The position numbers and the translations under genes were made by a program. From NCBI GenBank assembly GCA_030428565.1, contig JAUIDR010000018.1, positions 1 to 58,803 on the forward strand: 58,803 nucleotides of DNA, written 5' to 3'. The DNA is from Alphaproteobacteria bacterium (GTDB lineage: Bacteria; Pseudomonadota; Alphaproteobacteria; UBA7985; JAUIBT01). Position 1 is the stretch's first letter, and each line of letters opens with the position of its first letter. Below are positions 1-58,803 of this stretch, piece after piece. The notes under the pieces are model-generated. The model made no database searches, was not told where the DNA came from, and saw only the letters and a list, made by a program, of their open reading frames with translations.

Positions 1-1803
1 GATGAAGAGTTCTCTGACCTATCGCCCGACAGCCGCGAATGGCAGAAAGTCGCTTGGCACCAAGAAGGCCCGGTCGCCGGGCATCTGGTCACGGGTCAAT
101 TGCGCGGCTCCAAGCGCGCCGACCTGCGCGCTGCGCTCAGCTTTGACTATGCCGCCGAAGATGATGACGATCAGCAAGCCTACGCGCCAAGCTACCGCCC
201 CACCGCAGCCATACCAGGCTTTGCCCGATCTCAGCATGGCGAAGGCCAGGCGCCTACCGTCAACCGCGAACAGACCGGCGAGCAGCCCGATTTGCGCGCC
301 GTGGGTGAAGCCTTGGCGGCAGAACGTCATTCGGCCAAGCGAGCCAGCCTCGGCTATCGCATCACGGCAGCAGCGGCGGGCACTTGGAAGGCTTGTCGGG
401 CGGCCTCCATGCCGCAAATCGCGATCACCGCGGGCGGGGTTGCTGCTTCGGTCGTGATGGCTTTGGCGATTTGGACCTTGTTGAGCGAGCCAAGCCTGCG
501 TGAGCCCATCTACATTGCCGCGCAAGACGGGCCGGAAAAGACCGTGCCTGACGATCCGGGGGGCATGCAAATCGCCAACCTGGATGTGAGCCTGCTGAAC
601 AATGACCCACACGATGGCCGCGATATTCAGATCCAGAATGATGGCTCAACGCCCGCCATTGCGCTGTCTTTGCAGCAGGCCCTGCAAGGACAAGAGGGCG
701 GTAATCTTGAATCAATTGATGACTTGATCCAGGTCGAACAAGCCGACGCGCGCGCGGTGCCTGGTGTGGCTCCGCCGTTGCAGGACGCGGCTAGCATCGA
801 CCAGTTGATCGAATTGGCTTCGCTGGACACTAGCGCATCGCAAACGCCGCCACAGCCCCAATCTTTGGTTTTTGACGGCCCACCCTTGCCGCGGCGCAAG
901 GAAGCGGGGCACGGCCTACCGGCCAAGCCGGTGCCGCTGACCCTTGGCGATCAAACCGCCGAAGCGGCGGCGGCCCGGTCGCGCCTGGATAGCCAGCCGA
1001 GCAGCCAAATAGAAGGTCAGCCGACGCTCGCTATGCCTGGCCCCTTGGCAAGCCCCGCCCCTGGAACGGTCTCAGCAGCCGCGCCTTTGTCCAATCAGGA
1101 CGATCTGGGTGCTTTGGTTGAGGAAATGGAAGCCGACCCCATTTGGCAGCTCATGCTGCAAGAAGAACAAGACCCTGCTGGGGCAAATCGTGACCTGGGT
1201 GAGGGCGAGACGCCCGCCCAGCGCCACCCCGAAGAGACCCCGGCAGCGATTTTATCAGGCAGTATCGACCCAGGCGCGCTGCAAGAAGCGCGCATCGATG
1301 TTGAGAGCCTCTGGAAGCTAGACGGCGGGCGCCATAGCCAAGCTGGTATGTTGGGCAATTTTGCCAACTGGATCGTTCCTAGCGCTCAGCACCTAGGCGA
1401 ACAGTTGGCACAGTTGCAGGCAGACGGGCAGGGCGGTCTTGTGGGCGCTCAGGAGCTTTTGCCCGAACCAGATCAGCAAAGCGCGGCCACTGAAGATGAG
1501 GTAGTGGTTCCCGACGGGCCTTGGGCACCGCCCTTGCTACCCAGCGAGGCGATTGAACCTTTTGGCCTTCAGCTCGCCTCTTACCGCTCGCTCAATACCG
1601 CGCGCCGTTCGTGGGAGCGGTTCAAGAAAAAGCATCCCAGCTTGCTGCAGGACTTGGTATTGCGAGTTCAGCAAGTACAGCTGGCAGGGCGCGGCACCTT
1701 TTATCGCTTGCAGGTCGGTCCTTTTCCAAATGAATTGACCGCGCTTGACGTCTGCCAACAATTGAAGCAGCGCGGCCACCGTTCTTGCATTGTGGTCAAA
1801 TAG
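1..1803 (+). CDS. SPOR-domain cell-envelope protein, 5' end cut off by the window
   Basis: The frame is open from the first base, so the gene begins upstream; the earliest candidate start inside the window (TTG at 100) is probably internal. A charged cytoplasmic stretch is followed by one hydrophobic segment (about residues 138-162 counted from base 1), then a long Pro/Ala/Gln-rich acidic linker. The last 80 residues look like a SPOR domain (start near FGLQLASYRS, then FYRLQVGPFP and a final CIVVK). SPOR domains bind denuded septal glycan, so a single-pass inner-membrane division or envelope protein is likely. In many alphaproteobacteria a SPOR protein precedes nagZ and scpA; here scpA follows directly after a 123-bp gap. 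Exact function unknown. Confidence 0.85.
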   Translation, partial: DEEFSDLSPDSREWQKVAWHQEGPVAGHLVTGQLRGSKRADLRAALSFDYAAEDDDDQQAYAPSYRPTAAIPGFARSQHGEGQAPTVNREQTGEQPDLRAVGEALAAERHSAKRASLGYRITAAAAGTWKACRAASMPQIAITAGGVAASVVMALAIWTLLSEPSLREPIYIAAQDGPEKTVPDDPGGMQIANLDVSLLNNDPHDGRDIQIQNDGSTPAIALSLQQALQGQEGGNLESIDDLIQVEQADARAVPGVAPPLQDAASIDQLIELASLDTSASQTPPQPQSLVFDGPPLPRRKEAGHGLPAKPVPLTLGDQTAEAAAARSRLDSQPSSQIEGQPTLAMPGPLASPAPGTVSAAAPLSNQDDLGALVEEMEADPIWQLMLQEEQDPAGANRDLGEGETPAQRHPEETPAAILSGSIDPGALQEARIDVESLWKLDGGRHSQAGMLGNFANWIVPSAQHLGEQLAQLQADGQGGLVGAQELLPEPDQQSAATEDEVVVPDGPWAPPLLPSEAIEPFGLQLASYRSLNTARRSWERFKKKHPSLLQDLVLRVQQVQLAGRGTFYRLQVGPFPNELTALDVCQQLKQRGHRSCIVVK

Positions 1804-1926
1804 AAAATCCGTTCTGGTAGAATTGATTGCGCAGACCAAAATCAAGGGTAGCAATCAAATCATTTGTTGTGGGGGATTGAGCGCCCGAGCTTGCCTTGCT
1901 GCCCCCATTCGCGGCATGGCTAGGCC

Positions 1927-2718
1927 ATGTCTGAAGATCTGCTTCATCTCGATCCCGACCGTGACCCCGCCGATGTCTTGGTGCTGAACCTGGATGCCTG
2001 GGAGGGGCCGCTTGACGTGCTTTTGCATCTGGCGCGCGAGCAAAAGGTCGATCTTGCCAACATCTCCATATTGGCGTTGGTGGATCAATACATTGCCTTC
2101 ATCAAGGCTGCCAAGCGGCTGCGGATTGAGCTGGCGGCTGACTATCTTGTGATGGCTGCCTGGCTGGCCTACCTGAAATCCAAAATATTGCTGCCGAAGC
2201 CGAAGCCGGATGAGGACGCCGAGGGCCAAAAGGTCGTGCGCGATCTGACTTTTCATTTGCGTCGGCTGGCAGCGGTGCGCGACGCAGGCGAGGCGCTGAT
2301 GGCGCGGCCACGTTTGGGGCAGTGGCGCTTTGTGCGGGGCTTTGAAGAGAGCCAGCCCGTCATCGAACGGGTGCGCTGGACGGCCAGCTTGCATGATCTA
2401 CTGTCGGCCTACGGGCGCATTAAGACCGCGCAGGAAAAGCCGGAGTTTCACTTTGAACGCCCGCACATCGTTAGCATCGAAGACTCTTTGCAGCGGCTGC
2501 GCGGGATCATCTCAAAGCCTATTCCGCTGTGGACCGAGTTGGCGACCTTCTTGCCGCCGGGTCTGGTGGAGCCAGAGGAGCGCCGTTCAGGCATGGCCTC
2601 AACCTTGGTGGCGGCGCTGGAGTTGGCCAAATCTGGGCGCCTGGATATCAGTCAAGAAGAAGCATTTGGCCCCATCATGCTGAAGTCGCCTGATGAGGCG
2701 CGAGGAGATCTGTTGTGA
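1927..2718 (+). CDS. scpA: Segregation and condensation protein A (kleisin)
   Basis: 263 residues, the usual ScpA length. The N-terminus carries the family signature WEGPLDVLLHLAREQKVDL, then a helical region (AADYLVMAAWLAYLKSKILL) and a C-terminal winged-helix part (LVAALELAKSGRLDISQEEAF). ScpA is the kleisin that bridges the SMC ATPase heads and binds ScpB in the bacterial condensin, needed for chromosome segregation. The ATG at 1927 fits the family start. Its TGA overlaps the GTG start of scpB by four bases, implying translational coupling and fixed stoichiometry. Confidence 0.95.
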   Translation: MSEDLLHLDPDRDPADVLVLNLDAWEGPLDVLLHLAREQKVDLANISILALVDQYIAFIKAAKRLRIELAADYLVMAAWLAYLKSKILLPKPKPDEDAEGQKVVRDLTFHLRRLAAVRDAGEALMARPRLGQWRFVRGFEESQPVIERVRWTASLHDLLSAYGRIKTAQEKPEFHFERPHIVSIEDSLQRLRGIISKPIPLWTELATFLPPGLVEPEERRSGMASTLVAALELAKSGRLDISQEEAFGPIMLKSPDEARGDLL

Positions 2719-3575
2719 GCGATTCGGTCATACACGCGCAATTCGGCGATGCGGCCCATCATCCGCATGGCGGCGAAGGATCGGCGCTCAGCCGAGCCCT
2801 GGAAGCGTTGCTGTTTACGGCGCGTTCGCCGATCAGCGAAGCGGAGCTGGCGCAGCGGCTGCAGGTGACGGAACTGGAGCTCTCGGGCCTTCTTTCTGGT
2901 CTGCAGGCGCTCTATCAGAGCCGGGGCGTGGTGTTAGAGCGCCAAGGCGAGCACTGGGCATTTCGCACCGCAAGCGATGTTGCCGACTACCTGGCAAGCG
3001 AGCGCGAGGTCGAAAAGAAACTGTCGCGCGCAGCCATCGAGACCCTCTCGATCATCGCCTACCACCAGCCGGTCACACGGGCCGAAATCGAAGAAATTCG
3101 CGGTGTGGCCGTATCAAAGGGCACGTTGGACCTTTTGTTGGAAATGGAGTGGATTCAGCCTGCCGGGCGACGTGAGACCCTGGGGCGTCCCCTGCAATGG
3201 GGTACATCCAGCTATTTCTTGGATCACTTCAATTTGACCTCGATCGGCGACCTGCCGGGCCTGGAAGAGCTGCGCGCTGCTGGTCTTTTGTCCAAACGCT
3301 CGACCCTGAACTCAGAAACGCTGGGCAAAATGGGCGAGGAGATCGAAGAAGATGGCGTGCTGGACAGCCAAGAGAGCGAAGGTGCGGACATGTTCGATGC
3401 GCAGCACGGTGAAGCGGATGACGAGGCTGACCGCGAGGGCGTAGCCCACGCGGATCCTGCGCCAGGTCAAGCAGGTGGCCATACAAGTGACCAGGCAGTT
3501 GACCATGCGAGCGACACCTTGGCTGCTTCCGGCAGCCAGACAGGGCCCGAGGCGGACGAAAACCAGCACGCTTGA
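2715..3575 (+). CDS. scpB: Segregation and condensation protein B
   Basis: 286 residues, starting with GTG inside the scpA stop (GTGA overlap). Residues about 23-190 form the two winged-helix domains of ScpB, seen as LSRALEALLFTARSPISEAEL, AAIETLSIIAYHQPVTRAEI and GRRETLGRPLQWGTSSYFL. ScpB dimerises and binds ScpA in the SMC complex. The last 80 residues or so are a low-complexity acidic tail rich in Asp, Glu, Ala and Gly, longer than in typical ScpB and probably disordered. No nagZ lies upstream of scpAB, unlike the common alphaproteobacterial order. Confidence 0.93.
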   Translation: MSDSVIHAQFGDAAHHPHGGEGSALSRALEALLFTARSPISEAELAQRLQVTELELSGLLSGLQALYQSRGVVLERQGEHWAFRTASDVADYLASEREVEKKLSRAAIETLSIIAYHQPVTRAEIEEIRGVAVSKGTLDLLLEMEWIQPAGRRETLGRPLQWGTSSYFLDHFNLTSIGDLPGLEELRAAGLLSKRSTLNSETLGKMGEEIEEDGVLDSQESEGADMFDAQHGEADDEADREGVAHADPAPGQAGGHTSDQAVDHASDTLAASGSQTGPEADENQHA

Positions 3576-3603
3576 GGCGGCAAGAGCGACCTAACAAACG
3601 GAT

Positions 3604-4779
3604 TTGCCTGGAAATGCGAGGCGGCGCGTCTTAAATCTAGACCTAGCCGCTTTGTTGGAGATCGCCTTGCTGGACAGTGACTTTTTTACAAATAATCCCG
3701 CCCATTGCGCGCCGGATGGCGAAGCGACGTCATTATTGAGCGTGCAGGGGCTGAGCCACGCTTGGGGGAGTGAGCAGGTTTTAGATAGCTTGTCGTTCAG
3801 TGTGGCCGCAGGAAAAATTGCTTGCCTGCTGGGCGCCTCGGGCAGCGGCAAATCGACGACACTGCGCTTAATTGCCGGACTGGAACGCTTGCAGTCCGGG
3901 CGAATCGACATCGATGGCCGCACGGTTGCTAGCCCACAAATGCAGATACCAGCGCAAGACCGTTCTGTTGGGCTCATGTTCCAAGATTATGCGCTGTTTC
4001 CGCATATGCGTGCTTGGCAGAACGTGGCCTACGGCTTGCACAAATTGCCGCGCGCTAAGCGAAAAGCCCGCGCGCTGGAGCTGTTGGACGAGGTGTCGAT
4101 GGCCGATCAGGCCGACGCCTTTCCTCAACAGTTATCGGGTGGCCAGCAACAAAGGGTCGCGTTGGCGCGCGCTTTGGCACCTGAACCCAAGGTGTTGCTG
4201 CTCGACGAGCCCTTCTCAGGCTTGGATGGTGCGCTACGTTCGCGCCTGCGTGACATGACTTTGCACGTTGTCAAAGAGCGCAACATCGCGGCCATCGTCG
4301 TGACCCACGATGCGGACGAAGCGCTGTTTATGGCCGACTGGATCGTGTTGATTGAAAAAGGCCACTTGCTGCAACAGGGCCTGCCTAGTCAGATTTACTA
4401 CGAACCGCGCTCACCGGAAGTCGTGAAATTCTTTGGCGATGTCAACCGCTTAGAAGGCTGGGTCGAGGCAGGACGCATTCAAACGCTGCTGGGTCCAGTT
4501 AGCGATACCAAACTGCCAGCGGGCACCCAGGTCGATGTATACGCCCGCCCCGAAGCCATTCGCGTTTGCCCTGTTGCCATGCAGCCGGGGGAAACTCTAG
4601 TGGAAATTCGGGCGGCCCGCGCGCTGGGGCGCCAATCGGTTCTGCACATGGATGTGGTGGACGTTCCCCAACAACATATCCATGCGCGTATCGCGGGGCA
4701 GTTTTTGCCCAAAGAGGGGAGTCAATTTGGCGTTGGCTTGGATGCCAGCATGACGTATGTATTCCCGCGCGATGCTTGA
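3604..4779 (+). CDS. ABC transporter ATP-binding protein, Fbp (ferric iron) type, without local partners
   Basis: Complete ATPase: Walker A GASGSGKST (about residues 77-85), Q-loop QDYALFPH, signature LSGGQQQRVALARAL, Walker B VLLLDEP, H-loop THDADEA, and a C-terminal TOBE-like part of about 100 residues. The overall pattern is closest to FbpC/AfuC iron or PotA-like importers. No ATG precedes the Walker A motif in frame; the TTG at 3604 gives an odd 40-residue lead, so a later TTG or GTG near 3735 (before SVQGLSHAWG) may be the true start. No permease or binding protein is adjacent, and the gene sits between scpB and tatA, usually neighbours. Substrate unknown. Confidence 0.85.
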   Translation: MPGNARRRVLNLDLAALLEIALLDSDFFTNNPAHCAPDGEATSLLSVQGLSHAWGSEQVLDSLSFSVAAGKIACLLGASGSGKSTTLRLIAGLERLQSGRIDIDGRTVASPQMQIPAQDRSVGLMFQDYALFPHMRAWQNVAYGLHKLPRAKRKARALELLDEVSMADQADAFPQQLSGGQQQRVALARALAPEPKVLLLDEPFSGLDGALRSRLRDMTLHVVKERNIAAIVVTHDADEALFMADWIVLIEKGHLLQQGLPSQIYYEPRSPEVVKFFGDVNRLEGWVEAGRIQTLLGPVSDTKLPAGTQVDVYARPEAIRVCPVAMQPGETLVEIRAARALGRQSVLHMDVVDVPQQHIHARIAGQFLPKEGSQFGVGLDASMTYVFPRDA

Positions 4780-4883
4780 TGTCGCTGTTTGGCCCTTTTT
4801 TCAGGGCAAAGATTGATTATCTGATCGCAATCTGCAATCAGAGTTCACAATAGCACTCAAAACGTTATCGAGGCGGAAATCTT

Positions 4884-5123
4884 ATGTTCTCAATGGGTCC
4901 CTGGCAGCTCCTAATAATCCTTGCCATCATCTTGCTGCTGTTCGGTGGCCGCGGGCGTATCCCTCAGTTGATGAAGGACATGGGCACCGGTATCACCGCT
5001 TTCCGTAAGGGTCTGAAAGACGACGATAAGGAAAAGGACGGCGAGCAGAAGTCCGAAGAGCTGGAAGCGAACGCTGATAACGCCGCTGCACGCAGCGACG
5101 AGGAAAAAGACAAGACCGCTTAG
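4884..5123 (+). CDS. tatA: Sec-independent translocase subunit TatA
   Basis: 79 residues. The N-terminus is the TatA type: a short lead, one membrane helix (WQLLIILAIILLLFGG), the hinge FGGRGRIP (FGxGxxP class), then an amphipathic helix IPQLMKDMGTGITAFRKGL and a highly charged tail. TatA oligomers open the passage for folded twin-arginine substrates. The ATG at 4884 follows an AGGCGG-like ribosome site. It begins the tatA-tatB-tatC cluster, with 51 bp before tatB. Confidence 0.93.
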   Translation: MFSMGPWQLLIILAIILLLFGGRGRIPQLMKDMGTGITAFRKGLKDDDKEKDGEQKSEELEANADNAAARSDEEKDKTA

Positions 5124-5174
5124 GGATTGTTAGTTGCGCTCGAACGAGGTGTTGGCAAAAGGCGGTAGGCAAGC

Positions 5175-5699
5175 ATGTTAAATATGGGCTCCACCGAGAT
5201 AATGGTGGTGGTGCTGGTGATTATTATTTTCATCGGCCCCAAAGGCATTCCAAAGCTTGTCAAAGATATCCGTGGTTGGATCAAATCTCTGCGCCAGATG
5301 GTGGGCGAGCTGACCTCGACCTTTGACGATATGGTCAAGGACACGGATTTCAAAGAGACCGCCGACCTCTTGAAAGAAGCGCGCAATTTCAACCCGCGCA
5401 AGCAACTGGGCTCCTTGATTGATCCTGACGGTGAGACCGAAAAATCCTTGCAGAGCCTCGGCAAGGAAGTCGAGAGCGCGACCAGTGCGTCCTCCGAACT
5501 CTCATCGCCAAGCTTCAGTTCCAGCCAGTCGGCCAAGACCGCGAGTACGTCGGCTGCAAGTAACAGTGCGAGCTCAGCCAGCGCCGCGAGCCCAGCCAGC
5601 GCTGCGAGCCAGGACGAAGTGCCCGCCAAGCGCCCCAATGCTCTGCTGGAAGAAGCCAGCAGCCACTTGGACTCTCTAAAAGATAAAGATTCTGCCTGA
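5175..5699 (+). CDS. tatB: Sec-independent translocase subunit TatB
   Basis: 174 residues. The TatB signature is at the N-terminus: MGSTEIMVVVLVIIIFIGPK with the Glu near residue 8 and the GPKGIPKLVKDIRGW hinge and amphipathic helix. The rest is a predicted coiled segment and a Ser/Ala-rich low-complexity tail (about residues 100-155). TatB joins TatC as the receptor for twin-arginine signal peptides. The stop overlaps the tatC start (ATGA), so tatB and tatC are likely translationally coupled. Confidence 0.92.
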   Translation: MLNMGSTEIMVVVLVIIIFIGPKGIPKLVKDIRGWIKSLRQMVGELTSTFDDMVKDTDFKETADLLKEARNFNPRKQLGSLIDPDGETEKSLQSLGKEVESATSASSELSSPSFSSSQSAKTASTSAASNSASSASAASPASAASQDEVPAKRPNALLEEASSHLDSLKDKDSA

Positions 5700-6598
5700 T
5701 GAGCACGACAAGCGAGCAAAACGGCGAAGACTCGGCGCTTGAAGAAGCCCGCATGGGCCTGATGGAGCACCTTGTCGAGCTTCGCAACCGCCTGATATTG
5801 GTGGGTGCGGTCCTAATCGGTGTTTCTATCGTCGCCTTTATCTTTAGCGATCAGATCTTTGGCTTCTTGTCGGCCCCGTTGATGGAAAAGATGCAGGCCA
5901 AAGGCGTTGAGCTGTTCGGGCCAGACTTCGAAGCTCAGATGATCGCGACCAATCCGACCGAAATTTTTTGGAACTACATCAAGGTAGCGGTCTATACGGG
6001 GCTGCTTGTGACCATGCCTTGGACCTTGTTCCAGATTTGGCGTTTTGTGGCGCCCGGACTCTATTCGAACGAAAAGTCGGTCGTTTGGCCGTTTTTAGTG
6101 GCAACGCCAATTCTTTTCTGGACCGGCTGCATGTTGGTCTATTTCGTGATGGCGCCGTTGGCCTTCAATTTCTTGCTGGGCTTCCAAGATGAGACCACGC
6201 GCCTCATGCCAACGGTAGGGCAGTATGTGCCCTTGCTGATGTGGCTTATGCTGGCGACCGGCGTCGGCTTTCAATTGCCAGTTCTGCTAAACCTGTTGGC
6301 GCGCGCCGGTCTTGTGACCGCTAAGCAGCTCATGGGATTTTGGAAATATTCGCTGGTCGGCATCGCCATTATGGCCGCCATTTTCACGCCGCCCGATCCC
6401 GTTAGCCAGCTCAGCCTTGGCCTACCTATGGTGGGGCTCTACTTCGGCTCAATTTGGACGATTTGGATGATGGAAAAAGCTTCGGGCCGTAATTCCTTCA
6501 CCGAAGAAGAGTTCGACTATTCGCAATATGAGGACGCACTGGCGGACGAGTTCGACGAGGAAGACGACGATGATGCGACCGCGGGCTCAAAGCCTTAA
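5699..6598 (+). CDS. tatC: Sec-independent translocase subunit TatC
   Basis: 299 residues with six predicted membrane segments. Family motifs are visible: LMEHLVELRNRL at the N-terminus, APGLYSNEKSVVWPF in the first large periplasmic region, and AAIFTPPDPVSQLSLGLPM near the end. TatC binds the twin-arginine signal peptide. The C-terminal 35 residues are strongly acidic (EEDDDDA), an extension beyond the conserved core. A rho-independent terminator follows 34 bp after the stop and closes the scp-tat block. Confidence 0.95.
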   Translation: MSTTSEQNGEDSALEEARMGLMEHLVELRNRLILVGAVLIGVSIVAFIFSDQIFGFLSAPLMEKMQAKGVELFGPDFEAQMIATNPTEIFWNYIKVAVYTGLLVTMPWTLFQIWRFVAPGLYSNEKSVVWPFLVATPILFWTGCMLVYFVMAPLAFNFLLGFQDETTRLMPTVGQYVPLLMWLMLATGVGFQLPVLLNLLARAGLVTAKQLMGFWKYSLVGIAIMAAIFTPPDPVSQLSLGLPMVGLYFGSIWTIWMMEKASGRNSFTEEEFDYSQYEDALADEFDEEDDDDATAGSKP

Positions 6599-6631
6599 CC
6601 TAGGGAAAACCTAGCGGGCCAACCGCCTTGG

Positions 6632-6666
6632 AAAGTGCGCTTGATCTCGATTGAGCGCACTTTTTT
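6632..6666 (+). terminator. Rho-independent terminator after tatC
   Basis: Ten-base perfect stem AAAGTGCGCT (6632-6641) and AGCGCACTTT (6654-6663), loop of 12, followed by an uninterrupted T-run through 6666. It separates tatC from serS. Confidence 0.85.
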
Positions 6667-6675
6667 GTTCTCTGG

Positions 6676-6717
6676 CCCGGTTTTGGTTTTGCATGGCTCG
6701 GTTTTGGTTATGCATGG
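6676..6717 (+). repeat. Two tandem copies of a 21-bp unit upstream of serS
   Basis: Copy one spans 6676-6696 and copy two 6697-6717; they differ at two positions (both contain CGGTTTTGGTT and end GCATGG). The repeat lies between the tatC terminator and serS. It may be simple slippage, or a doubled protein-binding site in the serS promoter region. Confidence 0.7.
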
Positions 6718-6878
6718 ACTGGGACTTGCGCCAGCCTCGGCGAGCCCGCCACGGCTTGATTTGCAGAAACTTTTTGCCGCTGCGGTGCCTCGATCTGCAC
6801 TCCCAGCTTGAGCCGGTGAACAGGCCGCGTTAGACAGATGCACCCCTGCATCCAACCAAAGCTCACGGGAGTAGAGCC

Positions 6879-8156
6879 ATGCACGATTTGCGCGCCATTC
6901 GAGAAAATCCGGCCGCCTTTGATGAAGGACTTAAGCGTCGTTTCCTGGCGCCGTTGTCGTCGCAAATCCTGGCGTTGGACGAGTCTCATCGTTCGCTGTT
7001 GACCCAAGCCCAAGAACTGCAAAACCGCCGCAATGAAGCCTCCAAGCAAATCGGCAAGGTCAAGCGCGAAGGCGGCGATGCTGACGCGTTGATGCAAGAA
7101 GTTAGCGCGCTCAAAGATCGCCTGGCCGAGCTGGAACAGCAAGCGGGCGACAAGGAAGGCGAGCTTCGCGGTCTGTTAGAAGGCCTGCCGAACCTGCCGA
7201 TGGACGATGTTCCAGTTGGCGAAGACGAGGACGCCAACGTTGAAGTGCGCCGCTGGGGGCAACCAGTGGAGCTGGGCTTTGAAGCCAAACAGCACTTTGA
7301 GCTGGGCGAAGCTTTGGGCCAAATGGACTTTGAGACCGCAGCCTACCTGTCGGGCGCGCGCTTTGTTGTGCTGAAGGGCGCCGTTGCGCGCCTGGAGCGG
7401 GCCCTGGCTCAATACATGCTCAACACTCATATCAGCGAGCACGGCTATACTGAGACCGCACCGCCGTTCTTGGTGCGCGATGCCGCGCTCTATGGCACCG
7501 GCCAGTTGCCCAAGTTTGAAGAAGATCTGTTCAAGACCGACAGCGGGCACTATCTGATCCCGACCTCAGAGGTGCCGATGACCAACTATGCGGCCAATCA
7601 GATCATTGAGCGCGAGACGCTGCCGCACCGCTACACGGCCTGCACGCCCTGTTTCCGCTCCGAAGCGGGGTCGGCAGGGCGCGATACTCGTGGCCTGATC
7701 CGCATGCACCAGTTCCAGAAGGTTGAGATGGTGTCAATTACCGCGCCGGACCAATCCGAACAGGAGCTGGAGCGCATGACCGGATGCGCAGAAGCCATTA
7801 TGCAGGCGCTCAATTTGCCTTATCGCGTCTTGATGCTGTCTACCGGCGATATGGGATTTGGCGCGCGCAAGACCTACGACATTGAAGTCTGGCTGCCGGG
7901 TCAAAACCAGTACCGCGAGATCTCGAGTTGTTCGAACTGTTGGGACTTCCAGGCACGTCGCATGAAGGGGCGCTGTCGACCGCGGGGCGAGAAAAAGACC
8001 GAGTTCGTACACACGCTGAACGGCTCGGGCGTTGCGACGGGTCGTGCCCTAGTCGCGGTGATGGAAAACTACCAGCAAGCCGATGGCTCCATCTTGGTTC
8101 CTGAGGTTCTAAAGCCCTATATGGGCGGCCTCGAAGCTATCGAGCCAGGGGCCTAG
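6879..8156 (+). CDS. serS: Seryl-tRNA synthetase
   Basis: 425 residues, normal length. The N-terminal 110 residues form the long antiparallel coiled-coil arm that binds the tRNA variable arm. The class II catalytic core follows, with motif 2 [27 protein letters not shown], and motif 3 region [19 protein letters not shown] and [18 protein letters not shown]. It charges tRNA-Ser (and tRNA-Sec where present). The ATG at 6879 has GGGAG upstream. surE follows after two bases, so serS, surE and pcm form one unit. Confidence 0.96.
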
Positions 8157-8158
8157 TT

Positions 8159-8944
8159 GTGACGCTGGATCTAAGCCATCTGCGCGTCATGCTGGTCAAT
8201 GACGATGGCATTGATGCGCCTGGCATGGCCTTGCTGGAACGCCTGGTCAGTCCGCTGATCCCGGACCTGTGGGTCGTGGCTCCCAACAGCGAACGCTCGG
8301 GAACGTCGCGCCAGGTGTCCTTGCGCCGCGAGGTTGAAGTTGAACAGCGGGGCGACAAGCGCTTTGCGGTTGACGGTACGCCGACCGACTGCGCGCTGAT
8401 TGGCCTGGAGCACATCATCAAGGACCGCAAGCCAGACCTTGTACTGAGCGGCATCAACGCTGGTGGCAATCTGGGCGAAGATATCGGCTATTCGGGCACT
8501 TGCGGGGCGGCCTTTGAGGCCCGCCAACTCGGGGTTCCTTCGATCGCGCTCAGCCAGGTGCGCGCTACGATAAGCCGTGACGGTATCTGGAGCGCGTCAG
8601 AGGCTCTGCTTCCTTCGATCTTGCCAGATTTGGTATCCTTCGCGCTGAAGGGCTGCGCCATGTTGAACGTCAATTTCCCTGCGGTTGAGGCGCCAGGCGT
8701 GCAAGGCGTGCGCGTCGCCCACCAAGGTGAACGAGAAGAATCGGCCCAATTGGAAGAGCACAACCGCCACGACCACAAACGTAGCTTTTATTTTTCATTC
8801 ATGCGTTCGGACGTGCCCAAAGACGAGGGCTCGGATATCGACGCGGTGCGAAACGGCTATGTCTCGGTGACGCCCATAACCCCCGATGTCACCGACTATC
8901 GCGCGCTCAGCCGCTTGACCGTGGCCCTTAATCTGCATCGCTAA
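8159..8944 (+). CDS. surE: 5'/3'-nucleotidase SurE
   Basis: 261 residues. The metal-binding N-terminal motif VNDDGIDAPG is present, then VVAPNSERSGTS and SGINAGGNLGEDIGYSGT, which together form the SurE active site. SurE removes phosphate from nucleoside monophosphates and is linked to stationary-phase survival. The GTG start lies two bases after the serS stop. The TAA shares one base with the ATG of pcm, a pairing seen in many proteobacteria. Confidence 0.95.
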   Translation: MTLDLSHLRVMLVNDDGIDAPGMALLERLVSPLIPDLWVVAPNSERSGTSRQVSLRREVEVEQRGDKRFAVDGTPTDCALIGLEHIIKDRKPDLVLSGINAGGNLGEDIGYSGTCGAAFEARQLGVPSIALSQVRATISRDGIWSASEALLPSILPDLVSFALKGCAMLNVNFPAVEAPGVQGVRVAHQGEREESAQLEEHNRHDHKRSFYFSFMRSDVPKDEGSDIDAVRNGYVSVTPITPDVTDYRALSRLTVALNLHR

Positions 8945-9657
8945 TGTTGCCTGCTGGAAGTACCTTTTCAGCCTATGGCACTGGAGCAGCGGGGGGGCGT
9001 CAGCGCCCCAGCGCCAATGAAGCCGCCCAACGCGCGCAATTCACCTTGGCGCTGCGCCGGGCAGGGGTCATGGATACGCGTGTCTTGGCGGCCTTGGAGA
9101 GCGTGCCGCGTCCCGCTTTTGTCCCCGAGGCCTTGCGCTCGCATGCTTATGCCGACTGCGCGCTTGCAATCGGCTTAGGGCAGACGATCTCGGCGCCCTC
9201 GGTGGTTGGCAAAATGACCCAGGTCTTGGCGGTCAATCCTGGCGATAATGTTCTTGAGGTCGGCACCGGCTGTGGCTACCAGGCGGCTATTTTGGCCAGC
9301 CTGGCCCGGCGGGTCGTCAGCATAGAGCGCCACGGCGCGCTGGCCCAGTCAGCTCGTCAACGCTTGTCCGATTTGGGCTATCTAAATGTGACGGTCCTGC
9401 ATGGCGACGGGTTTTGCGGCGCGCCGCAGTCCGCGCCCTTTGACGCGATTATGGTGACGGCGGCCGCACCACACGTCCCGCGCACTTTGGTCGAACAATT
9501 GGCTGATGGTGGTCGCCTCATGATCCCCGTTCAGCGCAGCGGGCAGGCAGGCGAAGTGCGGGCAGAACTGATTTTGCTTCGCCGCCGAGGCGATAAACTG
9601 CTGCAAGAATCGGTCGATCAGGCAAGCTTTGTGCCCATGTTGACGGGCTTGACTTAA
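8944..9657 (+). CDS. pcm: Protein-L-isoaspartate O-methyltransferase
   Basis: 237 residues. The SAM-binding motif VLEVGTGCGYQAAILA is at about residues 99-114, preceded by QTISAPSVVGKM, and followed by DAIMVTAAAPHVP and GGRLMIPV; all are characteristic of PCMT. The enzyme repairs isomerised Asp and Asn in aged proteins. It is directly coupled to surE and followed by the NlpD-like gene, a stationary-phase grouping also found in E. coli (surE-pcm-nlpD). Confidence 0.94.
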   Translation: MLPAGSTFSAYGTGAAGGRQRPSANEAAQRAQFTLALRRAGVMDTRVLAALESVPRPAFVPEALRSHAYADCALAIGLGQTISAPSVVGKMTQVLAVNPGDNVLEVGTGCGYQAAILASLARRVVSIERHGALAQSARQRLSDLGYLNVTVLHGDGFCGAPQSAPFDAIMVTAAAPHVPRTLVEQLADGGRLMIPVQRSGQAGEVRAELILLRRRGDKLLQESVDQASFVPMLTGLT

Positions 9658-9798
9658 GGCCGCCTGCCACATCGCAGCCTAATTCATCCTCAAATCGCCC
9701 CGCTTGACTTGGGCTTGCCACTGGCAAAATTCGCACGATTCGCTACACTATCCGCATTTGATACGTGCATTATTTTGTCATTTCGTAAGGGGTTGATA

Positions 9799-11049
9799 AT
9801 GGCGACCTTGAGCATTTCGGTCATCAAGCATGGCCTAGCCACCGGCATGAGGGGCGCAGTTCGCAAAGCCTGTGTGTTGGGGCTGACGGCTGCGGTTCTT
9901 CAGACCTCCCCGTTTCTAACTGGCCAAGTCATGGCTGGAACAAATGATCTTTTCCCGACCAACAGCACCTCGGGCGGCTTCATTACGGATGGCGGCGTTT
10001 ATGATGTTGTGCAAGGCGACACGCTCTACGGCATTTCCAAGCGTTTCGGCGTCACCGTTTCTGCCATCAAGTCTGCCAACGGCCTAAGCTCCGATATGAT
10101 CGGGCCGGGCAAGCTATTGAAAATTCCAGGATTGGGGACGAACCAAGCCTCGGGCGTTCTGCAACCGACAAGCCTAAACCAGGGTGTTGGCGCCTCGGGC
10201 GGGGCCTTGTTCGCTGGTAGTTCTTACGTCGTCAAGCGCGGTGATACGCTCTATAAGATCTCGGTCGCGAACCAAGTCTCTGTTCGCGATTTGGCGACGA
10301 TTAACCAGCTCAAGAATGGCGATCGCATCTATGTCGGTCAATCGCTGATGCTGCCAGCCAAGCCCGGTGGCCTCGGTCAGTTGACCGCGCATAAACAGCT
10401 GGAAACCCAGCCCGGCACAGGCTTCGGTCTGGCAGGCTCAAAAGCGAGCTCTGGCCTGCAAGCTCAAGGGCTGGGGCGCAGCTTATCCGTTCCCAAGCCG
10501 GTAAGAAAGCCCAGCGCTATTCAGGTCAATTCGCAAGTGGCGTTGGTCAATCAACGCACGCTGGCCCCGACGCCGACCAAAACCAAAGCCGCGACGACGC
10601 CAAGCAAGACCAGCGTTACCCCTACCAGCCAAGTCGCCAAAAAGGACAGCAGCGCGCCCGCCAAGACCAAAGGTGCAAGCCTGATGTGGCCCGTTCGGGG
10701 GCAATTGCTGCAAACCTATGGACTGAAATCTGGCGGCGTGAAAATTGATGGCATTACCATCGCGGTCGCCGATGGCGAGCCCATCAAATCGGCAGGCGAT
10801 GGCATGGTCATGTATGCGGGCAGCGCCCTGGCGGACTTCGGCCAATTGTTGCTGATTAAGCACGACAATGGACTGATTACAGCCTACGCGCACAACAAGA
10901 GCATTAGTGTCTCAAAGGGCCAGCGCGTGACCGCAGGCCAGGTTGTGGCGCTGGCTGGCCAAAGCGGCAACGCCGACCGCCCGCAGCTTCATTTCCAGGT
11001 GCGTGAGAATGGCAAACCGGTCAATCCGCTGCCTTTCTTGACGCGATAG
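9799..11049 (+). CDS. nlpD: LysM/LytM-domain protein, NlpD-like amidase activator
   Basis: 416 residues from the ATG at 9799, which has AAGGGG eight bases upstream; an in-frame TTG at 9709 is less likely. A long signal segment (hydrophobic core CVLGLTAAVLQTSPFL) leads to two LysM modules (about residues 67-111, YDVVQGDTLYGISKRFGV, and 141-187, YVVKRGDTLYKISVANQV), a Pro/Thr/Lys linker, and a C-terminal LytM (M23) domain. The domain lacks the zinc-binding set: the HxGxD region reads KIDGITIA and the HxH region reads QLHF. That degeneracy is typical of NlpD and EnvC, which activate amidases rather than cut glycan peptides. It follows surE-pcm, as in E. coli. Confidence 0.88.
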   Translation: MATLSISVIKHGLATGMRGAVRKACVLGLTAAVLQTSPFLTGQVMAGTNDLFPTNSTSGGFITDGGVYDVVQGDTLYGISKRFGVTVSAIKSANGLSSDMIGPGKLLKIPGLGTNQASGVLQPTSLNQGVGASGGALFAGSSYVVKRGDTLYKISVANQVSVRDLATINQLKNGDRIYVGQSLMLPAKPGGLGQLTAHKQLETQPGTGFGLAGSKASSGLQAQGLGRSLSVPKPVRKPSAIQVNSQVALVNQRTLAPTPTKTKAATTPSKTSVTPTSQVAKKDSSAPAKTKGASLMWPVRGQLLQTYGLKSGGVKIDGITIAVADGEPIKSAGDGMVMYAGSALADFGQLLLIKHDNGLITAYAHNKSISVSKGQRVTAGQVVALAGQSGNADRPQLHFQVRENGKPVNPLPFLTR

Positions 11050-11090
11050 GGCTCCACAAGAACATCAAGGCTTTGCAAGCCGCACCATAG

Positions 11091-11120
11091 AGCCCGGGGC
11101 CAACTGCCTCGGGCTTTATT
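11091..11120. terminator. Terminator between convergent genes
   Basis: Nine-base stem with one G-T pair, AGCCCGGGG (11091-11099) and CCTCGGGCT (11107-11115), then TTATT. It ends the nlpD-like transcript. The stop codon of the opposing lipoprotein gene (11116-11118) abuts the stem, so the hairpin may work in both directions. Confidence 0.7.
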
Positions 11121-11472
11121 CGTTTGAGCAGTTATCGATGCAGACCCGTTCCGGGTACCAGCCTTGTTCTGCCATACAGGAGGTCATGGTCGCCTCCTTG
11201 ATAGTATCGGAGCGATAGCTGAAGACGTCGGGATCATAGGTTGAGCTGAAATTACCGTCGATGTCCTTGGGCCAATCGGTCTGCAACTCTGCTTTGGCCT
11301 TCGCGCCGGCGGCTATCGGGCGGCAAATGGCGAAGGCGATGGTCTTATCACGCGGCACTTCACCTGGGATGGCGAACCAGTGGGTCTCGTAAACGGGAAA
11401 GACACCGCAGCTCGAGACCACCAGAACCGCGCTGGCGCTCAACCAGAGTAAGGAATGGGACAAGAGGCGCAC
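11116..11472 (-). CDS. Small hypothetical lipoprotein
   Basis: 118 residues with a lipoprotein signal peptide: a hydrophobic N-terminus and a VSSC lipobox with Cys at residue 22. The mature part is hydrophilic and has three further Cys, two of them in CIDNC near the end, which could form disulfides. I do not recognise the family. The GTG start lies five bases after the stop of the upstream aminotransferase gene, so it is probably co-transcribed with it, though nothing ties the functions together. Confidence 0.75.
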   Translation of the reverse strand: MRLLSHSLLWLSASAVLVVSSCGVFPVYETHWFAIPGEVPRDKTIAFAICRPIAAGAKAKAELQTDWPKDIDGNFSSTYDPDVFSYRSDTIKEATMTSCMAEQGWYPERVCIDNCSNE

Positions 11473-11476
11473 CGCA

Positions 11477-12664
11477 CTAGTCCTCCATAACGGCCAGCAG
11501 GCCGCGGGCCAGGGGTGCGGCTTGGTCGGGGCGTAGCCCAGCCAGGTTCATGCGACCGCCGCCCACCACATAGATGGCGAAGTCATCGCGCAGCCGTTCG
11601 ACCTGGGCGTCGCTTAGCCCCAAGGTCGAAAACATGCCGCGCTGTTGAGCGATGAAATCGAAGCGATCAGAATTGGACAAACTGCGCATCTGGTCAGCTA
11701 GGCTCTGACGCGCGCTTTGGATTTGCCGGCGCATAGCATCGACCTCAGCGCGCCATCCTTGTTCCAGGGCCGGGTCGTTCAGGATTTCACGCACGACTTC
11801 GGCGCCGTGAGCGGGCGGCATGGAGACCGATAAACGGGTGCGCGCCAACAGAGCGCCGCGCATCGCTTGGGTTGCCTCAGCGGACTTGCCGATCATAATG
11901 GCCGCCCCGATGCGATCGCGATAGAGGCCAAAATTCTTGGAACAGGAGGCCGATATCAGCATTTCGGGCACCCGGCTAGCCATATAGCGTAGGCCCGCGG
12001 CGTCTTCTTCCAAACCCTGGCCGAAACCTTGGTAGGCGATGTCGACGAACGGCACAAAGCCCTGGCTAAGCGCCATATCGGTCAAGCGCTGCCAATCGGC
12101 CATATCAAGGTCGGCACCGGTCGGGTTGTGGCAACAGCCGTGCAGCAACACGATATCACCTGCTGGCACCTTGGCCAGCGTGTCAAACATTTGCGCTTTC
12201 AGCAGGCTTTGGCTGGCAAAGTCAAAGTAGGGGTAGCTCGCCATGGTCAGGCCCGCAGCCGATAGCGTTGGACCGTGGTTCGGCCAGGTTGGAGTGGGCA
12301 GCCAGACCTGCGCGCTGGGGGCACTGCCTTGGATAACCTCGCCCAACAGGCGGATCGAGCCTGACCCGCCGGGTGTCTGCAGCGACACGCAGCGATCACC
12401 CGGTGCGGCCTCTGCCAGCGTCAGCCGCTTGATGGCTTCGTTATAGGCAAGATCGCCTGCCATGCCGACATAAGCCTTACTGGTCTGCTGCTCCAACAAG
12501 CGCCGCTCGGCTTCCTTGACCGCCTTAGGCACTGGGGTGTTGCCGCTTAGATCTTTGAACACGCCGACGCCGAAATCCATTTTGTCGGCGCGCTTGTCCT
12601 CACGATAGAGGCCCATGATCGCCAGGATGGGATCGGGCTTGCTGGGCTTTAGATTTTCAAACAT
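11477..12664 (-). CDS. Aspartate/aromatic amino-acid aminotransferase (class I, beta subgroup)
   Basis: 395 residues from the ATG at 12664, chosen because AAGGAGG sits just upstream and because the family starts MFENLKPSKPDPIL. PLP-fold motifs: GGSGSIRLL, LHGCCHNPTGADL, VDIAYQGFG, and the lysine in SCSKNFGLYRDRIGA that binds PLP. Length and motifs match AspC/TyrB-type enzymes moving amino groups between 2-oxoglutarate and aspartate or aromatic amino acids; sequence alone does not decide the preferred substrate. The lipoprotein gene follows at once. Confidence 0.9.
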   Translation of the reverse strand: MFENLKPSKPDPILAIMGLYREDKRADKMDFGVGVFKDLSGNTPVPKAVKEAERRLLEQQTSKAYVGMAGDLAYNEAIKRLTLAEAAPGDRCVSLQTPGGSGSIRLLGEVIQGSAPSAQVWLPTPTWPNHGPTLSAAGLTMASYPYFDFASQSLLKAQMFDTLAKVPAGDIVLLHGCCHNPTGADLDMADWQRLTDMALSQGFVPFVDIAYQGFGQGLEEDAAGLRYMASRVPEMLISASCSKNFGLYRDRIGAAIMIGKSAEATQAMRGALLARTRLSVSMPPAHGAEVVREILNDPALEQGWRAEVDAMRRQIQSARQSLADQMRSLSNSDRFDFIAQQRGMFSTLGLSDAQVERLRDDFAIYVVGGGRMNLAGLRPDQAAPLARGLLAVMED

Positions 12665-12728
12665 GCAACCTACCTCCTTGAGCAAACCGCAAGATAGCTG
12701 TGTGGCTTTCGGCTGGGGTTTGCGCAGA

Positions 12729-12778
12729 AAACCAATGGGTTAGAGCGCCGCTATCGACGCAAAGTCGCCCATTGGTTT
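12729..12778. promoter_or_regulatory. Perfect 11-bp inverted repeat upstream of the aminotransferase gene
   Basis: Arms AAACCAATGGG (12729-12739) and CCCATTGGTTT (12768-12778), 28 bases apart and 65 bp upstream of the aminotransferase ATG. It could be an operator, or a weak terminator for purA transcripts (minus strand reads into TTTTC). The rest of the 353-bp gap holds only the 12-bp repeat nearer purA. Confidence 0.5.
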
Positions 12779-12958
12779 GTCGGCTTGGCGATGGCAGGCG
12801 CTGTGAATCATTGCCCTAGCCTAGGGCATTTATCAGCAAATGCCAGCCTAAACCCAGACGGCTTCTACCAACCGCAATCCTGCGCTGCAGCGCGGCCATA
12901 TCGTGACCACGCTGCTTGCCATGATCGCCTGCTTGTGCCCAGCGTTGCCGGTGCCAGG

Positions 12959-13006
12959 CCACCTGGATGGCCACCTGAATGGCCACCTGAATGGCCACCT
13001 GGAAGG
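12959..13006. repeat. Four tandem copies of a 12-bp unit after purA
   Basis: Units at 12959-12970, 12971-12982, 12983-12994 and 12995-13006; the two middle units are identical (CCACCTGAATGG) and the outer two differ at one or two bases. The array ends 11 bp before the purA stop codon. No hairpin of note; a likely slippage tract. Confidence 0.8.
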
Positions 13007-13017
13007 CCCAAGTTGGC

Positions 13018-14295
13018 TTAGTCGCCGAAGGGATCGGTCACAAGGATTGTGTCCTCGCGCTCGGGACTGGTAGAAAGCAGAGCGACCGGGCATTCAATCA
13101 GTTCTTCGATATGACGCACGTACTTGACCGCTTCGGCGGGCAGTTCGGCCCATGTGCGCGCACCAAAGGTGCTGTCTTTCCAACCCGGCAGCTCCTCATA
13201 GATCGGCTTGACGCGTTCTTGCTCAGCGGTCGCTGAGGGGAAGTAGTCGATACGCTTGCCGTCGAGTTCGTAGCCAATGCAGACCTTGATGACATCCATG
13301 CCGTCCAGAACGTCCAACTTGGTCAGGGCAATGCCATTGATGCCGCCAATCTTCATGGCCTGGCGGACCATGACCGCATCAAACCAGCCGCAGCGGCGAC
13401 GGCGGCCGGTAACGGTGCCAAATTCGCGGCCGCGCTCGCCCAGTCCTTCGCCAACTTCGTCGAACAGCTCGGTTGGGAAGGGGCCATTGCCGACGCGGGT
13501 TGTGTAAGCTTTCGTGATACCCAGAGCATAGGTGCGGCTCATGTCCCCCATGCCCGAGCCGGTGCCGGCTTGCGGGGCCACGGTGTTCGACGAGGTGACA
13601 AAGGGGAAGGTGCCGTGATCCACGTCTAACATGATGCCTTGCGCGCCTTCGAACAGGATGCGACGTCCAGCCTTGCGGTCTTCGTCCAGGCGCTGCCAAA
13701 CACGGTCAATATAGGGGTCCAGCTTGGGGGCAACGGCCATGATCTCGGCCAACAAGTCGTCGTAGGTGAAGGGCTCGTAGCCCATGCCGACGGCCAAAGC
13801 ATTATGGTGCTCCAGCAGCATGGTCAGACGCTCTTTTAGCTGCTCTGGCTGGCGCAGGTCGCCAACGCGGATTGAACGGCGCGCGATCTTATCCTCGTAG
13901 GCCGGGCCAATGCCGCGCCCGGTGGTGCCGATGTGCTTGTTACGGCGCTGATCCAGGGTAACGTGAACCGGCAGGATCAGGGTGGCATTAGAGGCCAGGC
14001 GCAGCTTGCCCGGATTGACAGTCAAGCCCGCTTCGGTAACGCGCTCAATCTCTTTGATAAGCGCCCAGGGATCTACGACGACACCGTTACCAATGTAAGA
14101 AATGGTGTTGTCGCGTACGACGCCCGACGGCAGCAGGCTAAGCGCATAGGACTTGCCGTCGATGACCAGCGTATGGCCTGCGTTATGACCACCTTGGAAG
14201 CGAACCACGCGATCTGCGCGGCTGGAGAGCCAATCGACGATCTTGCCTTTGCCTTCGTCACCCCACTGGGTGCCGACAACCACAACATTGGTCAT
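13018..14295 (-). CDS. purA: Adenylosuccinate synthetase
   Basis: 425 residues from the ATG at 14295, where the family start [18 protein letters not shown] lies; a longer upstream frame has no support. Key segments: the P-loop-like [40 protein letters not shown] and [18 protein letters not shown]. The enzyme joins IMP and aspartate using GTP, the first committed step to AMP. Complete and ordinary. Confidence 0.96.
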
Positions 14296-14435
14296 AAACT
14301 GTGCGTCCTTGCATCTATTCGTTGGAGCCCGACAAAAGCATAGCGCGCCCGGCTTGTCAGGTGCCATCCTGTCGCTGAGGATCGAATAGGGCGATTGTCG
14401 CCAGGGTTAAGGTGCGGGAACCCAGGCTCACAGCG

Positions 14436-15485
14436 CTAGCGCAGTCGTCGTGGTCGGAACAAGCGGCGGACGAGCGGCTCGCCTTTGGCACTCTCACGAT
14501 AGAGCATGAAGAGACCCGAACCGACGATCAGCGCGCTGCCAATCAGCGTCCAGTGATCCATGCCCTCGCCGAAATAAAAGATCGACCACAGCATGTTATA
14601 GATCAATAGCGCGTATTCCATGGGCGCCGCAACGTGGCTGGGCGCCAGGCGGTAGGCTTGGAACAACAACAGGAATCCAACGACCGCGAACAAGCCGATG
14701 GCGACCAGAATATAGAGGTGCTCGCGCGTCGGCCAGACCCAAGGCCGTAGCAAGAAGGTCAGCGAGTCGGGCGTGTATTGCAGCGCCCAGCCATCGCCAA
14801 ACACCAACAACATAAAGGCGCCAATCAGCATATTTGCGAACATAAAGACCAGCGACATTGAGGTCGCGGACTCGGTCTTTCCCAGCCAAGAAGTCATCGA
14901 TTGAGCGGTCGCGTAGGCCACCGCAGCGGTCAAGGCGAACAGAGCGGGGACCAAGGGAATGTCGGCATCTGGGCGGATCATGACAATCACACCTAAGAAA
15001 CCGACCAGGATGCTCGCCATGCGTCGCCAACCCACATCTGCCTTGCCGAAAAACCAGGATATCAGCGTGATATAGAGCGGCGCGGTAAAGAAAAGCACCG
15101 TGGCTTGCGCCAGCGTCAAAGAGGCAAAAGCCAGGTAGTAAGTTGTGAAGGACACCACCAAAATCAGCGCCCGCACGCTCTGCCAAAATGGACGGGTCAG
15201 CTGCATGCTGCGTCCGCCATCCAGCACCCAGGACAAAAAGATCATCGGCCAGACCGCAATCAGGCTGCGGATAAATACGACCTCATGCACCGGATAGCTG
15301 TCTGATAGGTTCTTGACAAACACGTCTTGTAAGGAGAAGAGCGCCAAGGCTGCAACGATCATCAGCAAGCCGATTGCAATCTTGCCTTGATTGTCGTCGT
15401 CGTGCTGAGGAGCCGTGCCGCTGGTCTCAGGTGCTCCGGTCTCAGGTGCTAAGGGTTTGGCAGACGGTTGGAGCTGGTCTGACAT
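14436..15485 (-). CDS. DMT-superfamily permease with two EamA domains
   Basis: 349 residues from the ATG at 15485, the first with a sensible N-terminus (MSDQLQPSAKP). About 25 low-complexity residues lead into ten predicted membrane helices arranged as two EamA repeats (first starting GLLMIVAALALFSLQDVFVKN, second after the GADIPLVPALFAL-like middle). Members of this family export metabolites or amino acids; some related proteins transport S-adenosylmethionine. Substrate unknown. The 298-bp gap upstream shows only a weak 7-bp hairpin (15687-15707, CCTGGAA/TTCCAGG) downstream of the potC-like gene. Confidence 0.85.
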   Translation of the reverse strand: MSDQLQPSAKPLAPETGAPETSGTAPQHDDDNQGKIAIGLLMIVAALALFSLQDVFVKNLSDSYPVHEVVFIRSLIAVWPMIFLSWVLDGGRSMQLTRPFWQSVRALILVVSFTTYYLAFASLTLAQATVLFFTAPLYITLISWFFGKADVGWRRMASILVGFLGVIVMIRPDADIPLVPALFALTAAVAYATAQSMTSWLGKTESATSMSLVFMFANMLIGAFMLLVFGDGWALQYTPDSLTFLLRPWVWPTREHLYILVAIGLFAVVGFLLLFQAYRLAPSHVAAPMEYALLIYNMLWSIFYFGEGMDHWTLIGSALIVGSGLFMLYRESAKGEPLVRRLFRPRRLR

Positions 15486-15783
15486 GAGCGTGTCCCTGGA
15501 AAATGCTTGCGCGCCTTGTAACCACGCGGGGGCGGTGGTCCAGGCTGTTGGCCGGATTGATACTGTCAATCCTCGCAATACCCTGCCCAGCCACGGCGCT
15601 CGCTCTCATCCGCGACCGCACTGCTTTAGGCGCGTCACTTTCCAGATAAGCCTCTGATAAATCGCGGCAATATTTGCTTTAAGAAGCCTGGAAAGACAGC
15701 TTCCAGGGCGCCTTTCTGCGTGCCTTCTTGGGCGCAATTGTTGCCGCCTGCCTGGATGCGGTGCTTGGAGTCCGATCCGGGCG

Positions 15784-16635
15784 CTAAGCTTTGCGCTGGA
15801 ACAGGATCATCAACAGAGCCAAGCCGGATGAGCCCAACATGAGCAGCAGCGAGACCGCGTTAAGCAGCGGAGTTGAGCCCTCCTTGAGGCGGTCGAACAT
15901 GGCGATGGTTAAGGGCGCTTCGGATCCCACGAGCATGAGTGTGGTGTTGAAATTCTCAAAGCTCATTAAGAAGGCCACCCCAAAACCACCGACCAGGGCT
16001 GGCAGCAAGTAAGGGATGGTCACCGTGCGAACAGCGGTCAAAGGCCCGGCGCCCAAGTTCAAAGCGGCCTCTTCTAAACTGCGGTCAAACTTCTGTAGCC
16101 GCGCCGAGATGACCAAGGTGACAATCGTAGTAATGAAGGAAAACTGGCCCAAAATGACCAGCGTCAGGCCCGGCCGCAGAGCGTAAATATCCCAACCCAA
16201 ACCGTCCTCTAGCCCGTTAGCCAGCGTTGAAGAAAAGACCAAGATTGAAATGCCCAGCACGATGCCGGGAATGACCAAGGGCAGCAGCATCAAAACGTAG
16301 AGCAGGCCGCGCAGCGGGAATTCATAACGGTTGAATAAGAAGGCATTGGTTGTCCCAACGCAGACCGACAAGGCCGAAACAAAGACCGCGATAAAACCAG
16401 AATTGCTGAGCGCGCGCATGATGGGGCGCTCGTTAAAGACCCCGATCATGGGCCGCTCATCGCCAAAGAACCAGGCCAAGGTGAAGCCTTCCCAAGGGAG
16501 CGAAGGAAAGAGGCTGTCATTGAAGGCGAATATTGAAACCACTAGCAAGGGCAGGGCCAGATAGACGAAGAACAGCACGATGTAGGCGCGGTAGATCAGC
16601 GTCAAAGACAGGGGTTGGCGAATGGATGGGATCAT
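15784..16635 (-). CDS. potC: Polyamine-type ABC transporter permease (PotC/PotI class)
   Basis: 283 residues with six predicted membrane segments and the cytoplasmic EAA loop EEAALNLGAGPLTAVRTVTI, which docks on the ATPase. Length and the FAFNDSLFPSLPWEGFTLAWF start match PotC/PotI/YdcV. It is the last gene of the SBP-ATPase-permease-permease operon, ten bases after the first permease. Polyamine specificity is inferred from family similarity. Confidence 0.88.
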   Translation of the reverse strand: MIPSIRQPLSLTLIYRAYIVLFFVYLALPLLVVSIFAFNDSLFPSLPWEGFTLAWFFGDERPMIGVFNERPIMRALSNSGFIAVFVSALSVCVGTTNAFLFNRYEFPLRGLLYVLMLLPLVIPGIVLGISILVFSSTLANGLEDGLGWDIYALRPGLTLVILGQFSFITTIVTLVISARLQKFDRSLEEAALNLGAGPLTAVRTVTIPYLLPALVGGFGVAFLMSFENFNTTLMLVGSEAPLTIAMFDRLKEGSTPLLNAVSLLLMLGSSGLALLMILFQRKA

Positions 16636-16645
16636 GCGTCGCCTC

Positions 16646-17503
16646 CTATGTCATGGTCTTTTCAAGCGTTTGGCCGGTGAGCTTCAGCATGGCCCAAACG
16701 ATGAGAGAAGAAAGAATTAGCAGCATGAAGCCGAAGGCCGCGCCCAGCTCCCAATTAAAGCGCACGATAAATTGCGAGTAGATGAGTTCGGTAAACCACA
16801 GGCTATCTTTGCCACCTAGCATGGTCGGGGTCAGATAGTTACCCAGGCTCAACATGAAGACCACAATCGAGCCCGACGCGATGCCTGGCATAGCGTGGGG
16901 AATGACGATTTCGCGCAAAATCGACAGGTTGGACCCGCCCAGGTCATAGCCCGCTTCGATAATGCTATCATCCAGGCTCTCAATGGTCGTCACCAGGGGC
17001 ACCACCATGAACAACATGGAGGTATAGACCAGGCCGACAATCATCGCGACGTCGTTGTACAGCATCTCGACAGGGCCATCGACCAGGCCCAGCCATTGCA
17101 GCAGGTTCGAGAAAATACCGGTCTCGCGCAGCAAGATCATCCAGCCGAAGGTGCGCACCAGCTCGGAGACCCAAAAAGGCACCAAGCAGAGCAAGAACAG
17201 CGCTGATTGCAGGCGCCCTTTGGCGATTTTGGCAATATAGAAGGCGACCGGAAAGCCGATGACAAGCGTAAGCAGCGTGGCCAAGATCGACATGAACGCG
17301 GTGCGCATGAAGGTCACAAGGTAGAGCGGCTCGGTCAAAAAGGTCAGGTAGTTAGCGGGGCTGGTCTGATATTGCCCGACACCGATACGCTCGCGGATCG
17401 AGACCAAGAACATGTCGATATGGGGAATGATAATCAACAGCCCAAGCCAGAGCAGCAGGGGCGTTAGCAAGAGGAACAGGCCCAGCTTGGCTCCAGCACG
17501 CAT
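16646..17503 (-). CDS. potB: Polyamine-type ABC transporter permease (PotB/PotH class)
   Basis: 285 residues, six predicted membrane segments. The EAA loop reads EAGYDLGGSNLSILREIVIPH, and the N-terminal third (YQTSPANYLTFLTEPLYLVTFMRTA, in two pieces) is PotB-like. The ATG shares one base with the stop of the ATPase gene, so the two are translationally coupled. It pairs with the downstream permease to form the channel. Confidence 0.88.
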   Translation of the reverse strand: MRAGAKLGLFLLLTPLLLWLGLLIIIPHIDMFLVSIRERIGVGQYQTSPANYLTFLTEPLYLVTFMRTAFMSILATLLTLVIGFPVAFYIAKIAKGRLQSALFLLCLVPFWVSELVRTFGWMILLRETGIFSNLLQWLGLVDGPVEMLYNDVAMIVGLVYTSMLFMVVPLVTTIESLDDSIIEAGYDLGGSNLSILREIVIPHAMPGIASGSIVVFMLSLGNYLTPTMLGGKDSLWFTELIYSQFIVRFNWELGAAFGFMLLILSSLIVWAMLKLTGQTLEKTMT

Positions 17504-18612
17504 TACGCGTTCTCCAAAGGCGCCGCGAAGGCGTTGGCCTGTTCGCCAGCCCAGCCGAAATACAGGTCATCGCCGCGCTGTAAATCGGCATATTCGCCGG
17601 ATTGAGGCAGGCTAACTTCGATATCGTCGCCATTGGCTGCAGAACGCAATATAGCCCGGCTGGCCGCGCCGTTGAACAGCAAAGACTGAACTTTTCCGAC
17701 CATGCGGTTTTCAAAATGAGCGAGATCATCGCCGCTGCGGCTGACGCGGATAGCCTCCGGGCGCACAAAAATTTGCGCCTGCGAGCCGACCGCAAGGCTG
17801 CGGCCATGGTCGATGCCCGTCATGATCAGCCCTGCATCGGTGGTCAGTTGCAGGGCACCAGCCTCTGCGCGCGTAACCTTGCCGCGCCAACGATTGCTCT
17901 CTCCCACAAAGCCGGCCACGAATGCGGTCTCGGGGCGATAATAGAGGTCGCGCCCGCTGCCAACTTGCTCGAAGCGGCCCTTGTTCATGACCGCAATTTG
18001 ATCCGACATGACCAGCGCTTCCGACTGATCGTGGGTAATATAAACGAAGGTGGTATCGAAGGCGGCTTGAAGCGCCTTCAGCTCGATCTTCATGTGCTCG
18101 CGCAGCTTGAGATCCAGCGCGCCAAGCGGCTCGTCGAGCAGCAAGACGTCGGGCTGCAACACCATGCAACGTGCGATCGCGACACGTTGTTTCTGGCCAC
18201 CTGACAGCTCATCGACCTTGCGCTTACCGATGCCGGGCAAGCCAATGCGTTCAAGGGCTTCATCGACCTTGCGCTCGATATCGCTTTTGGCCAAGCCCTG
18301 ACGGCGCAGGCCATAGCCAATGTTGTCGGCGATATTCATCATCGGAAACAACGCCAGGTGTTGAAACACCATGTTGACTGGGCGCTTGTTGGGCGGCACG
18401 TCCAACACGGATTTTCCCTTGATTTTGATGTCGCCCGAGCTTGGCTCTAGAAAGCCCGCAACCATGCGCATGATGGTTGTCTTGCCACAGCCCGATGGGC
18501 CCAAAATTGAAAAGAAGCTCCCGCTGGGTACGGAAAATGACACCTGATCCACGGCGGTAAAGCCACCGAAGTGTTTGCTGAGTTCAAGGCATTCAAGATC
18601 GGCTGAAGTCAT
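17503..18612 (-). CDS. potA: Polyamine-type ABC transporter ATP-binding protein (PotA class)
   Basis: 369 residues from the ATG at 18612 (MTSADLECLELSKHFG); an in-frame start further upstream would run through a hairpin and is unlikely. Walker A GPSGCGKTT, Q-loop QHLALFPMMN, signature LSGGQKQRVAIARCM, Walker B VLLLDEP, H-loop THDQSEA, then a C-terminal TOBE domain of about 120 residues. It powers the import system encoded by the neighbours. The 307-bp gap to the SBP gene contains 52-bp repeats and two hairpins, suggesting reduced read-through from the SBP gene. Confidence 0.9.
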   Translation of the reverse strand: MTSADLECLELSKHFGGFTAVDQVSFSVPSGSFFSILGPSGCGKTTIMRMVAGFLEPSSGDIKIKGKSVLDVPPNKRPVNMVFQHLALFPMMNIADNIGYGLRRQGLAKSDIERKVDEALERIGLPGIGKRKVDELSGGQKQRVAIARCMVLQPDVLLLDEPLGALDLKLREHMKIELKALQAAFDTTFVYITHDQSEALVMSDQIAVMNKGRFEQVGSGRDLYYRPETAFVAGFVGESNRWRGKVTRAEAGALQLTTDAGLIMTGIDHGRSLAVGSQAQIFVRPEAIRVSRSGDDLAHFENRMVGKVQSLLFNGAASRAILRSAANGDDIEVSLPQSGEYADLQRGDDLYFGWAGEQANAFAAPLENA

Positions 18613-18655
18613 GTTTCGGGGGATGTGCAATTTGGTCAAGGTGTGAATAAGGAAA

Positions 18656-18696
18656 GGCGGTGTGGACCCACGGAGGACGGGCGAGACCACACCGCC
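18656..18696 (-). terminator. Terminator-like hairpin in the potD-potA gap
   Basis: Perfect 10-base stem GGCGGTGTGG (18656-18665) and CCACACCGCC (18687-18696) with a 21-base loop. Read on the minus strand it is followed by TTTCCTTATT. It lies 43 bp before the potA start, so it may act as a partial terminator, or protect upstream SBP mRNA from 3' decay. Confidence 0.6.
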
Positions 18697-18700
18697 AAAA

Positions 18701-18746
18701 GCGTTTTAGAGGAGACTGGGGCCGCGATAACCCCGAACTAAAACGC
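18701..18746 (-). terminator. Nested hairpin in the potD-potA gap
   Basis: Outer arms GCGTTTTAG (18701-18709) and CTAAAACGC (18738-18746) pair perfectly; an inner GGGG (18718-18721) and CCCC (18731-18734) can stack inside. On the minus strand it is followed by TTTT. It lies directly upstream of the 18656 hairpin. Confidence 0.5.
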
Positions 18747-18759
18747 AATAACAAAGCGC

Positions 18760-18926
18760 TTTGCTGGTCGAGCGCAAAGCCACCGTCGCGACTGTCACCA
18801 GCCGCTCGGGTTTTGCTGGTTGTGCGCAAAGCCAACGTCGCGACTGTCACCAGCCGCTCGGGTTTTGCTGGTTGAGCGCAAAGCCACCGTCGCGACTGTC
18901 ACCAGCCGCTCGGGTTTTGCTAGTTG
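18760..18926. repeat. Three tandem copies of a 52-bp repeat plus a partial copy, between potD and potA
   Basis: Copies start at 18760, 18812 and 18864, exactly 52 bp apart and nearly identical; a fourth, partial copy starts at 18916 and runs into the last codons and stop of potD. Each unit holds a short hairpin (TTTTGC with GCAAAG around a loop of about nine) and the pair GCTGGT/ACCAGC. There are no differing spacers, so this is not CRISPR. The unit is not a multiple of three and is not coding. Confidence 0.9.
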
Positions 18927-19990
18927 GCTGCTTTTACACGGTCCAACGCAGCGCCTTCAAGGGCCTCCAGACCAGCAGGCACCGGCGGATACCACTTGAT
19001 GTTGTCCACATCTGCTGGCGGGAAGCTGGCCTGATAGCGTGCCTTCAAAGCGGCTGAAACGTGCTGATCCGCGCCCTTGGAGGCTGTGAAGTTGCCCGCA
19101 GCATCGGTGATCATGGCCGCAATTTCTGGGCGCATCACAAAATTGATCCAGTCGTAGGCCGCATCTTCTGCGCGCGACTTGGCGGGCAGAACGAAGGTGT
19201 CGATCCAACCCAAAGCGCCTGACGCGGGAGCCACGAAGGTGATATTGGCGTTGTCTGCGTTCAGCTTCCACCCACCGGTGTCCCAAGCCATAGACGCTAC
19301 GGTCTCGCCCGAACGCATGAGGTTCATGAGCTCGTCGCCGCCAGACCAGTAGGTTTTCACGTTGCCCTTACATTCGATGAGCTTGGCTTCAACTTGGTCA
19401 ATAATGTCCTGATAGGCCGCTTCATCGCCATAGGCGCCAAAGGGGTCAAGACCCATTGCAAAGGCAAAGCCGATGAGGGTGGGGCGCTTCAGGCGGTAGG
19501 TTACTTTGCCAGCTACATCCGCGCCGCAAAGGTCGGTGTAGTCCTTGACCATGCCAGCCATCGAGGTGTCGACCACCAGGCCCGAGGTGCCCCAGACGTG
19601 CGGCACGCCAAAGACTTTACCGTCGACAGTGGTGTTGCCTTTGGTTGCTTCCAGCATGGAAGCGATAAATTGGCTGCTGTCGATTTTGGATAGGTCGATC
19701 GGCTTATAGATGCCAAATTCTTGCTGGGGTCCTGCGATCCGGTCCTGGCTGGGCTGCGCCAGATCGAAACCACGTCCACCAGTGGCTCGCAGCTTGGCAA
19801 TCATTTCCTCGTTGTTTGACAAGGTGACTTCGACGCGGTGGCCGGTCTCCTTTTCGAACATCTCAACGACATTCTCGGGTGCGTAACCACCCCAAGTAAG
19901 CAGGCGCAAGGTCTCTGCGCTGGCGGTGCCCGCGAGACCAAGGCTGGCTGCGGAAAGGATGAGTACAGTGCGCCACGTTTGTCTGAGCAT
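18920..19990 (-). CDS. potD: Polyamine-type ABC transporter periplasmic binding protein (PotD class)
   Basis: 356 residues from the ATG at 19990, with GGGAG upstream. A Sec signal peptide (VLILSAASLGLAGTASA) is followed by the PotD-type fold start ETLRLLTWGGYAPENVVEMF. Other family pieces are GVPHVWGTSGLVVDTS, DPFGAYGDEAAYQ and WDTGGWKLNADN. It would capture a polyamine or related compound for the two permeases and ATPase downstream. The 3' end merges with the 52-bp repeat array. Upstream, 512 bp separate it from the next gene and hold the structured RNA candidate. Confidence 0.88.
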   Translation of the reverse strand: MLRQTWRTVLILSAASLGLAGTASAETLRLLTWGGYAPENVVEMFEKETGHRVEVTLSNNEEMIAKLRATGGRGFDLAQPSQDRIAGPQQEFGIYKPIDLSKIDSSQFIASMLEATKGNTTVDGKVFGVPHVWGTSGLVVDTSMAGMVKDYTDLCGADVAGKVTYRLKRPTLIGFAFAMGLDPFGAYGDEAAYQDIIDQVEAKLIECKGNVKTYWSGGDELMNLMRSGETVASMAWDTGGWKLNADNANITFVAPASGALGWIDTFVLPAKSRAEDAAYDWINFVMRPEIAAMITDAAGNFTASKGADQHVSAALKARYQASFPPADVDNIKWYPPVPAGLEALEGAALDRVKAAN

Positions 19991-20295
19991 GATAGGGACT
20001 CCCAAAATTTAGACGATCTTATATCACCATGCGAGGCGCTTAATTTGGCTCGCATGGCGCCTTCCCGATGCCGATCCGCCGCGATAAGTTGGGCAAGGGC
20101 GACATCTGGACCTCTGGCGCGCACAGCATCCGCCGCTGAAGGCGTTTGAGTCAATGTAAATTTTAATATTTTTTTCACGCTCAATGGAAAATGTCGGAAA
20201 TTTTCCAAAACAGGGTCGGTTGATCGGTGGGTTAGGTAGTGGCGATACAGGGCAACGACTCTTGTCCGTGGCTGTATTTACGTCGGGCACAAAAC

Positions 20296-20328
20296 AAAAA
20301 AAGGGCGCTAACTGCGCCCTGATTTTTT
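20296..20328. terminator. Strong bidirectional terminator
   Basis: Seven-base perfect GC-rich stem AGGGCGC (20302-20308) and GCGCCCT (20314-20320), loop TAACT, flanked by an A-run (20296-20302) on one side and TTTTTT (20323-20328) on the other. On the minus strand the T-run follows the stem directly, so the main job is probably to end the transcript carrying the small gene and structured RNA. Confidence 0.85.
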
Positions 20329-20410
20329 CGGCTTCAATCCATGTGGCCGACAGGTAGATACCGGCGACTTAGCTCCGGTGTCTTAATACCGGCGCCATTT
20401 GCCAGCGCCG
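20296..20410 (-). ncRNA. Structured RNA candidate with its own terminator
   Basis: On the minus strand this segment folds, in order, as: GGCGC/GCGCC (20391-20395 with 20405-20409); then two mutually exclusive helices, ACCGG/CCGGT (20388-20392 with 20375-20379) or GACACCGG/CCGGTATC (20375-20382 with 20357-20364, one G-U); then TCGGC/GCCGA (20346-20350 with 20328-20332); then the terminator at 20302-20320. It starts about 90 bp after the small RAE-type gene and ends 306 bp before potD. It could be a 3'-UTR-derived small RNA of the small gene, or a conditional leader of potD. No known Rfam family was identified. Confidence 0.45.
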
Positions 20411-20502
20411 TGCCGCTGTGAGCATGACCAAGATCGATGGACCTTTTTGGGGTCAGCGCGGGAGCGATGCCCGGCAAGTTTGGCAACGGCACGACGGAGG
20501 GA

Positions 20503-20643
20503 TTAGTCGTCAGACTTTGAATGGAATTTCTTGGCAGTAGAGACCAGGAATTCGCGCATCACTTCTGCGCGCAACCGGCGGCCTTCGGCCACATAGCGGT
20601 CAATCATGCCATTTTCGAATTCGTTTTCAAAACGTTGGGTCAT
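20503..20643 (-). CDS. Small basic protein with an RRLRAE motif (alphaproteobacterial small-protein type)
   Basis: 46 residues from the ATG at 20643, which has AAGGAG at a good distance; an upstream in-frame start at 20691 is less likely. The protein is one amphipathic, mostly helical chain with the core RYVAEGRRLRAEVMREFL. Small alphaproteobacterial proteins with a similar R-x-L-R-A-E-x-x-R core are common, often tied to stress responses and to RNAs in their 3' UTR; that resemblance is from memory. The structured RNA candidate and terminator lie just downstream on the same strand. Confidence 0.7.
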   Translation of the reverse strand: MTQRFENEFENGMIDRYVAEGRRLRAEVMREFLVSTAKKFHSKSDD

Positions 20644-20811
20644 AGCTACACTCCTTAGCAAAGAGGATAAGAGCGTGATTAGCGCCCCCAAAAATCGTCC
20701 CCAAAACCCGCCTTGTTGCCAGCGGCTAAGCGGTGTTCAGGGCCTGTCCAAAGGACATGCTTAGAAGATAGGTACGACAGCCAACTTTACTATTTCCAAC
20801 TTGGCAGGTCC

Positions 20812-20832
20812 GCCCTGCTCATTTTGCAGGGC
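20812..20832. other. Short hairpin downstream of the MFS gene
   Basis: Perfect stem GCCCTGC (20812-20818) and GCAGGGC (20826-20832), loop TCATTTT, 27 bp beyond the MFS stop codon. There is no T-run on the minus strand, so it is at best a weak terminator or mRNA-stabilising hairpin. Confidence 0.35.
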
Positions 20833-20858
20833 TCGTCGGGTCTGCGATTGTCCGGCTC

Positions 20859-22091
20859 TTAAGCGCGCCTAGGCCGCAAGAGTGGCAAGGCAATCGCTAG
20901 TCCCGCTGCGCTCACGATCCAAACCTCGGACCACAAAAACAGCTGCTTGAAGCTGAAACCAAGGTCCATGAGCAGGCCGAAGACCATCGGCGCGGCGGCG
21001 GTCGAAAAGATCGCCATGCCGCTGCTCAGCGCGCGAATGGCGCCAATATGCTGGGCTCCATAGGCTTCGGGCCAGACCGCATTCCCGACCGTCGCCATCA
21101 AGCCTTGCGCTAGGCCCATCAGCGCAAAGGCCACCCAAAAGCTGGCATCACCTTGCCCGATCGCCAGGAGTATCAGGCTGGGAATGAAGCTGACGAAAGG
21201 CACCCAAGCCGTTCGGATGGATCCGAAGCGGTCCACCATGGGCCCCGCAATCAAGAAGCCGAGCAAGCTAAAGAAGGCGTAGGCGCTCAGACCCTGCGCC
21301 AGAGTCTCAGGCTGCCAGCCGCGCTCTGCAGACAGCGCTTTGCGGAAAAAGAAACTGGCGGTAACGATAAAGCCAAAGCAAGCGGTTAGATAAAATTGGG
21401 CGTAGAAGAACAGCCCCTTGACGGCTTGGCCGCGTGTAAGGCTGGCGCGTTGATCCGGTTCGGGCAGGTCATCGGCGCTGTCGGCCGCGGCTTGGCCACG
21501 TTGATCCTGGTCGCGAACGCGCGGCGAGGCGCGCAATAGGGCTTGGCTGATACCCATCAGCAGCAAGATCACCAAACCGCAAGCCAACCAGGTACCGCGC
21601 CAGCCCAGACCGGCGAGCGCCAAAATCATCAGCCAGGGGAAACTAAACTCGGCCAGCGTCAGGCCCAAGCCGCCCAAAGCCAGGGCCCTGCCGCGCCGTT
21701 TATGGAAATAGCGCGCCATGGTTGAGGCGTAGACGTGTATGCTGAGCCCTTGGCCAAACTGTCGTAACAAAAAGAAAGCGGGGATGAGTACCAGCCAGTG
21801 CGGTGCGGCGGCGATCAAAGCAACGCCTGCCAGCAGGCCCGCCAGCACCAGCAGCGCATAGCGCGGCAAGCCCATGCGATCATAGAAGCCGCCAGTATAG
21901 ATTAGCGCTAGGCTGGAAGCCAAAGTCCCCCAGAAGTAGAGCGTGCCCAGGCCGCCATCGCTCAATCCGAAAGCGCTTTTCAGCTCCAAGGCGAACTCGC
22001 CGATAAAGAAGGTCTGGCCGAAGGCCGATGCAAAAGTGAACAGGAAGCCAAAGCCGACCAAAGGCCATTGTTCTTTTAGCAGTTTTATCAT
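20859..22091 (-). CDS. Major facilitator superfamily transporter
   Basis: 410 residues from the ATG at 22091 (MIKLLKEQWPLVGFGF). Twelve predicted membrane helices with a charged central loop (about residues 190-215). MFS hallmarks are a GGFYDRMG loop-2/3 motif (G-x3-D-R-x-G class) and RYFHKRRGRALALGGLG after helix 4. Monocarboxylate or nitrate-type transporters look similar, but the substrate cannot be told. No linked enzyme gene. Confidence 0.85.
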   Translation of the reverse strand: MIKLLKEQWPLVGFGFLFTFASAFGQTFFIGEFALELKSAFGLSDGGLGTLYFWGTLASSLALIYTGGFYDRMGLPRYALLVLAGLLAGVALIAAAPHWLVLIPAFFLLRQFGQGLSIHVYASTMARYFHKRRGRALALGGLGLTLAEFSFPWLMILALAGLGWRGTWLACGLVILLLMGISQALLRASPRVRDQDQRGQAAADSADDLPEPDQRASLTRGQAVKGLFFYAQFYLTACFGFIVTASFFFRKALSAERGWQPETLAQGLSAYAFFSLLGFLIAGPMVDRFGSIRTAWVPFVSFIPSLILLAIGQGDASFWVAFALMGLAQGLMATVGNAVWPEAYGAQHIGAIRALSSGMAIFSTAAAPMVFGLLMDLGFSFKQLFLWSEVWIVSAAGLAIALPLLRPRRA

Positions 22092-22292
22092 GGCGAACCC
22101 GTTTGCTAGCTGGTGCAATCTTGCTAGACCAGTGCTGAGCAGATAACCAGCGCAAAGCGAAGCAGGCGGAAGCCAGCGTCAAGGCACGGCGACCAAGGCG
22201 ATGAAAAGGGCGACGACAAAAGTGCCGCTGCCAGCAAATTCGCCACTAACAAATCTGCCGCAAACTAACCACCTCGCTAACAAAGGACTGTC

Positions 22293-23252
22293 ATGACCAC
22301 GTCGCCCAAATTACTCGTAGACCCTCGCGAATGGCAAAGCGTGGACCAGGTCGAAGGGGGGCTGGCAGGTCAGGCCTATCAAGCCTCGCGCGCCTTGGCG
22401 ACGGTGGTCTATTTGGCTGGCAAGCTGGAGCGTCCACTGTTGCTGGAGGGCGAACCCGGTGTTGGCAAGACCGAGATCGCCAAGGCCCTGGCCGCCGCCA
22501 TGGGGCGCAAGCTCATTCGTCTGCAGTGCTATGAAGGATTGGATCAAAGCGCAGCGCTCTATGACTGGGCCTACGCCAAGCAGATGCTGGCGATCCGTTT
22601 AGCGGAAGCTTCACACGAGGATATGAGCCATCTTGCAGAGCGCCTGTACGGACCGGACTACCTGGTCAAGCGTCCGCTGTTGGAGGCGCTGGAGCTCGAT
22701 GAACAAGGGCGCCCAGCGGTGTTGTTGATCGACGAACTCGACCGCGCGGATGTCGCTTTCGAGGCCTTCTTGCTAGAGCTTTTGTCAGACTTCCAGGTTA
22801 CAATTCCCGAAACGGGAACCCTGCGCGCTGCGCAGCCGCCACTGGTAATCGTGACCTCCAACCGCACGCGGGAAATCCATGACGCCCTAAAGCGGCGCTG
22901 TCTTTACCATTGGCTCGATTATCCCAGCGAGGCCATGGAGCGCCAGATTATTGCCGCGCGCTTGCCCGGTATCGACGCCCAGCTTACCGCCGAACTGGTG
23001 GGGTTCGTACACAAGCTGCGCGAACAGGCCTTGTTCAAGCCCCCTGGCGTCGCGGAGACCCTGGATTGGGCGCAGGCGTTGATTCAATTGGATGCCCTGG
23101 CGCTTGAGCCGAGCCAACTCGACGCCACGCTAGGCGTTTTGTTGAAATATCAAGATGATATCGCTGCGCTTCAGGGCAGCGAGGCGCAGCGTCTGCTCTC
23201 CGAAGTCAAGGCAGACCTGGCCCACGCAAGCAATCCCTGGGTGGATAAATAG
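22293..23252 (+). CDS. MoxR/CoxD-type AAA+ ATPase
   Basis: 319 residues. Walker A GEPGVGKTE (about residues 53-61), Walker B VLLIDELDR, sensor 1 VIVTSNRTREIHDALKRRC with an arginine finger, and a C-terminal lid. The RCLYHWLDYPS stretch is typical of the CoxD subgroup. MoxR ATPases normally work as chaperones with a VWA-domain (CoxE-like) protein encoded next door, inserting cofactors or assembling complexes. Here no VWA gene follows: mazG is convergent nine bases away. Confidence 0.9.
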   Translation: MTTSPKLLVDPREWQSVDQVEGGLAGQAYQASRALATVVYLAGKLERPLLLEGEPGVGKTEIAKALAAAMGRKLIRLQCYEGLDQSAALYDWAYAKQMLAIRLAEASHEDMSHLAERLYGPDYLVKRPLLEALELDEQGRPAVLLIDELDRADVAFEAFLLELLSDFQVTIPETGTLRAAQPPLVIVTSNRTREIHDALKRRCLYHWLDYPSEAMERQIIAARLPGIDAQLTAELVGFVHKLREQALFKPPGVAETLDWAQALIQLDALALEPSQLDATLGVLLKYQDDIAALQGSEAQRLLSEVKADLAHASNPWVDK

Positions 23253-23261
23253 GGCAGGGTT

Positions 23262-24197
23262 CTATTCGGTCCCTGGTTTTGTTCCGGGTTCTGTCCCTGG
23301 TCCTGCCTCTGGTTCTGTCCCCGGTCCTGGCTCGGTCGCTTTGGCCGCTTGCCAGGCCTCTTCTAAGGCGTCCAGCGACATGTTGGCGAGGTCATCGTGC
23401 TCGCGCTCCATGGCGCGAAATCGGCGTTCAAACTTGGCGTTGGCCTTGCGCAAGGCCTCTTCGCTGGACAGGCCCATGCGACGCCCCCAATTGACGAGCG
23501 TGAACATCAGGTCGCCGAACTCGTCTGCGATCCGCTCGCTGTCGTTTGTCGCCCGCGCCTCGGCCAGTTCGCCCAACTCTTCTTGTACTTTGGCCTCGAC
23601 CCCCGAAATATCGGGCCAGTCGAAACCAACGCGCGCGGCCCGTCGTTGCATTTTTTCAGCCCGTAACAGAGCGGGCAAGGCCAAGCCAACATCTGCGAGC
23701 GCCGAGGTGTCTTGGCTGTCGCGGGTCTTGTGCTCGGCGGCCTTGATGGCCTCCCAGTTTTGCGTCACTTCGCTAGCTTGGCTGACGTGTCCGTCGCTGC
23801 CTTGCGCTGCTAGGCCGCCAGCTTGGGTTTGGTCGTCTGGGTCGGGGCCAAAAACGTGCGGATGGCGGCGGATCATTTTGGCGCTGACCGCTTCAACCAC
23901 GCTGGGCAGGTCAAAGGCCTGCGCTTCATCGGCCATTTGTGCGTGGTAGACCACCTGCAGCAGCAAGTCGCCCAATTCGCCTTTCAAGTCGTCCATGTCG
24001 CCGCGCTCAATGGCGTCGGCCACTTCATAGGCTTCTTCGATGGTGTAGGGCAGGATGCTGGCAAAATCCTGTTCTAGATCCCAGGGACAACCGCCGACAG
24101 GCGCGCGCAGGCAGGCCATCACCTCCCGCAGCAACACTAGCCCCTCCAGGCCCTCCAAGCGGGAACGCATGGCTTGATGCTGAGCGGTGCTGGTCAC
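23262..24197 (-). CDS. mazG: Nucleoside triphosphate pyrophosphohydrolase MazG
   Basis: 311 residues, GTG start. Both MazG modules are visible: CPWDLEQDFASILPYTIEEAYEV in two pieces with the EExxE metal motif, KGELGDLLLQVVYHA, and in the second half EKVQEELGELAEA-like (VQEELGELAEARATN) with ADEFGDLMFTLVNWGRR. The enzyme hydrolyses NTPs, including aberrant ones, to NMP and PPi. The last 23 residues are a Pro-Gly-Thr-Glu repeat tail encoded by a short tandem DNA repeat (about 23265-23340). E. coli MazG is 263 residues, so the insert near residue 125 and this tail account for the extra length. Confidence 0.93.
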   Translation of the reverse strand: MTSTAQHQAMRSRLEGLEGLVLLREVMACLRAPVGGCPWDLEQDFASILPYTIEEAYEVADAIERGDMDDLKGELGDLLLQVVYHAQMADEAQAFDLPSVVEAVSAKMIRRHPHVFGPDPDDQTQAGGLAAQGSDGHVSQASEVTQNWEAIKAAEHKTRDSQDTSALADVGLALPALLRAEKMQRRAARVGFDWPDISGVEAKVQEELGELAEARATNDSERIADEFGDLMFTLVNWGRRMGLSSEEALRKANAKFERRFRAMEREHDDLANMSLDALEEAWQAAKATEPGPGTEPEAGPGTEPGTKPGTE

Positions 24198-24377
24198 GTC
24201 TTAATATCCTTTATACTTGCGGTGCAGGGCGCTAGCCGCGAATGAGTTGCAAAACGAGTGAGCATGGACTTGCGTTAGAAATCAGTTAGTTAGAGCAGAA
24301 GGGCTGTTGCAACACCAGCGCCCAACGCTCCAAAGGGCCAGACGTCTGCTTTGGTCGCGGGCAGGGCTCTTGGCAAG

Positions 24378-24412
24378 AAAAAAGCCGAGCGTGAGTTGCG
24401 CCCGGCTTTTTG
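24378..24412. terminator. Terminator after rne
   Basis: Stem AAAAGCCG-a-GCG (24380-24391) and CGC-c-CGGCTTTT (24399-24410) with one A-C mismatch and loop TGAGTTG, flanked by A and T runs. It lies nine bases beyond the rne stop and can serve both strands. Confidence 0.8.
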
Positions 24413-24420
24413 ATTGGCTT

Positions 24421-27400
24421 CTAGCGGCCTAAGTTCCACCAGCCGCGCCTTTTGGGCTTATTGGCCTTCGGGGCTTCTTCAGCGGCAGCAAGAGCCGCCT
24501 CTGGTGCTGGTGCCTCTGCGGCTGCTTTTGGGGCCGCTTCTGGCTTAGCGTCGGCGACTTGGTTCGCGTCGGCGCTTGTGTCATCGACATGTGCGTCGGG
24601 CTGCTGTTTTGGCGCTGCCGGTTCAGGAACCGCCGGATCTGCAACGATTGGTTCTACACGTGCTTCGGGCTCGGCGGAATCGGCTTTGGCCTGATTGGCC
24701 TGCTGCTGACTAGCTTGCGCTTGCGAGTCACTGGTGGTCTCCGCCTGAGGAGCGGTGTTTTGCGCAGCCTCTTGTTTGGCCTGGTCGCGCTCCTCGTTCG
24801 GGCGGCGGCGGCGATCGCCACGCCCGCGACGCTCACGCAATTCGCGATCCGTATTCAGCAAATCATCAAAGGATTCGGCAAAGGCGGGTTGGCGGTTGCG
24901 GTCTTGGCGCTGATTGCGGCCTCCTCGCCCGCCATTGTCACCGCGCTGTCGGCGGTCTCGCGGTTCGCGATCGGTATTCAACAATTCATCGAAGCTGCGG
25001 GCATAGAAGGGCTTGCGCTCTTCGCGGCGACGGCGACCGTTGCGCTCACCGCGCTGGCCACGCCCCCGGCGTCCACCACGAGCACGCTCGTTGGTGTCGT
25101 CATCGTTGTCCTCGTCATCATCCGAATCTGAGTCGCTGTCGTTGCCATTTTCCAGCTCACCATCTTCGTCAGAGCGCCGCCGCTTGCGACCTCCGCGACG
25201 ACCCCGGCGGCGACGCGATTTGCTGTCCTCGTCCTCGTCATCATCGCTATCGTCCGCCTCACTTTCGCTAGCCTCATTGCGGGACTTGCTCCGGCGATCA
25301 TCGCGTGAACGGCTCGATTTGCGGCGATCACTGCTATCATCGTCGCTATCGTCCGACGCGTTTCGGCGGCGGCGATTGTTGCTGCTGCCACCGGCATCGC
25401 TGATGGCAAAATCCTCAGCGTGGAAGTCGGGGTTCAGCTTGACCTCGATCCGCATGCTATAGCGGTCTTCCAACTCGCTGAGCTGGCGGCGATAGTCATT
25501 GAGCAGATCCATGCCCAAACGCGACGAACAGATAATGCTGACCTTTTCGGCGCCTTCTTGTTGGCTCATCGCCGCTTCTAGCGAGCGCAAAATCGCTCGT
25601 ACAACCGCCGAGCTGCCGCGCACGTGGCCAAGGCCGCCGCAATGCTCACACGTGGTGCGATAGATCTCGTGCAACGATGGTCCCAGACGCTGACGCGATA
25701 GTTCCAGCAAGCCAAAGCTCGAGATTTGACCGACTTGGATGCGGGCACGGTCGCCAGACAGAGCGTCGCGCAGACGCTTTTCGACCTGCCGGTTGTGGCG
25801 ACGCTCTTCCATGTCGATAAAGTCGATCACGACCAGGCCCGCCATTTGACGTAAGCGCAACTGGCGCGCGATCTCATCGGCGGCCTCAAGGTTGGTCTTC
25901 AGAGCCGTGTCTTCGATCGAGCGTTCACGCGTGGCTTTGCCCGAGTTGATGTCGATCGCGACCAGGGCCTCGGTCTGATTGATGACCAAGTAGCCACCAG
26001 ACTTTAATGAGACCGTGGGCTTGTGTAGGTCTTCAAGTTTGGCTTCGACGCCATTGCTTTGCATGACCGACTGGCGCGAGTCGTCATGCAAACGCACCTT
26101 GTCCAGTTGATCGGGCATCAGATTGCCCATCATCTTTCGGGCAATCTCGTAGCCGCGCTTGCCCTCGACGACAATATCAGAACAGTCGGTGGTGTACATG
26201 TCACGCACCGCCCGCTTGATGATATTGCCTTCTTCATAGATCAGGGCCGGGGCCGTGGACTCCAGCGTGGTCTTGCGGATTTCGTCCCAGGTGCGCAGCA
26301 GGTATTCATAGTCGCGCTGTATCTCGGCCTTATCCTGCTTGCTGCCCGCCGTGCGCACGATAACCGAAAGACTGGTCGGAAGGCTTAGCTCTTCCAAAAT
26401 CTGCTTGAGTTTGCGCCGGTCGCGGGGGTTTGAAATTTTGCGCGAAATACCACCGCCCTTGGGCGTGTTGGGCATCAAAACGCAGTAGCGACCGGGCAGT
26501 GATAGATAGGTCGTCAGAGCGGCGCCCTTGTTGCCGCGCTCTTCCTTGTTGATTTGAATCAACATGATTTGGCGGCGCTTGATGACTTCTTGGATCTTGT
26601 ACCGGCGCGCTAGGAAAGCGTGTGACAGGCGCACTTCATCCTGTTCGTCGTCTTTTTCGTCGTCGTCATCGTCCAGGTCTTCGTCGCCATCTTGGCTGTA
26701 AGCTTCGACCAGGGCGTCGTCTTCATCGTCTTCGCCGACTTGGCTGGCTTTTTCTTGCAGCGCGGCGGTCTCGTCCTGTGAAGCGGTTTCGTCCTGTGAG
26801 GCGGTTTCGTGCTGTGTCGTTTCGCGAGCTGCGGTATCGAGCTGTTCATCGCCAGCTTCTTGCCCCGAATCTGTTGTCGCGTTGAGGTCTTCGTTGTCGC
26901 TGGGCTCGTCGTCTTGCTTGGCTTTGCGGCCCCTGCGGCCTTTGCCGCTGCTGGCTTGGGCGGCTTTGCCACGGCCAGGACGACGGCGACGACCGCGAGG
27001 CTCGATCATCCGCTCAAGTTCATCGGCCAGGTTGGGTTCACCGGAATCGCTCGCGGCTGAGCTTTCGCCAGCGTTGATGTCACCAACGGTCGTCTCGTCC
27101 GCGCTGTTGTTCTCGTCGCCCGCGCGCTCTGCAAGGGCCACATCGCCCACGTCACCCACCAGGCTGTCTTCCAGCTCTTCAGGGCGGGTAGCCATGGTTT
27201 GGCTGCGCGGTTTTTGCTCGTCGTCGCTCTCAGCGGCTTCATTGCTCGAGGGGTCGTTGTTTGAGGGGGCGTTGTTCGGGGCGTCATTGCCCTCGTGCGC
27301 CGTTTCAGGTTTGTCCGCAGGCGCGCTAACATCAGTCACCGGCAGACCAACGTCAGGTTGTTCGCTTTCATCGCTGTAGACAGGCAGGTCCAATCGCTCG

Positions 27401-27990
27401 GCTTGGCTGGCTTCAGCGCCGTCGCTCTGGGCATCGGAAGGCTTGGCTTCTGGTTGAACTTGAGTGCCGGGCGCTTGTGCTTTGGATGCCTGCTCGTTGG
27501 CGTCGTTTTCAGAGCTAGACTGTTCACGCGCCGCCTGTTCTTCGGCGGACAGGGACGGACGCTTGCGTCGGCGCTGATTTTCGCTCTTGTCCTTGCGAGA
27601 CTCGCCGCGGCGTTTGCTGCGCGGCGCTGGCGTATCCTCCTCGACGCTCTCGTCCTCGTCGTTGGAGACCGAAGCTTTGGCGCGGCGCTTACTCTCGCGG
27701 TGCTCGCGGGCTTCTTCCATCAAGCGTTCGCGGTCGGCGATCGGGATTTGGAAATAGTCCGGGTGGATTTCGCTGAAGGGCAAAAAGCCGTGGCGATTGC
27801 CGCCGTAGTCAACAAACGCCGCTTGCAGCGACGGTTCGACCCGCGTGACGCGCGCCAAATAAATGTTTGATTTTATTTGCCTTCTCTCGACGTTATCGAA
27901 GTCAACGTCCAGAATTTTGCCTTGGTCACCCACCAAAACCACACGGGTTTCGTCTGGCACAGAGGCATCGATGAGCATTTTTTTGCTCAT
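24421..27990 (-). CDS. rne: Ribonuclease E/G with a split S1 domain
   Basis: 1189 residues from the ATG at 27990 (MSKKMLIDASVPDETRVV), with AGGA upstream. The S1 domain begins at about residue 35 (SNIYLARVTRVEPSLQAAFV) but is interrupted from about 95 to 455 by an acidic, Ser/Glu/Lys-rich insert, and resumes at YKIQEVIKRRQIMLIQINKE. The catalytic part has LVAIDINSGKATRERS and GLVVIDFIDME (metal-binding Asp) and the zinc link CEHCGG. The C-terminal 330 residues are Arg- and Asp-rich with poly-basic blocks and an Ala/Pro/Glu end, probably the scaffold for a degradosome and RNA. Central enzyme of mRNA decay and rRNA/tRNA processing. Confidence 0.95.
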   Translation of the reverse strand: MSKKMLIDASVPDETRVVLVGDQGKILDVDFDNVERRQIKSNIYLARVTRVEPSLQAAFVDYGGNRHGFLPFSEIHPDYFQIPIADRERLMEEAREHRESKRRAKASVSNDEDESVEEDTPAPRSKRRGESRKDKSENQRRRKRPSLSAEEQAAREQSSSENDANEQASKAQAPGTQVQPEAKPSDAQSDGAEASQAERLDLPVYSDESEQPDVGLPVTDVSAPADKPETAHEGNDAPNNAPSNNDPSSNEAAESDDEQKPRSQTMATRPEELEDSLVGDVGDVALAERAGDENNSADETTVGDINAGESSAASDSGEPNLADELERMIEPRGRRRRPGRGKAAQASSGKGRRGRKAKQDDEPSDNEDLNATTDSGQEAGDEQLDTAARETTQHETASQDETASQDETAALQEKASQVGEDDEDDALVEAYSQDGDEDLDDDDDEKDDEQDEVRLSHAFLARRYKIQEVIKRRQIMLIQINKEERGNKGAALTTYLSLPGRYCVLMPNTPKGGGISRKISNPRDRRKLKQILEELSLPTSLSVIVRTAGSKQDKAEIQRDYEYLLRTWDEIRKTTLESTAPALIYEEGNIIKRAVRDMYTTDCSDIVVEGKRGYEIARKMMGNLMPDQLDKVRLHDDSRQSVMQSNGVEAKLEDLHKPTVSLKSGGYLVINQTEALVAIDINSGKATRERSIEDTALKTNLEAADEIARQLRLRQMAGLVVIDFIDMEERRHNRQVEKRLRDALSGDRARIQVGQISSFGLLELSRQRLGPSLHEIYRTTCEHCGGLGHVRGSSAVVRAILRSLEAAMSQQEGAEKVSIICSSRLGMDLLNDYRRQLSELEDRYSMRIEVKLNPDFHAEDFAISDAGGSSNNRRRRNASDDSDDDSSDRRKSSRSRDDRRSKSRNEASESEADDSDDDEDEDSKSRRRRGRRGGRKRRRSDEDGELENGNDSDSDSDDDEDNDDDTNERARGGRRGRGQRGERNGRRRREERKPFYARSFDELLNTDREPRDRRQRGDNGGRGGRNQRQDRNRQPAFAESFDDLLNTDRELRERRGRGDRRRRPNEERDQAKQEAAQNTAPQAETTSDSQAQASQQQANQAKADSAEPEARVEPIVADPAVPEPAAPKQQPDAHVDDTSADANQVADAKPEAAPKAAAEAPAPEAALAAAEEAPKANKPKRRGWWNLGR

Positions 27991-28586
27991 TATATTGTCC
28001 TTTCCTCGCAGCCTGCTGTGAACGTCGGCGCCAAGAACCTGCTCTTCAGCGGTATCCTTGCGCTCAGGACGCCCAATGGCGCGATGGTATGTTATGGTCT
28101 TGCCTGTAGCCCTTTGAAATGCGGGGGCCGTTTGGTCCAGGCAAGAAACCTGATCATTGCCGTTTTCTTGGACCGTCCGGTGAGGAGCGGCGTCAAGACC
28201 TGCCCTAATGGGGCAGCGCTGTTCGGGAATCACACGCCGTTGCTCTGGGCTCGCGCTTCTTTGGCTCGGCATCGATTGGATCGTACCGCTCTGCCTTTTC
28301 GTTTCGACTCGTGAGGTCGCTTCGACGCTTTTGACGCCGCGAAAGGATGGAATATCGCGAGGAGAACACGGCAAAAAACGCCGCGAACAGGGCCGAGGGC
28401 CTTGGTTAAGCCTTCGACCTATATACCTTAGTCACTTCCTAGCGGTTTAACAATGGCCTAAATGCACGACAGCGGCTCTTGCCACAGGATTGACGTAATT
28501 TCCTCGCTTCTCCGCCTTAGCGAGGCTCTAAACCTAAGCGTGTATTTCTGCCTTTGTGTTGACCTCGATTGTTTTAAGCAATTTTC
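27991..28586. other. Divergent intergenic region between rne and the amidase gene
   Basis: This 596-bp stretch has no supported gene. It must hold the leader and promoter of rne; in E. coli the long rne leader senses RNase E activity, and the length here would allow the same. Visible items are a 7-base hairpin CCTCGCT/AGCGAGG (28502-28525) and a -35-like TTGACC at 28559-28564 whose matching -10 (28582-28587) would overlap the annotated amidase start codon. Confidence 0.5.
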
Positions 28587-30236
28587 ATGAATTTATTCGC
28601 CCGAGCCCTGGGGCCCAGCCGGCTGGATTGCGCCGGATCGCTGTCTTATCCTGAGTTTGACCGACCCGCTTGGTGTTGGGTTGCCGCGCCGATTGATCGG
28701 TTGCTGGCCCATATTTTGCTGGTCTTGGCGCTGTCGGTCGGTGCCAGCGGCCAGGGGCTGGCTGCCGGTCCAGCTTGGCAGGTCTCGCAAGTTGCAGCAA
28801 CGGAACTGCCCGGCGATTCGGGAAAACGGCATACCGGGCGAACTTTGATTGACATCGCCTTGGTCGCGCCTCAGCTCGCCGGCGACACTAGAGCCCAAAA
28901 GCAACTTGAGCGGGCAGGGGTTGAGGCACAATATTTTGTTTTGCCTCAGGACGGCCAACAGCCCCACCGTTTGGTCGTTGATCTGCCGAGCGCTCAATGG
29001 CGCGTGGCAGCCGATAAAATGCGCGCGCAAGGCGGACTGGTTGACGGTTTTCGCTTCGGCCAGTTTTCGGCCAACGTGACCCGCTTTGTCTTCGAACTTG
29101 GCGGCCAAAGCCGTGTCAGCGACTATCAGGCCCTGCTTTGGCGCGGGCAAATGCATCTCCGGTTGGCGCTGGTCGAGACCGACACACCTCAAACCGCGCA
29201 ACTTCATACCGTCGTGGCCCGCCCGCCCGCCAATACAGCCGAAGGGTCATCATTGGAGGGCCTGTTGGTCAATACCAGTGGGGGACGGGACACCGGTCTG
29301 CTTGGCGGAATGCTGCAGCAGCGCTCGGGCGCCTCGGGCTTGTTGCCCGCGCTGTTTGCACCGCGCCCCCAAGCCAAGCCCCAGACCATCGCCCGTCGTT
29401 CTTTGCCGACGCGCGGCCTGACGCCGGGGGCTAGTCCAGTGGCCCCGCAAACTCGCTTGCCAGCCGCACCGGTGCAACCAGCCAGTATTCGCTTGCCCAA
29501 TGGCAAACGCGTCCCGTTGGCCAAGCCGCCGCTGAATACGCAAGGCATCAGGGGCTCACGCCAGCAAGCCAAGCCCATCATTGTGATCGATCCTGGCCAC
29601 GGCGGCAAAGATCCTGGCACGCGCTCACGGCGGGGCCTTCTGGAAAAGGATGTGACCATGGCCTTTGGCCGCGCGCTCTATGAGACGCTGAAAGCCACGG
29701 GTCGTTATCAGGTCTACCTCTCGCGTTCCAGCGATCGCGCGGTTGACTTGGCGGCGCGGCGTCGGTTTGCGGTCGACAAAAAAGCGGACCTGTTTTTGTC
29801 CATCCATGCCGATTTTGTAGATGCTGGACAGGTCAGCGGGGCCACGATCTATACCCTATCGCACGAAGCCTCCGACCAAGAGGCGCTCGATTCCGCGCGC
29901 CGCGAGAATGGCCCGGACAATTTGCACGCCTCGCTCGATTCTGACCCCGAAGCCGCGCAGGAACTTTTGTCGATGGGATTCCGCAGCCAAAAGAACGAAG
30001 CCGACTTTGCGGCAAAATTGCTTGTGGATCATTTGCGCTCGCAATGGCCTTTGCACAAAAAGCCCCACAAATCAGCCGGATTTAAAGTGCTAAAGTCCAC
30101 CGATGTGCCCTCCTTGTTGATTGAGGTGGGCTATATGTCCAACCGGAATGATTTGGCATTGATGGCCTCGCCGTTTGAGCATAGACGTTTCGCTGCCCTG
30201 ATCGCAAAAGGGCTACGCGACTACTTCGAGCGCTAG
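28587..30236 (+). CDS. amiC: N-acetylmuramoyl-L-alanine amidase, AmiC-like (AMIN plus Amidase_3)
   Basis: 549 residues from the ATG at 28587. A hydrophobic export segment (LLAHILLVLALSVGASG) sits unusually far in, at residues 39-55, so a later start such as TTG at 28701 is possible. An AMIN-like domain (about 75-205) is followed by a Pro/Arg linker and the zinc amidase domain from about 328: IDPGHGGKDPG, the Glu in LLEKDV, SIHADF, and LIEVGYMSN near the end. It cuts the sugar-peptide bond of peptidoglycan at division. PBP1A follows 72 bp on, a common alphaproteobacterial pairing. The NlpD-like protein of this window is a candidate activator. Confidence 0.92.
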   Translation: MNLFARALGPSRLDCAGSLSYPEFDRPAWCWVAAPIDRLLAHILLVLALSVGASGQGLAAGPAWQVSQVAATELPGDSGKRHTGRTLIDIALVAPQLAGDTRAQKQLERAGVEAQYFVLPQDGQQPHRLVVDLPSAQWRVAADKMRAQGGLVDGFRFGQFSANVTRFVFELGGQSRVSDYQALLWRGQMHLRLALVETDTPQTAQLHTVVARPPANTAEGSSLEGLLVNTSGGRDTGLLGGMLQQRSGASGLLPALFAPRPQAKPQTIARRSLPTRGLTPGASPVAPQTRLPAAPVQPASIRLPNGKRVPLAKPPLNTQGIRGSRQQAKPIIVIDPGHGGKDPGTRSRRGLLEKDVTMAFGRALYETLKATGRYQVYLSRSSDRAVDLAARRRFAVDKKADLFLSIHADFVDAGQVSGATIYTLSHEASDQEALDSARRENGPDNLHASLDSDPEAAQELLSMGFRSQKNEADFAAKLLVDHLRSQWPLHKKPHKSAGFKVLKSTDVPSLLIEVGYMSNRNDLALMASPFEHRRFAALIAKGLRDYFER

Positions 30237-30308
30237 CAGCACGCGGCTCTGTCCCTTCTGCAGGCTCGATGGTTCAAGTCGTCGGATCAAAGTGCAGGAG
30301 GTGTCCCT

Positions 30309-32750
30309 TTGTGGATCACACGCGTTGTCTCGCTATTTTTGACCTATATCTTGTTGGGCTGCGTCGTTGCAGGGGCGGGGCTCTATTGGGTGATTGCCAC
30401 CTTTGGCCAGGATTTGCCGTCACGCGATAGCGTCATTAACCACCAACCCGCGACCATCACGCGCCTGCACGCTGCCGACGGCACCCTGATTAGTGAATAC
30501 GCGACCAAGCACCGCTTGTTCATCCCGATCGAGGCCATTCCCAATCGCGTGCAGCAAGCCTTCATCTCTGCCGAGGATAAGGCCTTTTTTGAGCATCCGG
30601 GCATCAACTTGATCGCCTTGTTCAAGTCGATACCGATCAATATGAGCCGTGTGCTGGCCGGGCGCCGTTTGGTCGGTTCTTCGACCATTACGCAGCAGGT
30701 AGCAAAGAACTTCGTCGTCGGTGATGCCAGGGCCCTGTCGCGTAAATTCCGCGAGCTGTTTACGGCCTTGGAGATCGAAAAAGAGATCTCTAAGGACGAC
30801 ATTCTTGAGATTTATCTGAACGAGATCTACTTCGGTCAGCGCGCTTACGGGATTGCCGCCGCCGCGTTGTTAATCTTCAACAAATCGGTTGAGGAACTGG
30901 AGCTGCAAGAGGCGGCCTATCTGGCTGCGGTCATCAAAGGCCCCGAAAACTACCACCCGATCGAGGATCGCGAGCGCGCAGTTGAGCGTCGCAATTGGGT
31001 CATCGAACAAATGATGGAAAACGGCTACGTCAGCCCAGAGGAAGCTGAAATAGCCAAAGCCAAGCCAATTGGAGCGAAACTAGGTGCATATCGGCGGATT
31101 ATTGCGGATGGCGCCCCTTATTTCGCTGAAGAAGTCCGCAAGCAGTTGGTGCGAGAATACGGCATCTCTGAGGTCAACGAGGGCGGCCTTTCGGTCCGTA
31201 CCTCTGTTGATTTAGAACTGCAGGCAATCGCCGACGATGTGCTCCGCAAGGGGCTGTTGAACTATGACCGGCGTCACGGCTATCGCGGCGCGCTGGCCCA
31301 ATTGGACATGAGCTTACCCAACTGGCAGGACAACGTTCCGGCCCTATTGGAGGCGGTCGAGCGACCGAAGGGCTGCGAAGGCTGGTCAATGGCGGCGGTC
31401 TTGGACGTCGGCGCGCGATCGGCCATTGTCGCGTTGGAAGATGGCAGCCAGGCGCGTATCCGTCTTGAAGACAGCTTGTGGGCGGGTGAGGCGCGAGAAA
31501 AGGGCAAAGTGGGCCCCGAACCCGACGCGATGAGCGATGTGCTGCAGCCTGGCGATGCCATCATGGTCGAATTGGCCGACGAGTTGGCGGGCGACCGCCG
31601 TTTGGCCTACCTGCGCCAAAAGCCAGAGGTCAACGGGGGCCTGATCGCTATGAGCCCCCACACGGGCCGCGTCTTGGCCATGTCGGGCGGCTGGTCCTTC
31701 GCTGATTCTGAGTGGAACCGAGCGGTGCAAGCCAAGCGACAGCCCGGATCAACCATCAAGCCTTTTGTCTTTTTGGCAGCGCTGGATCAAGGCTTCTCAC
31801 CGCGGAGCCAAATTCTGGATAGTCCCGTGGTCTATGAACAACCCGACGGCACAATTTGGCGCCCTGGTAACTATGATGGCAGGTTTTTGGGCCAACAGCC
31901 CATGCGTGTCGGCCTCGAAAAATCCCGCAACTTAATGACCGTGCGCCTGGCTTCGGCGGTCGGTATGGATACCGTGACCACCTATGCCAAGCGCTTTGGT
32001 ATTGGCGATGGCTTCAAGCCTTACCTTTCTTCAGCTTTGGGGGCGACCGAAGCCACTCTGCTGGATATGACCACGGCCTATGCCATGTTGGCCAACGGTG
32101 GCCGTCAGATTGTGCCGACGTTTGTTGACCGCGTTCAAGATCGCAAAGGCAAGACCTTGTTCCGCCACGATCAGCGACCGTGTTCGAACTGCGCCGCCGA
32201 TCAGTGGAACAATCAGACCATGCCGGTGCTGTTGGATGACCGCGTTCAGATGGCCGATCCGGTCTCGATCTTTCAAATCCAATCCATGCTGCGTGGTGTC
32301 GTTGAGCGTGGTACAGGACGCAACACGGTCGGCAAGGTGGTGGCGCGCCCAGTTGCCGGCAAAACCGGGACAACAAACCAGTATCAAGATGCTTGGTTTG
32401 TCGGCTTCACACCCGACCTGGTCGTGGGCACCTATATCGGTTTTGACATTCCGCGGACGCTGGGGCGTGGCGAGGGCGGTGGTTCGGCTGCGGCGCCCAT
32501 GTTCTCTGAGTTCATTAATCGGGCGCTTGAAAATACGCCAGCGCAAGACTTTCGTATCCCGCGCGGCATTGTACTGACAGGCGTAGATCCCGCGACGGGC
32601 ATGATTGCCGAGGGCACCGATGGCGTGCTGGGCGACGTTTTGATGGAAGCAACGCGCTCGGATCGTGAATTCGAACAGACCTACACCGATGAAAGCGGCT
32701 ATATCACCACCGAACGCGATGGATCGACGGCGGGAGCAAAGATCTTTTAA
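30309..32750 (+). CDS. mrcA: Penicillin-binding protein 1A (bifunctional)
   Basis: 813 residues, TTG start with AGGAGG seven bases upstream. One N-terminal membrane anchor is followed by a GT51 transglycosylase domain: catalytic Glu in SAEDKAFFEHPG (about residue 89), STITQQVAKN, and EIYLNEIYFG. An OB-like insert comes next (about 320-410), then the transpeptidase: Ser in PGSTIKPF (about residue 481), SRN in KSRNLMTV, and KTGTTNQYQDAW. It polymerises and crosslinks peptidoglycan. Co-oriented with the amidase gene, so synthesis and cleavage enzymes may be co-expressed. Confidence 0.96.
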   Translation: MWITRVVSLFLTYILLGCVVAGAGLYWVIATFGQDLPSRDSVINHQPATITRLHAADGTLISEYATKHRLFIPIEAIPNRVQQAFISAEDKAFFEHPGINLIALFKSIPINMSRVLAGRRLVGSSTITQQVAKNFVVGDARALSRKFRELFTALEIEKEISKDDILEIYLNEIYFGQRAYGIAAAALLIFNKSVEELELQEAAYLAAVIKGPENYHPIEDRERAVERRNWVIEQMMENGYVSPEEAEIAKAKPIGAKLGAYRRIIADGAPYFAEEVRKQLVREYGISEVNEGGLSVRTSVDLELQAIADDVLRKGLLNYDRRHGYRGALAQLDMSLPNWQDNVPALLEAVERPKGCEGWSMAAVLDVGARSAIVALEDGSQARIRLEDSLWAGEAREKGKVGPEPDAMSDVLQPGDAIMVELADELAGDRRLAYLRQKPEVNGGLIAMSPHTGRVLAMSGGWSFADSEWNRAVQAKRQPGSTIKPFVFLAALDQGFSPRSQILDSPVVYEQPDGTIWRPGNYDGRFLGQQPMRVGLEKSRNLMTVRLASAVGMDTVTTYAKRFGIGDGFKPYLSSALGATEATLLDMTTAYAMLANGGRQIVPTFVDRVQDRKGKTLFRHDQRPCSNCAADQWNNQTMPVLLDDRVQMADPVSIFQIQSMLRGVVERGTGRNTVGKVVARPVAGKTGTTNQYQDAWFVGFTPDLVVGTYIGFDIPRTLGRGEGGGSAAAPMFSEFINRALENTPAQDFRIPRGIVLTGVDPATGMIAEGTDGVLGDVLMEATRSDREFEQTYTDESGYITTERDGSTAGAKIF

Positions 32751-32830
32751 TGCGAGCAGAGAATAGTTTGGATCGCGAGTGAGCGAGGGTTTGCGCCCAC
32801 AAGTGAAGGCGCAAGTTCTGCCCTGTGTCG

Positions 32831-32906
32831 TGCGCCAGACCTGCCAGTGCGCCAGACCTGCTAGCCAGGGCCTAGGCGCTAGCCAGGGCCTCGGCGCTAG
32901 CAGGCG
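32831..32906. repeat. Short tandem repeats between mrcA and the TPM gene
   Basis: Two 14-base identical copies (TGCGCCAGACCTGC) start at 32831 and 32848. Then an 18-bp unit beginning GCTAGCCAGGGCCT occurs at 32860 and 32878, with a partial third at 32896. The units contain palindromic GCTAGC and CCTAGG, so the convergent gap could fold on both strands. Confidence 0.7.
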
Positions 32907-32927
32907 TCCGCAATTGGCTTGATCGAG

Positions 32928-33785
32928 CTACCAGCTTCCTGAGGCGCCGCCGCCAGACGATGAACCGCCACCGAAGGAGTCCCCCGACGACGATGAAGCC
33001 GAGCTGGTTGTGGCAATGGTGTAGGTGCTGACCGCCAGATAGTCGCAATGGCGGCAGAACGTGCGGCGTTCGCCTTCGCCCTTGCGCGTTTTCGTTGCCT
33101 TCTTCAGGGTTGTGCGCTGGGTTTTGAGACCACCGCGATGGCCGCATTGCGGGCACGGTCGATATTTGCGCAGTGCAATGAAGCCTGCAAACAGGGCACC
33201 CAACGCAGCCAATACGCCCAATACTAGGGTCGCGTCAGAGAGGCCGGCGCTAGGAGGCGCTTCGCCCGCGCGAAAGGGACGCGCAATCTGGCTGATGACG
33301 GCGATACTGCCGTCTTCGATGCCTTTTGCGTACTCCTGTTTCTTGAAAGCCGGGATGAAGAAATCGTCAATGATATTGCCTGCCACACGATCAAAGCCGC
33401 GCGAATAGCCCGCACCCAGCTCGATCCGCATTTCCCGATCATGAGGCGATACATAGATTAAGATGCCGTCATTCTGCTCCGCATCGCCGATGCCCCAGTG
33501 ATTGAACAGCCCCGTTGCAAAGGACTCCAGGGATAGCTCTGTGCCGTAGGCCTTGCGCGAATAGAGCGTCAGAATGGTCGCTTGTATGCCGGAGTCGTCG
33601 CGTAAGTTCCCGAGCTCTTTGCGTAGCCGCGCTTCGCTCGCGTCGTCGATGATGTCGGCGAAGTCATTGATGTAGGTTGACTGATAGACTGGCCATGTCT
33701 GGTTGGCTAGGCCCAAGGCAGGCCCGATCAAGCCCAAGCCTAGGCTCAGTAGGGCTGCAAGACAGGCAATCAACGCGCGTTTCAT
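32928..33785 (-). CDS. TPM-domain (YgcG-type) membrane protein with zinc ribbon
   Basis: 285 residues from the ATG at 33785 with AGGAAG upstream. Signal peptide (ALIACLAALLSLGLGLIG), then a TPM domain (about 30-165) with VYQSTYINDFADIIDDAS and GILIYVSPHDREMRIELGAG, one membrane helix (VLGVLAALGALFAGFIAL), a zinc-ribbon-like part (CPQCGH and CRHCD), and a Ser/Gly-rich end SSSGGGASGSW. Related TPM proteins take part in photosystem repair in plants; the bacterial role is unclear. It is the last gene of an operon with a MurF-like ligase (37 bp upstream). Confidence 0.82.
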   Translation of the reverse strand: MKRALIACLAALLSLGLGLIGPALGLANQTWPVYQSTYINDFADIIDDASEARLRKELGNLRDDSGIQATILTLYSRKAYGTELSLESFATGLFNHWGIGDAEQNDGILIYVSPHDREMRIELGAGYSRGFDRVAGNIIDDFFIPAFKKQEYAKGIEDGSIAVISQIARPFRAGEAPPSAGLSDATLVLGVLAALGALFAGFIALRKYRPCPQCGHRGGLKTQRTTLKKATKTRKGEGERRTFCRHCDYLAVSTYTIATTSSASSSSGDSFGGGSSSGGGASGSW

Positions 33786-33822
33786 GGCATGCTTCCTTTC
33801 TTTTTCGAAGCTTGCCGTCAGC

Positions 33823-35424
33823 CTACAAGAAACGTCTGCTTTCAAGCAAGTCGGGCAGGTCGTTCTCGATCAAGATCACATCGTTGGGCTGCGCCTGGCT
33901 CTCGATCCAGGAACGGGCTTCAGCAAAGCTCTCCATCGGCAAAATTTCGCAATCCTGTTCCTTGGCGGCATCGACCAGCGCGGCAATACGATCTGGGCGT
34001 ACCGGCAACAGAATATCCACGCACTCGGCGACCATCGCGCCAATGCGGGCGTGTTGCTCGTCGTGCTGTGCGCCCAGCTCTGCCATACCAGGGGTGATCA
34101 AAATGCGCCGTCCGCCCTTTTGTTTCCCCAGTGCGTCCAGCGCATGCAGCGCTGAGGCAAAACCCGCCGGATTGGAGTTGTAGGCATCGTCTAGCAGGGT
34201 GTAGCCCGGCAGGTCGCGCCGCTCCAGGCGGTGGGCGATTTGCGGCATGGCGCGCAAAGCAATGTTGATGAGCTCGGGCTCAAAGCCTTGATCGCGCAGC
34301 AAAGCGATGACCAAGACCAGGTTGCTAGCGTTGTGTTCACCTAAGAGGGCAAGCGAATAGGTCTCGCTTGCATCATTGTGTTCGACAGTGATCTGCGTGC
34401 CCTCGAGCGTCGTCTCGACCGTGGTCAGGCGCAGTTCAGAGCCTTCACGCGGGCCGCAGAAATGAACGCGCTCGGGCGCTTGGCGTTTCATGTCTTGATA
34501 GACATCATAGTCCTGCAAACTGTCGTGCAGATAGACATGGCCGTCGCGCTGTTCTAGCACGGAAAAGCCCAGCTCGGCTTTGGCTTTGGCAACGGTCTCA
34601 AGCGATTTGAAACGCTCGTAGTGCGCTGCGCCGACAGAGGTAATGATGCCGATCTGGGGTCGGATAAAATCGCACAAACGCTGGATCGAACCCGGCCCAT
34701 AAGCCCCCATTTCAGCAATGAAATAGGTGTCTTGCGGCTTCAGGCGCTCGCGGATGTGGCGGGTGTGGCCCAACACGGTGTTGATGGAGCCGGGCGAGAA
34801 GAAGACCGAGTCCAAATTTTCGAGCGCGTGGCCCAGGATGTGCTTCGTGGTGGTCTTGCCAAAAGAACCGGTAATCGCGATGGTCTTGCCGGGGTAGTCG
34901 GCCAGCCGCGTCTTTGCTTCTTCAATGTAGCGCTGGTTGACGCGCCGTTGCAGCGGTCCCAAAGCGGCATTGGCGGCCATCAGTGCCAAGGGAGGCAGCT
35001 GCAGCCAAACCCAGATGTAAGACAAACTGAGCACCACCGGCACCGCGGCGATGACCATAATGAGCGCTGCAAGCTGATACAGCCGTTTGGCACGCTCGGT
35101 CATGTTGAGCTTTTTCTTGGCGCTGGCATTGATCTTGGCTTCGCGTTGGCGGGTCCAGATCAAAAAGGCCGAGTAGAGCCACAAGGCCCAAATGCCTTTG
35201 CCGCCGAAATAGGCGTGCACGGCCACCGTCAACACCAAGGCAAGCGAGGCTCTGAAGTCGATCAGCGGCAGGCGCAACCAGGCACGCCAAAAGCGCTTCG
35301 AATCGTATTCTTCTTGCTGATAGAAACCAAGGACGGTCGCAAGCCGCAGCTGCATGAGCGCGGCCAAGGCGGCAAACATGACAAGCACGGAGATCAAAAC
35401 CCAAGGGCTTGAAAAGCTAATCAT
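33823..35424 (-). CDS. Membrane-anchored MurF-like Mur ligase
   Basis: 533 residues. The N-terminal 160 residues have four or five hydrophobic helices (about 8-27, 58-90, 115-155) where MurF normally carries its UDP-MurNAc-binding domain. The ATP-binding centre follows: P-loop ITGSFGKTTTK (185-195), the MurF-like EMGAYGPGSIQRLC and SVGAAHYERFKSLE, and a C-terminal domain with LLDDAYNSNPAGFASAL. So the ligase core is intact, but the substrate-binding end is replaced by a membrane anchor. I recall epsilonproteobacterial MurF proteins with hydrophobic N-termini, so there is precedent. The ATG overlaps the hydrolase stop (ATGA). Substrate unknown; likely an amino acid or dipeptide addition at the inner membrane. 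Confidence 0.85.
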   Translation of the reverse strand: MISFSSPWVLISVLVMFAALAALMQLRLATVLGFYQQEEYDSKRFWRAWLRLPLIDFRASLALVLTVAVHAYFGGKGIWALWLYSAFLIWTRQREAKINASAKKKLNMTERAKRLYQLAALIMVIAAVPVVLSLSYIWVWLQLPPLALMAANAALGPLQRRVNQRYIEEAKTRLADYPGKTIAITGSFGKTTTKHILGHALENLDSVFFSPGSINTVLGHTRHIRERLKPQDTYFIAEMGAYGPGSIQRLCDFIRPQIGIITSVGAAHYERFKSLETVAKAKAELGFSVLEQRDGHVYLHDSLQDYDVYQDMKRQAPERVHFCGPREGSELRLTTVETTLEGTQITVEHNDASETYSLALLGEHNASNLVLVIALLRDQGFEPELINIALRAMPQIAHRLERRDLPGYTLLDDAYNSNPAGFASALHALDALGKQKGGRRILITPGMAELGAQHDEQHARIGAMVAECVDILLPVRPDRIAALVDAAKEQDCEILPMESFAEARSWIESQAQPNDVILIENDLPDLLESRRFL

Positions 35425-36209
35425 TGGTCTGCCTCTTTGCTTGGCATTTTTGCGGCGGTTTGCCCTTGCAGATCAACGACAGCCTTGGTGATGAGCGGCG
35501 CCCCGCGGGTCAAAATATCCCAGTGGGTCGCCCCGTCCAGCACTGTCAAGCGCGCGTCTGGAATCAGGCTCTCTAGGCGTTGACCAATTTCCGGCGGCGT
35601 CTCGCTGTCCGCTGAGCCATAGAAGAGCCGCACAGGGCAAGCGATGGTGGCAGCGCTCTGGCTTTGATCCTCGGCAATGGTCTTGATGAAGATACCACGC
35701 ATGTCACCCGCGTTCAGATAATCGGGCGAGGAGAAGCGTTGGCGCAGCGCCTCGCGGCGGCTGGCAGGCAGGACGCGTTTTAGAAGTTGGTAGAGGTTCT
35801 TGCGATAGACATAACGCGCCTGCTCGCTGCCTTTGCGTTGGCGTGGCAGTCCGGCACTGGCGACCAAGACCAGTCCTTTGACGAACTCGGGGTGCTGCGC
35901 TGCCAGGCGCAGGCCGACACGCCCGCCGAAAGAATGGCCTACCCAGATGACGGGCTGGCTGATTTCGTTCTTGATCCAAGCCGCTGCGGCGTCCGCGTAC
36001 TGGCTGGTATCCCAATCCTCCTCAGGCTTGGGGGTTTGGCCGTGGCCCGGCAGGTCCAGCAAATGGTGGCTGTAGCGGGTCGAGAGCGCATCGGCGACAT
36101 TATAAAAGTCGGCTCCCGTGCGCGCCCAGCCATGGGCCCAAAGGACAGGAGAGGCGGCTTGATCGCTCGACGACGAAGTGAGCGGTAAGCCCAGGTGCTG
36201 GCTATGCAA
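35421..36209 (-). CDS. Alpha/beta hydrolase, first gene of the MurF-like operon
   Basis: 262 residues, TTG start. Oxyanion region AHGWARTG, nucleophile Ser93 in GHSFGG, acid region LFYGSADSETPP, and catalytic His in GATHWD near residue 234. No signal peptide, so cytoplasmic. Esterase, peptidase or ligase-reversing activity cannot be told apart. It overlaps the MurF-like gene by four bases, pointing to a shared pathway. Confidence 0.85.
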   Translation of the reverse strand: MHSQHLGLPLTSSSSDQAASPVLWAHGWARTGADFYNVADALSTRYSHHLLDLPGHGQTPKPEEDWDTSQYADAAAAWIKNEISQPVIWVGHSFGGRVGLRLAAQHPEFVKGLVLVASAGLPRQRKGSEQARYVYRKNLYQLLKRVLPASRREALRQRFSSPDYLNAGDMRGIFIKTIAEDQSQSAATIACPVRLFYGSADSETPPEIGQRLESLIPDARLTVLDGATHWDILTRGAPLITKAVVDLQGQTAAKMPSKEADQ

Positions 36210-36237
36210 GGCGAGATCTCGTCAGCTTAAAATAGGA

Positions 36238-36265
36238 CAAGGCGGACTATAGGCAGTCCGCCTTG
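36238..36265 (-). terminator. Terminator after dctM
   Basis: Perfect 11-base stem CAAGGCGGACT (36238-36248) and AGTCCGCCTTG (36255-36265), loop ATAGGC. Read on the minus strand it is followed by TCCTATTTT. It ends the TRAP operon, 73 bp after the dctM stop. Confidence 0.75.
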
Positions 36266-36338
36266 CGATTGCTACCCGATTTCAGGGTCACAGATCGCCG
36301 CTCCAACTTGTGAGGGGCGACCCGCAGCCTTGAAAGGG

Positions 36339-37718
36339 TTAGTTGGTAATGATCTCAGGCCCCATAACCGCGTTGGGAATGGCGGTTGATAGCCAAGGAA
36401 CGTAGGTCACTAAGATCAAGAAGATGAACAAGATGCCCAACCAAGGCAGGGCCGCCTTGACCACCGATAGCATGGGCATGCGCGCGATGCCCGAGGTGAC
36501 GAACAAGTTGAGCCCCACCGGCGGTGTGATCATGCCGATCTCCATATTGACCACCATGATAATGCCCAGGTGGATGGGATCGATGCCCAGAGCGATTGCA
36601 ATCGGGAAGACCAAAGGCGCAACAATCACGATCAGACCAGAAGGCTCCATGAACTGCCCGCCGATCAACAAGATGACGTTGACCATAACCAAGAACATGA
36701 CCGGCCCGAAACCGGCATCGATGATCATTTTGGCGATCTCATCGGGAATGCGTTCTTCGGTCAAAACGTGCTTCAAAATCAGCGCGTTGGCGATAATGAA
36801 CATCAGCGTGACGGTTAGCTTGCCCGCTTCGAACATGGCCTTGCGGTTGTCGTTGTGGACAAAGGCGGTGAGGAGGGCCCAAGGCTGTGTAAAGATCGTC
36901 GGCTTCTTGCCGCCTGAGTTGGCACGAGATAGGGGCCCCATGTCACGGTAGACAAAGTTGGCGATGATGAAAGCATAGACCGCTGCGACAGCCGCGGCCT
37001 CGGTTGGGGTGAAGAAGCCGCCATAGATGCCGCCCAGAATAATACCGATCAACAGCAGGCCCCAGATGGCGTTAAGACCCGCAGAGCGCACCTCTTCCCA
37101 GCCCGCCCAAACGTTACGTGGCAAGCCCTTTACCAAGGCCCAAATCAGGATGCCAGCCATCAGCATGCCGCCCGCGACCAGGCCCGGGATGATGCCCGCT
37201 AAGAACATACGACCGACCGAGACCTCGACCGCGGCGGCGTAGACGACCATGACGATAGAGGGCGGGATCAAGATGCCCAGCGTACCTGCGTTACAGATGA
37301 TGCCCGCGGCGAACTCTTTCGAGTAGCCGACCTGGCGCATGCCCGCGATAACGATAGAGCCAATGGCAACAACCGTTGCCGGCGACGAGCCCGAAAGGGC
37401 GGCAAACATCATACAAGCGAAAACGCCCGCGATCGCCAGACCGCCCGGCAAGTGGCCCACACAGGCAATAGAAAAGCGGATGATGCGTTGGGCAACACCG
37501 CCGGTTGACATGAAGGTTGAGGCCAAAATGAAGAAGGGAATGGCCAACAAAGTAAAGTGGCCGTCGAAGGCCGAAAACAGGGTCTGGGCCATAGCAGCCA
37601 GCGAGGCATCGGAATACCACAGCAAGAACAGGACCGAGGACAGGCCCAAGGAGATTGCGATTGGCACGCCGATCAACAGCAGGCCAACCACCATGGCAAA
37701 GAGTAGTGCGATTTCCAT
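36339..37718 (-). CDS. dctM: TRAP transporter large permease DctM
   Basis: 459 residues, about 12 membrane segments, slightly longer than the usual 425-430. TRAP signatures: GVPIAISLGLSS, LLAIPFFILASTFMSTGG, GSSPATVVAIGSI, and LGILIPPSIVMVVYA. A charged loop (about residues 255-285) may account for the extra length. It carries solute with sodium together with DctQ and DctP. It starts six bases after dctQ. Confidence 0.95.
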   Translation of the reverse strand: MEIALLFAMVVGLLLIGVPIAISLGLSSVLFLLWYSDASLAAMAQTLFSAFDGHFTLLAIPFFILASTFMSTGGVAQRIIRFSIACVGHLPGGLAIAGVFACMMFAALSGSSPATVVAIGSIVIAGMRQVGYSKEFAAGIICNAGTLGILIPPSIVMVVYAAAVEVSVGRMFLAGIIPGLVAGGMLMAGILIWALVKGLPRNVWAGWEEVRSAGLNAIWGLLLIGIILGGIYGGFFTPTEAAAVAAVYAFIIANFVYRDMGPLSRANSGGKKPTIFTQPWALLTAFVHNDNRKAMFEAGKLTVTLMFIIANALILKHVLTEERIPDEIAKMIIDAGFGPVMFLVMVNVILLIGGQFMEPSGLIVIVAPLVFPIAIALGIDPIHLGIIMVVNMEIGMITPPVGLNLFVTSGIARMPMLSVVKAALPWLGILFIFLILVTYVPWLSTAIPNAVMGPEIITN

Positions 37719-37724
37719 GTTCGA

Positions 37725-38393
37725 TTATCCCTTATCAGCGCGTTCAGCGGCTTCGTCGATTTGATCCTCGACTTCGTGGCTAGCGACCAGCAGGTCTTGT
37801 TGCCCCTTGAAAATGCGCATCGCGGCCTGGATCAGGCGGAATACAAGCAGAGCCATGGATAGCGGCAGGACAGCGTAAGGGATAAAGCGCGGAATTTTTT
37901 CGTAATGCTCGCCCGCATTCATGCTGGCTTCTATAAAACGTAACCATTCGGTCATGGGGATGTCTTGAACCTCGTACCAGCCTTTTTCTCGGAATTTTTC
38001 CTCAAAGCCCAACGGGAACCAGCGGCCTTCAGTGGCGGGCAGGTTGGCGAAGTTTGCCCAGTAGTCCCAGGCGCCTTTCAGCATCAACAAAGCAAAGACC
38101 AGGCAGGCCCCAACGGCGATCATCGCCATGACGCGGCGTGTCGGTTTCGAAAGAAGCACCAGCACGGCATCGACGCCCAGGTGAGCGTTATGCTTGACAG
38201 CGTAAGAAGTGCCCAGCAACACCAGCCAGGCGAATAGGAAAACCGTGGCCTCGTTGGCCCATAAGATATTGCCGTTGGCGAATTTGCGCACCACGACATT
38301 GGCAAATGTGATGAGCGTCATTGCGGTCAACAGCAACGCGATCAAGGTCTCTTCGATAAAGTCTATGAAGCTTTTCTTTTTGGCGTGTTCCAT
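37725..38393 (-). CDS. dctQ: TRAP transporter small permease DctQ
   Basis: 222 residues with four hydrophobic segments. Family features are LIALLLTAMTLITFANVVVRK at the N-terminus, NEATVFLFAWLVLLGTSYAVKHNAHLGVD in two parts, and a C-terminal helix. An extra loop of about 50 residues after the third helix makes it longer than most DctQ. It forms the membrane unit with DctM. Confidence 0.92.
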   Translation of the reverse strand: MEHAKKKSFIDFIEETLIALLLTAMTLITFANVVVRKFANGNILWANEATVFLFAWLVLLGTSYAVKHNAHLGVDAVLVLLSKPTRRVMAMIAVGACLVFALLMLKGAWDYWANFANLPATEGRWFPLGFEEKFREKGWYEVQDIPMTEWLRFIEASMNAGEHYEKIPRFIPYAVLPLSMALLVFRLIQAAMRIFKGQQDLLVASHEVEDQIDEAAERADKG

Positions 38394-38465
38394 ACTCTCT
38401 CCTCCGGCCTTTGGCAGGGTTCGGCGCTTCCTATTTTATGGGTGAGCAGCCCTTTGCGGGTAAAA

Positions 38466-38497
38466 AAGAAGCGCAGCCCGAACGGACCACGCTTCTT
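38466..38497 (-). terminator. Hairpin between dctP and dctQ
   Basis: Arms AAGAAGCG (38466-38473) and CGCTTCTT (38490-38497) pair perfectly; on the minus strand TTTT follows. It lies 21 bp after the dctP stop. A partial terminator here would yield much more DctP than DctQM mRNA, as is common in binding-protein operons. Confidence 0.65.
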
Positions 38498-38517
38498 GTT
38501 ACTCACTTTCAAGAAGC

Positions 38518-39519
38518 TTAGTGCTTCTCGTTGATAGCTTGTGCAGCCGCGATGTTGTCAGCGCCGACATCGCCTTCGAACTGCTCCCAAACCGGCTTCA
38601 TGGCCGCAACCCACGCCGCGCGCTGCTCAGCGTTCAGCGTGCGAATGACACCGCCAGCGTCCAGAACAGCTTGACGCGCCGCCATGTTCACTTTGGTTGA
38701 TTCAGCGTTGCGGGTCTCGGTGACTTCGCCAACGATGGTCAAGAACTGGTCACGGACATCCGCATCCAGGCTGTCCAAGAAATCAACAGAGGTCACCAGC
38801 AGATAGTCGATGATGCCGTGGTTGGTCTCGGTAGTACCATCTTGAACTTCGAAGAACTTCTTGCCGAAGATGTTGGACCAGGTGTTTTCCTGGCCGTCCA
38901 CGACGCCGGTCTGCAGGGCGCCATAAACTTCCGCGAAGGCCATCTTCTGGGGGGAACCGCCCAGGGCAGCCATTTGCGCAACCAGCACGTCAGACGGCTG
39001 AACACGGAACTTCAGGCCCGCAGCGTCGGTCGGCATGTTCAAAGGCTTGCTGGCAGACATCTGCTTCATGCCATTGTGCCAGAAGGCCAAGCCTTGCAGG
39101 CCACGGCGCTGCATGCTGTCCAGCATCGCCTGACCGGTTGCAGAATTCTGGAACTCATCGACCGCATCGACATTCTTGAACATGAAGGGCAAGTCGAAGA
39201 TGCGGAAGACTTTGGTAAACTGCTCGAACTTTGACAGCGAAGGCGCGGCCAGTTGTACGTCACCTTGCAGCAGTGCTTCCAAAACCTTGTTGTCATCGTA
39301 CAAAGTCGAGTTCGGGAAGACTTCCATACAAGCCTTGCCGTTCATCTCTTCATTGACGCGCTTTTCCAGCAAAGATGCAGCGATGCCCTTGGGGTGCTTA
39401 TCGGTGTTGGTTACGTGCGAGAACTTGATAACCACTTCGCCGTCGTCGCAAGACGCGTAAGCGGCGGTGGTTGCGAACAGTGCGGTCGCAGCGACCAGAC
39501 CCAGTGAAATAAGACGCAT
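38518..39519 (-). CDS. dctP: TRAP transporter solute-binding protein DctP
   Basis: 333 residues from the ATG at 39519, GGGAG upstream. Signal peptide (LVAATALFATTAAYA, cut before SCDDG), then the DctP fold: VVIKFSHVTNTDKHPKGIAA, FPNSTLYDDNKVLEALLQGD, LKFRVQPSDVLVAQMAALG (Arg binding the carboxylate) and GVVDGQENTWSNIF. Such proteins bind C4-dicarboxylates or related acids; the nearby dctBD supports a dicarboxylate, but the ligand is not proven. Confidence 0.93.
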   Translation of the reverse strand: MRLISLGLVAATALFATTAAYASCDDGEVVIKFSHVTNTDKHPKGIAASLLEKRVNEEMNGKACMEVFPNSTLYDDNKVLEALLQGDVQLAAPSLSKFEQFTKVFRIFDLPFMFKNVDAVDEFQNSATGQAMLDSMQRRGLQGLAFWHNGMKQMSASKPLNMPTDAAGLKFRVQPSDVLVAQMAALGGSPQKMAFAEVYGALQTGVVDGQENTWSNIFGKKFFEVQDGTTETNHGIIDYLLVTSVDFLDSLDADVRDQFLTIVGEVTETRNAESTKVNMAARQAVLDAGGVIRTLNAEQRAAWVAAMKPVWEQFEGDVGADNIAAAQAINEKH

Positions 39520-39688
39520 GTTGTTGTTTCTCCCTAACTTGCGTTTGGCTCGAAGATGGCGCCGAGGCGGCGGCACAGGGCGCGTCCCACAGGCGTCATC
39601 AAGCTGAGAACAGGTTTAGAGGCGGCGGCGGCGGGTTCTAAAGAGTGGACTCGTTAGAACAAGAGCGAAAAAACAATGAATTTATTAA

Positions 39689-39744
39689 AATGGGTGGATA
39701 TGGGGACAAAGCCACCGCTGGTCATGTTACCAAATCCACCCATT
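39689..39744. promoter_or_regulatory. Inverted repeat upstream of dctP, candidate DctD site
   Basis: Perfect 11-base arms AATGGGTGGAT (39689-39699) and ATCCACCCATT (39734-39744), centre to centre 45 bp. The repeat lies 170-225 bp upstream of the dctP ATG and just beyond the 3' end of dctD. No convincing sigma-54 site (TGGCAC-N5-TTGC) was seen between it and dctP, and the rest of this 377-bp gap shows no gene. Confidence 0.5.
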
Positions 39745-39896
39745 GACAGGGGGGCTTGTGGGACGATGGGGCAGAACGGCGCAGGTTACTTGCCGGTCCG
39801 CCCGCTAAGAATTGCCGATACGCGCAGAGTCGCGGTCGATTCTGGTTTCCATCGTAGGGCGTGAAGCCGGGTGGCTTGGCCAAAGTTGGCGCGCTC

Positions 39897-41249
39897 TTAG
39901 GCGTCTTGTTGGAAGTCTTCGCGCTTGAGCCCGTATTTTTGCATCTTCTCGTACAGCGTTTTGCGGCTGAGCCCGAGCGATTCATAAGTTTCTTTGAGGC
40001 GGCCTTTGTTGGCCGACAGTTCGGCGGCGATCAAACGACGTTCATATTGCCCGACAAGATCGGGCAAGCTGCCACGGTGGGCGGGCGCTTCATCTTCCAT
40101 GCCCTCAATGGGCGCAAGTCCCAAGGCAAAGCGATCGGCCGCGTTGCGCAGCTCACGCACGTTGCCGGGCCAAGGGTTGCGCGCCAGCGCCTTCAATGTC
40201 TCCGCACCAATGCTCGGGATGGGGCGGCGGTAGCGCAGGCAGGCTTCATTGACCAATTGCGTAAACAGGCGCGGAATATCTTCGACGCGCTCGGCCAAGC
40301 TCGGAACCTTCAGCGTGATGGTATTAAGGCTGTACAGAAGATCGCCACGAAAGCGCTCTTGTGCGGCGGCTTCGGTCAGGTCGCTGCGGGTGGACGCAAT
40401 GAAGCGCACGTCCAAATCATGGCTGGTCGATGACCCCAGGGGCGTGATTCGCCGCTCGCGCAGGACGGGCAGCAGGCGGCCTTGCACCTCCAGCGGCATA
40501 CTGTCGATGCCGTCCAGGTAGATGCAGCCACGATCGGCTTGCAAAAACCGGCCATATCGCGCGCGGATGGCACCGGGAAAGGCGCCAATCTCGTGACCGA
40601 ACAGCTCGCTCTCGATCATTTCGCTAGGCAGCGCGGCGCAATTGACTACGACGAAGGGCTCGTTCTTGCGGTTCGAAACGTTATGTATGGCTCTGGCCAC
40701 CACTTCCTTGCCGGTGCCGGTATCGCCCTGGATCAAGATATCGGCCTCGGTCGCGGCCGCAGCACGAATGAGGTCGCGCAGCTCGACGATGGTTCTCGTG
40801 CGCCCCAAAACGCGGGTCTCAAGCTGGTCTCTTGCGGTCGCTGCAATGCGCAGCTCACGGTTTTCAAGGGTCAGCTTGCGCTTATCCAGAGCGCGCTCGG
40901 CAACGTCGGCCAAATGGCCCGATGCAAAGGGTTTTTCGATAAAGTCATAGGCCCCGGCGCGCATAGCCTCAACCGCTTGTTGCACGTCGCCGTGGCCGGT
41001 GATCAGCACGAAAGGGAGCTCTGGGTCCAGGTCGATCGCGCGCTGTAGGAAGGTCATGCCGTCCATGTCGGGCATCCGCAGATCGGAAAACACGATGCCG
41101 TGGAAATTGCGGCTGATCCGCTCTAGGGCGGGCTCGGCGCTGTCGAAACTCTTGACTGAAAACCCCGCCAATTCCAGCGTTTGGCTGGCCGCCTGGCGCA
41201 CATGTAGTTCATCGTCAACGAACAGGATTTGGCCTAGGGTCTTGCTCAT
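39897..41249 (-). CDS. dctD: DctD-type response regulator with a degenerate sigma-54 ATPase core
   Basis: 450 residues from the ATG at 41249. Receiver domain complete (VDDE, phospho-acceptor Asp56, Lys106 in EKPF). AAA+ domain: Walker A GDTGTGKE (175-182) is intact, but the sigma-54 contact loop reads GAFPGA (222-227) instead of GAFTGA. Walker B reads IYLDGID, with Gly247 where the catalytic Glu belongs. The second arginine-finger position is Ser307 (FRGDLLYSL). A Fis-type helix-turn-helix (GRLKETYESLGLSRKTLYEK) ends the protein. The gene overlaps dctB by four bases. The pairing with TRAP genes suggests control of dctPQM, perhaps without sigma-54 activation. Confidence 0.9.
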   Translation of the reverse strand: MSKTLGQILFVDDELHVRQAASQTLELAGFSVKSFDSAEPALERISRNFHGIVFSDLRMPDMDGMTFLQRAIDLDPELPFVLITGHGDVQQAVEAMRAGAYDFIEKPFASGHLADVAERALDKRKLTLENRELRIAATARDQLETRVLGRTRTIVELRDLIRAAAATEADILIQGDTGTGKEVVARAIHNVSNRKNEPFVVVNCAALPSEMIESELFGHEIGAFPGAIRARYGRFLQADRGCIYLDGIDSMPLEVQGRLLPVLRERRITPLGSSTSHDLDVRFIASTRSDLTEAAAQERFRGDLLYSLNTITLKVPSLAERVEDIPRLFTQLVNEACLRYRRPIPSIGAETLKALARNPWPGNVRELRNAADRFALGLAPIEGMEDEAPAHRGSLPDLVGQYERRLIAAELSANKGRLKETYESLGLSRKTLYEKMQKYGLKREDFQQDA

Positions 41250-43030
41250 GGCTCGCTTTCGTTTGATTTGGATGGTGTGGCTTCGCCAAGCGGGCCTTCG
41301 GCGCAGCGGATCAAGTGAACCCGAAAGCAAGCACCGGGCCAAGCGCTGTCGGCGGCACCATTGCCCGCGCTCAGTTGGCCGCCAAAATCGTCGATTATGC
41401 TGTAAGAGATCGACAGCCCCAGCCCCAAACCTTCGCCGACACCTTTGGTCGTGAAAAAGGGGTCGAAGACTTTGGGAATGACCTCGGGTTCCAGGCCGGT
41501 GCCGTTATCAGCGACCCAGATATCGACGTGGCCTTCGTCAAAACTAACCCAGACCTGGATCATTGGCGTCGGTTGCGCCTCGCGGGTGGCTTGGATGGCA
41601 TTTGAAATCAAATTGACGATGACCTGTTGCAGACGGATTTGGCCAGCTTGCACCCAAAGCGCCTGTTCGGGAGGGCGAAAATCCAGCGTCACCCCTTCAG
41701 ATTTTAGGCGCCCCGACATGATCTCTAAAGCGTCGCCCAGCACCGCGGACACGGGTACAATCGACAGGGTCTCTCGCGGCTTGCGCGCGAAGTTTCGCAA
41801 GTGCTTAGAAATGGCGGCCAAGCGCTGAACCATGTCGCGCACTTGTTCTAGATTGTCGAGGCCCGCGTCAACGTCATCGCGCTCCAAAAGCACCACCGCG
41901 TTATCAACATACGAGGAGATAGCAGCCAGTGGCTGATTGAATTCGTGGCTCAGTACGGCCGACATTTGCCCCAGCGCGGCGAGCTTGCTGGTCTGTACCA
42001 GGCCAGCTTGGGCGGTGCGCAATTCCTGCTCGGTCTGCTTGCGCTCTTCGACTTCGCGTGCCAGCTGGGAGTTGGAGCGCGAGAGCTCTTGCGTGCGCTG
42101 GCGGACAAGGCGGTCAAGGCGCTGTGCTAGGTCGCGTGCGCGTAGGCTCTGAATAGTGGCGCGCTGACTGCGAGCGAAAATCCACAAGATGGCTGCCGAC
42201 AGCAGGAGGCAAACCGCAAAGGCAAGCAAACCAGAGGTCAGGCCGGTCCATTGCGCGGGTGCCGGCGATAAGAATAGTTGCAGGGTCCAACCAAACTGGG
42301 GCAGCGCGCTTGAATAGGCGCGCATGCTTGTCAATCCTGCTTCATGGGCAAGCGATAGCGTGTTGCCTAACGTGCGCGCGCCTTCCTGGTCAATGGTGCG
42401 CACGGGGTAGGGGGCCAGCGCCCAGATCTGTTCGAGTTGGCTCAGTCCAAGCGCCACGACCAAGGCGCCCAGATAGCGGCCATGGTCGCGGATTCCGTGC
42501 GAAAACAGGTAGACCGGCTCTTGCGCTAGGGGTTCAAGACCCGCTGGCCGTGCCAAATAGGCACGGCCCAGGCGGCCTTGGCGCGGGGCGTTTTGCAAGT
42601 CGGGTTGCGCGATTTCAGCCGCGGTCAAGACATCGCGAGAGCTGAACAAGCGATGTTCCTGATCCACGAGCACCACGTCCAGCGCAGCGGTTAGACCGGT
42701 CAGGCGTTCAAGTCGGCGCTCAAGTTCCGCCCGGTTGCCGGGTTGATCGGGTTCGCGCAAGAAAGCGATCATAGTCGGATGTTCTGAAAACAGCGCTGGC
42801 AGGGGGCGATATCGGTCGAAGACCCGCTTGAAGGCCTCAAGCTGCAAGGCAAGCTGCACTTGGCCGCTGCGATCTATTTCAGCCATGTGCAATCGGAGCC
42901 CAAGTGCGCTCACCACTAGGCTGACAACGATGCTGGCAAGGCCAAGGGCTGTGGCCAGGGCCGCCACCTGGCGGCGCATGCGCGCCAATGCGGCTTGGAC
43001 GGTTTCGGTTCGCGGGGGCGTGGCGGCCAT
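41246..43030 (-). CDS. dctB: DctB-type sensor histidine kinase
   Basis: 594 residues. Two membrane helices (about 21-46 and 265-290) frame a periplasmic sensor of double-PAS type length. A coiled coil (LVRQRTQELSRSNSQLAREVEE) leads to the histidine box SHEFNQPLAAI and the ATPase domain with NLISNAIQATREA, DNGTGLEP, FDPFFTTKGVGEGLGLGLS. These match DctB. It would sense a dicarboxylate and phosphorylate the coupled regulator. Divergent from thrC across about 200 bp. Confidence 0.92.
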   Translation of the reverse strand: MAATPPRTETVQAALARMRRQVAALATALGLASIVVSLVVSALGLRLHMAEIDRSGQVQLALQLEAFKRVFDRYRPLPALFSEHPTMIAFLREPDQPGNRAELERRLERLTGLTAALDVVLVDQEHRLFSSRDVLTAAEIAQPDLQNAPRQGRLGRAYLARPAGLEPLAQEPVYLFSHGIRDHGRYLGALVVALGLSQLEQIWALAPYPVRTIDQEGARTLGNTLSLAHEAGLTSMRAYSSALPQFGWTLQLFLSPAPAQWTGLTSGLLAFAVCLLLSAAILWIFARSQRATIQSLRARDLAQRLDRLVRQRTQELSRSNSQLAREVEERKQTEQELRTAQAGLVQTSKLAALGQMSAVLSHEFNQPLAAISSYVDNAVVLLERDDVDAGLDNLEQVRDMVQRLAAISKHLRNFARKPRETLSIVPVSAVLGDALEIMSGRLKSEGVTLDFRPPEQALWVQAGQIRLQQVIVNLISNAIQATREAQPTPMIQVWVSFDEGHVDIWVADNGTGLEPEVIPKVFDPFFTTKGVGEGLGLGLSISYSIIDDFGGQLSAGNGAADSAWPGACFRVHLIRCAEGPLGEATPSKSNESEP

Positions 43031-43231
43031 GCCGACGGCATCCTTGCTGGGGTTAGTGCGGCTAGCTTAGGCTTGATATTTGCCCGCAGGCAAGCACGCG
43101 AATTTTTGTGCCAGCTTGTGGACGCTCCGGCAAGTTGCGCCTTGAGCTGGCGCGGCACCTGCTTTAGGTCTGGGCGTACAACGGGACTATCGATTCCCGT
43201 GCTAGCTCCCCCGCAAGAAATGAGTACCGGC

Positions 43232-44623
43232 ATGCAGTATATCTCCACCCGTGGACAGGCCCCCGCTTTGGGTTTTGAAGATACCTTGTTGGGCGGTCTT
43301 GCGCCCGACGGCGGTCTCTATTTTCCGGAGAGCTGGCCGCAGGTCAGCCCGGAGCAGCTGGCCAGCTGGCGCACCGCCTCCTATGCCGATATCGCCAAGC
43401 AGGTCATGGCCCCCTTTGTCGCCGGTTCGATTGAGACCGCAGCCTTTGAAGCCATGGTCGATGAGACCTATGCCAGCTTTACACACAAAGCCGTCGCGCC
43501 GCTAAAGCAGCTAGACGAAAAAGTCTGGTTCATGGAGCTTTTCCACGGCCCGACGTTGGCCTTCAAAGACTATGCGTTGCAACTGGTCGGGCGTATGTTC
43601 GATCATGTGCTCGCCAAGCGCGGCCAACGCTTGACGGTCGTGGGGGCGACCTCGGGCGATACGGGCTCGGCGGCGATAGCAGCCTGTGCTGGGCTTGAGA
43701 ATGTGGACATTACAATCCTGTTCCCTCAAGGCCGCGTTTCACCCGTGCAACAGAGGCAAATGACGACCGTCGATGCGGACAATGTTCGCTGCATCGCACT
43801 GGAAGGCACCTTTGATGACTGCCAAGACCGTGTGAAGGACATGTTCAATGATGCGGCGTTCCGCGCCGAGGTTGGCTTGGGTGCCGTCAACTCGATCAAC
43901 TGGGGCCGGGTCATGGCGCAAATCGTCTACTACGCGGTGGCGGCGGCGCGTTTGGCGGGGCCTGAGCGTCCCATCGATATCAGCGTGCCTACCGGCAACT
44001 ATGGCAATGTGCTAGCGGGATACTGCGCCAAGCGTATGGGGCTTCCCATTGCGCGCTTGGGTGTCGCGACCAACCGCAACGACATTCTGACCCGCTTCTT
44101 GGAGCAGGGCGATATGTCCATTCGCCCGGTGGAGCCCTCTTTAGCGCCGTCGATGGATATTCAAATCAGCTCAAATTTTGAGCGCTATTTGTTTGAGGCC
44201 ATGGATCGCGATGGCGCAGCCGTCGATCAGGTCATGCGCGATTTTAGAGCCAGCGGCAAGCTGAGCTTAGCGCAGGGCGTCTGGCAGATGTGTCACGGTG
44301 ACTTCGCGGCCTATCGTTTGGACGACGACGGGATATTGGCCGAAATTGCGCGCATCAAACAAGAGACTGGCGAGGTTCTGGACCCGCACTCCGTCATTTC
44401 GGTTTCGCAGGCACAAAACGACAGCCGTTTTGAAAACCCCGTTGTAGCCATGGGCACCGCACATCCGGCGAAGTTCCCGGACGCGGTGCAGCAAGCAGTG
44501 GGGCAGCGCCCAGAATTGCCGAGCCACATGGCCGACCTGTTCCAGCGTAGGGAGCGCTTCGAAGTCATGGGCAATGATCTTACCGCACTGCAAGATTTCG
44601 TGCGCGCCAACCGGCGGACGTAG
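43232..44623 (+). CDS. thrC: Threonine synthase
   Basis: 463 residues from the ATG at 43232, chosen because the family starts MxYISTRG; another ATG lies four codons earlier. N-terminal segment LGGLAPDGGLYFPESWP, PLP lysine in LAFKDYALQL, phosphate-binding region SGDTGSAAI, and NSINWGRVMAQIVYY. It converts O-phosphohomoserine to threonine. The M16 peptidase gene follows two bases after the stop, a common order in alphaproteobacteria. Confidence 0.95.
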   Translation: MQYISTRGQAPALGFEDTLLGGLAPDGGLYFPESWPQVSPEQLASWRTASYADIAKQVMAPFVAGSIETAAFEAMVDETYASFTHKAVAPLKQLDEKVWFMELFHGPTLAFKDYALQLVGRMFDHVLAKRGQRLTVVGATSGDTGSAAIAACAGLENVDITILFPQGRVSPVQQRQMTTVDADNVRCIALEGTFDDCQDRVKDMFNDAAFRAEVGLGAVNSINWGRVMAQIVYYAVAAARLAGPERPIDISVPTGNYGNVLAGYCAKRMGLPIARLGVATNRNDILTRFLEQGDMSIRPVEPSLAPSMDIQISSNFERYLFEAMDRDGAAVDQVMRDFRASGKLSLAQGVWQMCHGDFAAYRLDDDGILAEIARIKQETGEVLDPHSVISVSQAQNDSRFENPVVAMGTAHPAKFPDAVQQAVGQRPELPSHMADLFQRRERFEVMGNDLTALQDFVRANRRT

Positions 44624-44625
44624 CC

Positions 44626-45927
44626 TTGACCCACACCCCTGCACAGGCCAAACCAACGCCAATGGATCACATGGAAATCAAGCGACTCGATAACGGCGCG
44701 CGGTTGGTGCTGGATCGCCGCCCGCATGCGGCCTCTATCGCTGTCGGCACTTGGATCACGGCGGGCTCGCGCGACGAGGCGGCGGCGCAGGCCGGGCTAG
44801 CCCACGCCCTTGAGCATATGGCTTTCAAAGGCTCGGACCGACGCAGTGGTGAGGAGATCGCGCGCGCCATTGATGCCGTCGGCGGTGACTTGGACGCTTA
44901 TACCAGCCGCGAAGCCACGGCCTTCTATGCACAAATCCTGCCTGAAGATTTGGGGCTGGGACTCGATTTGGTGTCCGATTTAGCGCTGCGACCGCGCTTG
45001 GATGCTCAAGATTGGCGTTTGGAAGCCGATGTTATCTGTCACGAGATCGCGCAGACCCAAGATACGCCCGACGATATCTTGTTCGATTACTTCCAAGAGA
45101 CCTGCTATCCCGGGCACCCGCTCGGACGCTCGATTCTGGGTTCTGAAGCCAGCGTGCAAGCACTGACGATCGAGAATTTTAAGCGCTTTCGTGCCCAGCA
45201 CTATAGTCCTGATCGGTTAATCTTTGCCGCCTCTGGGCCGCTGGAAATGGCGCGCTTTGAAGATGCAATTGCCCCGCATTTGCCGGCTCTGCCCGCGAGC
45301 GCGGGGGGCGGCGTGGCAACAAATCACGATGCGCCACGCTTCCAGGCATCCCGGTTTTTGCAAGCGCGGGAGATGGAGCAGGCACAGATCCTTGTGGGTT
45401 GGCCGTCGGTGGCACAGAGTGACCCGCGCTCCTATGCCTATGTCCTGCTGAGCCACATGCTGGGCTATGGCGGGGCCTCGCATCTGTTTATGGATATTCG
45501 CGAGCGGCGCGGGCTCGCCTATATGGTCTATGCCTCGACCCAGTTCTTTAGTGATGCGGGTCAGCTCTACGTCCATGCCAGTACGGCCGCAGGGCAGGTG
45601 CCAGCCTATTTAGAGGCCCTGCAAGATTTGATTCTGCGCTTGCCGAGCCTCCTAACCGAATCAGACCTTCAGCGTGCCAAGGCACAGTTCCGGGCGGGTA
45701 CCTTGATGGCACGCGATTCTGTCGGCGCTAACGTTCGCGCTTTGGCCCATCACTTGGCCTGGGCGCAAGAGCCCAAGCGCCTGGCCGACATCTTGGCGCA
45801 GGTTGAAGCGGTTCAATTGGATGAAATTTGCGCGTTGGCGGCTGGATTGGCGCAAAAGCCCGCTTTGACGGCGATCGCGCCGAAAGCCGCGCTGCCCAGT
45901 TTGCAGGCCTGGCACGACGGTCTCTAA
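44626..45927 (+). CDS. M16-family zinc peptidase (processing-peptidase-like)
   Basis: 433 residues from a TTG start; ATG codons at 44662 and 44671 are alternatives. Inverted zinc motif HALEH (His60, Glu63, His64) with the distal Glu in EADVICHEIAQT. The C-terminal half keeps the inactive-half fold and the GYGGASHLFMDIRERRGLAY segment. Bacterial relatives resemble mitochondrial processing peptidase beta; substrates unknown. Cytoplasmic as far as can be seen (no signal peptide). It follows thrC in tight linkage. Confidence 0.9.
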   Translation: MTHTPAQAKPTPMDHMEIKRLDNGARLVLDRRPHAASIAVGTWITAGSRDEAAAQAGLAHALEHMAFKGSDRRSGEEIARAIDAVGGDLDAYTSREATAFYAQILPEDLGLGLDLVSDLALRPRLDAQDWRLEADVICHEIAQTQDTPDDILFDYFQETCYPGHPLGRSILGSEASVQALTIENFKRFRAQHYSPDRLIFAASGPLEMARFEDAIAPHLPALPASAGGGVATNHDAPRFQASRFLQAREMEQAQILVGWPSVAQSDPRSYAYVLLSHMLGYGGASHLFMDIRERRGLAYMVYASTQFFSDAGQLYVHASTAAGQVPAYLEALQDLILRLPSLLTESDLQRAKAQFRAGTLMARDSVGANVRALAHHLAWAQEPKRLADILAQVEAVQLDEICALAAGLAQKPALTAIAPKAALPSLQAWHDGL

Positions 45928-45994
45928 GGCTCGCGGCTGGCGGGGCGTTGGCTCGCGGTCCTTGCCGCAAATGCTGTCGCGCATAGTGCTTAGA

Positions 45995-46047
45995 CTTGCG
46001 TCAAAAACAAGACGCAAGAGCGAGGGGCCGAGGCCAATGCAGGCCCC
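45995..46047. terminator. Two hairpins between convergent genes
   Basis: First stem CTTGCGTC (45995-46002) and GACGCAAG (46011-46018). Second stem GGGGCC (46024-46029) and GGCCCC (46042-46047) followed by ATTCTCTTT. Together they could end the M16 peptidase transcript, and the lipoprotein transcript from the other side; neither has a long T-run. Confidence 0.45.
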
Positions 46048-46054
46048 ATTCTCT

Positions 46055-46867
46055 TTACAGCTTTTCTAAATTACCCGGTTGAATGCCGGTCACGATGACC
46101 GACGGACGCCCGGCTTCAGGGCCTTGCTCGCGCACAAAGAAGTAGGTGGGTGTCTTGCCCGGCTGCGGCGGTGGCATCATATAGACCGACGAGCAAATCG
46201 CGGGCCCGCCAAGGTCATAACAAAGCTGGTTCGAATAGGCGAACCAAGAACCCAAGAAGCGTTTGCCACGCGCACTGACACGCAGTTCAAGATTTTCGCC
46301 AAAGAAGCCGACCTGTCGATCATTGGAGCCATTGACCGAGGTCGAGTACACGGTATTGCCCGCAAACAGCTTGTTAATCTGAGTATCGTTTAGGCGGTAC
46401 TGCGGCTGGATGGACCCCAGAATTGAGGGGCCGGTGTTGGCGGTCTCATAGCCCGGCGGCGGGAACTGACCGGGCTGTCCAGACGGCGCGGCAGTGCCGC
46501 CCGGAACAGCGCTGGCGGCCTGGGGGATCGGTTGCATTTCGGGAACGCCTTGAGTGCCCTGATAGGTCGGCGTTGCGGTCGGGCCGTAAGGCGGGGCGAT
46601 ATAGCCCAAATTGCTCTGATCGCCCGAGGCAGTCTGCTGCAGATAATTCTGGGTGCCGGGGTAGTAGGCCTGCTGGTTGACTGGCGCGGCGGTTTGGTCG
46701 GCTTGCACGGTCTCTTGCCCAGCCTTCTGCTTTTGCAAGCTGCCTAGATTGTTTTGAAAGCTGGAATAAACCTGTGCCTCCAGCGAACTGGGATTTTCCG
46801 GGGGCTGGCAAGCGCTTAGCGCCATCAAGGAGCCTCCCAGGACCAATGCGATGCTGAACTTGTTCAT
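46055..46867 (-). CDS. Proline/glutamine-rich lipoprotein of unknown function
   Basis: 270 residues from the ATG at 46867. Signal peptide with lipobox LSAC (Cys at residue 20). A Gln/Pro/Thr/Tyr-rich stretch (about residues 30-150) is likely flexible. The C-terminal 110 residues look folded: LNDTQINKLFAGNTVYS, ELRVSARGKRFLGSWFAY and CYDLGGPAICSSVY with two Cys. I do not recognise the family, though the C-terminal block could be a small conserved domain. Stands alone between convergent and divergent neighbours. Confidence 0.75.
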   Translation of the reverse strand: MNKFSIALVLGGSLMALSACQPPENPSSLEAQVYSSFQNNLGSLQKQKAGQETVQADQTAAPVNQQAYYPGTQNYLQQTASGDQSNLGYIAPPYGPTATPTYQGTQGVPEMQPIPQAASAVPGGTAAPSGQPGQFPPPGYETANTGPSILGSIQPQYRLNDTQINKLFAGNTVYSTSVNGSNDRQVGFFGENLELRVSARGKRFLGSWFAYSNQLCYDLGGPAICSSVYMMPPPQPGKTPTYFFVREQGPEAGRPSVIVTGIQPGNLEKL

Positions 46868-47161
46868 CTTATCCACGCTCTCTTTGCGACCCAGGGTTGA
46901 TTGTTGGGGCGAAACCTCGGTAGGCTCTCCGCCCTTTTGTGTTTGCAAAACGCCAGACAGGCCGTCAAGGGGCAAAGCCGCGCTTAACCGTCTAGTTGCT
47001 ACAGCAGGGCCGGATTGTGGCTTGATTAGGACGTTTTAGGCGAATTTTGGCGACCGCTGTGGATTGGGCTTGCCAAACCTGGGTGGTTTAAGCTTACTGC
47101 TGCGCACTCCCAAATAGGCACCGCAAGAGCGCCGGGGGCGAAACGATCTTTGGGGATTTGC

Positions 47162-47995
47162 ATGCCAGCAGAGCTTCTGCACCACGATATATATTGGCCC
47201 AATCAACTAGGGGGTGAATCGGCGCAGGCGCCTTTTACCGCCAAAGACTGCCCTATCGTGTTCTTGCACGGCATGGGCTCCAATGGTCGCGATTGGAAAT
47301 TTCAAATCGAACACTTCCGCGACCAAGGCCCCATCGTAACGATCGATCTGCGCGGGCACGGCAATAGTTCGGGCCACGATGGGGAATTCTCGATCCCGCA
47401 GTTCCGCGATGATGTGGTGCTAACCCTCGATCACTTGGGTATCCAGCGCGCGCACTTGGTCGGGCTATCGTTGGGCGGCGCGGTGGCCGCCGATGTGGGA
47501 TTGGAATACCCGGGCCGCGTCGCTTCTTTAACCCTGGTCAATGCGCCCATGGAACTGAAGCCGCACTCTCTAAAAGACTTTGTGATGGGGCTACAGCGGC
47601 TGAGCATGGCGCTGTTTTGCTCACGTGCCTACCTTGCAAAGATTATGGGCGCGAAGCTTTTCCCTAAGCCGGAACAAGAATCCTTGCGCCAGTCGCTGGC
47701 AGAGAGCTTTGAGGAGCTGGACCGCTGGGCCTATATCCGCACGCTCTTTTCCTTAGCGCGGCTAAACCTTCGCGATCGACTTGACCAATTGAAAATGCCG
47801 ACATTGGTCGTCAGCGGTGATCGTGACTATTGGCCGGTGGCCGAAAAGCAAGCCGATGCCAAACGCATCCCCAAGGGCTGCTTTGTCCTGATCGAAGACT
47901 CGGGCCACGCCACGCCGGCCGATCAGCCCGCGCGCTTTAACGACCAGCTCGCGAATTTCTTGCGTAATTTCTCAAGCCGTGCGCAAATGATTTAG
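47162..47995 (+). CDS. Alpha/beta hydrolase
   Basis: 277 residues from the ATG at 47162. Oxyanion segment FLHGMGSNGRDW, nucleophile Ser in GLSLGG, acid in SGDRDYWP, and His in EDSGHATP near the end. Cytoplasmic. Lactonase, esterase and haloperoxidase-type members share this pattern, so the substrate stays open. The DMT permease gene follows on the same strand after a short gap. Confidence 0.85.
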   Translation: MPAELLHHDIYWPNQLGGESAQAPFTAKDCPIVFLHGMGSNGRDWKFQIEHFRDQGPIVTIDLRGHGNSSGHDGEFSIPQFRDDVVLTLDHLGIQRAHLVGLSLGGAVAADVGLEYPGRVASLTLVNAPMELKPHSLKDFVMGLQRLSMALFCSRAYLAKIMGAKLFPKPEQESLRQSLAESFEELDRWAYIRTLFSLARLNLRDRLDQLKMPTLVVSGDRDYWPVAEKQADAKRIPKGCFVLIEDSGHATPADQPARFNDQLANFLRNFSSRAQMI

Positions 47996-48084
47996 CGCTC
48001 GCTCAGACTGCGGATCTCAGCGGTCTCAACCCCGGATCACAGCAAGCGGCGCACCTAACTTCATACCGTTTGAAAGTCAGCGTG

Positions 48085-49017
48085 ATGACACGGGTTGAAT
48101 TTGTCATGCGCCCCTTGGATTGGGCCTTGCTGGGCCTCTTATCCCTGCTGTGGGGCAGTGCTTTTTTTTGGACGACAATTGCCTTACAGAGCGTGCCGCC
48201 TGCATGGATTGTCTCTACGCGCTTGAGCTTGGCGGCGCTCGCGATGCTGGTCTTCTTGAAGGTGACGGGTGCAAACTGGCCCAAGCGGTTGGTAGACTGG
48301 CGCGCGCTGGCCATCTTAGGGCTGCTGTCGAACCTTATTCCATTTACGGCCTACACCTTGTCCCAAGTCTACATCTCTTCGGCCATGGCAGCGGTGTTGA
48401 ATGCCTTCACCCCGCTTTCGGTGCTGGTGCTGAGCCAAATCTTTCGCTTGGAAGACCGCATGACCTGGTTCAACACCACGGGCGCCTTGTTGGGCATTTC
48501 AGGGGTGGCGGTGCTTATGTTGCCGAGCTTGCAAGGCCAGGGTTGGGCGCAGGCAATCGGTGTCGCGTTCGCGCTGCTGGCCGCGCTTTTCTACGCCATC
48601 GGCTCGTTGTTTGCCCGCCGCCATCAGACGATCGAGCCCGCGGTCATGGCCACCGGAATGCTGAGCTTTGCAGCACTATTCTCTTTGCCTATCGCTTTGG
48701 TCTCAACGCAAGGCTTGCCCCAGTGGCCGGGCATGGGTACGGCCGGTGCCTTGGTGGTGCTGGGTCTGCTATCGACCGCATTGGCCTACTTGGTGTTCTT
48801 CAATTTGCTAAAGCGTGTCGGTTCGGCGAATGCCTCGACGGTGGCTCTATTGTTGCCGGTTACGGCTTTGTTGCTGGGCGTTCTGGTGCTGCATGAGCGC
48901 TTTACCTTGTTGAACCTGGGCGCAATGATTTTGGTCTTTTTGGGTCTGGTGTTCATCGACGGGCGCGTACCGCGTTGGCTCCTGCGCCGCGCGCGTGGCC
49001 AGGTCTTGGCCGACTAG
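48085..49017 (+). CDS. DMT-superfamily permease (EamA)
   Basis: 310 residues from the ATG at 48085; an in-frame TTG at 48070 and ATG at 48106 are alternatives. Ten predicted helices in two EamA repeats, with LLSLLWGSAFFWTTIAL at the start and LFYAIGSLFARRHQ before the second half. Probably an amino-acid or metabolite exporter. The stop lies 12 bp from that of the convergent histidine kinase. Confidence 0.87.
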   Translation: MTRVEFVMRPLDWALLGLLSLLWGSAFFWTTIALQSVPPAWIVSTRLSLAALAMLVFLKVTGANWPKRLVDWRALAILGLLSNLIPFTAYTLSQVYISSAMAAVLNAFTPLSVLVLSQIFRLEDRMTWFNTTGALLGISGVAVLMLPSLQGQGWAQAIGVAFALLAALFYAIGSLFARRHQTIEPAVMATGMLSFAALFSLPIALVSTQGLPQWPGMGTAGALVVLGLLSTALAYLVFFNLLKRVGSANASTVALLLPVTALLLGVLVLHERFTLLNLGAMILVFLGLVFIDGRVPRWLLRRARGQVLAD

Positions 49018-49029
49018 GCTTTGGCCGCG

Positions 49030-50781
49030 CTAGACCTTCAGAACTCCGCGCGGATTGGGCACCAAGGGAAAGACCAACTCAAAGCAAGCGCCGCCTTGAT
49101 CGGGCAAATAGCGGATTTGCCCGCCGATACCTTCCAGCAAGGACTTGACCAGCGACAGACCTAGGCCGGTGCCGCCTAGTGGTCGATCGGTGGTAAAGAA
49201 AGGCTCAAAGATTTTCGGTTGGTTCGCCAACGAGACACCGGGTCCGTTGTCCAAAAACACAACGGTCACTTTCGACGGGCTCGCTTGGGGATGTCGTTGC
49301 GGGTGAAGGCGTTGCGGGTGAAGGCGTTGCGGGTTATGGCGTTGTGGGCCGGGCCGGGCGGATAGGCGCGGCGATGGCTCTGCGCTGCGCAGCGAAATTT
49401 GCAGGTTGTCCGCGCCGTGCTGAAAGGCGTTTTCGACCAAGTTCTTGATGATCGCGTAGAGGTCGTCTTCTGACATGGGCACGCGCAAGCGCCCGGCGGT
49501 CAAATCTTCTGGGTCGATTAGATCAATCGCGATATTTTGCTGCAAGTTCAGGGTCAAAGCATCGCTGAGGCTCGCAATATTGGTCGAACGGCCCTTGTCG
49601 GCTTCTGCACGGGCGAGCTCTAAAATTGAACCTACAATGCGGGTTAGCCGGTCTACGTCTTGATAGAGGTTGGCCAAGAACTGACGTTGGCGTTCCGGCG
49701 GCATATCCGCGTGGTCTTGCATCAGCTCAATCGCGCCGCGCATGGAGGTCAGCGGCGACTTGAGTTCGTGGCTAAGCTGGGCTGCAAAGGAGCGGATGTA
49801 ATCGGTGCGCTGTTCCAGGCTGTCGGCCATGGAGGTAAGGGCTTGCGATAGTTCGGCAATCTCGCGGGTTACCGGGTGAGGCAGGGGGCGCACGGCCCCG
49901 GTCTCGCCGCGACCGGCGCGCCGGGTCTGGGTAATCAAGGCCTGAACGGGCTGCGAAATGGTGAATGAGGTAAAGAGCGACAGCAAGACGATGGTGCTCA
50001 AAATGACCACGATCGCCATCAAGAACTGCGCGCCTTTGCCCTCAAAGGCGGTAATGAGGGTCACGGGGGTCTTGTGTAGCAGTACGGCGCCCAGTAGGCC
50101 GTCATCGTTCAAAATTGGCACAGCCAAGTGTACATCCAAGTTGGCCGATCGGCTGAAAAAGCTGAGCCATGTCGGGGTCTTAGCGGCTTCATTGGGTTGA
50201 CGACGTAAGACCGCACTTGTGCGCCCGGACAGCGCATCAATGATTTCTTCGCGATGGCGCAAGGAGACACCGATATCCAGGCTGGTCGAGGCAATGACCT
50301 GCCCTGCGGCATCCACAACGTCGATTTGGGCGCCGGTGACTTCCAGGCTCTTTTGCAAGATGGGGTGCATGACCGCGCCCGCGTAGTAGGCCAGCAGTGG
50401 CGGGTCTACCGACATGGGCACGGCCAGCGGCGCGGCGTCCATTAGGGTCGCGCTCGCCAGGTCTAGATGCGGCGTCAAAGTCGGAAGCACCGATTTGCTC
50501 AGCGTATCGACCGGCTTGATGAGTTGGTTAAAATCTGCATCGTCAATGGCCAGGCGGCGCGTCGTGGCTTCATAGGTCGCAGCAATCAAAACGCCCTGCG
50601 TGATGAGCCCGCTCTCGGTCTGGCGCAGCAGCGAGGATTCATAAACCCGTAACAGCAAGAAGCCAGCGACCGGCAGCGCCAACACCAGGATATTGACGCT
50701 AAACAGGATAAAGGCCAGGCGCGGACGCCAGGCCGTTAGCGGTCTGATCGGTAGCAGGCGGTGTAGCCAAGAAATGAGCAC
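49030..50781 (-). CDS. Two-component sensor histidine kinase with a repeat insert in the ATPase domain
   Basis: 583 residues, GTG start. Membrane helices at about 20-45 and 250-275, periplasmic sensor, HAMP, then the histidine box SHELKSPLTSMRGAIEL. The ATPase domain has an N box NLVENAFQH and G boxes DNGPGV and GGTGLGLSLVKSLLEG. Between them sits an unusual Pro/Gln/Arg/His repeat (PQRHNPQRLHPQRLHPQRHP) coded by tandem 15-bp units at about 49290-49347. Domain order recalls ChvG- or CreC-like kinases but does not settle which. Its partner regulator lies 85 bp upstream. Confidence 0.88.
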   Translation of the reverse strand: MLISWLHRLLPIRPLTAWRPRLAFILFSVNILVLALPVAGFLLLRVYESSLLRQTESGLITQGVLIAATYEATTRRLAIDDADFNQLIKPVDTLSKSVLPTLTPHLDLASATLMDAAPLAVPMSVDPPLLAYYAGAVMHPILQKSLEVTGAQIDVVDAAGQVIASTSLDIGVSLRHREEIIDALSGRTSAVLRRQPNEAAKTPTWLSFFSRSANLDVHLAVPILNDDGLLGAVLLHKTPVTLITAFEGKGAQFLMAIVVILSTIVLLSLFTSFTISQPVQALITQTRRAGRGETGAVRPLPHPVTREIAELSQALTSMADSLEQRTDYIRSFAAQLSHELKSPLTSMRGAIELMQDHADMPPERQRQFLANLYQDVDRLTRIVGSILELARAEADKGRSTNIASLSDALTLNLQQNIAIDLIDPEDLTAGRLRVPMSEDDLYAIIKNLVENAFQHGADNLQISLRSAEPSPRLSARPGPQRHNPQRLHPQRLHPQRHPQASPSKVTVVFLDNGPGVSLANQPKIFEPFFTTDRPLGGTGLGLSLVKSLLEGIGGQIRYLPDQGGACFELVFPLVPNPRGVLKV

Positions 50782-50866
50782 GAGGGCGGGGCTCCGATTG
50801 AAGGCGGGGGCGAGGAGGCCAAAGCTGCGGGCGGTTGACGGCTAGCCAGCGGCCCGTTGCGGTGAC

Positions 50867-51562
50867 CTAATCGCAGGCACCCAGCTTGTAGCCTAGACCG
50901 TGGACGGTCTCGACAGGCTCAGCACCAACGGCGGCGAACTTAGCCCGCACGCGGCGCACGTGGCTGTCGATGGTGCGGTCAGAGACGATGCGATGCAGAT
51001 CATAGGCCTGATCCATCAGATTATCGCGCGTAAAGACCTTGCCGGGGCGTTGCAACAAGGTTCGGATGATGCCGAATTCAGTAACGGTCAGCACGACTTC
51101 TTGTCCACCCCACCAGGCGCGAAACTCGTCCAGGTCGATCATTAGGCGGCCGTGGCTCAGAACATTGCCGTTTGCGGGGCTCTGCGCGCCGGGGGCATTG
51201 GCCTCGGCGCGACGCAAGATAGCGCGCACCCGGGCAACCAGCTCACGCGGGCTGAAAGGTTTAGCAACATAGTCGTCGCCGCCCAGCTCTAGACCAACGA
51301 TACGGTCAATCTCGTCGTCTTTGGCAGACAAGAACAAGATCGGGACGGCGCTGGTCTTGCGAATCTCACGGCAGACTTCAGTGCCTTCCATTTCGGGCAT
51401 CATGATGTCCAGAATGATCAAGTCCGGCGCTTTGAAGTGGAACAGCTCCAGGCCCTGACGGCCATTTGCGGCTTGACGCACCACGTAGTCGGCTTGCTCA
51501 AGCGCAAAGCACACCACGTCGCGGATGTGGGGGTCGTCATCGATAATCAAGACTTCGGGCAT
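50867..51562 (-). CDS. OmpR-family response regulator
   Basis: 231 residues from the ATG at 51562 (MPEVLIIDDD). The receiver has the acidic pocket IDDD, phospho-acceptor Asp52 (LDIMMPEMEG), and Lys in AKPFSPREL. The C-terminal winged helix has TVTEFGIIRTLLQRPGKVF and the recognition segment DRTIDSHVRRVRAKF. It is transcribed ahead of the histidine kinase. Target genes unknown; it may control itself and the divergent small membrane peptide through the inverted repeat at 51711. Confidence 0.92.
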   Translation of the reverse strand: MPEVLIIDDDPHIRDVVCFALEQADYVVRQAANGRQGLELFHFKAPDLIILDIMMPEMEGTEVCREIRKTSAVPILFLSAKDDEIDRIVGLELGGDDYVAKPFSPRELVARVRAILRRAEANAPGAQSPANGNVLSHGRLMIDLDEFRAWWGGQEVVLTVTEFGIIRTLLQRPGKVFTRDNLMDQAYDLHRIVSDRTIDSHVRRVRAKFAAVGAEPVETVHGLGYKLGACD

Positions 51563-51710
51563 AATGGGCGCTCCAGTTGGTGGGGCAGGCGCGGCAAAGT
51601 TGAGCCATCGCTCGCGATTTGGGTGATAGCATCGCCTTAGCCGGGCTGCGTGGCAAGAAAAAGCCCTTGCATGCCTCTTGCACACACTTTGGTCACGCTT
51701 TGCGAAACCA

Positions 51711-51755
51711 TGTCATGATGCCTGCATGTCCCTACCGCAAACTAACATCATGACA
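51711..51755. promoter_or_regulatory. Perfect 10-bp inverted repeat in the divergent region
   Basis: Arms TGTCATGATG (51711-51720) and CATCATGACA (51746-51755), 25 bases apart, between the response-regulator gene and the small-peptide gene. A two-site operator is plausible, for the regulator itself or another factor. Confidence 0.5.
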
Positions 51756-51769
51756 GGAAGACAAGAACA

Positions 51770-51816
51770 GGTCTCCGCCTTTTGAGGCCGCTTGTTGGCT
51801 CGCCCAAAGGCAGACC
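51770..51816 (+). promoter_or_regulatory. Leader hairpin upstream of the small peptide
   Basis: GGTCT-cc-GCCTTT (51770-51782) pairs with AAAGGCAGACC (51806-51816), an 11-bp stem with a two-base bulge and a loop of about 23. It sits about 63 bp before the ATG of the 34-residue gene and could affect its mRNA stability or translation. Confidence 0.45.
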
Positions 51817-51879
51817 CGGCATCTTGTGCTTCCGTTGCAACCCGCGGCCTTCGCCAGCCCATGATAGGAGTTAGTCAAC

Positions 51880-51984
51880 ATGTTGATTTTGCGTGCTTTT
51901 GAACAAGATTCCACGCTCGTGACCCTATTTGCGATGGCGGGTGGCATGGGGTTGATCGCATTCGTTCTGGCCCTGCCGGTCTAG
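51880..51984 (+). CDS. 34-residue single-pass membrane peptide
   Basis: ATG at 51880 preceded by AGGAG nine bases upstream. The product starts MLILRAFEQDSTLVT and continues as one hydrophobic helix (LFAMAGGMGLIAFVLALPV) to the C-terminus. No family recognised; a small inner-membrane protein seems likely. It has its own structured leader and a strong terminator 95 bp beyond the stop, so it looks like an independent, perhaps well-expressed transcript. The divergent two-component pair is a possible regulator. Confidence 0.6.
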   Translation: MLILRAFEQDSTLVTLFAMAGGMGLIAFVLALPV

Positions 51985-52078
51985 CTTACTTGTCTAGCCT
52001 GCCTGCTTAGAGCGCATATCGGACTTTGTCCGCCTGCAACCAGATCTCTGGTTCTTTTCATTTGATCCCCAAACTTCG

Positions 52079-52107
52079 ACCCTGCTCCCGGGAGCAGGGT
52101 TTTTTTT
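52079..52107 (+). terminator. Strong rho-independent terminator
   Basis: Perfect 22-base palindrome: arms ACCCTGCTCCC (52079-52089) and GGGAGCAGGGT (52090-52100), in practice a loop of four, followed by a run of Ts through 52107. It separates the small-peptide transcript from prpE. A second palindrome, AACCAGA/TCTGGTT (52038-52053), lies 26 bp before it. Confidence 0.9.
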
Positions 52108-52167
52108 GTGCCGCTTTATCATCAGGGGCGTGGGCGGTTATCAAGGCTCGCCGAAGCCTGTGCCGTT

Positions 52168-52228
52168 CGGCGCGCGGATATGGCGCGCCGCAGCCTTCGT
52201 TGACACAGGCGCTGAATTTTTATCTAAG
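52168..52228 (+). promoter_or_regulatory. Candidate sigma-70-type promoter of prpE with an upstream palindrome
   Basis: A consensus -35 TTGACA (52200-52205) is followed after 17 bases by TCTAAG (52223-52228), four of six matches to TATAAT. Just upstream is the GC-rich inverted repeat CGGCGCGC (52168-52175) and GCGCGCCG (52183-52190). The start of transcription would fall near 52235, leaving a leader of about 75 bases before the prpE ATG at 52311. Confidence 0.5.
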
Positions 52229-52310
52229 GGTCACTGACCAGACGAGATTTCCGTCACCTACAGCGCAGACAAGATACAAAAATAAGCGCTGACACATTGG
52301 GAGCATTGAC

Positions 52311-54209
52311 ATGGCAGGCGAATATAAGGCGCTGCATGATCGTTCCGTCCAAGACCCTAATGGATTTTGGGCCGAAGCCGCCAAAGGCATTTATTGGAAT
52401 CGTCGTTGGGACACAGTTCTGGATGACAGCGAAGCCCCCGTTTATCGCTGGTTCAAGGGCGGCAAGCTCAACACCTGCTTCAACGCTGTTGACCGCCACG
52501 TTCGCGAGGGGCGTGGCGACACTGATGCCATCATCTATGATAGCCCGGTTACCAACACCAAGGCGCGCTATACCTATCGCGAGCTGCAGAGCGAAGTGGC
52601 CCAGCTTGCGGGTTTGATTGCCGCTCGAGGCGTCGGCAAGGGCGATCGCGTCATTATCTATATGCCCATGATCCCGCAGGCGGTCTTCGCCATGCTGGCC
52701 TGCGCGCGCCTGGGGGCGATTCATTCGGTGGTGTTCGGCGGCTTTGCTGGCGCAGAGCTGGCGACGCGCATCGACGATGCCAAGGCTAAGCTGATCTTGA
52801 CCGCATCTTGCGGCATCGAACCCAACAGGATCGTAGCCTATATGCCCATGGTCAATGAGGCGCTGTCGTTGAGCGAGCACCAACCTGAAGCGGGCGTCAT
52901 CGTCTGGCAGCGCGAGCAGTGTGAAGCCGAGTTGACGGCTGGTCGCGATAAGGACTGGCAAGCAGAATTGCCGACAGCCACGCCCGCGGACTGCGTACCG
53001 GTCGAAGCCACCGATCCGCTCTATATACTTTATACCTCGGGCACCACAGGAACGCCGAAGGGCATCGTGCGCGACAACGGCGGTCACGCGGTGGCTTTGA
53101 ACTGGTCGATGAAGCACGTCTATGGCGCTGAGCCTGGCGATGTCTATTGGGCCGCTTCGGACGTGGGTTGGGTGGTTGGCCACTCTTACATCTGCTATGC
53201 GCCTTTGTTGAATGGCTGCACGACGCTGATCTATGAAGGCAAACCGGTCGGAACGCCCGATGCGGGCGCCTTTTGGCGGGTCATTGCCGAATACCGCGTC
53301 AAGGTCATGTTCACTGCGCCGACGGCTATTCGCGCGATGAAACAGCAAGATCCCGACGGTTTGAAGGTCAAAGACTACGACCTGTCCTGCCTGAAGGCTC
53401 AGTTCGTCGCGGGCGAGCGTTGCGACCCCGACACCATGCGCTGGCTGCAAAAGCATCTGGGCGTGCCGGTAGTGGACCACTGGTGGCAGACCGAGACCGG
53501 CTGGATGATTGCGGGTATCTGCCTTGGCGTTGAAAACCTGCCTGCCAAAGAGGGCTCTGCGAACCTGCCTGGTCCGACCTGGCAAATCGAGGCACTGGAC
53601 GTGGACGGCAAGCCCGTCGCGCCAGGAGAAACCGGCAACATTTGCGCCAAGCTGCCCATGCCGCCAGGCACGTTCCCGACGATTTGGGGCAATGCTGAGC
53701 GCTATCGTCAGGCATACCTGGACCCGTTCCCTGGCTATTACATGACCGGCGATGCGGGCTATCTGGACGATGACGGCTACATCTTCATCATGGCGCGTAC
53801 CGATGACATCATCAACGTGGCGGGCCACCGCCTCTCGACCGGTCAAATGGAAGAGGTCTTGAGCGATCACCCCTTGGTGGCCGAATGCGCGGTCATTGGC
53901 GTCGCAGACGAGTTGAAGGGGCAATTGCCGCTGGGCTTGTTGGTGCTGAATGCGGGCGCTGAAGACAAGTCCGATCAGATCATCAAAGAGGTGGTGCAGT
54001 CGGTGCGTGAGGTCATCGGCCCCGTGGCGGCCTTTAAGCTTGCGGCCGTCGTCAAGCGCTTGCCCAAGACACGTTCGGGCAAGATTCTGCGCGGTATCAT
54101 GCGCAAGATGGCCGACAGCCAGCCCTATAAAGCACCGGCGACCATCGACGATATGGCGATCCTGCCCGAAGTCGAGGAAGCGCTGAAGAGCCTCGGCTAC
54201 GCCAAGTAG
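52311..54209 (+). CDS. prpE: Propionyl-CoA synthetase (acyl-CoA synthetase, PrpE type)
   Basis: 632 residues, matching PrpE (about 628). Nucleotide loop ILYTSGTTGTPKG (about 239-251), then IVRDNGGHAVAL and SDVGWVVGHSYICYAPLL, the PrpE-like pattern. Also WWQTETGW, GDAGYLDDDGYIFIMARTDDIINVAGHRLSTG (in parts), and the reactive Lys in KTRSGKILR. It makes propionyl-CoA (and acetyl-CoA less well) from acid, ATP and CoA. Alternative reading: acetyl-CoA synthetase; FWAEAAKGIYW and the RDNGG loop favour PrpE. GGGAG lies about ten bases before the ATG. No methylcitrate-cycle genes adjoin. Confidence 0.92.
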   Translation: MAGEYKALHDRSVQDPNGFWAEAAKGIYWNRRWDTVLDDSEAPVYRWFKGGKLNTCFNAVDRHVREGRGDTDAIIYDSPVTNTKARYTYRELQSEVAQLAGLIAARGVGKGDRVIIYMPMIPQAVFAMLACARLGAIHSVVFGGFAGAELATRIDDAKAKLILTASCGIEPNRIVAYMPMVNEALSLSEHQPEAGVIVWQREQCEAELTAGRDKDWQAELPTATPADCVPVEATDPLYILYTSGTTGTPKGIVRDNGGHAVALNWSMKHVYGAEPGDVYWAASDVGWVVGHSYICYAPLLNGCTTLIYEGKPVGTPDAGAFWRVIAEYRVKVMFTAPTAIRAMKQQDPDGLKVKDYDLSCLKAQFVAGERCDPDTMRWLQKHLGVPVVDHWWQTETGWMIAGICLGVENLPAKEGSANLPGPTWQIEALDVDGKPVAPGETGNICAKLPMPPGTFPTIWGNAERYRQAYLDPFPGYYMTGDAGYLDDDGYIFIMARTDDIINVAGHRLSTGQMEEVLSDHPLVAECAVIGVADELKGQLPLGLLVLNAGAEDKSDQIIKEVVQSVREVIGPVAAFKLAAVVKRLPKTRSGKILRGIMRKMADSQPYKAPATIDDMAILPEVEEALKSLGYAK

Positions 54210-54233
54210 GCTAACGCTTTTAGCTTTCGCAAG

Positions 54234-54267
54234 AACCGCGCTGGCCCTGCGGCCAGGGCGGTTTTTT
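54234..54267 (+). terminator. Terminator after prpE
   Basis: Stem built from ACCG/CGGT outside and CTGGCC/GGCCAG (54241-54246 with 54251-54256) inside, followed by TTTTTT. It lies 25 bp after the prpE stop. Confidence 0.8.
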
Positions 54268-54479
54268 GTAGGGCGGTTTTGTTTTGTAGTGAGCCTGTGA
54301 GCGTAGGATAAGCCCCCCCTATTGGTTTAGGAGCCACCAAAGCTTGCCTTTGCGCCGCATCGGTCGAATTCGATTCCGAACGGGCAAAATCTGCGCTAGG
54401 TCTAAAGAGCTCGCTCCCTTGCAAGTCAACGGTCCCGGCCTCGGGCGAGCGGCCCCGACCGATAGTCCTAGAATTCACA

Positions 54480-56474
54480 ATGACCGCGAAGAAAAAACCC
54501 TCGCTATTCAAGCGCCTTTGGGACGGCTTGTTCAAGTCGGGCCGCCCCGTCTACATGGAAGACAAGACGGCTGCCAGCCAAAAGGCCAAGCGCCGCCATA
54601 AGCAGGCCAACAAGTCCCATAGAAAGCCACAGCCGAAGGCCGGCAAGAAGGCCTCTACAGCAGCGACGTCTGAGCTGAGCCCCGATCAACCGGCATATTG
54701 GGGCTATGTGGACGCCAAGGGTCATGTGCGCTTGAAAAGCAGCGAGCAAATCTTAGGCAAGTCTAATCGCAGCAAAAAGGCGGCTTTAGCTGAATTTGCG
54801 GCCATTTACGAAGATCAGCAGGCGCGTTTGGCGCGGCTTGAGGCACTGGACCAAGCTAAGGTGCTAGAAAGCGAGCATTGGCAAGGGCTTGAGGCCTTAG
54901 CTGAAGATATCAAGCGCCGCCCAGGGTTGGGTGATTTGCCTGCTCTGCAGGCGCGGCTTGCAGCCTTGCAAGCGCGTGTCAGTGAGGCGGCGGCCAGCAT
55001 TAGGCAACGACGCCAGGCGCTGCTCGATGAGCTGAGCCTCCTGAGCCAGCGCGCTAAGGTCGAAGATGTGAGCGCAGATCTAGCGGCGCTAGAACAGCAG
55101 TGGCAGGGCCTGACAGTGATGGGCTCACCCGAAGAAGCGCCGCTGGTATTGCGTTTTGAGCGCAGCGCTAAGGCTATTCGCCAGCTCCAAAACCAGGTTG
55201 ATCGCGACCAAGGTGGCCTGTCCGAGGAGGGCGAAGCGCTGCTGGGCGATCTGGAGGCCTTGGTCGCGGACTCTGCCTGGCAGGCCGCGCAGACCCTGCT
55301 GAATAAAAAGGCGACTAGAAGGGCTTTGATCGAGCGGGCCCTGGGCGTGGACATGCGCCGACGCCTTGGCGAAATCGAAGCGGTGATTGAGGCCAACGTC
55401 GCCGATGAAGTGCGACAGCATCAAACGGCATTGGCAAAAATCGATGCTCAGCGTCAGGCGATCTTAGAGGCGCTTACCCAGCATATCGAGACCCGCGGCT
55501 GGCATGGTGATGCGGGGGCCTTTGCTCAGATGAAACGCGATTGGCAGGCGCTCAATAGCGACGGCGACCTGATCAACCCAACGCAAGATTTGGCCTTTGC
55601 ACAATTGAGCGCGCGCCTACAGGACGCGTTGCGAGAAGAGCGCGACGAGCGTGCAGAGCGAAAGCAGGAGGTGGCTCAGACCCGCCAAGAGTTGTTGGAC
55701 GCGCTGGAGGGCTGGTTGAAGACAGCGCGTGCGGCCAAAGACGCCAAAGGCTGGGTCGCAGTCGATGAGGCGGTCGCCAGTATCAAGCAAGCCTGGCAAG
55801 ATCAGGCGGTAGCGGCCAATGCCGCCGAGCGGCAGGCGCTGGCTTCTGGTTTGGACGCGTTGGCGCAGGCGCGCCAAGATTACTACGAGCGCCAAAGTCA
55901 GAACCGCGACAAGGCGCTGGAAAAGAAGCGTATTTTGATCGACGACGTGACCAAATTCTCACCGTCGCTCGGCTCGAAAGAATTGCGTCAACATCTGGCC
56001 GATAGCCTAGAGGCTTGGAAGGCCGCTGGCTCTGCGGGCCGTGAATACGAAGATGACTTGTGGGAGGCCTATAACGCGGCGCGCGAGACCGTTCGCCAGG
56101 AAATCGAGCGACTGCGTGGTGTTGAGGCCAACGAGGCGGCTGAGCGTTTGTCCGGTGCCTTTGCGGCTAAAAAAGAGCGGCAGGCGCAGCTTGAAAACCT
56201 GATTATGGTCGACGAGTTGCTGAACGAGAGCAAGCCCAGCAAATCGCTGGAAAAGCAGATCGAAAAGAAGCGTACGCAGGTCCGCGAACTACAAGATCAG
56301 ATGATGGATATTCAGCGGCGTCTGCGCGAACTGGCAAAACTCGCCGCTACCCGCTCTGCTGGCGAAGAGGCACCCGAAGCGGCGGCCGACGATACCGCAG
56401 GTGAGCGCGATGGTTTGGATGGTCCGGACCAAGCCGACGCCCAGAGCAAAACAGAGCCCGTCGTAGCGTCCTAG
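54480..56474 (+). CDS. DUF349-like coiled-coil protein
   Basis: 664 residues, ATG at 54480. The first 60 residues are very basic (Lys/Arg/Gln-rich). The rest is almost all helix, with repeated W-centred units such as QQWQGLTVMGSPEEA, KRDWQALN, IKQAWQDQA, EAWKAAGSAGREYEDDLWEAYNAARETV (in parts), resembling the DUF349 repeat (W near the start, W or F in a later LWxxYxxA). The tail (about 620-664) is acidic. No signal peptide or membrane segment, so cytoplasmic. DUF349 proteins are better known in Bacteroidetes and gammaproteobacteria; role unknown, and the basic head suggests nucleic-acid or ribosome binding. Confidence 0.7.
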   Translation: MTAKKKPSLFKRLWDGLFKSGRPVYMEDKTAASQKAKRRHKQANKSHRKPQPKAGKKASTAATSELSPDQPAYWGYVDAKGHVRLKSSEQILGKSNRSKKAALAEFAAIYEDQQARLARLEALDQAKVLESEHWQGLEALAEDIKRRPGLGDLPALQARLAALQARVSEAAASIRQRRQALLDELSLLSQRAKVEDVSADLAALEQQWQGLTVMGSPEEAPLVLRFERSAKAIRQLQNQVDRDQGGLSEEGEALLGDLEALVADSAWQAAQTLLNKKATRRALIERALGVDMRRRLGEIEAVIEANVADEVRQHQTALAKIDAQRQAILEALTQHIETRGWHGDAGAFAQMKRDWQALNSDGDLINPTQDLAFAQLSARLQDALREERDERAERKQEVAQTRQELLDALEGWLKTARAAKDAKGWVAVDEAVASIKQAWQDQAVAANAAERQALASGLDALAQARQDYYERQSQNRDKALEKKRILIDDVTKFSPSLGSKELRQHLADSLEAWKAAGSAGREYEDDLWEAYNAARETVRQEIERLRGVEANEAAERLSGAFAAKKERQAQLENLIMVDELLNESKPSKSLEKQIEKKRTQVRELQDQMMDIQRRLRELAKLAATRSAGEEAPEAAADDTAGERDGLDGPDQADAQSKTEPVVAS

Positions 56475-56798
56475 GGGCGCCGCGGCTGGGCTGGCTCTAG
56501 AAGATATGCCCACAACGCTCGCGGGTAAGGCTTAGCAAGCGGCGACCTGGAGTCGGTGGGCGAAGCTGTGGAACTGGTGTGCAACTATGCCTGGGGTAGC
56601 CACATTGAGGCCGCAATTGGTCCGAGTAAACCGCAGCCTGGTCACGCATTTGCCTTACTTCACCCCTTTAAACTGCAAGCCTATACAATCAATGCTAGGC
56701 TAGCGCGGTCCCTCATGCTGACGGCCCTTTTAAAATAAGGCGCAATGTAAGCTTGTGTGAAATTCAAGCGGCCTCGGTAAACAAAACGGACTGCGCAG
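56475..56798. other. Intergenic region without a supported gene
   Basis: A 324-bp gap between the DUF349-like gene and the deacetylase gene. It lacks a clear terminator. A 60-codon open frame (56556-56738) has no ribosome site or family resemblance. The AT-rich stretch at 56675-56745 may contain the deacetylase promoter. Confidence 0.4.
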
Positions 56799-58367
56799 GT
56801 GTCACAACGTTCCAATTTCCGTCGTGGATTTTTTGTTGCTCTCGTCGGCTTATCGCTCGGCTTGGCGCTCGCCAGTGGCCTATTGGCACTGATGGAGCGT
56901 TTTGGCGCGCGCGGTGGTCTGCAACGCTTGGCGACCTATTCGGCTGGTCCGGACACCAAGGGCCTTGATGATTTGGATGCTGGACGACAAGTCGCTGGCG
57001 CGCAGACGTCCAATTCGGCCCGTTTCCTGGGTGCCAACGAGGTTGAGACTTTCGTCGCAGCTGTTGCCTTTGATGATGTGTCGGCGATCCCCATCGGTGC
57101 CATGCCGGCAGACAATAATGATGGGCTTGAGCCTCGTGTCAGTTTTGGCGAGCAAACGGCTCCGGATGATTTGTTGATAGGTGCGCGTCCGCCGCTTTAT
57201 ATACCGCGCTTGGCCGATGGCGGCGCGATAACAAGCAATACCACCGCCAATCAGGTCGCGCTTGGCGATAGCAGGCAAATGGGCGATCAGGAGGGCGCAA
57301 AAGCGGACCTTGCACGTGGGCTGGACGGTCAGGAATTGGCCCTAGCAGGCGATAGTGATTTGGCTAGCTTGTCGCTCCAGCAAAGCGGCACGAGCAACGC
57401 CAGTATCGGCGCCTTGGTCCAGCAGCTGGAGCAGCAAAATCCGGGGCAGGGCGTCCCAAATTCCGAGGATGAGAAAGCAGAACGCCAAGTCGCGGATGCA
57501 AGCCTAACGGCTTTCCGTTCGACCGCCACCCTCAAAGCCTTGCCCAGTGGCCGGGCCATGAGCTGGGTAACGCCCGGGCTGGCAATGTCTGAGCAGTACA
57601 ATCCGCTCTATTTGGACCAGCGCGGCTATTGCGCTTTGACCTTTGATGACGGCCCGGATCGGATCAAAGACAACCGCATTATGGATATTTTGCGCAGCGA
57701 AGGCGTACCGGCGACGTTCTTTTTGCTCGGTAACAAGCTGAAAGGGGCTGAAGCCACCATCGCGCGCATGCTGGCCGAAGGGCACGAAATCGGCAATCAC
57801 TCCTGGTCGCACCCCCAACTTACCAAGCTGAGCTATGACAAGGCGGCCTCGCAGGTCGAACGCACCTCGCGGGCCCTTGAGCAGCTCGGCGCGCGCGTGT
57901 CGGTTTTTCGCCCGCCCTATGGTGCGCAAAACAAACGTGTGCGTGAGATCGGCAAGGATCTGGGCATGCGCATGTTGTTGTGGGATGTGGACTCGCTTGA
58001 TTGGAAGCTGCGCCGCGGCGTCAGCATTCGCAATGAGATTGACAAAACGGCTTATCGAGGCTCGGTGATCTTGATGCATAGCCACGTGGCGGGCACGGTC
58101 GAGGCACTGCCTGAAATTATCGCAGACCTGCGCGCCAAGGGCTGTACATTTGTGACCGCGAGCCAGTGGTTTGACGGCCTCAACGGCTATGGCCGCCCAC
58201 TGCCAGAGCGTAAGGAACGGGTGCTCAACAAGCCAAGCCGGCCCAGCACACCGGTGCCATCAACCCCGGCGGCCCCGACGACAAGCTATCAGTGGAATCC
58301 CAGCCCGACACCCGCGTATCCCAGCACGCCAACGCAAACCGCCGACGAGCCCATCTACATCTACTGA
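56799..58367 (+). CDS. Secreted or membrane-anchored CE4 polysaccharide deacetylase
   Basis: 522 residues, GTG start. A basic N-terminus and one hydrophobic helix (FFVALVGLSLGLALASGLLAL) are followed by about 230 residues of acidic low-complexity linker, then a NodB-type CE4 domain (about 275-460): TFDDGPD with the catalytic and metal Asp, HEIGNHSWSHP with the metal His pair, FRPPYGAQN, and LMHSH near the end. It removes acetyl groups from GlcNAc- or MurNAc-type polymers, most simply peptidoglycan or an exopolysaccharide. A Pro/Thr/Ser-rich tail closes the protein. The long linker could reach across the periplasm. Confidence 0.88.
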   Translation: MSQRSNFRRGFFVALVGLSLGLALASGLLALMERFGARGGLQRLATYSAGPDTKGLDDLDAGRQVAGAQTSNSARFLGANEVETFVAAVAFDDVSAIPIGAMPADNNDGLEPRVSFGEQTAPDDLLIGARPPLYIPRLADGGAITSNTTANQVALGDSRQMGDQEGAKADLARGLDGQELALAGDSDLASLSLQQSGTSNASIGALVQQLEQQNPGQGVPNSEDEKAERQVADASLTAFRSTATLKALPSGRAMSWVTPGLAMSEQYNPLYLDQRGYCALTFDDGPDRIKDNRIMDILRSEGVPATFFLLGNKLKGAEATIARMLAEGHEIGNHSWSHPQLTKLSYDKAASQVERTSRALEQLGARVSVFRPPYGAQNKRVREIGKDLGMRMLLWDVDSLDWKLRRGVSIRNEIDKTAYRGSVILMHSHVAGTVEALPEIIADLRAKGCTFVTASQWFDGLNGYGRPLPERKERVLNKPSRPSTPVPSTPAAPTTSYQWNPSPTPAYPSTPTQTADEPIYIY

Positions 58368-58723
58368 TCGTCGGATGGCACTGCCTCCCGACGCTGGCTT
58401 GCCGCGCAAGGCTGCAAATCTGGCCGCTAAGTGGGGCGCCGGTGCGAGGCCGCCGGCCCTCAACCCAGCCCTCAACCCAGCCCTAGTGCGCGCGAGACTC
58501 TCGCAGGTGGGTTCGGTGCCAGGATTAGGCAGGTCTCGGCAGGCAAGGCTACAAGGCGGTGCCGGATTTGGCACGCTGTGACCGACCGAAAGGGGCTTCG
58601 ATCTCAAGGAATGCGGCCAGCCACGGCCAGCTCGTGCTTACGAGCAGCGCGTGCGGCGATGCGTGCGCCAGTCTACAGTATGCGTCCGGTGTGACTGCTC
58701 TGCCGCGCTTAAGTGTGAGCTGC
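58368..58723. other. Right-edge intergenic sequence
   Basis: No supported gene in about 350 bp. Visible items are two 11-base copies of CCCTCAACCCA starting near 58458, and a hairpin GCTCGT (58630-58635) with ACGAGC (58640-58645). No T-run follows either. Confidence 0.4.
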
Positions 58724-58751
58724 TAATGCCCATTATCGTTAATGGGCATTA
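58724..58751. promoter_or_regulatory. Perfect 28-bp palindrome
   Basis: Arms TAATGCCCATTA (58724-58735) and TAATGGGCATTA (58740-58751) around loop TCGT. Its last base is the A of a possible ATG start. It fits an operator for a dimeric repressor, or a subterminal feature of a mobile element. Confidence 0.6.
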
Positions 58752-58803
58752 TGGGGCGCGTGATGGAGACGAAGAAGGTCAACAATCGGCGGTATTGGTC
58801 TGA
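58751..58803 (+). CDS. Possible start of a gene cut by the window edge
   Basis: ATG at 58751 (or 58763 in the same frame) opens a frame that runs off the end: MGRVMETKKVNNRRYWS. The basic lead with RRYWS is reminiscent of the N-terminus of small transposase helper proteins such as the first gene of IS66 elements, but 17 residues are too few to decide. No ribosome site is visible because the palindrome occupies that position. Confidence 0.25.
   Translation, partial: MGRVMETKKVNNRRYWS

Follow-up and report, generated by a model that had tools for sequence, protein, structure and literature searches.

The minus strand between a gene for a 46-residue protein and a potD-like gene can form two mutually exclusive helices just before an intrinsic terminator, and potD is the next gene on the same strand. 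This arrangement raises the question of whether the helices decide read-through past the terminator into potD, as a polyamine- or ornithine-responsive riboswitch or attenuator would, or whether the region belongs to the small gene alone and gives rise to a small RNA (sRNA) from its 3' UTR. Both readings had been put forward in a preliminary description of the locus. We analyzed the window, by which we mean the whole stretch of 58,803 nucleotides, and collected the features around the helices in Table 1.

Table 1. Features of the small-protein gene, its 3' UTR and the potD-like gene, in window coordinates and in the order of the minus strand.
Feature	Position	Strand	Remarks
Dyad GCCCTGC-AAAATGA-GCAGGGC (N7 spacer), upstream of small gene	20812..20832	.	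possible regulator site; putative function
-10-like box CCTATCT, probable small-gene promoter	20766..20772	-	putative promoter role
Hairpin UGUCC-loop-GGACA, probable mRNA 5' end	20745..20757	-	stem same in all three congeners, loops differ
5'-UTR block GGGCGCTAATCACGCTCTTATCC	20665..20687	-	same in G002, partly kept in G001
Small-protein gene, RSP_7527 family, 46 aa	20506..20643; stop codon 20505-20503	-	NCBIfam NF046098
Variable part of 3' UTR, 182 nt, holds competing helices; candidate body of 3'-UTR sRNA	20321..20502	-	no similarity beyond shuffles in congeners
Two alternative helices	20357..20392	-	P ~0.9 and ~0.1; not conserved
Intrinsic terminator, 7-bp stem, 5-nt loop, T run	20296..20320 (stem-loop 20320-20302)	-	counterparts in both congeners
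Conserved potD upstream block	20125..20208	-	AT-rich 20208-20186, TTGACT 20154-20149, GATGCT 20130-20125; partly conserved in both congeners
Gene for PotD/PotF-like solute-binding protein, next gene downstream, a unit of its own	18920..19990 (ATG 19990)	-	Pfam SBP_bac_8 3.8e-24

The helices are present on the minus strand downstream of the small gene, as originally described. In helix A, CCGGU (20392-20388) pairs with ACCGG (20379-20375); in helix B, GACACCGG (20382-20375) pairs at seven of eight positions with CCGGUAUC (20364-20357). The segment 20375-20382 had been said to pair with either 20388-20392 or 20357-20364, and ensemble folding agreed: both pairings form, in roughly 90% and 10% of the ensemble (P ~0.9 for helix A vs ~0.1 for helix B; -52.3 vs -49.9 kcal/mol). 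The 207-nt 3' UTR also folds better than its dinucleotide shuffles (z -3.55; z -2.37 for the last 135 nt), and this folding, like the position of the helices just before the terminator, is in keeping with an attenuator or riboswitch. The 135 nt contain six hairpin pairs that overlap, each built on the same run of CCGG/GGC-type words. As many competing pairs were seen in 2.4% of shuffles, compared with 12% of 870 equal-sized tiles of the window, and at least one pair was found in 56% of shuffles and 62% of the tiles. Because such pairs are this frequent among the tiles, competing helices alone are weak evidence in this GC-rich genome. A search of the element against Rfam, which had been proposed as a check, matched no family at gathering or relaxed thresholds, and the lack of a match to a known riboswitch family speaks against a riboswitch. 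A 52-aa frame at 20334-20492 was taken as a chance occurrence, as it has no Pfam match and falls inside the unconserved segment.

The terminator that the preliminary description placed directly after the helices was borne out. Its stem-loop reads AGGGCGC-AGUUA-GCGCCCU and is followed by a U run, and the stem has a P of 1.0 in the local fold. It is touched by neither helix A nor helix B; neither helix includes a terminator arm or forms an anti-terminator, which argues against an attenuator or riboswitch. When the transcript was folded at greater length, GGGCGCUAA in the 5' UTR near 20687 could pair long-range with the 3' arm of the terminator. In a transcript of 466 nt this pairing and the terminator stem each had a P of 0.5; with a start two bases further upstream the pairing rose to 0.9, and in a slightly extended transcript the terminator stem dropped to 0.11. 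We took this pairing as chance because it is not kept in the congeners, where the terminator stem retains a P of at least 0.8.

The GTDB family of the source genome is represented by three species in the collection, the source genome included, and the other two (G001 and G002) served as congeners for comparison. A contig scan of the 84,980-species collection for more congeners retrieved only the same two MAG contigs. The order small gene, terminator and potD-like gene is common to all three species. The locus was aligned locally to each congener, with shuffles as the control, and similarity was clear in the block upstream of the small gene (20830-20750), in the small gene itself, in the potD upstream block and at the start of potD. 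The terminator also aligned clearly to G002; the G001 sequence scored at shuffle level but has a 7-bp stem followed by a T run at the equivalent position. The 3' UTR before the terminator (20502-20321) showed no similarity to either congener (score 11 in both cases, equal to the mean of 11 for the shuffles), and the distance from the stop codon to the terminator is 182 nt here, 88 nt in G001 and 38 nt in G002. The alignment of homologous loci that had been suggested for the helices therefore went against them: they are absent from both congeners despite the kept gene order, an outcome that the preliminary description had named as the first of its two refuting conditions, and the segment has no alignable homologue there on which covariation could be scored. 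A conserved sensor domain is likewise missing, which argues further against a riboswitch. The helices are probably a local, fast-evolving structure, a view that we hold jointly with the account of the whole element given below.

The protein encoded by the potD-like gene has PotF and PotD as its best NCBIfam matches, both far below their cut-offs. A spacer of about 70 nt separates the terminator from the AT-rich part of the block upstream of this gene. TTGACT and GATGCT are separated by 18 nt in two of the species and by 16 nt in the third, and a simple sigma-70 scan did not list this block. Judging by the sequence of the block, potD probably has its own promoter near 20154-20125. This conserved promoter-like block is located past the terminator, which counts against control of potD by the helices. 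The AT-rich TTGGAAAATTTC-type repeats at 20186-20208, upstream of TTGACT, are kept in the congeners and may be an operator or an UP element. Between the potD-like gene and the next transporter gene, a 52-bp unit is repeated in tandem (window 18760-18926; 3.2 copies with 94% matches).

The small protein belongs to the RSP_7527 family, with a score of 28.1 bits against the NF046098 profile of NCBIfam (cut-off 26). It is 80% and 57% identical to its counterparts in the two congeners, and a Pfam search gave no match, DUF1127 included. The CCTATCT box is the same in all three congeners and falls inside the conserved block 20830-20750; transcription of the small gene probably starts near 20759. The hairpin at the predicted 5' end could slow 5'-end-dependent decay of the mRNA. 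The dyad further upstream lacks a T run, and all three congeners share its inner CTGC-N7-GCAG, so it might serve as a regulator site and not as a terminator. The GGGCGCTAATCACGCTCTTATCC block in the 5' UTR is possibly a second promoter. A search of the genus for RpoH-type promoter patterns gave 0 matches, and no RpoHII promoter was recognized that has TTG and TAT at the published distance of about 20 nt; the nearest RpoHII-like pattern, found by eye, is TTG-N19-TAT at 20691-20667, which has a spacer of 18 in G002 and is absent in G001.

Membership in this family matters to the question of the 3' UTR. The RSP_7527 mRNA of Rhodobacter sphaeroides has a length of about 300 nt, and RNase E processes an sRNA of about 70 nt from its 3' UTR (PMC6238624); release of such an RNA is published for this species only. 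UdsC, the sRNA from the RSP_7527 3' UTR, is 67-70 nt long, with a 5' end made by RNase E and a 3' end at the terminator; it is transcribed only from the promoter of the upstream gene, is under RpoHII control and has rpoHII as a target (PMC9779115, PMC8625941, PMC6238624). The element studied here similarly lies downstream of an NF046098-family gene that forms its own unit and ends at an intrinsic terminator. For the congeners, transcripts of 320 and 322 nt are implied, near the size of the RSP_7527 mRNA; the one implied for the source genome is about 465 nt, in contrast to the 67-70 nt of UdsC within its transcript of about 300 nt. Because the protein is in the NF046098 family and the 3' UTR of RSP_7527 yields UdsC, a 3'-UTR-derived sRNA is the best lead, plausible and of a known kind.

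A structural parallel is found in a sister family (f2; L009 and L011) of the same bacterial order. There, the 3' UTRs of RSP_7527-family genes are conserved, 68-69 nt long, and consist of a hairpin, an exposed AUUCCUCCCUA and a terminator; the fold z of this module is near -6. The element studied here resembles these loci in gene family, bacterial order and a terminator close after the gene, but it lacks the conserved body of hairpin, CCUCCC and terminator. The 3'-UTR sRNA reading draws on both UdsC, as a precedent in the family, and the f2 module, as a structural counterpart from related bacteria of that order.

We favor the explanation that the element forms the 3' UTR of an RSP_7527-family mRNA with a single gene (monocistronic), that it does not control potD, and that it is most likely used as the source of a UdsC-type sRNA. 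This explanation is supported by the NF046098 match, the UdsC precedent, conserved flanks around an unconserved interior, a terminator untouched by the helices, and the f2 module. Transcription would start near 20759 and stop at the terminator at about 20296, and the transcript would measure about 465 nt. Expression of potD would depend not on the helices but on a promoter of its own near 20154-20125. RNase E would cut the mRNA upstream of the terminator, and the resulting short, terminator-ended RNA may act in trans. Several results count against this explanation. No conserved sRNA body was found within the genus when the two congeners were compared, no RpoHII promoter was recognized, and the 3' UTR is some 100-145 nt longer than those of the congeners. 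Candidate pairing with rpoH leaders had energies no better than shuffles; the second rpoH was at best within the top 6-8% of shuffles in two of the three species, with nothing in the third. Candidate pairing with the potD leader was also no better than shuffles.

One alternative is that the region is a plain untranslated tail, which ends transcription and protects the 3' end of the mRNA and makes no stable sRNA. Such a tail would fit an interior whose sequence and length are unconstrained in the genus, with the terminator alone kept, and competing helices that chance often yields. The UdsC precedent in the same gene family, the conserved sRNA-like 3' UTR in the sister family and the z of -3.55 for the whole 3' UTR argue against it, and we regard a plain tail as possible but somewhat doubtful. 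A second alternative is that the extra 3'-UTR sequence is a recent insertion, such as a decayed palindromic element, that folds by accident. The excess of about 94 and 144 nt over the two congeners and the CCGG/GGC-type repeats would suit an insertion, but loss in the congeners would explain the lengths equally well. Searches for the segment elsewhere in the genome, across the order and in the plasmid collection gave nothing beyond matches of chance size, and we consider an insertion unlikely. The attenuator or riboswitch is not supported, and we judge it highly improbable, because the helices are unconserved and form no anti-terminator and potD has its own promoter-like block past the terminator. 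Of the two readings in the preliminary description, control of potD is not supported, given the unconserved helices and the untouched terminator, and the sRNA alternative stands as a plausible best lead on the strength of the NF046098 family and the UdsC precedent. Dropping the riboswitch reading of potD removes a misleading lead.

The CcsR and cuckoo RNAs of Rhodobacter are CCUCCUCCC RNAs that carry CCUCCUCCC in their loops and are located downstream of a DUF1127 gene. The element resembles them as an RNA 3' of a small protein gene, but the protein here has no DUF1127 match, and a lone CCTCC stands directly after the stop codon. We did not place the element among these RNAs, as the small protein has no Pfam match and the 3' UTR holds no CCTCCTCCC.

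If an sRNA is made from this 3' UTR, the UdsC arrangement would be present not only in Rhodobacter but also in an uncultured genus of Alphaproteobacteria, and the locus would show how fast the body of a 3'-UTR sRNA changes while the gene and the terminator stay. We tentatively suggest that RSP_7527-family genes across Alphaproteobacteria may give dual-output transcripts, in which a small protein is combined with a 3'-UTR sRNA whose body evolves so fast that species of one genus share nothing of it but the terminator; in some lineages, an exposed CCUCCC might be able to bind ribosome-binding sites. The hairpin-ATTCCTCCCTA-terminator module of L009 and L011 looks like an anti-Shine-Dalgarno sRNA. 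Among 63 genomic matches to the family, which include weak ones and related genomes, CCTCC occurs 31 times on the sense strand within 120 nt after the stop codon but only twice on the opposite strand, where there may be other reasons for avoiding GGAGG. In 300 base shuffles the count averaged 17.3 and never exceeded 29, compared with the 31 observed, and this excess of CCTCC 3' of RSP_7527-family genes is a hint only.
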